DNA from: Dolomedes plantarius
Lineage: Eukaryota > Arthropoda > Arachnida > Araneae > Dolomedidae
Direction of reading: 5' to 3'
Assembly (NCBI GenBank): GCA_907164885.2
Contig: OU015499.1
Location: 148,860,739 to 148,924,738, forward strand
Length of the DNA stretch: 64,000 nt
Part shown: piece after piece, positions 1 to 64,000 of the stretch
Layout: every line of letters starts with the position of its first letter
Numbering within the stretch: position 1 is the first letter of the stretch
Notes under the pieces: generated by a model
Told to the model about the DNA's origin: nothing
Database searches by the model: none
The model's input: the letters and a program-made list of their open reading frames with translations, nothing else
Position numbers and translations under genes: made by a program

Positions 1-1471
1 CGTGCTATGAGGCAAAAAAGTTCCATTTTGCTGCTATGTCAAAATCGTGTTTATGTTGGCAGACATTGATGACTTTATATTTGTTTTTGCACTGACTGCT
101 TGCACCTTCACCAAAGTAAATAATCTTCTGTATTCTAGATACAACATTCTTCACCTCATGTACAACATGTTGTTGAAGTGTACACACAGTGGTTTTATCA
201 TGTATAAGGTGATCACTAATAATACAAATACTTTTACAATAGATTTGATTGTTTCTTAAAATAACAGACAAAATGATGTAGTGTAGCCTGTGTATTCGTC
301 CAATGGAGGCTTTGAATTTCATCTTGGACCGTAAAAGTATAATTCTCTGAGAAGTCTCTAATAAATATACATTCAAAATCTGTAAGATTCTCTTTCAGTT
401 CTCTGAAGTGTTGAGCTTGGACCTTTTATATAAAATTATGTGATTTTTATGAGATCAGTTTTTCTACAAGAATTTGTAGAAGCTCATCACTGGGTAAAAA
501 TTTTGTGATAAGATCAGCTCCATCTGTCTTCACCCACTGTGTAAAACTTATTTCATCAGGCAAGTTATCAATCTCATTCATTAAGACTTCAAGAAGTACT
601 TCTGGTCCAGGACATTCAAAGCACTTATTCAGTATGCAGGTTTCATTCTCAATGTCACACACGAAGAAGTCTAACAAAGTCTGGTAATTGGTGTTTAGTT
701 TTGCCCTTTCTCTTATCAGTTTAACAATCTGGTGATATTTACACACATTGTGAGTGCCAGATGTTCCAGGCAGAACACACCATTTTGATCGGAGATCACA
801 GAACATTGATCTACCAATTATATGTTCTGGATATCTCTGTTAGTAAAGACTAAAAAGCTCATTTAAGGGTATCAATACTAACCTTTTTTGTTTACATACC
901 TTTACAATGTTAATTTTATCCAGAAACACATTTCTTTTTACCCAGAGAGACAACTGTTCTCATCATCTTGATAAAACTCTATCACACAGTTGGCAACTTC
1001 TTCACTTATCTTGTGTCCACCTGGTCTTTTACAAAGATTTGGCAGTATACCTTGATCCTTAATTAATTGTCTTGTTTCTCTTACAACAGGGGAGTCAAAC
1101 TCAAAGACTACCTTGGGCCAAACAAACAAGGTTAAACTATAAGTGGCCGCAAAAAAAATCAATATTAATAGAAATGTAGGTTTATTTAGACTAATTACAG
1201 TATATTCAACATAAATATATGCATTTTGTTTAATAATAGCAAAAAAAGAGTATCATTAAAAAAACATTTAGCGAATTCTTCCTATCTTATTATAATTCTG
1301 CATCGGTTAATTTATTATATATTATTGTGTGCCAATATATTGGCCGGGCCGCAAAAATGTTCCTCGCGGGCCGCGAGTTTGACACCCCTGTCTTACAAGA
1401 TATTCAGAAACACCAAAATTTTGCATAATTTTTTTATTGACCATAATTCTTGTAAGAGCCAAATGATTTAA
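1..1471 (-). pseudogene. Intronless relic of an uncharacterised multicopy gene family
   Basis: Conceptual translation of the minus strand gives, in order, pieces with LVRETRQLIKDQG and KRPGGHKISEEV, then LNELFSLY, SKWCVLPGTSGTHNVCKYHQ, CDIENETCILNKCFECPG, SENYTFTVQDEIQSLHW, TVCTLQQHVV and YFGEGASSQCKNKYKVINVC. This order matches an orphan family I recall from spiders and cephalopods; its function is unknown. The copy is broken by an in-frame TAA at 840-842, a frameshift near 250, further frame changes around 900-940, and a hAT MITE at 1087-1390. No intron is needed to join the pieces, so it is probably a retrocopy or a transposon-borne ORF. It continues past the left edge of the window, where the family's conserved GKGPCDG-type region would be expected. 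Confidence 0.6.
1087..1390. mobile_element. hAT-type MITE, 304 bp, with perfect 8-bp target duplication
   Basis: The left end CAGGGGAGTCAAACTC and the right end GAGTTTGACACCCCTG are near-perfect inverted repeats. Both sides carry the 8-bp duplication TCTTACAA (1079-1086 and 1391-1398), the hAT signature. The ends resemble the widespread CAGGGGTGTCAAACTCGCGGCC class of non-autonomous hAT elements. There is no coding capacity. It lies inside the decayed gene on the minus strand, between the codons for LVR and ETRQ. Confidence 0.9.
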
Positions 1472-2616
1472 GTTTTTTCATCTTTATTCACTAAGCTGCG
1501 TTTTTCTTTTAGTTGGTAGATCAAAATTTCATACTCACTTTAAGCTGATTTAGAGCAGGTCTGGTTTTGTTGTTCCTCAAAATCTTCGATTTCTTTTTTA
1601 CAGCTATTGCAACTTTATCTGTCTTTTTCTGTAAAGCTGACAATCTCTTTTTCCCAGTTTCATTATTTTACTGCTCAGTGACAACTCCAATGTAGCACAT
1701 ACTGAGTTCACTTGATTCAAATTATTTTCTTTCACTAACTCATTAGCGTCAGGGACAAGTTTTAGGGTTAGGAAAAACAAAGCATTTATGTTTTTGTTAT
1801 TCTAACAAGAACAAGAGGCTTTAATACTGATTTTGAAAGTTACTAGTCCGAAAAAAATTAGAACAATTTTTTCACAAATTCAATGCTCTACCACTCTAAA
1901 ACCAGTTAAGTATCACTCTAATAAAATTTATATGGTAGCTTTATATTTCAAAGATGTTTATTATCCTAACTTTTCAGAATTTTTTACTCAGTCCCTTTTG
2001 GGATATTAATTAGTGAAAACTGCCAAAAACAGGTTAAACACGGTTTTTGGTAAGCTGTACAAAAAAAGGAAAAGGTTTTCAAGATTGAAATTTTCATAAC
2101 AAGTATCCCAATAAGAGATTTGTGCAAGAAAAAAATATTTAAGGTGAGTCTGATTTCCTTCCTTAAAAATAAAGGTAGCGAAATGTGGTGTTTGACCATT
2201 TATTTCTAATGTTTTTAAACATTTTTTTGGCCTAGATCCTTAAGTCTAATGAAAATTTTCTTATAACCTGAAATGTAGACAATTTTATGCTGATAATTTT
2301 AGTTTTTTTATTCATATTGATAGGTATAAAAATAAAGCAGCTACAGCATTTTCCGTGAAACACGTCTTTCACCAAAAAATGACTTCAAAGCTGGATAAAA
2401 ATGGCCGCCTCCAAAAAATTTTCAATCATGTTTTTAAACTCATAAAACTATGAAGAAAACTTGGTTAAAAAATTAGGAAAATTAAAAATGTTGAGCAACT
2501 TTACCTTGCCAAATTTGGTGATTTGAAATGGATCGACCCTTAGTATTTTTTATTTCAGTTTCCTTTTTAAAAAATTTCAGATGAAAAAGCTCTTTTATAA
2601 CTGCTTACCCGTATCT
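1472..2616. other. AT-rich interval, no gene recognised
   Basis: Long A and T runs and short ORFs without recognisable motifs. The part up to about 1650 could hold the decayed 5' end of the minus-strand relic, but I cannot align it with confidence. Confidence 0.5.
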
Positions 2617-3307
2617 CAGCGGTTTCCAACCTTTATGCTACTACGTCTCCCTAAAAAAAATTTTTTTTTCCGGACCTCCCTATCTTTTATTAGATATAAT
2701 AATATAGACACTTTAAATAATAATAACTTTATTACAGAAAAATGAAAACTACAATTAACAGAATAATAACAAGATTTTGCTATATCAATACAAACATGCA
2801 TATTTATTTTTATATTAAATTACTAATTAAACTACATCTAAGGCATTAAAATTTAATGCGAGGGTTGTTGTTTATTGGCATAAAGTTTATCAAATCTTGG
2901 GAGCAATGTGGAGAGTGCTGCTCGTAACTCTTTTTTGACTATTAACCCGGTTCGATATTTGGTTTTCATTGCAGCCAGTGCTGAAAAACCCGTTTCGCAT
3001 AAATAAGACGTTTCAAACAGTAGAAGCACTTACATTGCTTTGCAATACAAAGATTCATATTCTCCACTAAGATTCATCCAAAATTGAATTATGATTTTAT
3101 TTTGAAACTTTTGTTTTAGTGAGCTATCACATGACAATTCTATCAATTTTTCTTTTTCGGTGGTTGTCAACTCAAATTCGTCTATTTATAGATATTATGA
3201 TTTATTTGTTTATTTATAGACATTATGGTATGAACATTGATTTTTTATCAAAAAATTTTGGTACCTCCCCTGGCAATAGTCCGCGCCTCCCAGGTTGGAA
3301 ACCTCGG
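2617..3307 (-). mobile_element. Shortened hAT element with TIRs and near-perfect 8-bp TSD
   Basis: The left end CAGCGGTTTCCAACCTTT pairs with the right end, which reads CCGAGGTTTCCAACCTGG on the minus strand. Flanking 8-mers are CCGTATCT (2609-2616) and CCCTATCT (3308-3315), one mismatch. At 691 bp it is far shorter than an autonomous hAT; it retains only the C-terminal transposase segment annotated separately. Confidence 0.75.
2853..3180 (-). pseudogene. hAT transposase C-terminal (dimerisation) fragment
   Basis: About 109 codons in one minus-strand frame end with RFDKLYANKQQPSH and TAA at 2853-2855. The segment contains SYLCETGFSALAAMKTKYR, the typical ZBED/SCAND3-like hAT C-terminal motif (CESGFSAL.AIKTKSR). 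One in-frame stop at 3030-3032 interrupts it. The DNA-binding and catalytic regions are missing, so it cannot encode an active transposase. It belongs to the surrounding shortened hAT element. Confidence 0.75.
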
Positions 3308-3853
3308 CCCTATCTTGATTATTCTATAAAAACTAAAATAATAGTAAACAGTAAACCTTGTTGTTGTTGCTCATGTGTAGGCACTTCACCAGAGACATTC
3401 CTTCCATTGACCAAGGTAATTTGTTGACTACTTTTAATCTGCGAGCACCATACAGGAAATCAGTAAACCTAAAAATTAGCTTTCAGTATATTCATATACC
3501 ATTTGTTATATTTATTGTCCATTTATAAAATTAAAATTCATACTATCAATATTTCTTGTCAGGATTTCGAGAAATTCCTCTAACCATGGGATATAATAGA
3601 ATTTGTTATTGTTGAGACTTAATGCCACCTGGCTGGAACATTCCAGACCATGTCTATAGATGGCTGCAAGCTTAAGTGTACACTGCTCTGGTTTACACTG
3701 GCACCATAAGGGTCAAATTTAGCCAGGTGTTACTTTCATTTTGACCGAGCACCCCAGGGACAACATCTGGTGGGTTTGAAGTTCTCCCTTCCTCAATATA
3801 TATGTATATATATATATATTTATATAGTGTATATATATTTATATATATAGATT
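3308..3853. other. Non-coding interval with a short TA-rich tract
   Basis: No coding signal. It includes a (TA)-rich tract at about 3796-3849 that directly abuts the left end of the Tigger-like element. No other structure seen. Confidence 0.5.
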
Positions 3854-3983
3854 CAGTAATACCCTGATTTAACATGAACTCGGAATTACGCAGTTTTTAT
3901 TTTACCTTTTTTCATCTTTTAAAATCTATGAATGAAATTTCCCAAAAAAACTTTAAATGGTGTCTGGAAGAAACTTTGTCCAA

Positions 3984-4820
3984 TCTATACATATATATAA
4001 AACGCTTAGGTATGCGGCACAAAAATCAATTATATTTCTACACTCCGAATGGCAACAGCTGCAACAACCAGATGTAAACATTAGCCGCCGTTCGCAATTT
4101 GCAACTACGTGTCAACATGGATTTACATACTGAAATCAGGAATGCTCGAAAGCGAGCTACACGATCAAGTGAAAATTGGGAGCAGTCTCAAGAAAGAAAG
4201 CAAAGAAGAAATAAGAGAGAGGCGTGAAAGAAAGAGCATAAATGATCGTGAGGTTAGGGTTAACCGTCGCTGGCACAGCAACCAACAACCAGTAATAGTC
4301 AATTTTCTACACTTTTTTCAATAATTGCTGAATTTTTACTCCATTTTATAAGTGAAGAAATTTTCCAAACAATTAATAATTTGATATTATTAAGTGTAGA
4401 TATCTGAATTGTGAACAATAGTACATACATAGAGTGATGTAATCCACGCTATATTTTAGTACTTGCTGAATTTTGACTCTCGTTTTTAAGTAAGAAAATT
4501 TCTCCAACAATTTCTTATTTGATGTAACGATAAAGTGTAGATATCTTAAATTTAAAAAATAGTACATACAGAGAGGGATGTAATCTATAAAATCATTGGT
4601 GTTGGGTTTCTTGTTCTTATGTTTAACTCTGTTCTGAAGTAATGGAAATTCACATTTTTTTAATCACGATGTTTTAGAAACAGCCTTATAGAAAATACCG
4701 CTTAAGAATGTATATTTATGATATCAGGTAACATTCCTTACATATGTTACTTTGAGTTGAGTTGTTTTGCAAAAGAAAATATAAAATTAAAAGCGACCAT
4801 GCTGGTCGCGCAGCGGCTAG
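3984..4820 (+). mobile_element. Helitron, 837 bp, nested in the Tigger relic
   Basis: The 5' end reads TCTATACATATATATAAAAC directly after an A. The 3' end has a 7-bp stem hairpin (GCGACCA TGC TGGTCGC, about 4792-4808) followed by GCAGCGGCTAG and a T, the CTAG|T rule for Helitrons. A basic ORF start at 4116 (MDLHTEIRNARKRATRSSEN) resembles the N-terminus of arthropod Helitron proteins but is soon broken. There is no target duplication, as expected. The element has no helicase region and would depend on another copy. Confidence 0.7.
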
Positions 4821-4828
4821 TATTTTTA

Positions 4829-4996
4829 AAAAATGAAATGGAAACAATGGCTGCAACTGATCCCATTACTCGTGTGATAGAAGAAGTTGTCAATCTTGAC
4901 AAGCAATAATATATAGAAATTGATGGAGATGGTGTCAATGAGCTGTTGGATTCTCATCATCAGGAGCTGACAGTCGATGATCTCATAGATGCATGA
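4829..4996 (+). pseudogene. Tigger/jerky-like transposase C-terminal tail
   Basis: One frame reads PITRVIEEVVNLDKQ, then a TAA stop (4907-4909), then GDGVNELLDSHHQELTVDDL and a TGA ending at 4996. The acidic VNELLDSHHQELT segment resembles the tail of Tigger/jerky DDE proteins (D.EELLESHDKELTNEDL). No catalytic residues are left. Confidence 0.5.
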
Positions 4997-5231
4997 CCAA
5001 AGCAACACTCACAAATCCAACATTTCAGACCCAATTCCACAAGAAAACCTAACGACAATTATAAACTTGACAGATGGTCTGAGTGCCTGATACAATATTT
5101 CCCCCTTTAACTGGTGTTTTTGTAATTTCTTGGACAAAATTTATATGCAAAGTTGTACTCCAACTTACGCGAATTCAACTTACTTGATCTTTCGTCAGTC
5201 CCACTTATCGCTTAACTTCAGGGAATTACTG

Positions 5232-7901
5232 TATATATGCCTGGGGGAGGGTGTCATAGGAAGATCATCCAAAGTGGAGGCATAGATGTAAAAAGGTTGA
5301 GAACCACTATATTAAAGTAATGGTATATATTTCATGAAATTTTTTATTGTTTGAGAGAAAGCATCTTATTTCCTTGGTAAATTCTATTTAATCACTGAGA
5401 TTCTATTTTGTGTAATAAGTCTGAACACATAAATATTAGTTAAATTTTTACTGTTTTGGAAATGTTGAAAACATTTTCTTGTTACCCTAACCTGTTGACT
5501 GAAATGTTGATGCATAACCTAAGAGGACTTAACCAGCTGTGATTTGTACTAATTTACCTCTTTTTGAATAAAGGTATTTTTGACGGGCTTATAACTCAGA
5601 GAAGTCTGTTTTCATCATGTGGAATCTGAAAATTATGGTTAGAATAATGAAATATGAAGATTTGCTCATAATTCATATGTCATAGTAAATTAATTTTCAA
5701 ATAAAGAATTATTTGATCCAGTGGGACATTTTCATCTGTCCTATTATTGTTATTAAATTAAGAAATTCTTTTAAAGTGCTCTCTATAACTTCTTACCATT
5801 ATATGTTATCAACAGTATAAGAGCCACTTACTTGCCAAATTGATTCACTTCCTAGAATATGCTTGGAGTCATTGGTATTATTATTATTACAATTTTTGCA
5901 TGACTAAGGGAGTGAATTGATATGACAAGGGATAGAAAGTAGTAACATCCAATTCAGTCTTCAAATTATTTTTTTATTACTGAAAAAAAATTAAATAATT
6001 ATTTGATAATTCACTAGTACATACTTACTTCTGCGGCAGTGAGAATGTAATTGATTAATTATTTTACTTTTTGTGTGGTGAAACAATACGAAACAATTTA
6101 TCATTATCATCAAGTTATTTCTACTGTGTTGCATTATACTGGATTGCATTATAGTAATCATTTACATTAGAGTATTGAGTTAATTAGATTGGCTTGTGAA
6201 TTTAATTACTTATTATTCAATGGCCAACAGAAATGTTATAATTTATTGGTGTAAATCCTTATTATTAGAGAAATGTTTTTTGAATATAAAAAGTTAAGAG
6301 TCAGTCAATTGCTTTGACACTAAAATTTTAAAAAAATTCAAAAAGTGGCATTAATTGATTTGGCTTATAAACAGCTCATATATGCATTTGGTGGTAAAAC
6401 AGTTTGGTAGTGCTTCATCTAAGTCACAGTTAGTTAAGTTTTCAAGTAAAGGATTATTTGTTCCATTCAGTCTTTTCCATGTGTCCCATTAATATTCATA
6501 AATCAAGAAACTCCTATAAACCACTCTTGGTAACTTCCATCTATTATAAATTATCAGCAGGGGTTTTATTTTATGTATGCATTTGGTGGTAGAACAGATT
6601 TGTTTGAGCAGCAGTGAGATAGCAAAAATTAATTCTGTAGATCTCTATGTTAAATAGTTATTGCTGAAACACCTGTATCAGCACAGTGTTTCTAGGATGG
6701 TTAAATGTCTTTTTCTGTACTCAAAATCACAATAACTCACTGTCAGATTCTGTTTGAAATGTTTTCTACCGTTTTAATGATTCCAGTTTCAGAATTGTAA
6801 TTTTAATCAGATGAACTACCATCTCACCAACCATTATTTATGACAGTGTGCACCATCCGGACATCAGTCAAAGTACCTCCATATAATTAACTGAAACGTC
6901 CTCATAAAAAGAATCAGCAGTCTTCATTTTAGAAAATTCAACCATATTAATATACATAAAATTAAAAATATTAATATCATAATTAAATAAACACCATCGA
7001 TTGCATTCAACAATACTAGAAACAATTCCAGATAATCATACCAATGTTCCTTAGCCTGATGACGAATTGTTAATTCGTTCAAAACATATAGCCACTGCTT
7101 TTTAGTTTATTGGGGAATTTAAGAAGGGTTGATTATGTATTGTAATTATTTATATAAATGTATGAACCCTATTTTCCTTTATGATGCCATGTTTGCTTGT
7201 TTATCACAGTGTATGCATATTTGCAGTGATGATTAAAATTAAATCTATGGCATTTCAAACATGACCATGAGAACCATATCATTTAAAATAAATAAAAACT
7301 ATTGTTGGATGGTGTTGAAATAAACATCCATAAATTTTTACATTACCTCTATTATGAGTAAAATTTTACATATTTAATTGTAGTAGAATATCAATTACCT
7401 GTGGTTGCAATGAAAATCTTTCATTGAAAAAAGTTAATTATATCAAATTATGATTGAAATTTTTGTTGTGATGTATATTTTATAAGAATTTTGTCTATGA
7501 GAATTAAATTAGGAGTTTTAGACTATTGTTCTTAAATATGTTTCATGCCTACACTAGAATGCTTTCTCATTAATGTTTAGGAAAATAAAGTATATTTAAG
7601 ATTTTTCTGCTATACTAGAAATATTTTATTATCACCACACATCAGAAATCTTTGTTTCATAAACAATCTAAAGCTTATATCAATAGAATTTTTATAGAAA
7701 AGTAGTTTTGCATCAGACATGCATACTATATGAAAAGCTTCAATCAGTCTCTTGTATATTGGTTGATGTTGACATTTTAGGTGACTTAGCAGTTGCAGTG
7801 GTATTCTTGCATTGTTAGCAGTGGTATTCTAGATTTTGGCCATCCTGTGTGAGAGTTGCATCGTAATCCTTAATTTCTATTGATTTCTAGATGCATTGGA
7901 A

Positions 7902-7928
<27 letters not shown>
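5232..7928. other. AT-rich interval with diverged internal repeats, no gene
   Basis: I find no coding signal on either strand. Two diverged copies of a roughly 120-bp segment lie at about 5695-5815 and 6440-6560 (shared elements: GGATTATTTG, CATTTTC or TTTTCCATGTGTCC, AAGAAA.TC, TATTATAAATTATCAGCAG). A shorter repeat TATGCATTTGGTGGTA.AACAG recurs at about 6381 and 6575. The interval ends in a (TA)n tract (7903-7925). Confidence 0.45.
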
Positions 7929-7932
<4 letters not shown>

Positions 7933-8180
7933 ATAATATTACTAACTACCTATAATCGCCCATTCTGTACTTCATCTCTGTCCTGGTAACCCGTCCTTCT
8001 TGTCTTGGCAATATAGTAAACGCTTCGCCTTCCCACATACTAACTTCCTCCGCCAATTCTGGCAACCTCTCTGACTTAATTCTATTTTGGCGCTTTTTGC
8101 GAGAGACGCTGGACTGGTTCGAAGCGAGTAAGATGTGTTGCTTTACTGTTTAATAAATTAATTTGTTCCTGAAGCTGATT
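7929..8180. repeat. 252-bp direct repeat, copy A (LTR-like)
   Basis: Starts TGTGATAATATTACTAAC and ends CCTGAAGCTGATT. It differs from copy B (10183-10434) at only four positions by eye. It contains a polyadenylation-like TTTAATAAATTA near its 3' end, as an LTR would. It does not end in CA and no matching target duplication flanks the pair, so the LTR call is tentative. Confidence 0.6.
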
Positions 8181-10182
8181 TTATTATTTTCCGGCCACAA
8201 TGTATGCTTCTATTTCATGAGATGTCCATCCGGACATTTCAGAGAGCTCGACAGGATCTGGACTTTTTAAAAATACGACTGCATTTTGAGAAAGTGTTTG
8301 CTCTACAGGACTTTTGGTTTCGAATCCCGCATGCGTTCCTGAATTAAAAAGCTTGAAATGACCAAAGCTAAAACATTCCTCATCCAACACCATGAAATTG
8401 CTACAGAAGTCGACTACATCGAAACAAGTAAAGATGCCATTGTTCCGGTACGTTCCAGTTTGGTTTTCGAATTCTGTTTCCCGCCTGACCTCACCATTTT
8501 TTTTTCCCGTCTCGGACTACGCCATCTTTGTGTAAAGTACCAGGTCTGCAGCATCCGATTCAACTAGGCCTTCAAGAAATGATTCAACTTTTAATATATG
8601 TGAGCGACAGTCATAAAAAAAAAATCATTTCAAGAAAATAATTACGATTTCCGGGTCATGAACCCGGTTACGATTTCCAGTTCGGAAATCAAAGAATTTC
8701 ATATAAGCAAATTTTCAAGATCACCATCACTCTTAAAAAAGTTGTTATTTAGTATTGTATTTTATGCCACAAAAGTTGGTGTTATAAACAGGTCAGTTAC
8801 TGTATTATTATTTTTTTTTTTTTTTTGTAATTTCTAGTATTATAAAAGTAAAAGTAAAATGAAAACTGCCAAAATAAATGTCGAACATGAAAATAATTTC
8901 GAAATATTTCAGGTAAAAATTAAAAATCGGTAAAAAAAGTTAAATTTAAGTAGTGAAATGATGATGTAAGTCACCAATATGTAAATCATTCAGCTGTCCG
9001 TAATCTTTCTATTTTAGCATTCCTGTTCTATCGCCATCCTAGTTAATTTTGAAGAAACCCCGTGAGTGTAAGTGAAACTCACATATTTTTTTAAACTTTT
9101 TGAAGCTTACTACATTTTATATGAAAAATACTATGTACTAGACAAATATTATTGATTTTTATACTGGGGTTTCCACTCACTGTCCTCCCTGTCTCTTCGC
9201 ACTTTTCAAATGTTCCCTTTGAACAGTTGCTTTTCCCTCTCATGTTTGAGAAACTTGCCTGCCCCTTTTCATTTTGTGCAGTTTGCTCAACTTGAGTTTC
9301 AGGTTGGAAGCACCTTCCCTTTGGTAAACGCTCACGAGGATGTACTCACAACAGGTCACATACCTCAAATTTATGTTTGTGTTGTCTTGCTTTTTTTTTA
9401 TTCTTCACAATAATTGAATGTTAGTGTCAATTGTTGGAATTTGTATTTTGTTCGAATTTTGCAACATCAGGTACCAGACCTTTGGTATTGATGTTGGAAG
9501 TTAATTTTGACAGCATTTGGTAAATTTATTCTACTAATTGCTGAAAGAATAATTTTAATATTTTTGTGTACATGATCTAGAGAAAAACTTGAAATTGAAA
9601 ACCAATGATAAAAAAAATAAAATAAAATAAAATATAGAAAGTGTTTTGCGTAAAGAAAAGTCAATAACTAATGTCAAACGTAATAATAATAAACAACAAA
9701 GAACATTATTTTTCTAAAATAGTGACTACAACCCAGGAGATCTCCAAAAGAACTAAACCTTATTCAACGACTAAGACTGTGAATAATAATTACTTTGTGT
9801 TTTTCAACTAGTTGAACTGTACCCGTCCAGGACTCTGAATACTTTCAAAGACTGTGAAACACATGTCAGGGACTGAGACATGCACAATTTTTTTTTTTAC
9901 TTGTATTTGTATTTGGAACATCTTTACATCTGTTGTTGTTAGTGTTTTCATTTAAGTGTACCATTCCATTTTTATTTTACTCCAGCTATTTGTTTTTAAA
10001 ATTATGCCATTTTTCATACTATTATGTCTTTCAATTGTACATTTTAACATAAAAATTGTGATTTTCGAGCCAGCTTCAACCTAATATTCTAACTACTAAT
10101 TTTCAAGTTCTCACTATCTGGAGTGTCTTGGAGTCGACGGCCGCGGCTCCAATCCATTTTAGATGGGGGGGGGGGGATATTC
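8181..10182. other. Non-coding interior between the two LTR-like repeats
   Basis: About 2.0 kb with no gag/pol-like ORF on either strand. It ends with a G-rich run (about 10165-10176) inside a purine stretch immediately before copy B, a plausible polypurine tract. A small palindrome CCGGGTCATGAACCCGG lies near 8650. The bases after copy A do not clearly match a tRNA 3' end. If this is an LTR retroelement it is non-autonomous (LARD/TRIM-like). Confidence 0.4.
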
Positions 10183-10434
10183 TGTGATAATATTACTAAC
10201 TACCTATAATTGCCCATTCTGTACTTCATCTCTGTCCTGGTAACCCGTCCTTCTTGTCTTGGCAATATAGTAAACGCTTCGCCTTCCCACATACTAACTT
10301 CCTCCGCCAATTCTGGCAACCTCTCTGACTTAATTCTATTTTGGCGCTTTTTGCGAGAGACGCAGGACTGGCTCGAAGCGAGTAAGATGTGTTGCTTTAC
10401 TGTTTAATAAATTAGTTTGTTCCTGAAGCTGATT
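10183..10434. repeat. 252-bp direct repeat, copy B (LTR-like)
   Basis: Near-identical to copy A (about 98% by eye). It is preceded by a G-run purine tract, which fits a 3' LTR. It abuts a Tigger fragment on its right. Confidence 0.6.
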
Positions 10435-10878
10435 AGTCCATTTATGTGCTCCTCTCCACCAGCGTCAGATGCTGAATCTTCGATTTCAGAATGATTAATT
10501 TTAATTTCTTCCACAGTATCTTGATCAGTCGGATTTTCACATGTAATGACTTCATCATCACGTATCGAACAATTGCATGTCACAATCTGAGAATGATGAA
10601 ATTTCGTGCTTTTCTATTCACATCGCGATAGGTAAATCTTCATCTTCTTCTTCAACATTCTTTGCTCCTTCAACATTTTTTGTATCTTCAACATTCTTAA
10701 AAAGTTTTTAAAAAAAAATTCAGTAGTCGACTGAAGAGAAGGTTCGTTATAGCCGATTCTTAAGATTTCGGAGGTTTGCTATAAAAGGATAAATTAGCAT
10801 TAAATACAATAGGAAAACGGCGGGACCAAAATTTTCGTTCGTTATATCCGTGAGTTCGTTATAAACGGGGTTCTACTG
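10435..10878 (-). mobile_element. Tigger/pogo-like fragment
   Basis: The right end, read on the minus strand, is CAGTAGAACCCCGTTTATAA, followed in the same strand by GAACTCACGGATATAACGAAC-type subterminal sequence; a TA lies outside at 10879-10880. On the minus strand 10440-10600 encodes an acidic tail (EDSASDAGGEEHINGL) like the C-terminus of pogo-type proteins. The left end is missing where LTR-like copy B begins. Confidence 0.55.
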
Positions 10879-11231
10879 TATTGGTGGACTGTGAAAATAA
10901 CACAGCTGTGACTGTTAACAGTGATTGTTTGGTTTAAGTAGAAGTTCCTCTGTGATTCAATATAGCCCCTTTAAACATGAGGACTATTTTTTTATTATTT
11001 TTCATCTTCATATGTATATCGGTATATGTATTCGCCATGCATATAATATTCTGAATATGGCAAGATAACTGACATAAAAAATTGGCAACTTTCTTTATCT
11101 TGGGAAATGTTTCTATGTATAAGATCCATACTTTTGCCCTTTCTATTTTTTGAAACACCATTTCTCATTTTCCTATTGTTGAGAATTTTTTTTTTTTTTT
11201 TGACATTTGACAAAATAAATGGGTCAATATA
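10879..11231. other. Non-coding interval
   Basis: AT-rich, with a T-run near 11187-11201. The short ORFs here have no family features. It ends at the TA target site of the next Tc1 element. Confidence 0.5.
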
Positions 11232-12466
11232 CACTATCTGGCCAAAAGTATCCGGACCCCCCCCCCCCCCAAAGAAGTGGATCTAGCAGGTAACGTAATT
11301 TGATGCGTAACCGAAAGCTACAAAAGTGTTGGTAATGGTTTGTCAGGTCATATTTATGCGTTTGTGAGACAATGAGTAAGTCAAAGGAGCTTAGTGACTT
11401 TGATCGTGGCATTATAGTGGGATGCCACCTTTGTGGGAAATCAGTTCGTGAAATTTCGGACATTATACAGAAGCCAAAATCCACTATGAGTGATGCAATT
11501 GTGAAGTGGAAGCGTCGATGCAGTGAAACTGCAGAAAAACGAAGTGGCAGGCCCAAAAAAATTAGTGAACGCCGCCGTAGAACTTTGAAAAGGGTAGTGA
11601 AACAAAATCGCAAGTCCTCGTTGATTGAAATCACTCAGGAGTTCCAAAGTTCATCAGACGTTAGTGCTAGCAGCAGGACTTTTCGTCGAGAGTTAAAAAC
11701 CTGGGATTCCACGGTCGTTCAGCCGCTCACAAGCCGAACATCACTCCCCAGAATGCGAAGCGTCGATTGCAATGGTTCAAAGCTTACCTTCACTGGACTG
11801 TGGACATGTGAAAAAATGTACTTTGGAGTGATGAATCTCGCTTTACAATCTGGCAGTCCGATGGACGCGTCTGGGTTTGGCGGATGCCCGGCGAGCGCTT
11901 CTTACGTGACTGCATTGTGACGACTGTTAAGTTTGGTGGTGGCAGCATCATGGTGTGGGGGTGTTTTTCGTGGTTTGGCCTGGGTTCCTTAGTTCCCGTG
12001 GTTGGAAACATGAACTCTGAGATGTATGTGGACATTCTGGACAATGCTGCTCTCCCAACTCTATGGCAATATTTCGGGGAAGGCCCATTTCTCTTCCAGC
12101 AAGATAACTGCTCCATTCATACATCGAGACTTGCGCAGGCATGGTTTGACGAAATGGGTGTTCAAAAACTGGAGTGGCCTTATCAGAGCCCCGATCTAAA
12201 TCCCATTGAACACTTTTGGGACGAATTAGAACGCAGATTACGTAGCCGGCCAAATCGACCATCCTCACTGCCAGCACTCACTTCAGCTGTGATGGACGCC
12301 TGGAAATCAATTCCTATGGATATATGTCAAAAACTGGGGGAAAGTCTCCCCAGACGTGTGCAGGCTGTCATCGATGCATAAGGAGGACCAACATCATATT
12401 AATATATGCCTCAGGACTCTCCGAGTTTGTACCACTGGGCGTCTGGATGCTTTTGGCCAGATAGTG
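11232..12466 (+). mobile_element. Tc1 transposon, 1235 bp, both ends and TA duplication present
   Basis: The left end CACTATCTGGCCAAAAGTAT and the inverted right end CACTATCTGGCCAAAAGCAT form TIRs bounded by TA (11230-11231, 12467-12468). The left TIR is followed by a long C-run (about 11259-11272) not matched on the right, probably a microsatellite-type expansion. It carries one transposase ORF with a frameshift and a nonsense codon. Confidence 0.9.
11372..12381 (+). pseudogene. Tc1 transposase (DD34E), one frameshift and one stop from intact
   Basis: Starts at ATG 11372 (MSKSKELSDFDRG), a paired-like helix-turn-helix N-terminus with a GRPKK motif after the first HTH. A one-base loss near 11698 shifts the frame after RRELKT. 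A TGA at 11809-11811 then interrupts the second frame just before NVLWSDES. The remainder is open to the stop at 12379-12381. Catalytic residues are visible as WSDES, FQQDN and NPIEHFW, with 34 residues between the second D and the E, the Tc1 DD34E spacing. VMVWG-type and SPDLNPIE blocks are also present. Only two lesions mark it as a fairly young inactive copy. Confidence 0.9.
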
Positions 12467-12550
12467 TATAGAGTATTTACAGGGCCCTTGTGACATTTTC
12501 AACGATTTTCAACAATGCATGAAATCATGCATTGGCAATATATCTGCCGG

Positions 12551-12626
<76 letters not shown>
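12467..12626. repeat. (TA)n microsatellite and short spacer
   Basis: A (TA)n tract runs from about 12553 to 12626 and directly abuts the left TIR of the following Tc1 element. Confidence 0.9.
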
Positions 12627-12629
<3 letters not shown>

Positions 12630-14217
12630 TGTGTAACAAAATTATAAGACCACCCAAAATATCACTCATTTCAATATTACACTGCATAAAATGAATAATT
12701 TTAAAATTTGAAGCAAATGAAACAAGTTATATTTTCTCAAATAAATCGCTTAAAGGAAAAAAAATTGAGTTAATTTCACACAGCAAACGATTTTTTGAAA
12801 TCTCGGTGTAACATAAATATAAGACCACTTATTTTTTTATTTAAAATTATTTGCGTTTTTAAAACTATTTTATTTTTTCTTTCAAAATCATAGATAAACT
12901 GTAACTTTACATCACAAAAAAGTCCAAACAATAATATTGTAAAAGAAAATAGAATTTAATTTGTTTGTTTTTATGAGGAAATTCACAATGCCGCGTGGAA
13001 GAGAATTATCTGAACTAGAAGTTCGAAAAATTTGGTTTTATAAGGGCTCTGGAAAATCGGAACGTGAAATAAGTAAGATACTTAAACGTTCTAAAACTGC
13101 TATTCATAACGTTTTAAGTAAAAGATATTTTTAAGGAAAATATAAAAGATCTGGCAGAAAGAGTAAATTATCAGCTCGCGATAATAGACGAATTTTCAAG
13201 CTTCCAACGAAACAGAACTTGTCTACTCGTAAAATAACACAGCAGACAAGTAAAACTATTTCACATATGACAGTCTGGCGCACTTTAAGATCAAATTCAA
13301 ATGTTGCTCTTCGGAAATTAAAAAGAAAACCAAGACTGTTAAAGCATCATAAAGAAGGAAGTCTGAAGTGGGCAAAGGAAGTCATGACCTGGAATGCTGT
13401 TTGGAAAAATATTATTTTTCCGACGAAAAAAAATTTAATTTGGATGGCCCGGAAGGTAATATTTCCTACTGGCATGATTTACGAACGGAACCTCGGGTTT
13501 TCTTCAGTAGACAGATGGGTGGTGGCTCTGTGATGGTGTGGGGAGCTTTTGCATATGATGGGAAATGTGATCTGTAGCGAGTTCTTGGAAAAATAGACTC
13601 CATTTGTTATCAACAACTGCTTTACCAACACCTTATACCTTTTGGCCCATTTATAGGAGGATCAAACTGGAAATTTCAACAAGACAATGCGCCATGCCAT
13701 GTGTCTAAATCAACTAAAAACTGGTTTCAAAAAGAAAAAATCGAGGTCTTAAACTGGCCAAGTCTTAGTCCAGACCTGAATTCCACCGAAAACTTGTGGG
13801 GCCATTTGGCACGTCAAGTGTATGCAAATAACCGTCAGTATGTTTCTGTGTATGAATTGGAATTAGCTATCATGGATGAATGGGACAAAATTCCCAAATA
13901 TTTGCTCGAAAACCTAATTAATTCAATGAAAAATCGAGTATTTGAAGTTATTCAGAAAAATGGTGGATCAACATCATATTAGTTTTATTAAAAAAATTTG
14001 TTTTAACTAGTGGTCTTATAATTTTGTTACACATATTTGATTGGAAAAAGTTGAAATTGTTGATAAAATAATTAGTATATGTAAATATCTCTTAAAAATA
14101 ATATACATATATTTTGTATTTCATTTATTCACATCAACCTAATTTAATTTTTAAAAAATTGTACTATTTATAGTAAAAATCACAAAATCCACAGTGGTCT
14201 TATAATTTTGTTACACA

Positions 14218-14220
<3 letters not shown>
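12627..14220 (+). mobile_element. Tc1/Tc3-like transposon with IR/DR ends, 1594 bp
   Basis: The outer ends CAGTGTGTAACAAAATTATA (left) and its inverse (right) match over at least 27 bp and sit in TA microsatellites. Each end carries a second internal copy of the same motif in the same orientation: 12805-12830 on the left and 14009-14033 on the right. This makes roughly 200-bp inverted repeats with two direct repeats each, the IR/DR layout known from Sleeping Beauty-type Tc1 elements, where each direct repeat is a transposase-binding site. Confidence 0.9.
12988..13982 (+). pseudogene. Tc3-like transposase (DD34E), inactivated
   Basis: ATG 12988 begins MPRGRELSELEVRKIWFYKG, followed by an HTH. 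TAA at 13132-13134 stops the frame; the same frame resumes as YKRSGRKSK and TISHMTVWRTLRSN. A frameshift near 13400-13420 leads to the FSDEKKFNLDGPEG block with the first catalytic D. A TAG at 13575-13577 follows. The rest is open: FQQDNAPCHVS, then SPDLNSTENLW after 34 residues, and C-terminal NGGSTSY. NSTEN replaces the usual NPIEN. Two stops and a frameshift make it non-functional. Confidence 0.88.
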
Positions 14221-14263
<43 letters not shown>

Positions 14264-14697
14264 TTAAAAGTCACTCATTTGAGTGTAAAATTCTACCCTT
14301 TTTAAAGAAGATACTTTTTTTGTTGAAAAAAGTATCAATAAAATTTTCCTTTTTCAAATCAATTCTCTACTTCTTCCCCTATTTTAAAATCTATAATAAT
14401 AATTATTATTATAAATCTTTCTTTTTTCCCGTTTCCGTGTAAGGTCCCTGTACGCAGGATATAACATAACCATCGTATAGAGGGGCGTACACATACAGCG
14501 AACGAAAGGTTTTCGAACGACACACACACACACACACACACGCACGCACGCACGCACACACACACACACACAAAACTAAATTACATAAAATTCTTGTGTT
14601 TCAAATGTTCTATTTGACATCCCTTATTCTGAACTATCTTTCGACACCGCAATTTCCAGGATACTGTGTCACTGTGGGTAAAGCGATGGTATTTCAA
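14221..14697. repeat. Microsatellite-rich spacer
   Basis: (TA)n at 14220-14257, then AT-rich sequence, then a compound (CA)n/(CG-CA)n tract at about 14520-14573. The ORFs across the CA tract are low-complexity artefacts. Confidence 0.85.
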
Positions 14698-15311
14698 TCA
14701 GAAAAATTGGCGATAAAATATGTTCCTGATAGTATTTGGAGTTAATCTTGACATTTGTTCCACTCTCTTTATTTTTAACTTGCCATTATAAGAAAAACCA
14801 ACAACAATCATGAATCCCTTAGAAAAACTTTCTTTCGATTCTTTAAACCATGTACTTAAATTTTTTTCTCCCCTTTTATGATAATAAATGGCTCTTTTTT
14901 TTGTTGCAGTCATTTAAATACACCCATGATTCATCTATTGTGACAATTGTTTTTCCTTTTTCTTTGGATAAGTGTTTCTCATATAGAATTCTGCAGCGTG
15001 TCCTGCGTTCACCGATATGATTTGGAAGAATCCTTTGACTAGGGGGATTTTCTTTTAACATTAAACAACGTACCTTTGCAATAGTCGAAGATGTCCGTTT
15101 TTTCCTTGGATACTTGTTTGGAATTTTTGTCCCACTTGAGGCTCCAATTTGACGTTTTTTTTCCTTTCTTGTTGACGATATTACCTATCGACGCTTTAGA
15201 TATCACAAAACCATGACTCTCACATCGTTTTTGGATAACGGAGTATGCATATTTCTCTTCGGAAAGAGCATAAATGTAGCCTTCGAACCACTGCTTTGTT
15301 AAAAACGCCAT
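14698..15311 (-). pseudogene. Tc1/mariner-superfamily transposase relic of a spider-type family
   Basis: Starts MAFLTKQWFEGYIYALSEEK at 15311, followed by an HTH-like segment (ASIGNIVNKKGKK). Later, frame-shifted pieces include ENPPSQRILPNHIGE, RCRILYEKHLSKEKGK, TIVTIDESWVYLNDCNKK with a catalytic D, and RGEKNLSTWFKESKESFSKG and GFSYNGKLKIK. I recognise this arrangement from very abundant transposase-like proteins of orb-weaver spiders. The third catalytic residue region is lost beyond 14698. At least two frameshifts are needed to join the parts. Confidence 0.7.
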
Positions 15312-15461
15312 TTTGAATAAAAACAAAACTTTCAAGCCGCAGATGATAATTTTGACTTTTAAAAACATAGTACAATTGCAATTATTTCTTTTGCAGCAAA
15401 CGAATTTTTATTACCGCTTACCAAAATCGTCTAAAAAATGTGCGAACAGCCTCTGTGTATA

Positions 15462-15697
15462 CAGGGTGTCCATAATTAAAGTCCCACTTTCAAAAGGCTG
15501 CAAAAAAAGAACTACTGGTCAGAATGACTTCAAATTTGAACTGAATATACTGGAAGAAGGGGGAAACGATTTGGCATAATAAAAATAAAAGTTCCAAAAT
15601 GTCTTCTTTCAGTATATTCAGTTCAAATTTGAAGTCATTCTGACCAGTGGTTCTTTTTTTGCAGCCTTTTGAAAGTGGGACTTTAATTATGGACACC

Positions 15698-15700
<3 letters not shown>
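15462..15700. mobile_element. Fold-back MITE, 239 bp, TA-flanked
   Basis: Begins CAGGGTGTCCATAATTAAAG and ends with its inverse. The arms are about 100 bp long and nearly complementary throughout, leaving only a small central loop. TA flanks both sides (15460-15461; TA repeat on the right). Length and TA suggest a Tc1/mariner-type non-autonomous element. Confidence 0.85.
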
Positions 15701-15749
<49 letters not shown>

Positions 15750-15760
15750 ATATATATATA
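15701..15760. repeat. (TA)n(TG)n(TA)n compound microsatellite
   Basis: Simple repeat joining two MITEs end to end. Confidence 0.95.
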
Positions 15761-15918
15761 CAGTGGAGTCTCAATCCATCGTTTTTCAAGGGACCAACTG
15801 AACTGAACGATAAATGCGGGAAAACGATAGTTGCGGGAACATAACAAAGCAATATGATCGTGGGGACTGGGTGAAATAAACGACACATGCGGGAAAACGA
15901 TCAATCGAGATTCCACTG
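15761..15918. mobile_element. pogo-like MITE, 158 bp
   Basis: Left end CAGTGGAGTCTCAATCCATC; inverted right end CAGTGGAATCTCGATTGATC. TA lies on each side (15759-15760, 15919-15920). A repeated internal motif, TGCGGGAAAACGAT, occurs on both sides of the centre. No coding capacity. Confidence 0.8.
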
Positions 15919-16381
15919 TATATATAATATATGGGCGGCCAGTCATGGTTCTGAAAAAAAGTGACCACTGTGCGAGGTGGCCGGGTAGAAAAGTTCCACT
16001 GTACTTACAACGAACACCACTGAACGCATTTGATTGTCTTTGCCACGGTTTCCGCACTAGGTGGTACAGCAGAGGACGTTCGTTAGTATTCGTGAACCGT
16101 CGTTCGTCTTATGTGTACAGAACCTCCAATTCAGCTATTTACATTTTTCTTTGAAATTTCACTTCTAGTAGAAAACTTTCTTTCGTTGTCGTAACTGGAT
16201 TAAGTTCGAAAAAAAAACCAAAAAAATTCAACACAATAATTCACTACACGATATGAACGAACGGCCGCACGAGCGTTCGGTTTGCTCAAGTGGAAGCCAA
16301 TCGAATATCAAACCGAAAGTCCAAAGGGTTCGTTCCGCTGTTTTTATAAACGCATCTACGGGCATCTTGAACAGTGATTAG

Positions 16382-17052
16382 TAGGCTTGGGCGATGTATC
16401 GATACATCGTGAAAAACCGGTGTGAAGCCGACATCGTCACACCGGTTTCATAATTTTCAAATCAGCGATACATCGTACCATCGCGATTTCCCGGTGTCAT
16501 AAACCTAGCGGTGTACGCATACTCGCGATTTCCCGATGTCACACAAACAGTTCCGATGTTTCTGTGTGCGCATGCGCGATGTTACGATGTCGCATCGCTT
16601 GATCGACGATTTTCCGGTGTCCGATGTTTGTGCGGGTGCGCGGTTTTAGGATATCACATCGCTTAGCTTGGAGGGATGATTTTCCGGTTACACACCGTCA
16701 ATACTTAGACTGACGACTTAAAGTACTTGCTAGAAAATATTTGGCAATTCAAGGTTCAAGTGCACCTTCAGAGAGAGTGTTCAGCACAGGCGGGAGTGTT
16801 ATTCTAAGACAAAGAGCTGCATTGCTTCCAAAAACAAAATGCAGAAATGCAGATATTCTTGGCTCAAAATAAAAGATATTTGAATGTTTAATTAGTTTAG
16901 TCTGTTGTAGGACAACAACCTGGTCTCATTTTTATGTATGAATCTATGTCACTTTTTTTAAGGAGGCACTGCTGGCTACGTTCGTGGTTAACATCGCGAT
17001 GTTAGACTGAGGATGTATGGCGATGTCAAAAATGTAACATCGCTCAGGCCTA
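16382..17052 (+). mobile_element. hAT element remnant, 671 bp, with perfect 8-bp TSD
   Basis: Left end TAGGCTTGGGCGATGT and inverted right end TAGGCCTGAGCGATGT form TIRs. The 8-bp duplication GTGATTAG flanks the element (16374-16381 and 17053-17060). The paralogous locus copy 2 shows the empty site near 25797-25806. Repeated GCGATGT/ACATCG motifs fill the subterminal region. It retains a transposase C-terminal exon. Confidence 0.92.
16721..16872 (+). pseudogene. hAT transposase dimerisation-domain tail
   Basis: About 50 codons reading LARKYLAIQGSSAPSERVFS, then TGGSVILRQRAALLPKTKCR, ending at TAA 16870-16872. SSAPSERVFSTGG is the hallmark of ZBED-like hAT dimerisation domains. The rest of the transposase is absent. 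Confidence 0.85.
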
Positions 17053-17698
17053 GTGATTAGGTGCTTCAGCGTTCTTCGTTGTGAATATGGAACACCGAGA
17101 CATCCCAGAGTTCGTGTGATAATTTTGCTTTCTTTAGGCAGTTGATTGCTTGCTTAGTATTTTCCATTCATCAGATTATTACATGCATGTCCTGTAGGAT
17201 GTTGCGCGTCAAAACATTATCAACAATCTACGGAAAGTTCGATATCACTCATCGCTCTTTGATTTCCCTCGTGTATTGCCTAGTATACTTGCTTCTGTAT
17301 TCTTATAAATCCATTGAAAGGTCTATCTCATCGCTCTTCAATTTCCCCCGTGTCCATCCCAGTACAGTTGCCATCTTTTGTATTCTAGAAGAGGCCATCT
17401 GAATGTTAAAACACGTGGAATTATTTTCTTTGTCTTTTGATGTTGCAGTTTTAGAATATGGGTCATAAAAACTAGAATTACATTTTTGATCCTGTGTTGA
17501 TAAAGCTTCCAATTTTACGCGTTTGAAAGATTTTACGTGCCAATGAGCTCTACGGAAACACCTTGCTGAGGTGTGAGGTATGTTCAAAAGGCAGTGGCAG
17601 TCATGAAAATTATTAGAATCTCTATTTGTACAGTGTAACTTTGTATCGTAGAGTATAATTTATGGAAGGATTTAAAAACATAAATATCTCATTACTTT

Positions 17699-18357
17699 CA
17701 CCTATCCCTCGAAACCCAAATAGAAAAAAAATAGCCATTCCTAGAAAGTGCGTTGGCCTTTCTAGTAGGAAAGCAAACGATCCGAACTACATTTTTAAAA
17801 AATCATCAGTACGTCCGAAGGGTCGCGGAAAATGCAGATTTAAAATTGTACGTGTCCGACGACTCGGACAATGATGTTGTTTTTGAGGAGTCTTAACTCC
17901 TTTTTTTTTAAATGAAATTTTTTTTCACAAATTTTATTCATTGTATATCTCTTATCAGTGTTTTCATGTCTCTTGTTTTTAGTAATGTTATCAATTTTCT
18001 TTTATATCACGATTCTTTTGTCATTATTCTTGATTAGTGTAATTAACTATTATTTATGGCCTCTTTTATAACATTTATGCCTGACTGGTTTATCACTATT
18101 TACGTAAGGCTATTTTTATCACATTGCAAAACCAACGGAATTTTATACTCTATCCGTGTGTTTATATGGGATTTTTTTCATATTTTGACTGTTTTTATCC
18201 CTGTGTGATGTGTATATGTTTTTATCATCGGTTTTAGTTTAGAATCTAAAAATGCTTTCTTATATATACGTTTTTTTAGGGTTTTACCATATGTTTGGCG
18301 CAGCATGTCCTATTTTGGACCTTGCGCCATAAAACCCCAACAAACCAACCAACCAAC
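17699..18357 (+). mobile_element. 5'-truncated retroposon with hairpin 3' end and (CCAA)n tail
   Basis: An 11-bp target duplication CTCATTACTTT flanks the insert (17688-17698, 18358-18368), as for LINE-mediated insertion. The 3' end has a stem-loop (GGCGCA..GTCC / GGAC.TTGCGCC, about 18297-18328) then CATAAAACCCC and a (CCAA)n tail. The 5' part encodes IPRNPNRKKIAIPRKCVG in one frame and SDDSDNDVVFEES-stop in another, an acidic C-terminus I cannot assign. Copy 2 of the locus lacks it. A similar 3' end recurs at 37165-37229. Confidence 0.75.
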
Positions 18358-18368
18358 CTCATTACTTT

Positions 18369-19037
18369 TATTTTTTATATCGTTGCAGGTGTCAATACCC
18401 CCTGTCGTAGATGTGCTTCTGAAAGTTTCGTTCGAATCTTAACGCCCAGAAAAAACTTCTCAGGCGTAGAAATCTATGCATTGTTAAAGAATAACGCGGG
18501 TTGTGAAAGTCAAGCCCCAAAATGAGAGGGAATACTGCAGTTTCGGCGCCGTGCAGAATCTGTACGAACTCTTATTGGTGATAAGAACGTGTCAAAGAAT
18601 CATTGGAATTAGCCAACTTTATTTTCCGAGGAGCATCTATTGCTTGGCCATATTTCAAATAACTCTCGATTCCTATAATTTAGGTCCATAGATAATACTT
18701 ATTCGTTCTGATATAAAATCATGTTTTAATGTTATGTAGACAATATTCTTACCGCATTAGTTAATAATGTTTTCAATGAAATGGTCCAGATCAATAATGT
18801 TTGACATGAATCGCTGACCTTCGTCGCTGACAGATTTCATTTAAATATACATTTCTGAACTGATCATTGATCTGAGATTCTCACCAAAGGAAATAAATCT
18901 TTCGCATCCATATTTCGCTTCAAGCATCGTGTTTCCAGAGGTATATTAATCAAAATTATAATAATAAACATAATTAAGTTTGATTAGAATATCTCACCAT
19001 TTTCGTGTTTTATGACTTATAACTTTCCCCTTTGGCA
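18369..19037 (+). promoter_or_regulatory. Putative 3' splice site and 5' leader of the zinc-finger gene, copy 1
   Basis: A pyrimidine-rich run ending TATCGTTGCAG (AG at 18387-18388) is conserved in copy 2 (AG at 26461-26462), so an exon probably starts there. Leader sequence including GCTTCAAGCATCGTGTTTCC is shared with copy 2. About 360 bp around 18497-18860 is unique to copy 1 and carries no recognisable gene. The exon boundaries are inference. Confidence 0.4.
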
Positions 19038-20330
19038 ATGGAGGGCGAACTAACGTTTCACGATTCTGACGAAAATAAATTATCAAGCGCAAGTGTTTCT
19101 CCCCAGGAGCACACCGACGACACTGATGAAAGGTCTACTCTCAGTGATTCGTGCGTTTCAAATGGAACTCGCGCCACTGAAGAACACGTCAACTCTCAAC
19201 ACGTAGAGAAAATTTCTGAATGCGAAAACGTCTCCACTCAACCGCTTCACACAAACACACACACACTGGAACATTCGGGAGAAAAACCATTCATGTGCGA
19301 TGTTTGCAAAAAAGGATTTTTGGTGAAGAGCGCCCTCTACACACACCTGCGCACCCACACCGGAGAAAAACCTCACATCTGCGGCGTTTGCCAGAGAGGG
19401 TTCGCCCAACAGGCGCACTTGAAGAATCACCTGCTGACCCACACGGGAGAGAAACGTTTCGTCTGCGGTGTCTGCCAGAAGGGGTTCGCCGTGAAGGAGC
19501 ATCTGAAGAATCACCTGCTCACCCACACGAGAGAGAAACTTTTCGTCTGCGATGTCTGCCACAAGGGATTCGCCCGGCTGGCGCACCTGAAGAAACACAT
19601 TCTGACCCACATGGGAGAGAAACCTTTTTTCTGCGATGTCTGCCAGAGAGTGTTCACCCGGAAGGCAGACCTGAAGTCACACCTGCGCACCCACACTGGA
19701 GAGAAAACTTTCGTCTGCGATGTCTGCCAGAGACGGTTCGCTTGGCAGGGAGACCTGAAGGTACATCTGCGAACCCACACGGGAGAGAAACCTTTCGTCT
19801 GCGATGTCTGCCAGAAAGGGTTCGCCCGGCAGGTGTACCTTAAGGAACACCTGCGCACTCACACCGGAGAAAAACCTCACATCTGCGGTGTGTGCCAGAG
19901 AGGATTCGCCCAGCCGGCGCATCTGAAGAAACATCTCCTCACACACACCGCAGAAAAACCTCACGTCTGCGGTGTGTGCCAGAGAGGATTTGCCCAGAAG
20001 GCACACCTGAAGGACCACCTGCGCTCTCACACGGGAGAGAAACCTTTCGTCTGTAATGTCTGCCAGAGAGGGTTCAGCCGGCAGCAGAAACTGAAGGAAC
20101 ACTTGCGCACCCACACGGGAGAGAAACCTTTTGTCTGTAATGTCTGCCACAGAGGGTTCAGCCGGCAGGAGATACTGAAGGAACACTTGCGTACCCACAC
20201 GGGAGATAAACCTTTCGTCTGCGAGATATGCGCTAAAGGATTTCCCCGCCTGCACACTTACAAGAACCACCTCTCCAGCCATACGAGGGAGATGCCTTTT
20301 TCTCGAGACGTGTGCATGAATAAGTTTTAG
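19038..20330 (+). CDS. C2H2 zinc-finger protein, 12 fingers (copy 1, truncated)
   Basis: 430 aa from ATG 19038; a TTG six bases upstream is not a plausible eukaryotic start, and ATGG preceded by GGCA gives a fair start context. Residues 1-85 are acidic and serine-rich without a known domain. From about residue 87, twelve canonical fingers (C-x2-C-x12-H-x3-H) follow, joined by HTGEKPF/HTGEKPH linkers, so it should be a nuclear DNA-binding protein. A thirteenth finger has lost its first Cys (MPFSRDVCMNKF) and runs into a TAG at 20328-20330; beyond the stop RHMDIHTGEKPF continues in frame, so the stop is a recent truncation relative to copy 2. Fingers 2-4 and 8-9, and 10-11, are near-duplicates, evidence of internal expansion. 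It may still be functional; function unknown. Confidence 0.88.
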   Translation: MEGELTFHDSDENKLSSASVSPQEHTDDTDERSTLSDSCVSNGTRATEEHVNSQHVEKISECENVSTQPLHTNTHTLEHSGEKPFMCDVCKKGFLVKSALYTHLRTHTGEKPHICGVCQRGFAQQAHLKNHLLTHTGEKRFVCGVCQKGFAVKEHLKNHLLTHTREKLFVCDVCHKGFARLAHLKKHILTHMGEKPFFCDVCQRVFTRKADLKSHLRTHTGEKTFVCDVCQRRFAWQGDLKVHLRTHTGEKPFVCDVCQKGFARQVYLKEHLRTHTGEKPHICGVCQRGFAQPAHLKKHLLTHTAEKPHVCGVCQRGFAQKAHLKDHLRSHTGEKPFVCNVCQRGFSRQQKLKEHLRTHTGEKPFVCNVCHRGFSRQEILKEHLRTHTGDKPFVCEICAKGFPRLHTYKNHLSSHTREMPFSRDVCMNKF

Positions 20331-20880
20331 AGGCACATGGACATCCACACGGGAGAAAAACCCTTCATGTGTCTTTCGAGAAGCCTTTCGTCTGATACTA
20401 AGTTGTAGAAAGAGTGATGAACAATAGAGGCTACGTAGGAGCGTTTTATCCGCATAGAACAATTGGGAGAAGGCGGGCTCTAACTGATTTTTTGATTCGT
20501 GATAGGGCCAGTAATTGCTCCCAAGCATCTATTGCAGGACATCACGGTGGGTGCCATAAGTGGAAATTCCAGCGAGACAGGTGCGACCCCCGAAAGTTGT
20601 TTTAGGCCAAGGCAAGAGATAGGGTCATTTGAGGTTTCGAAAGAGCCAGAGGTAGTTAGGCTAGAGACGTTGCAACGGCTTTCTTCGAAGATTCTCAGTG
20701 AGACAGAAATACTCTCAACGTGTAGGCTAGACTACCATAGAGCTGCATCTGTGTGTAAATTATTTTATATTATATTTTGTGTGCGTGTTGTGTGTCAAGT
20801 TAAATAAACGTCTTTCGTGTGACAGCCGTATCTTCATTTGAGTGAAAGAACGGCAAACACCACTCAACGCGTCGATCGCA
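20331..20880 (+). other. Zinc-finger copy 1 downstream region with polyadenylation signal
   Basis: The first 40 bases are the in-frame remainder of the lost fingers ([14 protein letters not shown]). Beyond that there is no recognisable coding. An AATAAA at 20803-20808 could serve as the mRNA 3' end signal. The interval ends at the left TIR of the DD80E element. Confidence 0.45.
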
Positions 20881-22289
20881 CTTCCGACGACAGTACGAAG
20901 AACCACGGTTGGCATAGTGCCAAAACTATTCTATTCGCGCTGTAGGCAACGAAGTGGTGATTGATAACCCTCCATACCATTCAATGCAGTTAAATAAAGT
21001 GCCCAATTCATCGAATAGAAAACAAGAAATTATGGACTGGCTTGCTTCAAATAATATTCCATGTTCAAGTGATTTGCGAAAAATTGAATTATTAGATTTA
21101 GTTAAGAGAAATCAGCCTAGAACAAAACTATATAAATTCGACACTATGCTCCAAGATAATGGATTTGCAGCGCTCCCACCTTATCATTGCGATATCAACG
21201 CCATAGAATATGTATGGGCAGAAATAAAGAATCATATTCGGAATCTTAACGTGGCAGGAGATCTGAACTTATCGAGACTATTAACATTTTCGAATGAGGC
21301 TATTGAAAACGTTACTACTGAACACTGGGGAAAATATTGCTGTCATGTTGTTTCATTAGAAAATATGTATTGGAAAAGGGATGGTGTGATTGAAGATTCG
21401 GTTGATCCTCTGCAAATAGATATTTCAGACACGGACAGTGATTCGGATATTTCATCAGATGAATATTAAGATTTTTCATTGATTTTATTTAATAGTTTTT
21501 GATGCAAAAATAAAAAAATATTTTTTTTAGCGATCACTGATGTATTTTTTCTGCAGCTCTTATAAATATCACAGTGAATTTAAGTACACCATTTTTTAAA
21601 TTAATTTAATTTACAATAAAATGCATTTTTAAAATCTAGATTTTTAATTATCATAGAAGACTGAAATTATAAATTTGTATCTCATATTCACACTTCGATA
21701 ATTTATAAAATTATGAGAAAGTTTTATCTTTAGTTCATTTTAAATTTTTTATTGCTAATCACAAAAGATTGAAAATTTTGAGTTGTATATCCTAATTATT
21801 TCTGCAAATTGTAAATCTGCGAATCAAATATACTATTTTTATTGCATTATATATACATATATTTATGTTATTACAATATATCACTTAAAAATGGAATTTT
21901 TCAAACCGTCATTTTAATATGTTTTTCGGTTTTTATTTCTACATTCAATCAAAAGAAAAATTCTGAAAAAGAAAGATGGTGAAAAACATTCTTTCGCAGT
22001 TCTTAAACAAAAACACCCGAAAATATCCACTCCTATAACACTCCTATTTTTTAAATAGACTTGCTTCTTTCTTTTTATTATTTTGAAATTATTATTCACA
22101 TATTCGATCAAAAATAAAGTTTTAAAAAATAAATTTAAAATTGCGGACAAAAAGCAGTCTGAAATACATTCCGTATTTCATAAACAAACACATCCGAAAA
22201 TATGACGTTTCCCCCTATTTTTTAAGTAGACTAGCTTTTCTCGCGCATGCGTAACAGCTTCCAAGGACTTTGCTTCCTTGGTCGTACAG
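20881..22289 (+). mobile_element. Internally deleted DD80E (Sailor-like) transposon, copy 1
   Basis: The left end CTTCCGACGACAGTACGAAG and the following GGTTGGCATAGTGCCAAAAC match, inverted, the right end of copy 2 (about 23634-23692). The right end (…TTGGTCGTACAG) matches the inverted left end of copy 2. The 5' TIR is followed almost immediately by the C-terminal half of the transposase, so the N-terminal half is deleted. Flanking TA duplications are not preserved. The 3' part (22000-22275) is about 90% identical, inverted, to 22962-23210. Confidence 0.75.
20954..21469 (+). pseudogene. DDE transposase C-terminal half, DD80E spacing (Sailor-like)
   Basis: The ORF opens with VIDNPPYHSMQLNKVPNSSN, containing the second catalytic Asp (D4 of the frame), and the catalytic Glu lies in LPPYHCDINAIEYVWAEIKN (E85). 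Eighty residues separate them, far beyond the 34-39 of Tc1/mariner and close to the DD82E described for the Sailor family of the IS630-Tc1-mariner group; the family call follows from that spacing. The tail ends in an acidic run (DISDTDSDSDISSDEY). The start shown is the first possible codon after a deletion; the first D and the HTH are missing. The frame is open to TAA at 21467-21469, so this half is little decayed. Confidence 0.75.
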
Positions 22290-22798
22290 TTTTCGGTCCG
22301 TAAGACTCACCTTTTTACATAAAAAATGGACTTAAAATTGGGGTTCAACTTATGGTCCGAAGGTAACATTAAAATAAAATTAATATTTTATTATATCTAT
22401 TATTTATTATGTACTTTTTTATCTTTATTAAGTAAGAAAGTGAAAATATCTTTATATACCTTACAAAATATTCATTTCTAAAAATCATTCCATAAATTTG
22501 AGGCGCGTGTTATCGTCCGAAAAACGTTATATACATACGTATGGTGGTCGAGTCACGTAAAATAGGGCATGGCTGCAATGTCCTCCAAGTTCTCAAATTT
22601 ACCTCTGGAGGTGCGGGGTCAAGTGTTCCGGTCTCGTCCCTTGACTCGGTTCAAAATTACGGGACCGGTCATTCAGCCAAGTCGGACTCCGATCCTTGTG
22701 GTGCTAGTTCAAAACAGGAGCCGTACCTTCATCGCACATAGCCTTCAGGACTTCATTTGATGTTGCTGTCGGTCAAGTGGCATAAGCAACAACATACG
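22290..22798. other. Spacer between the two DD80E copies, possible MITE
   Basis: 22287-22524 has loosely inverted ends (CAGTTTTCGGTCCG and, inverted, ACGTTTTTCGGACGATAA), a possible MITE of low certainty. The rest (22540-22798) is GC-richer with no recognised coding. Confidence 0.3.
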
Positions 22799-22931
22799 TA
22801 GTGAAACTTCTCTATAGCGGTCAGTGATGGTTCCGATAAAAAGTGGCCGTCGAAAAGGGGTCCTATGACATTTCTTATGGACTCTTGAATTGATACTGAA
22901 CAAAATAGGCCCGTTTAGAGAATTTTCACTG
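22799..22931. mobile_element. pogo-like MITE sharing a TA with the next element
   Basis: Left end GTGAAACTTCTCTATAGCGG, right end inverted CAGTGAAAATTCTCTAAACG; internal CAGTGATGGTTCCGATAAAA. It belongs to the same family as 37329-37498 and the relic ends at 15934-16001 and 25368-25431. Its right-hand TA (22932-22933) is also the left TA of DD80E copy 2. Confidence 0.65.
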
Positions 22932-22933
22932 TA

Positions 22934-23692
22934 CTGTCCGACCACGGAAGCAAGGTCCCTGGAAGCTGTTACGCATGCGCGAGAAAAGCTAGTCTACTTA
23001 GAAAATAGGGGAAAACGTCATATTTTCGGATGTGTTTGTTTATGAAATACGGAATGTATTTCAGAGTGCTTTTTGTCCGCAATTTTAAAGTTATTTTTTA
23101 AAACTTTATTTTTGATCAAATATGTGAATAATTTCAAAATAATAAAAAGAAAGAAGCAAATCTATTTAAAAAAATAGGAGTTTTATAGGAGTGGATATTT
23201 TCGGATTACATCACAATCAAAATTATCTAAAGCTACGTTTTCGGTGGTTCTTTTTTTCTGACGTTTCCTCGGAGATTCAAATTTTGGAGTTTCTTCACCC
23301 TTTGCTTCTCTGCGTATTCTTTTTACACTGGACATTGATATCCCGGTCATTTCACTAGCTCTCTTTAGGGATTGCGAAAGTGGAACAATAACATTTCCTT
23401 CTAGTGCTTCTTTATCACACAATTTAATTACATTGTGTATTATACGTTTACAATCACTACGGAACGGCTTATTCCGAGCAGTTGTGTTAGGTAAAGGATC
23501 CAGTAATTTTAATATAATAATCAAAATAACAGACGAGGAAAAAGTAAGCAAGCGCATTTAGTAACCGATTCTAAAGAATGTCGAGAGAACACGTGACTTT
23601 TCCCCTTCCTTCCTCTGCAGCCTTACCTACAGCGTGAATAGAATCGTTTTGGCACTATGCCAACCGTGGTTCTTCGTACTGTGGTCGGACAG
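22934..23692 (-). mobile_element. Internally deleted DD80E (Sailor-like) transposon, copy 2
   Basis: Ends CTGTCCGACCACGG (left) and inverted CTGTCCGACCACAG (right) form a 12-bp TIR core, each bounded by TA (22932-22933, 23693-23694). At 759 bp it keeps the 5' region with the transposase N-terminus and the 3' subterminal region but lacks the catalytic half. It therefore complements copy 1, which kept the C-terminal half. Confidence 0.8.
23200..23557 (-). pseudogene. N-terminal DNA-binding part of the DD80E transposase
   Basis: The minus-strand ORF contains PLSQSLKRASEMTGISMSSV followed by KRIRREAKGEETPKFESPRK and LDNFDCDVIRKY. This is the HTH plus LDDFD.CVIRR..HEFY pattern of arthropod DDE proteins of this family. 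It ends where the internal deletion starts. The first ATG-like start cannot be fixed because the ORF runs out near 23557. Confidence 0.65.
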
Positions 23693-23795
23693 TATATGCA
23701 TTCTTCTAAAGCAGAGGATACTCGAATTGCGGCTTTTATGTGCGGTCCCAGACACTAACACTCATTATCCGGCACGTCATTTTGTAAATAAAATT

Positions 23796-23845
<50 letters not shown>

Positions 23846-23849
<4 letters not shown>

Positions 23850-24352
23850 CAGTTCCGTAAATGACTGACCAAACCGCTGGACTTAAAGGGCTGAAATGTT
23901 GCATGGCGATTTTTCTTATAGTGTAGGGGTGCACTGAGAAAGATTTTTGAAAAATTCTTGGATTTTTTAAAATTAAATTTTTAAGCTGTTTTTGTAAAAT
24001 TCTTTAAAGTTTGCATTTAAAATAACAAACTGAAGGTTATAAAATTTATATCACGAGAAAGATCATAAAATTTCCTTTAAAATGAAATCTTTTTCGAATC
24101 TTTACCTTCATTTTCTGATTTTTGGTGAATTTTCAAAGATTATTTTTAGAATTTAACTTATTAAATGCTGATCACGTGGTTTCTTTTCTTTTTGTGATAC
24201 TTCAAATTAATTTTGCGTCATGTGCATAACAACGAAATAAATTTACAAAAAAAAATGTTTTTTTTTTCTTTCTAATGCGGCAGACGATTGGACACCGATT
24301 TAGTAAAAAAATGAGATGAAAAAATACCTGGGCAACGCAGGGTAAGCAGCTA

Positions 24353-24353
<1 letters not shown>
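23846..24353 (+). mobile_element. Non-autonomous Helitron
   Basis: The 5' part (ACAGTTCCGTAAATGACTGA, then CCAAACCGCTGGAC.TAAAGG) matches the minus-strand Helitron at 36114-36982 over about 440 bp. The 3' end has a hairpin (CCTG..CAGG) followed by GTAAGCAGCTAG and T at 24354. The exact 5' base is lost in a (TA)n tract that begins at 23797. No ORF of note. Confidence 0.75.
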
Positions 24354-24401
<48 letters not shown>

Positions 24402-24610
24402 TTTATTCCACATTTTCCTTAGAAATCTTTCTTTTTTTGTCTTAACAAGATATAATGGTCACTAAATAGCCAAATTATGGGAGGTACATGATACAGTTAA
24501 CAATGTTTGCAGTAAAGTTGTACATTGACCTATATTTTCCATCATCAATGGCACGTTTCCTGACACATTTTGTTGACAAGAGGTCTAGCAGATGACCTCT
24601 TCTAGTCCTC
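24354..24610. other. (TA)n tract and AT-rich spacer
   Basis: (TA)n at 24354-24397 beside the Helitron terminus, then non-coding DNA. Confidence 0.6.
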
Positions 24611-24714
24611 TGCTAGAAGAGTGTTACATTTCAAAATAGCCATATTTTCAGGAAGAGCTAAAGAAGAAATAGCTTTTCCTGAAAATGACTTTGAGATGTA
24701 ACACTCTTCTAGCA
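24611..24714. repeat. Short perfect-looking hairpin (MITE or small-RNA hairpin)
   Basis: Arms starting TGCTAGAAGAGTGTTACAT are complementary over about 45 bases with one 5-nt bulge and a loop of about 10 nt. No TA or other duplication is obvious on the left; a (TA)n tract follows on the right at 24722. Size and shape fit a miRNA-like hairpin or a very small fold-back MITE. Confidence 0.6.
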
Positions 24715-24720
24715 CAGGTG

Positions 24721-24721
<1 letters not shown>

Positions 24722-24805
<84 letters not shown>
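24722..24805. repeat. (TA)n microsatellite
   Basis: About 40 TA units. The ORF across it encodes only an artefactual Tyr-Ile repeat. Confidence 0.95.
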
Positions 24806-24807
<2 letters not shown>

Positions 24808-24829
24808 TATATGAGGGATTTATGCGAAA

Positions 24830-25320
24830 TCACTTCTTATGCCATAGTAATATTCTCTGTTGCTATGCTAGCCAGAGACGCACCAAGCCCTTCTTGCGAC
24901 ATTCTTTGAGGGAACAGTCGAGGGTTGAATGACCCCGGCTTGGAGGTGATTCGAAGCGTAGTGTGGAAAAATGCGCTGTGCACGAGAGAGAGAGGGACAG
25001 ACCTCGTTGAGGGAGTTTGTGTTTAGGACTCCGTGCGAGGCACGAGAGAGATTGTAATTCGAACGGGGAGAGTCAAGGCCTGCGTTGTGGTGCATTTGAT
25101 GGGAGCGAGAAAGCTGCCCGATCTTTTGTTCTGTCGAAGGGAAGCGAAGCTATCCCGTGATTATTGTTATATTGTACCGGATACAGTAAAGTAGGCTCTC
25201 CAGCATATCGTAATTGCTATCTCCATTAATAAATGATTATTGTTAAGTTTTAAAAAGCATAGTTGATTTATGACTCAAGTGTGTTGTTCTTAGACACCCC
25301 TAGACGCCGCCAGGTTTACA
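24830..25320. other. GC-richer block, possible solo LTR
   Basis: Starts TGAGGGATTTATGCG and ends about CCGCCAGGTTTACA. It contains a GAGAGAGAG tract and a polyadenylation-like ATTAATAAATG late in the block, as in LTRs. No target duplication or coding part was found, so this is a guess. A (CA)n(TA)n tract follows at 25330-25362. Confidence 0.3.
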
Positions 25321-25329
25321 GGAAAATCT

Positions 25330-25363
<34 letters not shown>

Positions 25364-26462
25364 GAAGCTAAGTCATGGTTCCGTAAAAAAGTGACCGTTG
25401 TGCGGGGTGGCCTTATAGAAAAGTTTCACTGTTCTTACAACGAACACAACTGAACGCATTTGTTTGCCTTTGCCTCGGTTTCCTCACTTAGGGGTACAAG
25501 CAGAAGTTGTTCATTAATCTTAGTGAGTCGTCGTTCGTCGTATGTGTACGGAGCCTTCACTTCGGCTTTTTTCTTGGGAATTTCATTTCCAGTAGGAAAT
25601 TTACTTTCGTTGTTCGTTGTCGTAACTGAATAGAGTTGGGAAAATATACAATAATTCACTACACAATATGACCGAACGGCTGCACAAGCATTCGATTTGC
25701 TCAAGTGGTCCCTAACCGAATTTCATACCGAAATTCCCATGAGTTCGTCCGCCGTCGTTCGGTGTTTTTATAGGCGCATTTATGGGCATCTTGACCACCG
25801 ATTAAGTTCTTCAGCGTTCTTCGTTATGGATACTGAACACCGAGACATCCCAGAGTTAGTGTGTTATTTTTACTTTCTTTGGCTAGTTGATAGCTTGCTT
25901 AGTATTTTCCATTCTTCAGATTGTTACATGCATGTTCTGTAGGATGTTGCGCGTCAAACCAGGATGAACAATCTATTGAAAGACCTATCTCACTCATCGC
26001 TGTCTGATTTCCCCTGTGTATTGCCTAGTGTAGTTGCATTTTGCATTCTTGTAAATCCATTGAAAGGTCTATCTCATCGCTCTTCAATTTCCCCCGTGTC
26101 CATCCCAATACAGTTGTCGTCTTTTGTATTCTAGAAAAGGTCATCTGAATGCTAAATCACTTGGAATTATTTTCCTTGGCTTTCGATGTTGCAGTTTTAG
26201 AATACGAGTCATAAAAACTAGAATTACATTTTTGATCCTGTGTTGGTAAAGCTTGCGTGTTAGAAAGATTTTACTTGCCAATGAGTTCCACGGAAACACC
26301 TTGCTGAGGTGTGAGGTATGTCCAAAAGGAATTGTACTGTGACAGTCATGAAAATTATTACAATCTCTATTTGTGCAGTGTAACCTTGTATGTGAGAGTA
26401 TAGTTTATTGAAGGATTTAAAAACACGAATATCTCATTACTTTTATTTTTATATCGTTGCAG

Positions 26463-26730
26463 GTGACAATACGCCCTGTTAGTAGATGTGCTGCTGAAAA
26501 TTTCGTTCGAATCTTATCGGCCAGAAAACACTTCTCAGACGCAAAAATGTTTATGCATTGTAAAAGAATAACTGACCATATAAGATTCTCATCAACGGAA
26601 ATGTATGTTCTGCATCCATCTTTTCCTTCAAGCATCGTGTTTCCAAAGGAATAATAAAAAATAAAAAATTAAGTTGGATTAGAGAAACTTAATCTATTCG
26701 TGTTTTATCACATTACCCGTCCTTTTGGAC
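26463..26730 (+). promoter_or_regulatory. Putative 5' leader exon start of the zinc-finger gene, copy 2
   Basis: It follows a pyrimidine-rich run and TATCGTTGCAG, matching copy 1. No long ORF. It contains CTTCAAGCATCGTGTTTCC, shared with copy 1 just before the coding start. The mRNA structure is inference. Confidence 0.4.
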
Positions 26731-28695
26731 ATGGAGTACGAAATGACTTTTAACGATTCCGACAAAAGAAAAATTTCAGGCGCAAGTTATTCTTCCCAGG
26801 AGTACCCTAACGAAACCGAGGAGATATCTACTCTCAGTGATTCGTGCGTTTCAAACGGAACTGACGCCACTGAAGAACACCTCAACTTGAAGCACGGAGA
26901 GACTATTTCCGAATGCGAAAACGTCTCCGCTCAACCGATTCACCGAAACACACATACACACGAACACACGGGTGAAAAACCCTTCATGTGCGATGTTTGT
27001 AAAAAAGGATTTTCTTTCAAGAGCGTACTCAACAGACACTTGCGCGCCCACACGGGAGAGAAACCTCACGTCTGCGGTGTGTGTCAGAAAGGATTTTCTC
27101 AGCAGACGCATCTGAAGCAGCATCTGCTCACCCACACGGGAGAGAAACCTTTTTCCTGCGATATCTGCCAGAAGGGGTTCACCCTGAAGGTGGCTTTGAA
27201 GAATCACCTGCTCACACACACGAGAGATAAACCTTTCGTCTGCGATGTCTGCCACAGAGATTTCGCCCAGCAGGCACACCTGAAGAAACACATGCTGACC
27301 CACATGGGAGAGAAACCTTTTTTTTGCGATGTCTGCCAGAGAGTGTTCGCCCGGAAGGCAGATCTGAAGTCACACCAGCGCACCCACACCGGAGAGAAAC
27401 CTCACGTCTGCGGTGTGTGTCAGAAAGGATTCGCCCAGCAGGCACATCTGAAGCAGCACCTGTTCACCCACACAGAAGATAAACCTTTCGTCTGCGGTGT
27501 CTGCCACGGAGGATTCACCCGCCAGGAGTCCCTGGAGGTACACTTGCGCACCCACACGGGAGAAAAACCTTACGTCTGCGATGTCTGCCACAGAGGGTTC
27601 ACCCGGCAGAGATACCTGAAGATACACCTGCTCACCCACACAGGTGAAAAACCTCACGTCTGCGATGTCTGCCAGAGAGGGTTCGCCCGGCAGAGAGACC
27701 TGAAGGTACACCTGCGAACCCATACCGGAGAAAAACCTCACGTCTGCGGTGTGTGCCAGAGACGATTCGCCCATAAGATGAACCTGAAGACACACCTTCG
27801 CACCCACACCGGAGAAAAACCTCACGTATGCGATGTGTGCCAGAGACGGTTCGTCTACTACGAGTCCCTGAAGGTACACCTTCGCACCCACACCGGAGAC
27901 AAACCTCACGTCTGCGATGTGTGCCAGAGACGATTCGTACATAAGATGAACCTGAAGACACACCTTCGCACCCACACCGGAGAAAAACCTCACGTCTGTG
28001 GTGTGTGCCAGAGAGGGTTCACTCATCGGGAGACCCTGAAGGTACACCTGCGCACCCACACCGGAGATAAACCTCACGTTTGCGGTGTGTGCCAGAAAAG
28101 ATTTGCCTGGAAGTCGAGCCTAATGGTCCACCTGCGCTCCCACACCGGAGAAAACCCTCATGTCTGCAGTGTGTGCCAGAAAGGATTTGCCAATAAAAGC
28201 AACCTAAGATTCCACCTGCGCACCCACAACGGAGAAACACCTCACGTCTGCAGTGTGTGTCAGAAAGGATTTGCCAGACAAAGCAACCTAATATTCCACC
28301 TGCGCACCCACAACGGAGAAACACCTCACGTCTGCGGCGTGTGCCGGAGAGTATTCACCCAGGAGCGCCATCTGAATCAGCACCTGGTCTTCCACAGGGA
28401 AGAGATGCCTTTCTCATGCGACGTGTGCGGGAAGCGGTTCTACGAGAAGAAGAACCTTGATAGGCACATTGGCATCCACACTGCAGATAAGCCTTTAGTT
28501 TGCAGCGTGTCCGTGGGCGGATTCTCGGACGCGGGCCGCCTCAAGGAACACTTCAGTAACTACACTGGGGAAAAACCGTTCATCTGCAAGGTGTGCGAGA
28601 AGGGGTTTTTCCTGCAATGCAGCTTGATCAGACACAACAAGATTCACCTGGGAGAAGTTTCATTCATCAAAGAGGAAATTCTGGACGAGGGCTAA
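26731..28695 (+). CDS. C2H2 zinc-finger protein, 19 canonical fingers (copy 2, full length)
   Basis: 654 aa from ATG 26731 ([14 protein letters not shown]); the in-frame TTG two codons upstream is not used as a start. Residues 1-85 are acidic and Ser/Thr-rich, like copy 1. About residue 87 onward there are nineteen C-x2-C-x12-H-x3-H fingers plus one degenerate unit (CSVSVGGF...HFSNY: second Cys to Ser, last His to Tyr) between fingers 18 and the last. Linkers are mostly HTGEKPH, but fingers 15-17 use HNGETPH. Fingers 10-11 and 12-13 repeat as a two-finger module (HKMNLKTH then ESLKVH/ETLKVH), and 15-16 are near-copies. The acidic end [12 protein letters not shown] follows the last finger. It is presumably a nuclear DNA-binding protein; no KRAB, SCAN, BTB or ZAD domain is visible. 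A (TA)n tract and a Tc1 element follow within 100 bases of the stop. Confidence 0.92.
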
Positions 28696-28716
28696 AGTGT
28701 ATATCCACACACACTC

Positions 28717-28718
<2 letters not shown>

Positions 28719-28771
<53 letters not shown>
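28719..28771. repeat. (TA)n microsatellite
   Basis: Lies between the stop of zinc-finger copy 2 and the left TIR of the next Tc1 element. Confidence 0.95.
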
Positions 28772-28773
<2 letters not shown>

Positions 28774-28774
<1 letters not shown>

Positions 28775-29928
28775 TGCTGGCCATTGAAATTTGAACACCA
28801 GGAAGGAAAACAAATAACCAACCAAACTAATTATTACACACAGCTGCCGCCTCTGTCAGCTAAAACGGTTCTAACCCTGTTAGGCATTGAGTCGAACTGG
28901 GCTTGGATGACAGATATGGGCAAGTCATTCAATGCTTCTTCAAGTCTATGCCACACTTCGGTAGTGATTGTAGAACGGTGGCGGCCGAGTCTCTCAGCAT
29001 CTCATGACCAGATGTTCTCAAGGGGTGAGAGATCTGGAGAACGTGCTGGCCTGGGTAACTGTCGAAGTAGGTCAGGACACGACTGGCAACATGCGGTCTT
29101 GCGTTATCTTGTCGTAAGATGACGTCACCGAGGCCTCAAAGATGGGCACAGCCATCGGCCTTTAAGATGTGAGAAATGCAACGCTGGCTTTTCAGATTAC
29201 TGACGACGAGAACAAGAGGTGTTCGTGTCTTGTACCCAATGGCTGCCCATATCATCACACCAGGTGCAGGTCCCGTATGACGATATCGAATGCAAGCAAG
29301 CCACGTGCTTTCTCCTCGGTGCCTCCAGACACGGATACGCCCGTCATGAAGCTGCACTCAGAACCGGAGTCGTCGCTCTGTCCGTGCGGATACTTGTCGT
29401 GCTGCAAACAAGCCCATTTCCTGACACAAGGTTCGTGATGTGACTGTACGAACCTGCAAGGCCGACATGATAACATGTCTGGCCCCTCGGGCGTTAGTAG
29501 CGGGAGGCCGTTGAGATCCTGCATGGCGTTCAGTATGACCCTCCTGCAGCCATCAAGTCCATATTCGCATGACAACCGTTGGATTCCGACGAATGCGGGT
29601 TGCAATATCGCGGAACGATAAACCTCACTCTCCATAGGCCACGATCCTGCCGCTATCGAATTCCGATACGTGTTGGTAGCCGGTTCTCCTTATACGAGGC
29701 ATAACACGATCTTCTCACAAACAACCAACGTTCAAATGCGATTTCCAAATGAGAAACCCGCTACGTAACTTCCCTTTTATACAGAGTTTGAGATGCTTTT
29801 TCTACGTCCTGCGTCGTTCGATTGCGCTCAAATGCTAATCATTTGCATATCCCAGCATCTTCCCTTCATGCGAATTTGATGTTTGTATCATCCCTCCTTC
29901 ATGGTGTTGCAATTTTAATGGCCAGCAG
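28774..29928 (-). mobile_element. Tc1 transposon, 1155 bp
   Basis: Left end CTGCTGGCCATTGAAATTTG and inverted right end CTGCTGGCCATTAAAATTGC, bounded by TA (28772-28773, 29929-29930). The coding strand is minus. The transposase is decayed. Confidence 0.88.
28845..29690 (-). pseudogene. Tc1 transposase relic
   Basis: Recognisable pieces are HDGRIRVWRHRGESTWLAC, HTGPAPGVMIWAAIGYKTRT, RQDNARPHVASRVLTYFDS with the second catalytic D, and, in another frame, PLENIWS with the catalytic E followed by a stop, then RLGRHRSTITTEVWHRLEEA and FDSMPNRVRTVLADRGGSCV. At least two frameshifts and several stops. The family matches abundant spider Tc1 proteins by recollection. The N-terminal HTH is too eroded to place. 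Confidence 0.75.
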
Positions 29929-29930
29929 TA

Positions 29931-30730
29931 TATATATATATATTGATTGTATAGTAACATAATCCTATTGAAATAAATTATGCTGAATAAATCCTTTAAA
30001 ATATCATGTTTTTGTTGGCTTTATACTTGGTAGTTGTTTAATTTTTGTATCAGGTTTTAACTGTCATTTCATTTATTCAATGATTTTTTAACACATTTTG
30101 TGTTCTTAAGAAATCAAAAAAAGTGAATAAACTTTATATATAATGCTTTATTAAAATTACAAAATTGGTGTCTATTAATACCAAAATTTTGCTGTGTATC
30201 GTATACCAGAATATCTGTTTTAAAGAGAACATGTCCTCTTTTGTTGTCCCGATGTCTTCGTTCACTTTCTTTTTATTCTGATATTTACATTTGTCTTCTT
30301 TTTTCGTTATTTGCTTTCAGGTCAATCTTTTTTTATACCACATCTTCCTCTTCTGTCAATTAAAAATGTTTATTTCCTTTATTTTCTATGGCAAGTCATT
30401 AGTCAAGTGACTGACCGTAAAATTTGTCAAATATGATTTTTCATTACCAGTACGTAATGGGGCTACAGAAAGATTATTTTCGACGATGGGGCGCCACGGA
30501 CAAAGGCTAGAAATCGACCCAACATAAAAAGTATCAAATCAGTATTATCAGAGGCGTATAAATATCCCATGTAAGCCATTTACAGCCTTGTAGCAACTCC
30601 CTCGTGTTGAACCCCACCCTTCTCTGTTTGCCGCTTTGTCTTCTACTGGTTTTATACACATTCTTTGCTTTTGTTATTGATTGTCTTATTGTGAAACTTT
30701 TAATGCTTTGTACCTATTTATCATTTATAT
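29931..30730 (+). other. AT-rich interval with a possible hAT C-terminal relic
   Basis: Mostly non-coding. At 30444-30560 one frame reads LPVRNGATERLFSTMGRHGQ and, after a stop, YYQRRINIP, resembling the ERVFS/LFS part of a hAT dimerisation domain. I found no TIRs for it. The last 130 bases may belong to an older retroposon that continues at 36024 beyond the hAT block. Confidence 0.35.
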
Positions 30731-30902
30731 CAGGGGTCGGCAGCTTTTATAACTAGGGGACATATTTCAGAAATGCGGGAGTTCTGCGGGCACCACTGGG
30801 TGAAGAGGAAGAAGGGAGGGGGGGGTAATATTTAAACATGAAAATATTAATGCGACAAATTTTTAATACATAAATTCAAATTTTAATTTAAACAATATAA
30901 TC

Positions 30903-31130
30903 TTAAAATTGATAATGCATTATTTGACATCGCAAATCTGCGGTCAACTTGTTGCAATGTGGCACGTAAGTTGAATTCCCAGTTCTCGGGCATTGGTCCA
31001 AGTAAAGGTCAGTGGGGCTTGATCGGTACTTTGATTTTAACTGTTTCATATTAGAAAACAAAGATTCGAACAACAACACAGCCCCCCACGCTTTCGCGTA
31101 TCGGCAAAATAAACTGATTACTAGTCGCAC
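30903..31130 (-). pseudogene. hAT transposase C-terminal tail
   Basis: The ORF reads LLFESLFSNMKQLKSKYRSS and ends DLRCQIMHYQF. FESLFSNMK.IKSK.RSSLTD..L is the conserved C-terminal block of hAT proteins of the GTF2IRD2/EPM2AIP1-like type. Upstream coding is missing. Confidence 0.65.
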
Positions 31131-32359
31131 GACCGCATTCCCATTGGCCCAAAAGAACCCGCAGGACGAACATGGTCACTAAACAAACACCTCCAAGTCG
31201 GAATAAAATAACTTAAGTTTAACAGAAACCACCCATAGTGTGGCAACAACAAAATGACAACGCAAAAGATAACGCATAAAGACAATCATAACAAAAACAC
31301 AATAGGAGCCACTTTAAGCATCAAAAGCCACAGATAATTAATAAATATATATTACCAATTAAGCAAACAACAATAAATAAAAGAGCAAATAATATTAATA
31401 TTAACACGAAGACAAAACTGCGATTGTGACGTTAGGTCCGCACAATAACATACGCTTCATTGGTTGTTTACAAAGAAATTTAAATGTCAACACGTATAAC
31501 AAGTATACCACCTAAGTGGAAATAAGTGTTAAGTCAACCACAAGTCCCCAGCAACCTCCACAATTCAAAAGGTAAGAGTTAGTACATTATATTATCGCAT
31601 AGTTTGATTGTTGTATTAGGATAAGTCACTGTATACTTAATCTAAGTACCGCCACAGTAAATCTACATTACGTTACAATTGTTTGTAAACAGCTGTTTAC
31701 ATGCCACTAATGAGCCAGCAGGCTATCGGCAATATTTAGTTATAATAAGTACTTGACATAGTGTATAATGCATAATGCAAATCCAATATTTAAAAATAGA
31801 TTGTTATTAACTCATAACCAACAATGGGATTGCTTAACTCATAGGGCACTATCTACAAGTAAACAAGTACTGTATATTACAAGATATAAAATATTCAAAG
31901 TATTTACTATATTTTACAATGCAAGTTATAAACATATAACTAAACACAAAAAGAAAACATATACTACATAACAAACATTTAGTATACAAAAATTATAATA
32001 CAGATATTAAGCCACAAAACATATAAATCGCAACTAAATATGCAACCCATAACAAGTTATAAATTTTAGATCGTATTATTTAATTCAATATAAAATCGAA
32101 TGCGTAGATAGTATAGTTCACCACATAACACAATGTACTAACTTTGCATATTCAGTTACATTAAATTATATATAGCTAAGTATAAAACATTTACCTTAGC
32201 TATAAAATTAATTACAGTTACAAGATCCAAAATACAATTTTTTTTTTTTTGGTTACATATTACCTTACTAAACACTGGTCACTATCTGCCCGTGACAACC
32301 TAGTATAAGGTGCGTATCATACATAAGTTCAAATACAAATATATACTCATTGTTATACT
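31131..32359. other. AT-rich interior of the hAT block, no gene
   Basis: No ORF with family features. A-rich on the plus strand. A palindromic TGTAAACAGCTGTTTACA lies near 31684. It may be 3' flank of the LINE or captured host DNA. Confidence 0.45.
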
Positions 32360-33010
32360 TTAAATTTGTTTACAATTAAAATAAGGTATAAATCATTTGC
32401 ATACCTTAAGGTACATAACTTACAAATATTCAAATACACTAGTTTCAAATTGCATATCATCTAGTTTATTTACATTAAATATAGAAATTATAACAAATGC
32501 ATAGCATAAATGTCGAATTTTATCACAGTTCAAATACCTAAAAGTACATTTTACAAAGCAATTAGTTTATATACATTGTGTAAAGGGCGAAAAGAATCGC
32601 CAAACGTATGATTCATAGCTTGCATATTTAATATATACAAATACACTAATTTACAAATTACATAACTTATTTATTTACAATATATATAGAGTGTATATCA
32701 ATTGCGAAACAAATGAAGCAGATCCTGCCACAGTTCAAATACCTTAAGTACAGTTTGCAAAGCATTTAGTTTATTTACAATATGTAAGAGGCATAAATAA
32801 TTACAAGGCGTATGGTTCATGGCTTACATAAGTTCCAATACAATAAATAACATATTACAGGGTAATTAGTTTATTTACACTGAGCTAAGGGAGTAATTAA
32901 GTAATATGCGTAATTTATACGCTCACTAATACCCCAAAGTTGCAGTATACAAATTAATTAGTTTATTTATATTGATTGTATACGGCAAAAGTAAACAAAG
33001 AGTAGTTAAA
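32360..33010. repeat. Degenerate tandem repeat, period about 100 bp
   Basis: The motif TTAGTTTATTTACA-AT recurs at about 32363, 32461, 32562, 32667, 32767, 32867 and 32959, spacing 92-105 bp. Between the motifs, CATAAAT.ATTGC, GTATG.TTCAT..CTTACA and TTCAAATAC recur in the same order. Units are strongly diverged, so the array is old. Confidence 0.7.
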
Positions 33011-33212
33011 TAAAGCATGCCCTCAATAGAGACCCGTACCCACGGCCAGACCCCACAAAAGGAAAGTAGAAATAGTATTAAGACAAGTTACTTAATAGGA
33101 TTATAAAGAGTAATTAAATCCAAGCAATATCAAATTAATTTAATTTTCCCCCCTTTTTTTTCCCAACAAAAGCCAGCAGCATATTCCCAGCTAGGCAATT
33201 AATCGATTAAGC

Positions 33213-33284
33213 AACCGCTGGGTCCGAGCCCGGAACCTCTATCAAAGACATGCAAGACCAAGTGTAACCAATAGAATACCAAGC
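33213..33284 (-). other. tRNA-like 72-base segment (possible SINE head)
   Basis: On the minus strand it starts GCTTGGTATTCTATTGGTTA (A-box-like) and contains GAGGTTCCGGGCTCGGACCC (B-box-like), spaced as in a tRNA. The first seven bases can pair 6 of 7 with ACCCAGC near the end, but the T arm does not fold cleanly. More likely a tRNA-derived repeat than a functional tRNA. Confidence 0.3.
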
Positions 33285-33522
33285 TACAAAGACTACATTA
33301 CAAAGGTAAGTAAAGCCAACCCCTAAGGAGAGTTGAATAAAATAAAAAGTTATTTTATAACCAAACTCGTGTTGTTAACTTATTATCATTAAGCCACAAC
33401 ACAAATAAGTACCTGAGACGGAGCAAAACACAGAAAAGAAGTAATTGACGAAAACAGAACCAATAGCAGTCCAAATGGACCGCAAACAGGTAAACAAAAA
33501 CAAAAGATGACGAAGAAAGCCA

Positions 33523-35628
33523 TTAGACTGGGTAAGGACAGTGTTGATCCATGAGTAAAGAAACTATTTTACAAATAAATTTTTTACAGTAAAAATCATT
33601 ATAAAATTTATGTTTTTCCCAGGTACGAATCCCTGGTGATAAGTTTTTTCTATAATTTGAAAAATCAGGACAGTCGAAGAGACAGTGGTCTACTGTTTGA
33701 ATTGCTCGACAGGAGCAGGCATTATCTTTACCATGAAATCTGTTTTGATAATCACCAAAGGCACCATGGCCCGTGATGGCTTGATTCAAATAGAAATTTG
33801 ACATTAGTCTTTCACTTTTAATATCTTTATATATTTCTTTAGTTCTTCTACCCTTTGTACTGTTGTCCCAGATCTGCTGCCATATTCTCAATTCTTCCCC
33901 ATTCAACAATTTTCTAATTTTATATTTGGTCCATTTATAGTTATAATCAATATTAGTCTTTTCCGCTGCTTCCTTTGCGGTTTTATCAGCCTCTTCATTT
34001 TCTATTATTCCAATATGGGCTTTAACCCAATGAAATTTTATTTTTAATTTGTTATTTTTTATATTCTGTTTTATCTCTCTGATTATCTCACCCTTGTCTT
34101 TTAAAGATTTTAGGGCCTCAAGCGCGCTACGCGAATCCGTATATAAATCGCTCATTTTGATGTTTTCTTTTATCATATATTGGATAGCCATTTGTATGGC
34201 GTGTAGTTCAGCCGTATAAGAATTAGCTCTATCTATTTTCTCTTTTAATTTCTTCTTAATATTACCATTTTCATAAATAACTACACCAGCACCTATGTTA
34301 TCAGCCATTTTAGATCCGTCGGTATAAATTTTTATATTGCTTTCCGCTTCAGGGTTTTTGCTCCATTCAAAACGAATCAGTTCTTGTATTCCTCTAATTC
34401 TCTTCATCCTAGTAAGGCTGTTGTTAGAGTTGTATTTAATATTGTTAATCTCAATTTCTACTTTTTTATCATACAAACAAAACAATTGCTTAATAGTATT
34501 TGCTTTTAGATAAAGTGGAGCACAACCGGCCAGTGTGTTCAAGGCTTCGTTAGAAACCGTTCTATAACATTTAGTTAGGAATAACAAATAGGGTCTTTGA
34601 ATTTGAACAAGTTTCTTTTTGACATATTCCAGGTCTCTATACCATATCTCAGCAGCGTATAATAAAATTTTTTCTACTATTGTTTTATAGATTTCTTTAT
34701 TGATTTCGGGTTTGATCCCCCATGTTTTCTTTGAAATCCTACTTAATTTATAAAATATTTTAAGTGCTTTTTCATTGACCTTATTGAGATGGCTCATAAA
34801 ATTTAATTTAGTGTCGAATATGACTCCAAGATATTTTAGTTCTTTTTGATATTTTAATGATTCGTTACCTATTTTAATAGTGGGTTTTCTAGAAATCTGT
34901 CCTTTATAGGGTACAATAGTGTACCCGCATTTCCCAATGCTAATTTTGAGATCGTTATTGTTAACCCAATTATTACATATATTTAATATCTCTTCCGCGC
35001 TTTCTGAGAATTTATAGACCACAGGGGACTTCAAGATTATAACCAGATCGTCCGCATAAGCTTGCATCTTATATTTTTCTCCCTGATTATTGTCAATCAA
35101 TAAATCGTTTATGAAAATCAACCAAAATATGGGCCCCAACGATGATCCCTGAGGAACACCTCTGTTATATTCAATTTGCCCTTTTTTAATAATAATTTTG
35201 CGGTCAGTTAAATAATTAATCAGTATATTCAAAAAAATTTTGTGCAATTTCAACTGTTTGAGTTTCCGTATCAATAGGTTTTTATTGACAGAATTAAAGG
35301 CATTTTGAAAGTCTATAGAGATAATGCAAGTATGGTTTTTATTGTTTTTATTCTCTTTAATTATTTCCATCATGTTATCTAAGGCGTGAGCCGTGCTTAA
35401 GCCCTTTCTAAACCCGTATTGTTTTCCTGATATCAAATTTCTTGTCTCTAAGTAAATAGTTAACCTATTAGTCAGAAGTTTATCAAATATTTTGCCCATA
35501 ACAGGTAAAAGACAGATAGGGCGGTAGGAACTCGTGAATTTTAAGTCCTTACCTTCTTTGGGAAAGAAAACAACCAACGCCTTCTTCCAAGAAAACAAAG
35601 ATCTTAGAAAACAAAGATTCACAAGCAT
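33523..35628 (-). CDS. Non-LTR retrotransposon ORF2 part: reverse transcriptase + RNase H
   Basis: A 701-aa open frame. RT blocks run from FPKEGKDLKFTSSYRPICLL (about residue 24), GFRKGLSTAHALDNM, IISIDFQNAFNSV, GVPQGSSLGPIFWLIFINDL, QAYADDLVII (catalytic YADD, about residue 191) to KYLGVIFD. An RNase H domain follows from about residue 438: IYTDGSKM, AELHAIQMAIQ, LYTDSRSALEAL and HWVKAHIGIIENEEADKTA show the D-E-D-D residues. A C-terminal CSC...DHCLFDC zinc-knuckle-like motif completes it. RT plus RNase H plus this Cys/His tail fits the I/R1 group. The endonuclease and ORF1 are missing: the frame starts in RT block 0, so the copy is 5'-truncated and cannot move by itself. It lies inside the hAT-bounded block. 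Confidence 0.88.
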   Translation of the reverse strand: MLVNLCFLRSLFSWKKALVVFFPKEGKDLKFTSSYRPICLLPVMGKIFDKLLTNRLTIYLETRNLISGKQYGFRKGLSTAHALDNMMEIIKENKNNKNHTCIISIDFQNAFNSVNKNLLIRKLKQLKLHKIFLNILINYLTDRKIIIKKGQIEYNRGVPQGSSLGPIFWLIFINDLLIDNNQGEKYKMQAYADDLVIILKSPVVYKFSESAEEILNICNNWVNNNDLKISIGKCGYTIVPYKGQISRKPTIKIGNESLKYQKELKYLGVIFDTKLNFMSHLNKVNEKALKIFYKLSRISKKTWGIKPEINKEIYKTIVEKILLYAAEIWYRDLEYVKKKLVQIQRPYLLFLTKCYRTVSNEALNTLAGCAPLYLKANTIKQLFCLYDKKVEIEINNIKYNSNNSLTRMKRIRGIQELIRFEWSKNPEAESNIKIYTDGSKMADNIGAGVVIYENGNIKKKLKEKIDRANSYTAELHAIQMAIQYMIKENIKMSDLYTDSRSALEALKSLKDKGEIIREIKQNIKNNKLKIKFHWVKAHIGIIENEEADKTAKEAAEKTNIDYNYKWTKYKIRKLLNGEELRIWQQIWDNSTKGRRTKEIYKDIKSERLMSNFYLNQAITGHGAFGDYQNRFHGKDNACSCRAIQTVDHCLFDCPDFSNYRKNLSPGIRTWEKHKFYNDFYCKKFICKIVSLLMDQHCPYPV

Positions 35629-36023
35629 AAGTTCTTGGTATTAAATTCTTCCAAAAAGGAATCGAAATGTTTGACAGACTAATAGGTGGTAGCATTTCCA
35701 TCGCAATAATTTTCTAATTCTAAATTTGGGATTATCTTTCTCAATATGCGATTTCCAGGGCGACAATTTATCTTTTGATGCATTTATCGTACTTATCATA
35801 GAAGCAAGGGGAGAACGAAGCTGTCGAGAGACAAGCTGCTCAGTTTTTGATTTTTACGGTTTTGTGATTTTTACGGTTTTGTGATTTTTAATTTTTTTTA
35901 TTTACTAAAATTATTCATTACAAGTACGAGCGTTTGTTGTTCAAATATCTAAAAATTTTCGAAATTTCAACGGCGGGCACCTTAAAATAGTAGTGCACGC
36001 GGGCACCGCGTCGCCGACCCTTT
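35629..36023 (-). other. Upstream LINE remnant and right end of the hAT block
   Basis: Up to about 35850 the minus strand encodes frame-shifted text such as SPWKSHIEKDNPKFRIRKLL, likely the decayed RT N-terminal flank. After that comes a repeated GATTTTTACGGTTTTGT and the right hAT terminus. Confidence 0.4.
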
Positions 36024-36113
36024 GTTTATATCATTGACTTTTTATCAGCTTGATATATCATCGTTTTTATCACCTTTTATATATCATATTTTTATCACTT
36101 TTTATATATATCA
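36024..36113. other. Short AT-rich strip between the hAT block and the Helitron
   Basis: TTTTTATCAC-rich sequence like that near 18050-18160 in the retroposon of zinc-finger copy 1, suggesting that both insertions hit an older copy of that retroposon. Confidence 0.35.
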
Positions 36114-36228
36114 CTAGCTGAAAACCCGCACTTCGCTACGGAGTACATTCAAATTAAATACAACGATCAGTATATGCAATTAATGCCAATATATATACTT
36201 ATATATATATTGATTGGCATATAATATA

Positions 36229-36295
<67 letters not shown>

Positions 36296-36982
36296 TTATT
36301 TATTTATTATAAATACGATAATCAATGTATACAATTGATGTAAAAAAATACATTTAAAAAAATCGTAAGGGACATTTTATAGACAAAATAATGTAGAAGA
36401 AAATATCCAAATTACATCGAATAGGATATACTAAACAATATAGTACAATTAATATAGTACAGTTTGAGGATCATATGTTTTACTGTATTTTAATAATTTC
36501 TGGATAATGTCCAATCGTCTGCCGCATTAGCAAGAAAAAAAATATTTTTTTTGTCTGTTTAGTTGTTATTGACGTGACGATAAATTTATTTAAAGTACCA
36601 GAAAAAGAAATAACGTGATCAGCATTTCATAAATTAAATTCTGAAAATGAATCTTTAAAAATTTACCAAAAATCAGAAAAATGAGGTAAAGATTCGAAAA
36701 AGATTTCATTTTGAAGGAATTTTTATGATCTTTCTCGTGATATAAATTTTATAACCCTCAATGTATTATTTTAAATGCAAACTTAAAAAAAGTTACAAAA
36801 ACAGCTTAAAAATTTAATTTTAAAAATCTAAGAAATTTTTTTCAAAAATCTTTCTTAGTGCATCCCTACACTATAAGAAGAATCGCCATGCAAAATTTCA
36901 GCCCTTTAGGTCCAGCGGTTTGGTCTGTGCGTTGTATGTCAGTGAGTCAGTCAGTTACGGAACTGTTTTATATATATATAGA
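36114..36982 (-). mobile_element. Non-autonomous Helitron, 869 bp
   Basis: On the minus strand it begins TCTATATATATATAAAACAG after an A and ends GTGCGGGTTTTCAGCTAG before a T. Its first roughly 450 bp match the plus-strand Helitron at 23846-24353. The 3' portion differs and contains a (TA)n expansion (36237-36290) followed by (TTTA)n. No helicase ORF. Confidence 0.8.
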
Positions 36983-37328
36983 TTACCTTTTATAAATCTT
37001 ATTTTTATCACCTGTACACAACATCGTGTTTAATGACGTTTTTATATAATTTTTTTTAGTCTCCTTCGCCCGTCTTATAAGTATTGAAAAGTACTGCTTC
37101 TCAATATTTAATTCCCACTGTTGGGCCTCGACGTGCGCTTTTATGTGTGATATATTTTGGCTCGAGTCTTGTGTTTGGCGCTTTATGCCCTTTTTTGGAT
37201 CTGGCGCCACAAAATTCCAACGAACCCTCATTTTGCAATAGCTCGGCGGATGGAAACGTGCTTGACAATAACGAATGCGACTGGATAAAGGAGTTTCCAC
37301 AAGACGAAACGTCAGAAGAACGCATATA
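36983..37328 (+). mobile_element. Retroposon 3' region with conserved stem-loop
   Basis: At 37165-37229 the sequence TTTGGCGCTTTATGCCC..., GGATCTGGCGCCACAAAATT matches the 3' hairpin and tail of the retroposon at 17699-18357. The upstream part is probably its continuation, split by the Helitron and the hAT block. An open stretch ends SEERIYSKLL at the next MITE; no family recognised. Confidence 0.4.
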
Positions 37329-37498
37329 CAGTAAACTGCTCTAGCCGGCTACCTGCCTAATCGGCGCTATTTAGTTCAGAACCGATTCAATACACTCCAT
37401 AGAGCCCATGCTATTTTACCCCCTGTTCCGCGGCCACCCCTCCTAAAGGCCCCCTTTTTATCGGAACCGTGACTGGTCGCCACAGAGAAGTTTCACTG
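37329..37498. mobile_element. pogo-like MITE, 170 bp
   Basis: Left end CAGTAAACTGCTCTAGCCGG; inverted right end CAGTGAAACTTCTCTGTGGC, then GACCAGTCACGGTTCCGATA. TA lies on both sides (37327-37328, 37499-37500). Same family as 22799-22931. Confidence 0.7.
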
Positions 37499-37858
37499 TA
37501 GATCGACAGTGGCACAAGGGAAACTCGAGAGACACACTCCTGGGGCAATTCAAAATGATGTCCTAAAGGACTTCACAGTGGATCGATGCTTTGGAGAAAT
37601 GTGTTGAAGCAAATGTTTAAATTTTAATTGCCGTTAACCTCGTGAGGGTAGATTTAATTGTGTCTTTCACTTCTTTTTGAAAGTACCTGTCTGATTGGCC
37701 CTCATTTAGCAAAAAAAAAGACCTCAACCAAACCAAACCAAACCCTTTTGAAAGTACAGAGTGATCCAAAAGTTATTTATTCGTCTTTTTCACAAACAAC
37801 ACCAGTAGATGACATAGTCGCATCGCATATAATTCTGTATCTATAAAAATGAGAAACA
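37499..37858. other. Non-coding spacer
   Basis: No coding signal on either strand. A (CCAAA)n-like stretch near 37726-37743 resembles a retroposon tail. Confidence 0.4.
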
Positions 37859-40800
37859 CAGGGTTATCAGGAAAGAACCATCCGATTACAAAATTTAATA
37901 TGTTCCATAATTACAAACAGAAAATTATAATTAATATGTCATTGTAAAGGAAAAATGTTAAATTTTTAGTCTGTAACATTTTTGACACAACACACAAAAT
38001 ACCATACCATTGGATTGGTCGCAGTGCAGCCGATGATTTGGTTCTACACAGCTACCCTCCTAGATCACCGGACTTAACCCCCATGCGACTTCTTCTTTTG
38101 GGGATATGTCAAAGATCTTGTGGTCGTACCACCTTTGCCTCCAAGTTTGCCCGAACTTAACGCATTTGTGATGCTTTACAATTTGTGATGTTTGACAGTT
38201 CATAGTGAAACATTACACAGCTACCCTCCTAGATCGCCGGACTTAACCCCAGGCGACTTCTTCTGGGGATATGTCAAAGATCTTGTGTTCGTACCACCTT
38301 TGCCTACAAGTTTGCCCGAACTTAAACAACGCATTTGTGATGCTTTACAATTTGTGATGTTTGACAGTTAATAGTGAAACATTACACAGCTACCCTCCTA
38401 GATCGCCGGACTTTACCGCATGCGACTTCTTCTTTTGGGGATATGTCAAAGATGTTGTGTTCGTACCACCTTTGCCTACAAGTTTTCCCGAACTTAAACA
38501 ACGCATTTGTGATGCTTTACAATTTGTGATGTTTGACAGTTAATAGTGAAACATTACACAGCTACCCTCCTAGATCGCCGGACTTAACCCCAGGCGACTT
38601 CTTCTGGGGATATGTCAAAGATCTTGTGTTCGTACCACCTTTGCCTACAAGTTTTCCCGAACTTAAACAACGCATTTGTGATGCTTTACAATTTGTGATG
38701 TTTGACAGTTAATAGTGAAATATTACACAGCTACCCTCCTAGATCGCCGGACTTAACCCCAGGCGACTTCTTCTGGGGATATGTCAAAGATCTTGTGTTC
38801 GTACCACCTTTGCCTACAAGTTTGCCCGAACTTAAACAACGCATTTGTGATGCTTTACAATTTGTGATGTTTGACAGTTAATAGTGAAACATTACACAGC
38901 TACCCTCCTAGATCGCCGGACTTTACCGCATGCGACTTCTTCTTTTGGGGATATGTCAAAGATGTTGTGTTCGTACCACCTTTGCCTACAAGTTTTCCCG
39001 AACTTAAACAACGCATTTGTGATGCTTTACAATTTGTGATGTTTGACAGTTAATAGTGAAACATTACACAGCTACCCTCCTAGATCGCCGGACTTAACCC
39101 CAGGCGACTTCTTCTGGGGATATGTCAAAGATCTTGTGTTCGTACCACCTTTGCCTACAAGTTTTCCCGAACTTAAACAACGCATTTGTGATGCTTTACA
39201 ATTTGTGATGTTTGACAGTTAATAGTGAAATATTACACAGCTACCCTCCTAGATCGCCGGACTTAACCCCAGGCGACTTCTTCTGGGGATATGTCAAAGA
39301 TCTTGTGTTCGTACCACCTTTGCCTACAAGTTTGCCCGAACTTAAACAACGCATTTGTGATGCTTTACAATTTGTGATGTTTGACAGTTAATAGTGAAAC
39401 ATTACACAGCTACCCTCCTAGATCGCCGGACTTAACCCCAGGCGACTTCTTCTGGGGATATGTCAAAGATCTTGTGTTCGTACCACCTTTGCCTACAAGT
39501 TTTCCCGAACTTAAACAACGCATTTGTGATGCTTTACAATTTGTGATGTTTGACAGTTAATAGTGAAACATTACACAGCTACCCTCCTAGATCGCCGGAC
39601 TTAACCCCAGGCGACTTCTTCTGGGGATATGTCAAAGATCTTGTGTTCGTACCACCTTTGCCTACAAGTTTTCCCGAACTTAAACAACGCATTTGTGATG
39701 CTTTACAATTTGTGATGTTTGACAGTTAATAGTGAAATATTACACAGCTACCCTCCTAGATCGCCGGACTTAACCCCAGGCGACTTCTTCTGGGGATATG
39801 TCAAAGATCTTGTGTTCGTACCACCTTTGCCTACAAGTTTGCCCGAACTTAAACAACGCATTTGTGATGCTTTACAATTTGTGATGTTTGACAGTTAATA
39901 GTGAAACATTACACAGCTACCCTCCTAGATCGCCGGACTTAACCCCAGGCGACTTCTTCTGGGGATATGTCAAAGATCTTGTGTTCGTACCACCTTTGCC
40001 TACAAGTTTTCCCGAACTTAAACAACGCATTTGTGATGCTTTACAATTTGTGATGTTTGACAGTTAATAGTGAAACATTACACAGCTACCCTCCTAGATC
40101 GCCGGACTTAACCCCAGGCGACTTCTTCTGGGGATATGTCAAAGATCTTGTGTTCGTACCACCTTTGCCTACAAGTTTTCCCGAACTTAAACAACGCATT
40201 TGTGATGCTTTACAATTTGTGATGTTTGACAATTAATAGTGAAATATTACACAGCTACCCTCCTAGATCGCCGGACTTAACCCCAGGCGACTTCTTCTGG
40301 GGATATGTCAAAGATCTTGTGTTCGTACCACCTTTGCCTACAAGTTTGCCCGAACTTAAACAACGCATTTGTGATGCTTTACAATTTGTGATGTTTGACA
40401 GTTAATAGTGAAATATTACACAGCTACCCTCCTAGATCGCCGGACTTAACCCCAGGCGACTTCTTCTGGGGATATGTCAAAGATCTTGTGTTCGTACCAC
40501 CTTTGCCTACAAGTTTTCCCGAACTTAAACAACGCATTTGTGATGCTTTACAATTTGTGATGTTCGACAGTTAATAGTGAAACATTACACAGCTACCCTC
40601 CTAGATCTCCGGACTTAACCCCAGGCGACTTCTTCTGGGGATATGTCAAAGATCTTGTGTTCGTACCACCTTTGCCTACAAGTTTGCCCGAACTTAAACA
40701 ACGCATTTGTGATGCTTTACAATTTGTGATGTTTGACAGTTAATAGTGAAATATTACACAGCTACCCTCCTAGATCGCCGGACTTAAACCCAGGCGACTT

Positions 40801-42108
40801 CTTCTGGGGATATGTCAAAAATCTTGTGTTCGTACCACCTTTGCCTACAAGTTTTCCCGAACTTAAACAACGCATTTGTGATGCTTTACAATTTGTGATG
40901 TTTGACAGTTAATAGTGAAACATTACACAGCTACCCTCCTAGATCGCCGGACTTAACCCCAGGCGACTTCTTCTGGGGATATGTCAAAGATCTTGTGTTC
41001 GTACCACCTTTGCCTACAAGTTTGCCCGAACTTAAACAACGCATTTGTGATGCTTTACAATTTGTGATGTTTGACAGTTAATAGTGAAACATTACACAGC
41101 TACCCTCCTAGATCGCCGGACTTAACCCCAGGCGACTTCTTCTGGGGATATGTCAAAGATCTTGTGTTCGTACCACCTTTGCCTACAAGTTTGCCCGAAC
41201 TTAAACAACGCATTTGTGATGCTTTACAATTTGTGATGTTTGACAGTTAATAGTGAAATATTACACAGCTACCCTCCTAGATCGCCGGACTTAACCCCAG
41301 GCGACTTCTTCTGGGGATATGTCAAAGATCTTGTGTTCGTACCACCTTTGCCTACAAGTTTGCCCGAACTTAAACAACGCATTTGTGATGCTTTACAATT
41401 TGTGATGTTTGACAGTTAATAGTGAAACATTACACAGCTACCCTCCTAGATCGCCGGACTTAACCCCATGCGACTTCTTCTTTTGGGGATATGTCAAAGA
41501 TCTTGTGTTCGTACCACCTTTGCCTACAAGTTTGCCCGAACTTAACGCATTTGTGATGCTTTACAATTTGTGATGTTTGACAGTTAATAGTGAAACATTA
41601 CACAGCTACCCTCCTAGACCGCCGGACTTAACCCCAGGCGACTTCTTCTGGGGATATGTCAAAGATCTTGTGTTCGTACCACCTTTGCCTACAAGTTTGC
41701 CCGAACTTAACGCATTTGTGATGCTTTACAATTTGTGATGTTTGACAGTTAATAGTGAAATATTACACAGCTACCCTTCTAGATCGCCGGACGTAACCCC
41801 AGGCGATTTCTTCTTCTGGCGATATGTCAAAGATATTGTGTTCGTACCACCTTTGCCTACAAGTTTGCGCGAACTTAAACAAAGCGTTTGTGATATTTCA
41901 CAGTTAATAGTAAAACATCTCAACGTGTTTGGCAAGAAATGGCATATCGCAATGATGATATACGGGTGACTAAAGGAAGTCATATCGAATAACTGTGGAA
42001 AAAAATTTACTTTTTTCCTTTACAATGACGTATTAATTATAATTTTCTGTTTGAAATTATGGAAAATATTAAATTTTGTAATCGGATGATTCTTTCCTGA
42101 TAACCCTC
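37859..42108 (+). mobile_element. Mariner-like element whose interior became a satellite array
   Basis: 37859-37955 (CAGGGTTATCAGGAAAGAAC...) and the inverse of 42008-42108 match over about 95 bp with few differences, including AATTATAATTAATA and GTCATTGTAAAGG. Just inside the left TIR, YHWIGRSAADD is transposase-like, and just inside the right TIR, RVWQEMAYRNDDIRVTKGSH, then IE and a stop, is the transposase C-terminus. Everything between is the 169-bp array. A TA follows the right end; the left flank is CA. Confidence 0.8.
38036..41920 (+). repeat. 169-bp satellite array, 23 units, derived from transposase coding DNA
   Basis: Units start at about 38036 (partial), 38203, 38372, 38544, 38713, 38882, 39054, 39223, 39392, then every 169 bp to 41420, then 41588 and 41753 (last, diverged). 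Exceptions to 169 are 172 (38372, 38882), 168 (41420) and 165 (41588). Each unit encodes YPPRSPDLTPGDFFWGYVKD-like text and VPPLPTSLPELKQRICDALQ before a TAA-TAG. The PRSPDLTP.DFF block holds the last catalytic Asp of mariner-like transposases. Because 169 is not a multiple of three and stops recur, the array as a whole is not a gene. Most units are nearly identical; the first and last two or three are the most diverged. Confidence 0.95.
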
Positions 42109-42395
42109 TATATATAAACATCGCATGTATGGCGAAATGAACATATGTCTATCGACTTATGCCCAATCCGATGTGACTGGAGCCTCAGAGTACTCTAGCA
42201 CAGGGGCCTATTATACCTTAATCCGGCCATGCTCAGAAGGCATTGTCTGTTCCATGCTACAGACGACCTGGTGGGAGTTGAACAAGAACAGTTTTGTGGT
42301 GGTACATGTACTATACAGTATGTTTATGCAAATACCTTTGGTCGTTTTAGTGTCATTTGAGCCGCCCATTTCCCAAGTCGATTCACTGCATAAAA
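42109..42395. other. Non-coding spacer
   Basis: No recognised feature; the ORFs here run into TA repeats. Confidence 0.4.
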
Positions 42396-42424
42396 CAAAA
42401 TGTGGAGAAATACATACACACACA

Positions 42425-42508
<84 letters not shown>

Positions 42509-42537
42509 TGTGTGTGTATGTGTTTCTCCACATTTTG
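42396..42537. repeat. Palindrome with a (TA)n core
   Basis: CAAAATGTGGAGAAATACAT followed by (AC)n and CAGACATA, then (TA)n of about 75 bp, then the exact inverse ending in CTCCACATTTTG. The arms match over about 35 bp with at most one mismatch. Confidence 0.9.
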
Positions 42538-42563
42538 TATATATATATATATATATATATATA

Positions 42564-43970
42564 CACTGCTCAAAAAAATTAGGGGAGCAAGCAAAGAAGT
42601 TAAGAAAACCATGCGAGACAGCCACGTATTGGCATAAAATGGATAGTACACGCGTATCAATGCGCAATACAGAAAAAAAGACGTAAAAAAAATCTGTAAT
42701 TAAGCTTTATTTCTTTGAAAATATGGAAAAAACATGAAAAGATGGTTTAGGGCAACAATTTGGTTACATGTAAACGATAAAAAAAAGTATTGTTTAGAAA
42801 TGATGCAAGACTTTTAATATGGCGTGTGGTCTCCTCGAACAGCTAAGATTGCTGCACACCTGTTTTCCATGGATGCGATGATGTTACCGATAAGACTTTG
42901 GGGAATACTGTTCCACTCCTCAAGAAGTGCAATCTCCAAGTCTCGGAGAGTAAAAGGAGACCTTGGTCTCGCAACAATGCGTCGTCCGAGCATGTCCCAA
43001 ACATGCTAACAGGTCTGACATGAGGTCTCAGTATCTCGTCTGCATACCTTCGGGCCGTTAAAGTACCATTCCGAATGATATGCAGGTCCGTACGTCCACC
43101 TATGCTGATTCCACCCCATACCATAAAACCAGCTCGTCTGTATTGTGACCTTTCACAAAGGAATGTGGAATTATTTCGAGTGCCCCTTTCCCTCCATACC
43201 AAAACACGTCGGGTGTCACACTCCAGGCTGAATCGGGACTCGTCTGTAAACAGCACTTGGCTCCAATCATGTTGCTCCGAATCTAGATGTTCAGAAGCCC
43301 ATCTTCTTCGAGCCGCACGGTGGCGTGAAGTCAACGGAATGCAGACCATTGGCCTACGTGTATAAACCTCCCTAATGAAGCCTATTACGTACTGTTTGGC
43401 TGGACACCCTTCGTCCTGTTGCAAAGAGAAACTGTCTTTGCAGCTGAGTAGCATTGTCTGTTCTGTTTCGACGAGCTGTTAACAGTATATACCGGTTATC
43501 AGTTGCTGTAGTGGCGCGTGGCCGACCTTGCCCTGGTCGATGTCTAACATTCCCTGTTTCTTGGAATTGATTCCACAGCCTTGCAACGACACTTCTGGCG
43601 ACTCCAACAGCGTCCGTGGCACTACGTTGTGTTTGCCCGGATTCAAGTCTGCCTATAATACGCCATGCCATGGATTCCGGTAAATCACGTTGTTGAGACA
43701 TTTTCAAGTCACCTTTTCTCGAAAAGAATAACTGAGCAATCGAATTTCACAGTTAAGGCAGTGAAACAGACGTTTCTGCAACATCCCGGTTTCCACCCTT
43801 GTGTTCTTTTTCTGGTTTTTGATGTCATGAACTTTGATTTGCATATGAAGTTTTCTTCTTCTGTGTCCTGCTAGGCTTTAAATTATGGATGATTTGTGTT
43901 ATGTTACTTATCGGTGTAAGTATTTGTGTAATTTCGTTAAAACCATGTGCTCCCCTAATTGTTTTGAGCA

Positions 43971-43971
<1 letters not shown>
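42564..43971 (-). mobile_element. Tc1 transposon, about 1.4 kb
   Basis: The left end CACTGCTCAAAAAAATTAGG and inverted right end CTGCTCAAAACAATTAGGGG lie between TA repeats. Transposase is on the minus strand with an internal deletion. Confidence 0.85.
42818..43701 (-). pseudogene. Tc1 transposase lacking the second and third catalytic residues
   Basis: ATG at 43701 (MSQQRDLPESMAWRIIGRLE), then GVARSVVARLWNQFQETGNV and PGQGRPRATT, a typical bipartite HTH with GRPR. A frameshift occurs near 43400-43450. Then RPMVCIPLTSRHRAARRRW, VLFTDESRFSLECDTRR with the first D, and FMVWGGISIGGRTDLHIIRN. After ADEILRPHV the sequence jumps to the HVWDMLGRR block in another frame, deleting the QDN and PIE region. 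The C-terminus RGDHTPY-stop is near 42818. It cannot be catalytic. Confidence 0.85.
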
Positions 43972-44006
<35 letters not shown>

Positions 44007-44315
44007 TGATTTAGGTTCAAGGAAGAAATCAACTCTTTCTTAATTAAATAATCTTTACCAATTCCATTAACTTCAGGACAACATTCTAGCTTAGCGACCA
44101 GAACGTGCCGTGACCACACAGCAAGCAGTACTGAGGTTATCTCAAAACGCTCATCTCCCTAGTATTGTTGCCAACCCGGGACAGCAAAAACGTGTCCAGC
44201 AGGTCATTCGGCGAGAAACCGGTTTCCCTAGAATACCCGGACTCTGATTCGTCGGGGGTCGTACTCGAAGTGAGGGACGAGTCATTAAATACAATAATCA
44301 CTAGATTTGATTCTT

Positions 44316-44380
<65 letters not shown>
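43972..44380. other. Spacer with (TA)n and (CA)n(TA)n tracts
   Basis: (TA)n at 43972-44004, unique DNA without coding, then (AC)n(AT)n at about 44320-44380 that abuts the next TIR. Confidence 0.7.
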
Positions 44381-44382
<2 letters not shown>

Positions 44383-45565
44383 CCAGAGCCATTAAATTAT
44401 GACCACCTGTTTAATACGACGTAAGATCACCTTTCGCCCTCAAAACCCCCAACACCCGACGTTGCATTGACTCGACAAGGTGCTGAGAGGTATCTGGTAC
44501 CAACCGCTCACCAACTGGTCCTGCTATTCCCTCACATTGCGAGGTCGTAGCGTGGCAGCACGATTTCGGTTTTCCAGGTGGAACCACAAATGTTCTATTG
44601 GATTAATGTCAGGTGAATTTGGAGGCCAAGACATGACCTGAAAGTCACTAGAATGTTCCTCGTTCCACTCCCTGACGATTCGACCCTTATGACATGGTGC
44701 ATTATCCTATTGGTAAACGCCATCACCGGCCGGAAACACTGTTGCCATGATCTGCAACAATGTTCACGTAACGCACAGACGTCAGAGATTGGTCTATGGA
44801 AATTATGGGTCCTAATGTGCTCCGTGAAAACATCACCCACACCGTAATACCTCCGCCACCAGCTTATCTCCGTCCAAATGTGCGTCCGGGAGCCAGGATT
44901 TCTGTTGGAAATAGGCGTAATCGCACGCGTCCGTCGATGTGATGGACCAGAAAACGTGATTCGTCGGACCATGCAACTTTCTTCCATTATTCTATGGACC
45001 ATTTCCGATGTTCCTTGACCCATTGCAGGCACTGCTGGCGATGACGTGCCGTCAGAGCAGCACGTAACTTCCGCCGCCGGCTTTGTAGGCCCATACGCAG
45101 AAGAGCACGCTGCACTGTGTGTTGAGAAACACTGTCTGGGTCACCACTGTTGTAGCTGCTGGTAATTTCGGCTGTTGTAGCTTCAACTTCGGTCACGGCA
45201 AATAATGTGTAACAGTCTCCGCTCTCTGGAATCAATGCGCCGCGGGCGACACACCGCTGGCCGGCGACTTTTCGTTTCACCATCCATGCACCACTTTTGA
45301 TACGTGCTCACGACTGCACGTGAACAGCCCACCAAACGCGCCGTTTCTGATATCCACGTTCCCAGGCGCCGAGCCATAACGATTTGACCTTTATCGAGGT
45401 CTGATAAATCAGCTGCTTTTCCCATTATCTCGCTAATCTATGATTGGAAAGACAATGCATGGTCCCTTTATATACTTCAACTTCAGCCGCGAACCGCGCC
45501 GTGGTTTTGTTTCTGGGCGAGCTCATTGTTACAGATGGAGGGTGGTCATAATGTAATGGCTCTTC

Positions 45566-45567
<2 letters not shown>
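44381..45567 (-). mobile_element. Tc1 transposon, 1187 bp
   Basis: Left end CCCCAGAGCCATTAAATTAT and inverted right end CCGAAGAGCCATTACATTAT, each next to TA. Decayed minus-strand transposase inside. Confidence 0.85.
44595..45425 (-). pseudogene. Tc1 transposase relic
   Basis: ATG at 45425 ([20 protein letters not shown]), HTH with [20 protein letters not shown], then PDSVSQHTVQRALLRMGLQS (second HTH) and LRAALTARHRQQCLQWVKEH, RRITFSGPSHRRTR in another frame. The catalytic D-D-E blocks are scattered in shifted frames (for example …EESCMVRRI overlaps the WSDES position). Three or more frameshifts. Confidence 0.8.
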
Positions 45568-45597
<30 letters not shown>

Positions 45598-45601
<4 letters not shown>

Positions 45602-45835
45602 TGGAGTACAAAATAATACGAACACCTGTGAAAAAGTATGACGTATTTCACACCTGCAGTACAGCCGCGCCACCTGCAACAGAAGTCTGCCACATAATGA
45701 GCGTGAAGAGGAAGGTATCAGTCTCTCAACAGCAGTCACCTAAATCTGTACTTCAGTCAAAGGGTGGTCCAGCCCCCTACTAATAAAGATTTTCCATCAT
45801 TTCACAGGTGTTCGTATTATTTTGTCCACCATCTG
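45598..45835 (+). mobile_element. Deletion-derivative Tc1 MITE, 238 bp
   Basis: Ends CAGATGGAGTACAAAATAAT and inverse (CAGATGGTGGACAAAATAAT) with TA on both sides. The interior encodes MSVKRKVSVSQQQSPKSVLQ then SKGGPAPY-stop: a transposase N-terminus joined to a Tc1-type C-terminus (GGP.PY), showing that the MITE arose by internal deletion. Confidence 0.8.
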
Positions 45836-46305
45836 TATATATATATATATATAAAGAAGTACCTTCTTTTCAACGCCATTTGTCTTGGAACAAACCCTTA
45901 TATCAGTGAAAAAATACTTTTCGGAAATTTTGGCACTTACCCTCTTTTCAACGTCAACGCCTCAACTGTTTGCATTTATATTTTAAATTGTTATCAACGA
46001 GTAATAATTTTTTTTAATCAATCTTTTTGAATTTACATAGATTCTCTATTGATGAAATTACTTCGTTTTCGCACTGTGTGTTTCACACGATCGGTCTGAA
46101 TCACAAAAATTCCTTGTCATTTGCTCGTAATTTTGAGGATTCAGGACATTTCATCTATTTTCTAAAATCCCACCTTTTCACGAGTTCACGGCAAAGTATG
46201 TTTTCTATGCTGCCATTGACTAATTTTCCTAACGTATTTATTTGAGGGACAGCTGGAAAACGTGACGTAGATAAAATCCAGTCGGTCATTATATGCGAGC
46301 GTGTT
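45836..46305. other. Non-coding spacer
   Basis: Short (TA)n at 45836-45852, then AT-rich DNA without features. Confidence 0.4.
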
Positions 46306-46484
46306 CAGAGCCTGACTAAGGCAGGGGCATACAGGGCAGTTGCCCCGGGCCCCCACATCAGAGGGGGGCCCCCAAATCGAATAGAAAGTTTAGTATTAAG
46401 TTCTTCATTACTGAAGTAGTGAAGCAGAGGGGGGCCCCAAAGAAGTTTTTGCCCCGGGCCCCAATTAGGCTAAGTCGGGCCCTG
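46306..46484. mobile_element. hAT-type MITE, 179 bp, perfect 8-bp TSD
   Basis: Ends CAGAGCCTGACTAAGGCAGG and inverted CAGGGCCCGACTTAGCCTAA; GGGGCCCGGGGC blocks lie near both ends. AGCGTGTT is duplicated at 46298-46305 and 46485-46492. Confidence 0.85.
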
Positions 46485-47404
46485 AGCGTGTTTATCGATT
46501 ATTCCCATGGAAGCAAACAAAATGACAGCGATCATGTTTGCGTCCGGATTTACCTACAAATCCAATACGAACATGCACGGAAGAAAAAGGGCACACGTTC
46601 TTTACTATCTGTAGACCGTGCCCAGGATGTCTTCAGTGCCCTATTAGGTAGTACTATCACTTTCTTGCGATTCCTGGCCTGGGAGAGTGATGTTATTTTC
46701 GAAGTTGTTCATATTTACATTCGCTCGATTGGCGGTGTTCTCGCTTGAATTAAAGAGTCCAGGGTAATCTTTTGACCAAAAGTTGAAATTAATGTTGAAA
46801 TAGTAAGTTAATCGGGACACTGAAAGTATATAGGGTCTTTGTCATCGCACTCGTTTCCATGGAAATAAGCGATTACCCCACTAACAAGGTACGGCTGAAG
46901 GAATTTTTTCTGGATAAGAGCCACTGATACGCAGAAATATGTCGCGGTGAAAAATTTGGTGATATTGTAACCACAATAAGTTCATTTTGAGATGCGAAAT
47001 TTTTCTACTACGAGTAAATATGAAAATATCTCAGATCAGGAGATAGAACAGTCGTCTTTGGCCTTTACCAGATCACTCCGGTGAGATGAATGAATCGGAA
47101 GTCGTGAATCCAATCGCTTAAATTCTTCAACACCTGCATTTCCAGCTTTCGATAATAAAAATAAAAGTTTTTCTTTTAAAAAAATTCAACTGAGTCGGAG
47201 TGTTCTCTGCACAATTACTCTTCATTTAATTTTTCCGGTGCCGTGATGCTGGTTTACTTTTTTTTCATACTTCACAAGAGACAAGCGCCGTATTGTCGGC
47301 AGTCCGCATGGCGTAACAGGGATCGACACATCCCTCTATCCGTCAGCGTTCCGACCACGAAACCATACCAGCGATGGGTGGGAATCTGAAAAGCGAAATC
47401 CTAC
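46485..47404. other. Unique DNA, no gene recognised
   Basis: Balanced composition; the short ORFs (for example 46419-46748) show no family features. Confidence 0.4.
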
Positions 47405-47606
47405 CTTAATAAGTAACTCATGGCACAACAGTCCGAGTTGCTTTTCAGCACTGTGGACCAAGGCCTGCGGTGCCCCATCTCCGCTTTCATGATCGTGGGA
47501 TTGGGGTGCCATACACCATGTTTCGTTCAGGTGGTCAACCTGACGCGGGACCTAGAAGTTAGTTCCCAAGCATGCTTGGTCCTCATTTTATCGACCCACT
47601 CAAGGG

Positions 47607-47683
47607 ATGAAAGGTTGAGTCGCCGAAAGGTTGCCGAAAAGTTGCCGATGAAAGGTTGAGTCGCCGAAAGGTTGCCGAAAAGC
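47607..47683 (+). repeat. 41-bp tandem duplication at a retroposon 5' junction
   Basis: GATGAAAGGTTGAGTCGCCG followed by AAAGGTTGCCGAAAAGTTGCC is repeated, the second copy (from 47648) being slightly shorter. Confidence 0.8.
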
Positions 47684-47900
47684 ACTCACTTTTCGGCAGG
47701 GACAGAAGATCTTCCCGGAGTGCCACTGGTGCTCTGCCGACATGGCCTCCCCTGCCCATATTTTAAATTGTTTGGGTTTTACTAAGGACGAGGTCCTTCT
47801 GGACCCTCTACTGCTTTTAGACTTTTTGGAAATTTTTGGTTTTATGGAGATTGTCTAGCCTTGCTAGACAATCTGGGATTAGTAAAAAAAAAAAAAAAAA
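47664..47900 (+). mobile_element. PolyA-tailed retroposon fragment
   Basis: It ends in A17 (47884-47900) just after a perfect 10-bp stem hairpin (GATTGTCTAG CCTTG CTAGACAATC, about 47849-47873). The 13-bp AAAGGTTGAGTCG occurs on both sides, as a target duplication from LINE-type insertion. No ORF; probably a LINE 3' end or SINE. Confidence 0.6.
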
Positions 47901-48029
47901 GGTTGAGTCGACCTTATAATTAGTCAAAATGAAATTATTTACTAAAAAGGGAACTAAAGGGCACTGACTGGTCAGAATGTAAGAGCTCGTGATTCCACGT
48001 ACCGATGCCGTTCGCCAGTCACTGGTAAC

Positions 48030-48938
48030 ATGGCGATAGTGGTTGCATCGTCAACTGTGCAAGCAACGAGGTGTGATAAGATTTCTTTTCGAAAAGGAAA
48101 GAAAGTTTGAGAGATCCATTCGGAGATCGTGGAAGTTTACGGAAAAGACTCTATTGACCGTACCAATGTAGAAAGATGGTGTAAAATGTTTCAAGATGGG
48201 TGAACGAGATTGGTCGATGGAGTCTGATCTGGGAGGCCAGTGTCGTCTTCAACCTGGTCAATTGTTAATGAAATCGACCACGTCATACGACACAACCGTC
48301 GAACGACGGTGAATGAAATAAAGGAACGTTGCAACATTTCTTATGATCTGCTTGGGACATTGTTCATGAGAAGCTAAGGTGCAGATAAGTTTGTTCTCCC
48401 TGGGAACCAAAACAACTGTCGGAACAGCACACTGGATGCAGTAGGGCTTGCAGTCTGACACATTTGCAGCGGTATCACGAGAAAAGAAATGAGTTTTTGG
48501 CGAGTATTGTCACAAGCGATGAAACCTGGGCCTTACACATGACACCGGAGTCGTTGCGAGCATGATGTGGAAAAATCCATCTTCTCCTTCCCGAACGAAA
48601 TTCAAAGTTTCACCTCCCACACGAAAATTGATGCTCAGTCTTCTGGGACATGAAAGGTGTGCTACTACCACGGGGCAGAAAGTACTGTTCATTCTGCAAC
48701 TTACTGTGCAACACTGCGGCGTGCCATTTGCGACAAACGCAGTGCGAAAAATCAACACATTCGACTGCAGCACGACAACGCTCGTTCGTATGTGTCTCGC
48801 CCAGTTCGTGCAAAATTGCAGGGATACGGTTGGGAAGTTTTGGAGCAACCACCATACAGCCCGGAAATGGCACCCTCCGATTTCCATCTGTTTGGAACCA
48901 TGAAGAAGTTCCTTGGCGGTAAGTTGGTAGATGTTTGA
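48030..48938 (+). pseudogene. Mariner transposase relic (DD34D)
   Basis: From ATG 48030 the frame reads MAIVVASSTVQATRCDKISF, a stop, EIHSEIVEVYGKDSIDRTNV, ERWCKMFQDG, stop, and RRTTVNEIKERCNISYDLLG, the HTH part. Frame-shifted TSDETW holds the first catalytic D. The end is clear: RLQHDNARSYVSRPVRAKLQ then PPYSPEMAPSDFHLFG, with 34 residues between D and D, the mariner DD34D signature. At least four stops or frameshifts. I could not identify the TIRs. Confidence 0.8.
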
Positions 48939-49089
48939 CGACGCACTCAAACGGACCGTGCGAAGGTGGCTCCTGTTGTAGCCGACGGAGTTCCGAGACC
49001 GGGATTTTCAAACTGATCCATCGTTGGGACTAATGCCTCAACATGCATGGGAATTATCGTGGTAAAGTAATAAATGGGTAATACTCTGA

Positions 49090-49330
49090 TTTGTGTGTCA
49101 TAGTGTCATTTATTGTTTTATTATTATTTTTTTACATTATGTGCGTTACTTATTGATACGCCGTCGTAGATGTTTTTCGAGTCCGGATCACGGAATTAGA
49201 ATTGAAAGCCAACGGCTCTTAGCACGAACTCAGAAGGTAAGTGGATCTCTCTTACCTAAAAACAAAGATTCGGAAGTAGGGTTTAAAATTCTACAGAATT
49301 TTGTGGCGCCCAACGTGGGGCCGCTTGGTT
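49090..49330 (+). mobile_element. LTR-retrotransposon fragment: LTR 3' part and primer-binding region
   Basis: GTGGCGCCCAACGTGGGGCC at about 49302-49321 resembles the primer-binding segment of gypsy-like elements (TGGCGCCCAACGTGGGGC). The preceding 200 bp ending in TTCTACA would be the LTR. No gag follows; the rest is deleted. Confidence 0.45.
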
Positions 49331-50078
49331 CTTAATATGGATCGAAATTTCTTTTATTGTATAATACAGGGCGCAATGGTGCCGTCCTGAACCATTGACG
49401 CCTCGTTTCTTGCAAGACGCAGTAAAGAGTCCATTATTCAAGGCACGAGAAGAGGTGCAATTTAAAAACATTTGTCAAGAGATGAGTTCAAAATTAAAAT
49501 TATATATACATAAAAGATTGAGACAATATCGAATATAAAAGTAAAATTAGATGCTCCATGAGTAAATATTATTTTGGCTGCACATTACAAAACCACTTTA
49601 AAAAAAGCTAAATTACTTTGAAATAATAAAAAAAGAGATACAAAAACGAAAATTAATTCAGGCTTGATATGAAGCCATAAAATATTTATTTATATATCAA
49701 ACTATTTCCCATCTACAGAACAAGTCAGATTTAGAAAAAACAGTTAAATCTTAAAATTTATAATTTCATATTAGGCAAAAACAAACACAAGTACTGCATA
49801 TGTGACATTTCATGACACTCTTTCCAGCAGTGTGAACAGCTATGACAAGTATATTACTCCAATCACTTTGGTGGGACAAGTATCCCATCAAGAACCATGG
49901 GTCTATACTGACAGCGCATTTATCTATTTAAAAATATTTTCAAAAGAATAATGTCATAAAACCATAAATTCCAAAATATAATTACGTGTGATATCGCCTT
50001 TAAATAAACACCGTCAAACCTCAGTTTCAATTCGATTTTGAAGGATATTTTCCCCAGGGTGTGACAAAAAATTACGTT
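49331..50078. other. AT-rich interval, no gene
   Basis: Nothing recognised on either strand. Confidence 0.4.
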
Positions 50079-51285
50079 TCATGCTATAGTAGAAAGTCGG
50101 ATACATCCCTGAAAGGTTAGGAGATGCGTTTTTAAAGTACACTGGAAAGAAATATATTCTTTCACACGGTGAGGACGAAAAAATTCTCTTCTGTGTGCGT
50201 ACGAAAATTTTTTTACATCATCGAGTTCAGAAAACCGTTTCTCACATTTAGTGCAGACCAAGTCTTTCCTCCATGGATAAGGAGATAATATTCAAATTCC
50301 CTGCGATGAAAATCTTTTGTCACATACAATGCATGTGAAAGGTTTTATTCCGTGTGGGTGCGGGGACGTTTCAAAATCATCCCGTCCAGAAAATCTCTTC
50401 TTGCATAGGGCATGCGAAAGGTTCCTCTAACGTGTGGATGCAGATGGTTTTTTAAATCACCCCGTGCAGAACACTTTTTCTCACATACAGTGCAAGCGAA
50501 AGGTTTCTCTCCTGTGTGGGTGCGGAGATGCGTATCTAAATGAACCTGTTGAGAAAATATTTTCTCACTTACAGTTTCTCACCTGTGTGGGTGTGGAGAT
50601 GTAATTTTTATTTCTCCCGCCGAAAAAACCTCTCACATACAGTGCAGGCGAAAGGTTCCTCTCCTGTATAGATGCGGATATGTCTTTTTAAATGACCCGG
50701 TTGAGAAAATATATTCTGACATACAGTAGGGGCGAAAGGTGTATCTCTTGTGTGGGTGCCGAGATGTATTTTTGAAGGACACTGGTGACAAATTTTTTTC
50801 TCACATACAGTGCAGGCGAAAGGTTTCTCTCCTGTGTGGATGCGGAGATGTATTTAAGTACCCTGTAGAGAAAATCTTTCTTCACACTTCCGAAAATTTC
50901 GCGCAAAATCAGGCATGCGTATTATACACGTGTGCGTATTGTAATCAAAATTTTACGGTAGGTCTAAACTGATTTGGGATTTCAACTTTAAAGGACAGAT
51001 TCCCCACGTCAGGGCTAAACTATTTCTTTGCTCCAAAAAATCGTTTCTTACGATAGTAGAGTTGGTTACATCTCTGAATGGGCAGTGAGATATCTTTTTC
51101 ATCTGTCCTCCAGCCATAAACCTATCACTTATACCCAGCTAATGAAAGTGTTTTACTTTTAAAATTTCCCTCTGCAGAAAATACTTACTCACGTTATAGT
51201 ACAATCGAAAGCTCTATCATCTGTATGGATACTTTTTTAAATAATCGAGTTTAGACAACATTTTCTCACATATAGTGCACACCAA
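50079..51285 (-). pseudogene. Decayed tandem C2H2 zinc-finger remnants
   Basis: Minus-strand pieces such as VCTKCEKRFSELDDVKKF and repeated finger/linker DNA (plus-strand CTCACATACAGTGCAGGCGA and GGTTTCTCTCCTGTGTGG) occur roughly every 84-170 bases, but the frame breaks repeatedly. CCATGGATAAGGAGAT, the 3' end of the intact gene (51297-51312), recurs at about 50271-50286, so at least one whole tandem copy decayed here. Confidence 0.75.
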
Positions 51286-51289
51286 AAGT

Positions 51290-52246
51290 CTATCTTCCAT
51301 GGATAAGGAGATGCCTTTTCAAATGCACCCGTTGAGAAAATCCTTTCTCACATACAGTGCAGGCGAAAGGTTTCTGTCCTGTGTGGGTGAGGAAATGTTT
51401 ATTTAAAGTACCCTGTTGAGAAAATCTTTTCTTACATATAGTGCAAACGAAAGGTTTCTCTCCTGTGTGAGTGAGGAGATGTCTTTTTAAAGCACACTCT
51501 GTAGAAAACCTTTTCTCACATACAGTGCAGGAGAAAGGTTTCTCTCCTGTATGTGTGCGGAGATGTGTTTGTAAAGCATTCTGTGCAGAAAACCTTTTTT
51601 CACATACAGTACAGACGAAAGGTTTCTCTCCTGTGTGGACACGGAGATGTGTTTTTAAATCACTCTGTTGAGAAAATCTTTTCTCACATACAGTGCAGGA
51701 GAAAGGTTTTTCCCCTGTGTGGGTTTGGAGATGCCTCATCAAATTCCCCCGTTGAGAAAATCTTTTCCCACATACAGTGCAGGCGAAATGTTCCTCTGTT
51801 GTGTGGGTGCGGAGATGATTTTTTAAACTACTCCGTTCAGGAAATCTTTTCTCGCATACAGTGCAGGCAAAAGGTTTCTCTCCTATGTGGGCTCGGAGAT
51901 GTCTTTTTAAACTACTCTGTAAAGCAAATCTTTTCTCACATATAGTGCATTCGAATAGGTTCTTTCCCGTGTTTGTGCAAAGAGTATTATCAGCAATGTG
52001 GTATGAATGATGCGTCTTTAAAGAGGCCAAATCTGAAAATCTTCGGTCACATAAATTACATTCGAAAATTTCTTCTCCGGTGCGAGGGGGAAACTGTGCA
52101 CTGGAGCCTTTTATATTTACACTAATTCTATATGCGTCAAATGAAGTGAATTCATCTTCCACTTTCGTAGGGTTTTGTTCGCAGGAAAGGCTTTCAGTGG
52201 AAAGTTCTTTTAGACTGGAAATACCCGACAATTCCTTTTCTGACAT
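51290..52246 (-). CDS. C2H2 zinc-finger protein, 9 fingers
   Basis: 318 aa from ATG at 52246 (MSEKELSGISSLKELSTESL); the longer reading upstream starts with TTG and is unlikely. The first 65 residues are acidic without a known domain. Nine fingers follow: the first (CNLCDRRFSDLASLKTHHSYH) is set apart by a 20-residue spacer, the next eight have CTVCEKRFS-type starts and HTGEKPF linkers. One linker is changed (HTTEEHF) and one is HTGQKPF. It ends LKRHLLIHGR. The finger consensus (CTVCEKRFSQ) differs from the CDVCQRGFA type of the other two genes here, so it belongs to a separate zinc-finger lineage. Likely nuclear DNA-binding; targets unknown. The frame is fully open and probably functional. 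Confidence 0.88.
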   Translation of the reverse strand: MSEKELSGISSLKELSTESLSCEQNPTKVEDEFTSFDAYRISVNIKGSSAQFPPRTGEEIFECNLCDRRFSDLASLKTHHSYHIADNTLCTNTGKNLFECTICEKRFALQSSLKRHLRAHIGEKPFACTVCEKRFPERSSLKNHLRTHTTEEHFACTVCGKRFSQRGNLMRHLQTHTGEKPFSCTVCEKRFSQQSDLKTHLRVHTGEKPFVCTVCEKRFSAQNALQTHLRTHTGEKPFSCTVCEKRFSTECALKRHLLTHTGEKPFVCTICKKRFSQQGTLNKHFLTHTGQKPFACTVCEKGFSQRVHLKRHLLIHGR

Positions 52247-52407
52247 GCCGACGTTTCTGTACACGATGATGAGAAAACTAACTGCCAGCAATACGTTGAA
52301 CTTCTAAATTTGTGGACAGCTCAAAAATTCTCGTATGGCATCTTACAATCAGTACCGAGCACCTGTAACGGCAGGAGAAAGAAACTGAATGATATATATA
52401 TATATAA

Positions 52408-52438
<31 letters not shown>

Positions 52439-53169
52439 TACCTTTTACACTACAATGTTACAAGTATGGAACATCAATTTAAAAATTCTGAGAAAAATAC
52501 AATTCTATTTGTATTGGTCTATAAAAATTAAGTAGAACGAAAGTATGAATTGATTTTTCGGGACCGAGGTTACGGTCATAAAATAGTGTCTAGAGGGAGG
52601 AAATCGTAATTTCGGCTTTTTTCTAATTTTCGGCGAACCAACTTCAATAATTCTTATAAAATGCAAAATTTAACAAATGTTTTTATAAATGACAGTAATT
52701 AAAAATGATCATTTTGTTGGTAGAACAAAATGATAACATACGAATTTATGACAAAAAGGATTAAATTTTGTTGTTAATATTATGCAAGAAATTTGCATGT
52801 TCCAGAAATTGAACATTGGCGTGTAAAGGTTAGTTTTTTTCACATGATAAAGATCTTGATTACAGTGCATAGAAATATTGATAGTAAATTTTCGAATACC
52901 AGAGGTTTTATTAAGTGTCGACGAAAGATTTGTATGACTTTGATCAACTTTCGGTTCCCCTGCGCCCCCCCCCCCGTTTCACACAATCTACGACGGATCT
53001 GAAGTGAATTACTCATAGCTGCCCCTGAAAACCGTGTTTCTTGATTGACATCATTCATGACTCCACTGGAGAGGCATATATATTGGAAAATAACGTTATA
53101 AGGAATTCTAATTCTTTTCCATCACTCTACGAATTTCTTCCGTTAGTAATGACACATCACATTGAACAG
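52247..53169. other. Non-coding interval, includes (TA)n/(AAATAT)n
   Basis: A (TA)- and (AAATAT)-rich tract at 52393-52440 and a C-run at 52966-52975. The upstream part could include the promoter of the minus-strand zinc-finger gene. No motif I would defend. Confidence 0.4.
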
Positions 53170-54050
53170 ATGTCTTATTCAAAACCATTTAGGACTGTAG
53201 AAGAAGTACTTGATTATTTTAACACATTATCTAATGATTCTGAAAAAGAATGTATTGATATTTGTCAACTGTCTCTAGAAGAAAGTGGATGTTTAACAGA
53301 TGAGGAAGATATAAATAAAGATACCTTGGGGCCTGTTCTGCCAGTAGATGCTTGTGGTCAAGTCGAAATATCTACAAAAATAGATGGCAATGAGATATCT
53401 AATGAAGACGGATTTGATCCTGAAGAACCTTCAACTTCAAATGGAAATGAGAATTTGAAGCGAAAACTAAAGTCAAAAGAGAAAACCATGCAACATCGAT
53501 TGGAAAAGTTGTGTGAGAGCTTCTATCCCGTGTTGAAAATCCAAAAAAGCATGAAATTTTCACTGACAATTCTTTCTCATCATATAAGATGTTTACTGAG
53601 TTGTCTGAAATGGGTTTCAAAGCTACGGACACGACATGGGAATTTCGGATAGGAAAATGCCCTCTCAGATCACCAAATAAAGCCTTAAATTGGCAAAAAG
53701 GAAATTTTTTGTTCTAAAGTAACGGTCAATATTACATTAGCCGTTGGCAAGACAGTACTGTTGCAACTATGGCACCCAATTATTCGACACCTGAGCCTAT
53801 CTGTAAAACCAAACGATTTTGTCAAACGAGCACCAAAAAAAAAGAGAACTGATGTTTCTCAGCCACATCTGAACAAAATGTACAGTCAGGGAATGGGAGG
53901 TGTGGATTTGCGAGACAGACTTCTTGGATCATATTGACATTATGTTTAGAAGCAAAAAATGGTATTCGAATCTATTTAACAATGCCCTAAACATGGTCAC
54001 AACGTTTTGCAGGAACTCGCCAAAACTACTGCTATCGGTCCGATCAATAA
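53170..54050 (+). pseudogene. piggyBac-like transposase relic
   Basis: ATG 53170 starts MSYSKPFRTVEEVLDYFNTL, the usual start of PGBD-like proteins, followed by an acidic N-terminal region (DEEDINKDTLGPVLPVDACG). Near 53560-53600 most of the catalytic core is deleted. Downstream frames give MGFKATDTTWEFRIGKCPLR, RWQDSTVATMAPNYSTPEPI, TDVSQPHLNKMYSQGMGGVD with LRDRLLGSY, and RSKKWYSNLFNNALNMV, the conserved C-terminal piggyBac blocks (GMGGVD.LD..L..Y). Several stops and frameshifts. TIRs and TTAA duplications were not identified. Confidence 0.8.
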
Positions 54051-54655
54051 TAGTTAAGCAATATTAATATTTTTACCCCTTATTTTTATTTTAGTTGTCT
54101 GCAAGTCATAATAATTTTATCGTTAATTATTAAGGTTATTGCTCTGAGAAAGTCCAGAGATTAACATTTGATGAAAAACCTTAGTTACCAACATATTAAA
54201 AAGTTTATAAATCTAGTAAAATATGCAAAATTATTACAGGAAATAACAAAGAATACGTGGCTTAGGGGTTTATTTGGGCATATTTGTTTCGATCGTAGTT
54301 TGGTGGCTACAGATATTTTAACGTAAAATTACGTTCCTCAATAACGGTTCTTCGGAGAGAAAAAATTGTCCTGCGTGTGGGATTTATAATTTTGGCAGTA
54401 TGCCAAACCCAGTAGCAGTAAACAGTTAAGCAGAAGTGTATCAAAATGCGCAAAAAAAGATGTAAGCAAACGATAAGTAATTCTACGTTAAGAACCTGCG
54501 GTAGTTTTGTGAGAGGAGACTACTTGAAATATTTTTTCGCCACACTGTTTCCACATTTTAATCTCTGTGTTGTGTATATAATACATTACAATTTATAACA
54601 GTATAAACTCTTCAAATTTCTTTCCGCTCACTTACTGTACAATAGTGCTTTTATG
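54051..54655. other. AT-rich interval, no gene
   Basis: No feature recognised beyond possible 3' sequence of the piggyBac element. Confidence 0.4.
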
Positions 54656-55096
54656 CATAGGCGTAGCGTGCTTCGAACTTTTTTTGAGGGGGGGGGGCAC
54701 GAATTGAATTCAGTTAGGGCCCTCCTCAGCGCATTGACTGCCAGACGGTTCTTAAAATATGAAAAATTACACGATTTTTTTAAAATTGAATAACAATAGA
54801 ATTGATGTTTGAGTAGTATTAAAAAGTTATACAATGAGAAAAATTAATATAATGTAAATAAAATGAGAAAGAAAATATAGTATCGACTTTTTGTTATGGA
54901 TCGTACCATAGTTAAAAACTATGTTAAGGCTAAAGACATAATCGGAATCTTCAGATTCAGAGTTTGAAAAAGCGGAAAAAACGAACTTTCTTAAACGTTT
55001 TCTACAATTTTCCGATTTTATCTGAACTTCTATTAACGTTTTAATTTATTTCAAGTTAAGTTGGGGGTCGCGTGCCCTCCTGACGCTACGCCTATG
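54656..55096. mobile_element. hAT-type MITE, 441 bp, perfect 8-bp TSD
   Basis: Ends CATAGGCGTAGCGTGC and inverted CATAGGCGTAGCGTCA. CTTTTATG is duplicated at 54648-54655 and 55097-55104. A G-run near the left end. No coding capacity. Confidence 0.88.
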
Positions 55097-55396
55097 CTTT
55101 TATGCGATTCTTCACATAATGTGAATCAAACATTTCAAAACAGTTATCTGTGGACCTCTCGTAGTCTATACGATATACGTCAGGAATACACGGCTCAAAA
55201 GGTCTTTTCCAGACCAACACCTATTAAATATTATCTTACGAGATTATAAACACGTAATAAAAATTCTAAACAAAATAAATCCGTACGGTTTCGATGTGAT
55301 GCTCATTAAAAATTACTTTTGAGAACAATTTTAAACTTTCACAAAAATATTAATTCAGAACTGCTGAAAGAAATTTTACCCCTGTTAGTTCTCACG

Positions 55397-55454
<58 letters not shown>

Positions 55455-55908
55455 TTATTTATTTATTTCTTATTTTGTAGACTCTCCGGGTTAGAAATAA
55501 AATATGCCGAATAAATGTGGGGTGTGACTTGAATCTCAACCATTCACATACTGTTTGGACACAGCTCGGCATTATAGTAAAAAATAATTCACAGCCGTAG
55601 CAAGAAAAAAAATTTACATGTATAGGCTCCAGTAGGAAAATAATTCCATCACATATCTTTCTAATTAAAATTTTGGCTGAAGTACGTTACTCGTACCGAT
55701 ACGTGGAGTGTGGCAATAAAAATTTCATCGCGGTAACCTCAGAATTTAAGGTAACCGAACTCGCTAGTTTCATGACGCGCGGAAGAGCGATTCTTTATGA
55801 ACGGTATTTTTTCGTCCTGAAATGTCATCTTTGCCGCTTCGAAATAAATGATTAATGAATTGATAAAATTGCTTTACCCAGGCTATTTTTAAATTTTATA
55901 CTCCAGGA
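55097..55908. other. Non-coding interval with (TA)n
   Basis: (TA)n at 55399-55451. No gene recognised. Confidence 0.45.
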
Positions 55909-57112
55909 AGACTTGGGGCATAAAACCACTCGTCGTTAAGGAGATCTACCAGTTGATAGTTTAAAAGATCCTGCTTTATGGAGTGCCGTCGTGGTACAAC
56001 AGCACTAGGAGGTTGAATGATAAGTTATTGCAGATCCAGAGACCGTTTCTGTTGCTCTTGACAAAGTGCTACGAAACAGTAGCTACGGACACTCTCGCCG
56101 TACTGGCGGGGTGCTTGCCTTTGGACATAAGAGCCAATATGGAAAGGACACTGCACCTGATCCATAAGGAGAATGGGGCATATGACCTTAATGGTCTCGT
56201 GCTCGATGGGGACAGCTGCGAAGTGAGAAACTTCGATATCCGCTCGATCAAGGATATCAGCAGCATTGACTGGTCGGCCAATCTCGAGCCAAGGTGTAGT
56301 ACCCAGTACTACACAGACGGCTCGAAGATGGAAGGCAAAGTCAGGTCAGGTGTTATCAAGTATGATAATAACTTAAGGCTCTATGATCTAATGGAGAGGA
56401 ACTCAGATCACAGTTCCTCTTATCAGGCTGAGTTAAGGGCGATAGAGATGGTGATCGAGGACGCAATAAAGACTCGAACCAAAGAGTTCGATGTCTATAC
56501 GGACTCCATGAGTGCACTACAAGCGCTCAAAGCTAAGAACTTTAAATGTCGGCTGGTGGAGAATCTGAAAAAGAGTATCAATAACAACGGCTTAAATATT
56601 ACTTGGCATTGGGTGAAAGCCCATGCCGGTAATAGTAAAAATGAAGAGGTGGATGAGGTCGCCAAAAGAGCGACTCAGCTTCCCACCATTACCAATGACT
56701 ATAAGCGGACCAAGAACCAGCTTAAAGGCATACTCATGAAAGATGCCTTAAATTTGTGGCAAGAAAGGTGGAATGAGTCCAACAAAGGCAGGCGGACGCA
56801 GGAAATCTTCCAGAATGTCAGCCTGGATAGGGTCCAATGTGACTTCCTGAGGAACCAGGCGATCACTGGGCAAGGCAGCTTTGGCCAGTACCAGGCCAAA
56901 TTCTTCGGGAAGTCGGACAACTGCAGTTGTGGCGAGATTCAGACAGTCGAGCACTGTCTATTCGACTGCGGAAACTTTGATGACCTGCGGGCCGACCTGC
57001 CGGGGAATGCAAGACAGTGGAGCAAGCATAAACTTTTAACGATTACTACTGTTGCAAAGTAGTAAGCAAAATCGTTAAAAGGCTCATGGACGAACACGTC
57101 CAGCTGCCATAG
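55909..57112 (+). pseudogene. Truncated LINE: end of reverse transcriptase + RNase H
   Basis: Same clade as the LINE at 33523-35628. It begins in RKTWGIKPLVVKEIYQLIV, then TAA at 55962-55964 (Glu in the relative), then an open frame with LLQIQRPFLLLLTKCYETVA, RNase H motifs YYTDGSKM, AELRAIEMVI, VYTDSMSALQAL and HWVKAHAGNSKNEEVDEVA, and the CSCGEIQTVEHCLFDC motif. A frameshift near 57030 shifts the last codons; in the other frame FNDYYCCKVVSKIVKRLMDE runs to a TAG at 57110-57112. The RNase H D-E-D residues are kept; in the last position VDEVA retains the Asp. 5'-truncated, hence dead on arrival. Confidence 0.85.
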
Positions 57113-57157
57113 ACTAACTATTTCGATGTATTTTGCTGTTTGTAACCTTTTAATAAA
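57113..57157 (+). terminator. LINE 3' UTR with polyadenylation signal
   Basis: AATAAA at 57152-57157, 40 bases after the ORF end. Confidence 0.5.
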
Positions 57158-58459
57158 GTATGTGTCTTAGAGAAAAAGTCGTTCTGCAGGCGGTTGGCCG
57201 ATGTGGAGTGACTCTGTAAAGTTGCTTATGTAGCTAAGTGTCGGAGCTAGGGATGTGCTCCTCAGCGACGACTGGTCTTCTTAAAACTCAGTTGGATGCC
57301 TTCAAGGTGGGACGACGTTAAGCTTAAGCTTACCGCTCAATTTGTTCCTTTCAAAGATCCTTTCCCATTGTCACTTTTTTAAAAAATAAAAAAGTTCTCA
57401 AGTGGGAGTGCTGGTTGATTTCTGCTAATTTGAACTGCAGTATAATGAAAGAAATTTTTGGAAAAAAAACTGGTATTTTTTAAATTTTCCTATATTTAAA
57501 AAATATTGGTATATTATAATTTGGTCATATTTTCATTTTATATTATCAATATTGTTAAATATTTTCTTTTTTTTTTTGGGGGGGGGTGGAGAGGGGGGGG
57601 GTGTTTAAATTTATGTAACGTTTTTAAGAAAAATCCAATTTTTCTAAAAATTTATGTGCCTGGATTTTTGGATTTCTACAAAGATTTGCAAACAATTTTA
57701 TATATCCTGATTTCGGCACGTCTTTCTCACTTGTTATTAATTTTTAAAACTTTGTCAATTTTTGCAGGATGGGTATTCAATGGTTACGAAAGCTTCCAAA
57801 CTAAAGTTTATTCTTACAAATGCTCATTTACGCATTTCCATGGATAAAAGTCTTTATTTTCTATTGTATTCACAGTGAATGTTCCGCCAAAGAGTTCAGA
57901 GCTACAGAAAATCAGATGAAGATTAAGCTATATGTATTGTGGCACTTCTTAGTTAGGAAAAATCACACCATCCTCCTCATAAACAATGATATAAAAATAG
58001 CAATAAATCATTTTTCATGATCGAGTACGAAATATTTTATTCTTCAGTCATAAATGTATGCACTGCAAGAAACTGTAAAAATTTAATACCATATTTAATA
58101 AAGCAGTTATTAAAGAAACATATATACATAGTACAAAAAAACAGTAATACTCACACAAATTAAATTTTTTTAGGGATAAGTAAATAATAAAACAATCTAA
58201 ACACATAAAATTTCCTATATGATGAAATTTCAACTGCATAATTCATATACAAACATGGTTATGGTCTTTTTAAAAAAAATGTTTCTCTACTTTGTACACT
58301 TAAGTTCAGGTTAGGATACTGACAAAACATTTAATGTTTTATACTGACAAAACATTTAATGTTTTTATTATCACCAAATGAAACAAAATCAAAACGATAT
58401 TGCCTAACAAATGAATTTTTTAAAAATAAATTGTACAGCAAAATTCTTTTATATAAATG
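57158..58459. other. AT-rich interval with G-runs, no gene
   Basis: GC-balanced up to 57360, then AT-rich. G-runs at about 57580-57601. A short tandem duplication TACTGACAAAACATTTAATG at 58317 and 58341. No coding recognised. Confidence 0.45.
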
Positions 58460-58893
58460 TCATTGGAGTATAAAATATTTACAGATTGATACAGGGCAGT
58501 TGTGAACATTTGTGGTTGGATTAGAGTACAAGAGGTTGATAATTATCTGCCTCACTGGAAGAGAAATTGAGAAGTTCAGCACAAGCCTACTTTTAATAAG
58601 AGGTGCCAGAAGAGGAGGTGGTGCTTTGTCATCTATAACTTTACCGGCACACTCATCGATATACTCGTTCACACATTTTATCATATAGTCTACAGGGATT
58701 TTATTCAAATTTCATTACCTTTATCTACAAAACTTCATGTTTTCTTTAGAAGACTTTGATAAAATTCAGAGCCACTTTCAGGTTTCTCAACAAAATAATC
58801 CCTTAAAAGTATATCAGGAGATTTAAGAGGGGTAAAATAAGATGCAAGAAAATGCCACATGACACCATGAGTATACCAACATAAATTTGCATT
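58460..58893 (-). pseudogene. Unidentified protein-like segments
   Basis: Two minus-strand stretches read like real protein. 58738-58893 gives NANLCWYTHGVMWHFLASYF, then SPDILLRDYFVEKPESGSEF before a TGA. 58460-58708 gives NKIPVDYMIKCVNEYIDECA, then PPPLLAPLIKSRLVLNFSIS. Codon use and composition fit a cellular protein better than a transposon. They may be exons of one gene (a splice-acceptor-like CCCTGTAG lies near 58693) or a broken retrocopy. I do not recognise the family. Confidence 0.4.
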
Positions 58894-58894
58894 A

Positions 58895-59190
58895 AGTTAT
58901 GAACACAGCTGCATATGAAGGCCATATTTGAATAGTGGTCCAACTCCACTTTTTTAAAAAATAGAGTTAGCCTCAATCTAACCTCATCTAACATGGCATT
59001 TCTATGTTATTTTTAAACTGGTACACCTCCAGCTTATTTATGGTGCCAACAAAGGGCATTTCAAATCAGACTTCAGTAGTCATTTCGAAGCACTCATTAG
59101 ACTTTAAGACTCTGTATCTCAAAATGAACAAGAATGGAGTTGGACCTCTGTTCAAATAAGGACTTCATGTATACCTATGAATACAAATAA
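58895..59190. repeat. Inverted repeat pair, possible MITE
   Basis: 58900-58950 and 59130-59185 are inverted, imperfect copies (GGAGTTGGACC..TTCAAATA.GG.CTTCATA). The arms are about 50 bp with about 180 bp between. No target duplication identified. Confidence 0.45.
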
Positions 59191-59580
59191 CACATTCTGA
59201 CCATTAATTACAATTCTCAGGACATGTTAGATTTTCAAGGAGGAACTAGACATAATTCAGAATTATCTGATTTCCCTAGAAATGATTACTCCCCCCCCCC
59301 CCCCAGGATATTAACATCTTGGAAGACTCCTATTAGTGGCAACTCTACATAGACGTGAAATAGGCAGCACCTATGGCTTTGCATGACTGAAATGAACTAA
59401 AGTACATATTTACATGCATGTTTTTGTGATGAGTTTAAATGACATCAAGGAGTGAAAGAAAAAGCTTTTAAATGCAAATGAATTCAATTTTATTATATGA
59501 ATTCATTATTTTAGTAGTTGCATGGTATGATATAGTGGCAAAAATTAACTTTCTTAAGTAAGCTCTGGCAAAGAGAAGAC

Positions 59581-60045
59581 ATGGAGCTGTTTTCAGCTAT
59601 AAAACACTTTGAATAGTTTATCACTTGGAAAGCAGAGTACAGAAACAGTGGGATGGTGTCAGCAATGATCACAGCAAATGAAATTACTGAAGAACTTAAT
59701 GTTTTAAAAGAATTTATGGAAATTCAGAGGAGTAAGAATAAAACATCTTTTAAGTATGAAATACCAGATGACAGGAATGAAAATTTAGAAGACATGTTTA
59801 AAACAGAGCATTTTTAGATGATTTTTGACATAATTTCACAGGGTTCTACTTGCAGTTTTTCAGAACTGAAAAAATATGAACAAAATGTTGGGCTAATTCA
59901 TGACACAATTCGGTTAAAGGAGAAAGCTGATGAAGAAATCCTCCATAATTGCCAGCAACTTCAGGAAGTTCTCACTGTGCAAAGTGAGGGAAAATTGAAC
60001 TCTTATATTAGCAGAAGAACTTTGCCAAGAACAAAAGATGTTTAG
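59581..60045 (+). pseudogene. Unidentified coiled-coil-like ORF with two in-frame stops
   Basis: A single frame from ATG 59581 (MELFSAIKHFE) is interrupted by TAG at 59614-59616 and 59815-59817 and ends at 60043-60045. Between the stops it reads TANEITEELNVLKEFMEIQR, and after the second GSTCSFSELKKYEQNVGLIH with RLKEKADEEILHNCQQLQEV. Heptad-like charged helices suggest a coiled-coil protein. Both stops are TAG, consistent with point mutation of CAG or similar. Family not recognised; probably a retrocopy or decayed gene. Confidence 0.45.
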
Positions 60046-60465
60046 AAGAACTATACCTAAACATTTAAAAGTTAGTGACATTCTAAATTACATGATTCAG
60101 AATAGTATTAACCATGTTTATACAAACATCTAAGTGGTTGTGATAATTATTGTGACTATTCCTGTATCTAAAGCAAGTGCTTAAAGATAATTCTCAAAGT
60201 TAATCAAGACCTATTTGAGATCTACCATGTATCAAGAAAAGTTGTCTTCACTTGCAATAGTTTCAATTAAACAAAACATTACTTCAAAATTGGTCTTTTC
60301 CAAATTATTGATGATTTTAGGGTTGCTAAAAGTAGATAGGTTGTTTTGTAAATTCCACATAAATTCTTTAGTTTTCTATACCATGAAGTTATAAATGTAT
60401 TGTAACTTTTATTTCCTGAAAATAAATTTATACTAGAATAATTATTCTATTATGTAATCATTATC
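60046..60465. other. AT-rich interval, no gene
   Basis: No feature recognised. Confidence 0.4.
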
Positions 60466-60745
60466 TAACTAACTCATGGCACAACAGTCCAAATGTGGAC
60501 CAAGGCCTGCAGTGCCCATTTCTTCTTTCATAACCGTGGGCTTTGGGTGCCATACACCATGTCTTGGTCAGGTAGTCACCCTGAAGTGGGACCCCTAGAG
60601 TTTATTCCCAAGCATGCTTGGTCCCCATTATCAACCCACTAGGGATGAAAGGCTGAGTCGACCTTGCCCAGTCGCAGGATTCAACATTGGACCTGTGGTG
60701 TAGCAGCTCGAAGCTTTTAACCACTTCACCACTATGACAACTCAT
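60466..60745 (-). mobile_element. tRNA-derived SINE
   Basis: On the minus strand: CATAGTGGTGAAGTGGTTAA (A-box-like), a B-box-like CAATGTTGAATCC, then GGTCGACTCAGCCTTTCATC and CTAGTGGGTTGAT, the conserved central type found in mollusc and arthropod SINEs (GCCTTTCATCC...GGGTCGATAA). The 3' part has GGTCC..GGAC stem sequence, GTGCCATGAGTTAG and a short TTAG-like tail. A second copy is at 47405. Confidence 0.65.
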
Positions 60746-62024
60746 TTATCATGTTCACTTTTAATTGTACTAATAACATTTTAACATTCAGTCAAAAATT
60801 TTCTTTCTGGATGAGTAGTAGATTCCTGGATTTTCAGTTAATAATATAGAATTTTTATGTTCCAAATATTAATATTAATATTATTTTTTAAATATTTGTC
60901 TTGGAAATATTACTACAAATCTCTTGTTATTTTAAAAACATACTGATATGAACATTACCTTTAACTGAAAACCTGTCTTATTTTACACAAGATCATTTAA
61001 AGAGCCTCTCAAAAATGTTTGTATAGGGCCTCGCAAACCGCAGAGCCACTACTGCCTCCTGTCATCAATATTTATCCTCACAGATCTAAAGTAAGAAATA
61101 ATTCTCACATATTAGTAAGAAGCGAGACATTTACAATATTTGTAAAAATCTAAAATTAGAAACTGAGAAAAAAACTAAAATAATTGGGTGCTTTCCCTAC
61201 CCACTGGTATGCATATAAAGCAGCTTGCATGCCTGCAATAATTTTTCACCATTCATATAACTATAGAATTAGGAAATTGAAGCTTTTCTAGATAAAAGTC
61301 AATTAAAACATACCTGAGGTCAATAATATCGCATGAGAGATTCAACAGCCTTGCAATACTGTCTATAGAGCATATAGAAACTAGGGAATAAAAATTAAGT
61401 CAATTTATATATGTTCTTGCAAATAGAAAATCTAGCAAAATTTGATTGTAAATAATTTTAATATAGGAATGAAATATATGTAGTCTAGTTATTTCTTAGT
61501 TTTCTTTTCTGATAAATGTACAGGAAATATGACCAGCTTTCTAATATTTTTTTAATACTTCACATGAAATGTTTTTTCCTTTATTGTATATTAGAATTTT
61601 GGAGGACCCCGTCGAAATTTCAGCATTTAAGCCCCGCAGTGACTAAGCCCTGATCAAAAGCATGAATGACAAGAATCGGATGTCAAATTTTCCAGTGCAA
61701 AGAAATTTACTGTTAAACTTTGTTACCTCCATATACATTAGGTTAATGTAGAAATTTGCAAATACTTATATATTAAAATGTAGAAGTCGCATATAATCAT
61801 CCCAAAATTTTTTTAAAAATAATTTATATAAATGTTTATACAAAGTTATATGTAACTAACTGTCAACAAAACAGATAACTCTTAAACAGGCATTTACAGT
61901 ATTGGTAAAGTTCTAAAAGAATTAACTTATCTGTAAATGAAAGTAAGATAAAGTATTTGCCTTGTCTAAAAATTATCAATTTCAGTATGACTTACAACTT
62001 AGTCACTCTGAAATTGATAATTTT
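60746..62024. other. AT-rich interval, no gene
   Basis: A transposon-end-like CCGCAGTGACTAAGCCCTG at about 61635-61653 has no partner I can confirm. Nothing else. Confidence 0.4.
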
Positions 62025-62640
62025 AAATTTGAAAAAGTTAACAGTTTAACTTACCTGGGAGCAGAGATAAACACTAAAAATATGTTAAACCCAGACATAT
62101 ATAAAAGAATCATGGCTGCAAATAGATGTTTTTAATGGCCTAAAGAGCTATTTGATATCCAACTTTCTCAAATTAAGTACTAACTGCTTCTTTACAGAAG
62201 TCTTATAAGATCTGTCCTGACATATGCATCAGAGACAATGGGCATTGACTTTACATGATGTGGAAGCTTTGGGTATTTTTGAGAGAAAGATTTTGCGTAT
62301 TATCAGTGGGGTCCAAGTTAATAGATCATCAAGAAGATCTAACCTAGAACTCAAAGATTTATAAACAACCTGATGTAGTAAAATTGATCAAATTACAGAA
62401 GTTTGATTTGGCTGGTTGTCTGGCTAGAAAGCATGAAGATCGTTGCTGTAAGAAAATCTTTCTGGCAAATCCCATGGGAATTAGACCACAGGGCAGACCC
62501 ACTAAAATGGATTGATTGTATTGAAAAACACCTAAACATTCTAAAGGTAAAAAAACTGGAAAACAGTTGCCAAAAAGAGAGGTGCCTGGCGAAGACTTCT
62601 GGAGAAAGCCAGGGCCCACCCAGTGCTGTTAAGCCATTGA
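62025..62640 (+). pseudogene. RTE-like LINE reverse-transcriptase C-terminus, decayed
   Basis: Pieces in shifting frames: FEKVNSLTYLGAEINTKNML, DIYKRIMAANRCF, LLYRSLIRSVLTYASETMGI, FERKILRIISGVQVN, LQKFDLAGCLARKHEDRC, GIRPQGRPTK and LEKARAHPVLLSH-stop at 62638-62640. This string (YLG..., RPVLTYASETW, FERKILR, GHVARM-like, GRPK.RW, EKAKAHPGL) is the common tail of endonuclease-reverse transcriptase proteins of RTE-like LINEs. Many stops. Confidence 0.75.
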
Positions 62641-63325
62641 AGAAGAAGAATTATTTGACACTTTTACTACAGTTATTTTCTGTTCTTTAATACTTGTTAT
62701 CCCTAGGAGGGGATAGGATACATAAATCCTAATACAAAAAACATCAATTTGGCTAACACTGATATAAAGGGCTAAAATTACATATATTAAAAAATCATTC
62801 TAGACATGAACTGCAAGAATGCAGTTATAAATTTTACCAGTAAAAAGTAATCTATTGAGTATAAAGAATATGCAGGTAAGAGAGCATGCAGTTTAAATCT
62901 AGTTCTAAACTGACCCAAGTATAATTTTTACACTAAAATTTTTTAAAATATCATATCAAGAAATATCAGAAAGCCAGGGCCCACCCAGGGCTGTCGAGCC
63001 ATTGAAGAAGAAATATTTGACAATTTTACTACAGTTACTTTCTATTCTTTAATACTTTTATCCATAGGAGGGGATAGGATACATAGATCCTAATACAGCA
63101 AACGTCAATTTGACTAACACTGATACAAAAGACCAAAATTATATATATTAAAAAATTTCTCTAGATATGAACTGCAAGAATGCAGTTATAAATTTTACCA
63201 GTAAAAAGTAATCTATTGAGTATAAAGAAAATCTAGCGGGTAAAATCAATCTCTAAACTGACCCAAGAATAATTTTTAGAATAAAAAATTTTGAAAAACC
63301 ATATCAAGGCTGTCATAAATATCAG
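62603..63325 (+). repeat. 365-bp tandem duplication in LINE 3' flank
   Basis: AAAGCCAGGGCCCACCCAG at 62605 recurs at 62970; the following 330 bp align (GGAGGGGATAGGATACAT, CTGCAAGAATGCAGTTATAA, GTAATCTATTGAGTATAAAG), with scattered differences. The unit starts in the last codons of the ORF and includes its 3' UTR. Confidence 0.85.
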
Positions 63326-63418
63326 TTTTAACCGATTTTGTAAATCTTGAAATATTTCTTATAAAGAAATCTTTAGAATGCATGATGCAGAGAAAATTAA
63401 ACATTTTTATATAAAATA

Positions 63419-63577
63419 CAGTCGAATGTGGTTAACTGGACCACCGGTTAATCGGATCAAGATCTAATGAATGAAAACAAATCCAATTGCATAAATATGT
63501 TCGTATAATTGGACCAGCCAGTTATTGGGCCAAAAATGATCGTATCCCAGTTTGGTACGATAAACCAGAATTGACTG
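63419..63577. mobile_element. pogo-like MITE, 159 bp
   Basis: Ends CAGTCGAATGTGGTTAACTG and inverted CAGTCAATTCTGGTTTATCG, with TA on both sides (63417-63418, 63578-63579). Confidence 0.75.
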
Positions 63578-64000
63578 TATAATAATAATTGCATAGTTTT
63601 AAAATGTTAAATAAAATATTTCTGCTTTAGTAACAATTTCAATTTTAAAAATCAAGTATTAATTTTAAATCATTCTCTTTGAAATAGATTAATTTAAAAC
63701 TTTAAACAAGCATATTATACTGAATGATGTACCTAAAATTATGAACATTTAGGAGTATTACACTTAATGCTTTTGCTGTTACCTTTGTTGCAATGAAAGA
63801 TGACCATCAATGCTATTTATTGAATCTTGTCATCAAAAATACTAACACTGAATGAATTCAGAAACAAATAATATAACATAAAATTGGTTTCAAATGCATC
63901 ATAAATAATAAGTTTTCCGACAGAAGAAAGCAATGCTTAAACTGAAGATTACTGCACATGGTGCCAAGCTATATAAACTCACCAAATTTAGTACCAATTC
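63578..64000. other. AT-rich interval to the window edge, no gene
   Basis: No coding or repeat structure seen. Confidence 0.45.

Follow-up and report, generated by a model that had tools for sequence, protein, structure and literature searches.

Does a tandem array of about 169-bp units in the genome of Dolomedes plantarius represent a satellite DNA that still lies where it was born, inside the transposon which supplied its sequence? A preliminary description of the window, the 64,000-nucleotide stretch of DNA analysed here, had proposed this and had described the units as encoding a block of a mariner transposase. The results of the current analysis largely support the idea of a satellite at its birthplace, as the array has grown within its own element and its tandem junction is found only here; what has formed is one 3.9-kb proto-satellite. 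We propose that the locus is very probably a copy of a non-autonomous MITE of the Tc1/mariner type, from a family that is old and high in copy number. In this copy, a single leftover segment of the transposase coding sequence would have multiplied to 23 units where it lay.

Structure of the array and its host element

The features on which this proposal is based are given below as positions in the window.

37857-37858, no strand: position of the left target-site duplication, reading CA where TA is expected, placed by comparison with relatives
37860-37967, plus strand: left terminal inverted repeat (TIR), matching the reverse complement of 42001-42107 at 102 of 108 positions (165 bits)
37968-38045, plus strand: left remnant (78 bp), unrepeated, with the transposase reading HWIGR.. 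from 38008, recognised by similarity to relatives
38046-41899, plus strand: tandem array, 23 units of the transposase 3' coding segment, from TRF, unit splitting and unit comparison
38215-40248, plus strand: units 2-13, four successive trimers (510, 510, 507 and 507 bp), from lag-3 distances and exact direct repeats
41765-41916, plus strand: unit 23 at the right edge, the most diverged (16-23 events from other units), without one copy of the internal 17-bp duplication
41917-41992, plus strand: C-terminal transposase remnant, unrepeated (QRVWQEMAYRNDDIRVTKGSHIE, stop), found also behind the single unit of nine relatives
42001-42107, minus strand: right TIR, from its pairing with the left TIR and the alignment of relatives

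In the assembly, the array comprises 23 pieces of transposase coding sequence arranged head-to-tail, which are 165-172 bp long except for a partial final unit. TRF reports a single array at 38045-41894, with a period of 169, 22.8 copies, 97% matches and a score of 7157. Splitting the array at ACACAGCTACCC delimits 18 units of 169 bp, two of 172 bp, one of 168 bp, one of 165 bp and a partial final unit of 135 bp, which is counted to 41899; its homology extends to approximately 41916. The 23 transposase-block units of about 169 bp that had been described are thus present.

The TIRs enclosing the array pair with a score of 165 bits, compared with a maximum of 100 and a median of 19.6 among 200 random window pairs of the same geometry. 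The left TIR is present in nearly all fetched relatives, and no further copies of the element's ends occur elsewhere within the window. The target-site duplication reads CA on the left and TA on the right (42109-42110); of 11 relatives, five (L012, L013, L015, L019, L020) have TA at the expected offset on either side, and the others are decayed or offset. The left remnant matches relatives such as L009, L014-L017 and L019 at 83-93% identity across 60-80 bp, and the right flank reads QRVWQEMAYRND..HIE-stop, with the stop at 41990-41992, eight bases short of the right TIR. Nine single-unit relatives carry both flanks around one unit in the same order, which indicates that the flanks belong to the element itself. 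Upstream transposase text before the first unit and a last unit running into the true C-terminus, both noted in the preliminary description, are therefore confirmed, and its proposal of an expansion inside one transposon is supported.

The element without 22 of its units measures 529 bp, and the nine relatives measure 532-551 bp. As is typical of MITEs, it has terminal inverted repeats, as its relatives likewise do, and is short, present in many copies (615 boundary matches) and without a transposase gene; across 40 relative loci (L048-L087), flanks included, the longest stop-free run is 197 codons. The host is a gene-less MITE of approximately 530-540 bp with long inverted repeats, keeping only about the last 90 transposase codons, rather than a mariner element with a transposase gene.

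Family of the element, uniqueness and age of the array

The genome assembly (2.78 Gb, 390 contigs) was searched for similarity with 701 bp of the array, and the best 40 of 843 candidates were scored. At least 54 matches were obtained, seven in the array and 47 at 39 other places, all of which were fetched. Twenty-nine of these relatives have one unit (one TIR only was recognised in four of them), eight an inverted pair and two a tandem dimer. For a second set of 40 loci, the exact boundary matches on contigs C1 and C2 were followed in the order listed, omitting two C1 rows, one of them the already fetched L047. Twenty-one of these loci have an inverted pair, 18 a single-unit or cut copy and one a mixed form, and none has a tandem pair, which indicates that the inverted-pair form is common; this foldback-like arrangement of two inverted units is represented by L023-L028, L043 and L047 in addition to the 21 among L048-L087. 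In none of the 79 fetched relatives does the unit number exceed two. Direct tandem dimers are found in two of the 79 (L021 and L022), so that duplications on breakpoints other than the array's do occur in the family. The nine single-unit copies aligned end-to-end correspond to the array element throughout, and the unduplicated unit boundary GAAACATTACAACGTGTTTGG is found, with at most one mismatch, at 615 places in the genome (control, 0). In a tree of 36 units all array units group together (support 87/77), with 19 of 33 inner branches open.

The tandem junction GAAAYATTACACAGCTACC has 22 exact occurrences in the genome, all within the array (C9:148898945-148902513), and none in the control. 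When two mismatches were allowed, 78 matches were obtained, 22 in the array and 56 scattered, against 58 for the reversed-pattern control; the 56 off-array sites are never closer to each other than approximately 300 kb. Among the 79 relatives, only L028 has a junction-like site, at three mismatches. The restriction of the exact junction to this locus, together with the 56 matches against 58 in the control, indicates that the assembly holds no second copy of the array. Both searches thus uphold its confinement to one place, and the same array in unrelated contexts, a check set beforehand, was not found in the assembly.

The two TIRs of the element differ at 7 of 107 sites by alignment (6.5%), or by six differences, one of them a gap, by BLAST; the corresponding divergence in 18 relatives is 4.6-15.9%, with a median of 9.4%. 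Most middle units of the array differ by 0-3 changes, and by this comparison the insertion looks older than the amplification. Judged by these divergences, the MITE family appears to be old, and the insertion to predate the middle of the array by far.

These observations bear on whether the locus is a birthplace or a landing place, that is, whether the array grew in another copy and the whole element then transposed here. The array does still lie between TIRs, and the wide occurrence of the inverted-pair form (8 loci among 39 and 21 among 40) suggests that rearranged copies of this MITE family multiplied earlier. However, no other copy of the junction exists in the assembly, and the TIR divergence falls inside the range of the relatives, in contrast to the few changes among most middle units. 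We therefore regard arrival of a ready-made array as unlikely and favour amplification in place.

Proposed founding and growth of the array

We propose that the first duplication would have arisen through a 4-bp microhomology, by which the downstream TACA (..AAACATTACAACG..) became linked with the one upstream (..TTCTACACAGC..), giving ..AAACATTACACAGC.., as would be expected of microhomology-mediated repair or slippage. The junction that is repeated in the array is consistent with such a join. In the single-unit relatives, the right boundary is ATTACAACG in eight of nine, where the segment ends, and the left boundary is ..TACA(C)AG.., with TACA in seven of nine. The array's own left boundary is TTCTACACAGC. 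The one that follows unit 23, CATCTCAACG, lacks TACA, and the case for microhomology therefore rests on the relatives; the element's own right boundary has since been altered.

Once two units were present, unequal exchange or gene conversion would have enlarged and homogenised the middle, often by three units per step, while the edge units would have diverged and no coding function would have been kept. The mean distance between units is 1.31 changes at lag 3 compared with 3.0 at lag 1, a value as low being reached in 2 of 20000 shuffles of the unit order, and two stretches of the array, 712 bp at lag 510 and 760 bp at lag 507, are repeated exactly in direct orientation. In units 9 and 12 the first half is of the standard type, the second half is that of units 3 and 6, and both units look like products of within-unit exchange. 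At the edges, unit 1 is 8-11 events from the middle units, and unit 23, at least 10% diverged, is 16-20 events from them. A 4-bp deletion is common to units 1, 21 and 22 and absent from the middle, which indicates that growth was not one simple series. An internal 17-bp duplication (ATTTGTGATGCTTTACA ATTTGTGATGTTTGACA) is shared by units 1-22 and each of the nine aligned relatives, and is absent from unit 23, in which TTTGTGAT occurs once rather than twice. The simplest reading would be a loss at the edge, and the position of unit 23 among the array units in the tree agrees with this, at weak support; a hybrid element is the alternative. Inverted-pair copies such as L024 carry the simpler TTACAGACAGTTAATAG.

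The 712- and 760-bp repeats are of the type that assemblers mishandle, and an assembly artefact would mean that the true number of units is one, a few or otherwise different from 23. We consider this improbable, as the units carry characteristic differences in an ordered trimer pattern, the edge units are diverged, both edges run into the correct unique flanks, and the assembly is contiguous at the relevant scale. An artefact might alter the count; it could hardly create the junction and the graded edges. The units of the array are homogenised and show a higher-order structure, and its edges are diverged, as in satellites. Satellites usually form long arrays at several loci or in heterochromatin, whereas the assembly holds this one 3.9-kb array, and 'proto-satellite' is therefore the better term.

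Coding capacity and possible function

The translation of the unit is HSYPPRSPDLTPxDFF..WGYVKDLVFVPPLPTSLPELKQRICDALQ. The reading from PRSPD to CDALQ is uninterrupted in 19 of the 23 units (units 2-20), and is not kept in units 1, 21, 22 and 23, which are frame-shifted or altered. The period of 169 is not divisible by three and the standard unit terminates in three stops, and the array is therefore not a repeat protein. A repeat-coding protein is also ruled out by the longest stop-free run within the element, which is 82 codons on either strand. The array is tandem DNA derived from coding sequence, not a coding repeat.

The array might be maintained by selection, for example as a transposase decoy, a source of small RNA or a nucleosome-sized chromatin element, and a unit of 169 bp is, as is generally known, close to the nucleosome repeat. 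Against this, the array stands at a single locus without an open reading frame, and its substitutions are seemingly unconstrained: eight of the 10 codon changes in units 2-20 alter the amino acid, compared with approximately 79% expected without selection, and purifying selection on the units is rejected. The single pattern tried for a CENP-B-box-like motif found none, and a structured RNA is rejected, as no Rfam match reaches the gathering score in the window. Maintenance by selection is thus very improbable. The array has no visible product, and most likely no role, being the neutral growth of a selfish, decaying element into a proto-satellite.

Relation to known systems

The principle of transposon-born satellites is already known from Jozin, miDNA4 and Tetris. 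A close parallel in how the first monomer arose is the Chenopodium satellite CficCl-61-40, with a monomer of approximately 40 bp, which became a major satellite of the genus. It is described as deriving from a deletion derivative of the transposase gene tnp2 in the CACTA element Jozin, with a fragment of the parent still attached (PMC7320549). In that account the array lies on one side of the tnp2 fragment, whereas the 169-bp unit here forms one array with both sides and both TIRs kept. The miDNA4 element of Xenopus is likewise a MITE of the Tc1/mariner type; the tandem array inside it varies in copy number, and microhomology has been proposed for it, as cited in PMC12628747 and PMC9659126. 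For miDNA4, capture of a pre-existing repeat has been proposed, whereas the repeat here is the MITE's own transposase remnant. That a pre-existing satellite was captured by, or inserted in, the present MITE has only this precedent (PMC12628747) in its favour and is rejected as nearly refuted, as the unit is the element's own segment in its proper place, according to the 615 boundary matches and the structure of the fetched relatives, and the tandem junction is unique to the array in the assembly.

In Drosophila virilis, the internal repeats of Tetris/TIR-220, a non-autonomous DNA transposon, are described as seeding satellite-like arrays, and its foldback architecture is matched by the inverted-pair copies of the MITE family studied here (PMC4079207). 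The TIR-220 repeats are reported within the TIRs and also in free arrays, whereas the present repeat is enclosed by the TIRs, and the assembly showed no free array of it. Merlin elements also contain internal tandem repeats regarded as possible proto-satellites; they belong to another superfamily, and the available account does not trace the repeats to a transposase segment (PMC8101967). Beyond these precedents, the literature search returned only unrelated work, and a motif search in papers returned none.

What is unusual here is the completeness of the record, a proto-satellite at a single locus together with its parent family. The beginnings of satellites are usually reconstructed once the parent is lost. 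Here one genome contains the parent family, the founding breakpoint, the trimer stages in between and the siblings that did not expand. This makes models of satellite birth (a start by microhomology followed by unequal exchange) testable at one locus, its variation among individuals included. We suggest, tentatively and as a possibility only, that the founding of a satellite family may be seen here as a single event. One of at least several hundred near-identical MITEs would have turned into an array that expands by itself, whose breakpoint could be dated and whose growth steps are on record, and for which the siblings left unexpanded would provide the controls. The array could also spread ready-made if a transposase recognises the element's ends, since these remain.

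Transposase affinity and neighbourhood

The label 'mariner' receives only indirect support. Members of the IS630-Tc1-mariner superfamily are marked by a TA target-site duplication and by a transposase of the DDE/D fold, whose third catalytic motif is SPDL.P(D/E). In the mariner family proper (DD34D), 34 residues separate the second and third catalytic residues; the first two catalytic residues are absent from the element. The 89-aa remnant matched no transposase family in Pfam at E values up to 1 and nothing relevant in the PDB, and in NCBIfam its match to IS630 reached no better than E 0.055, far under the cut-off. Aligned with the Tc1-type ORF at 11884-12381 of the window, which passes the Pfam cut-off for DDE_3, it shows 18 identities over 61 positions (E 1e-7), with D against E. 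Searches for relatives in viral contigs (six protein-pattern matches, none confirmed; two DNA patterns), prokaryote genome contigs (62 protein-pattern matches, none confirmed; a DNA pattern), and plasmids and phages returned none.

The window contains further mobile and repeated sequences. A broken Tc1-type transposase with overlapping frames lies at 11372-12381, with similarity to HTH (below the Pfam cut-off) and DDE_3 (above it). Frames of non-LTR retrotransposons are found at 33523-35628 on the minus strand (reverse transcriptase and RNase H) and at 55983-57062 on the plus strand (part of RNase H). Two C2H2 zinc-finger reading frames of 432 and 656 aa, at 17055-20330 and 25800-28695, have similar surroundings, and with fingers 80% and an upstream block 87% identical they represent a local gene duplication; the minus strand contains a third zinc-finger frame at 51290-52291. 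Just to the right of the element, at 42395-42538, is a 144-bp near-perfect palindrome with 72-nt arms that are 99% complementary, no spacer and a long AT core.
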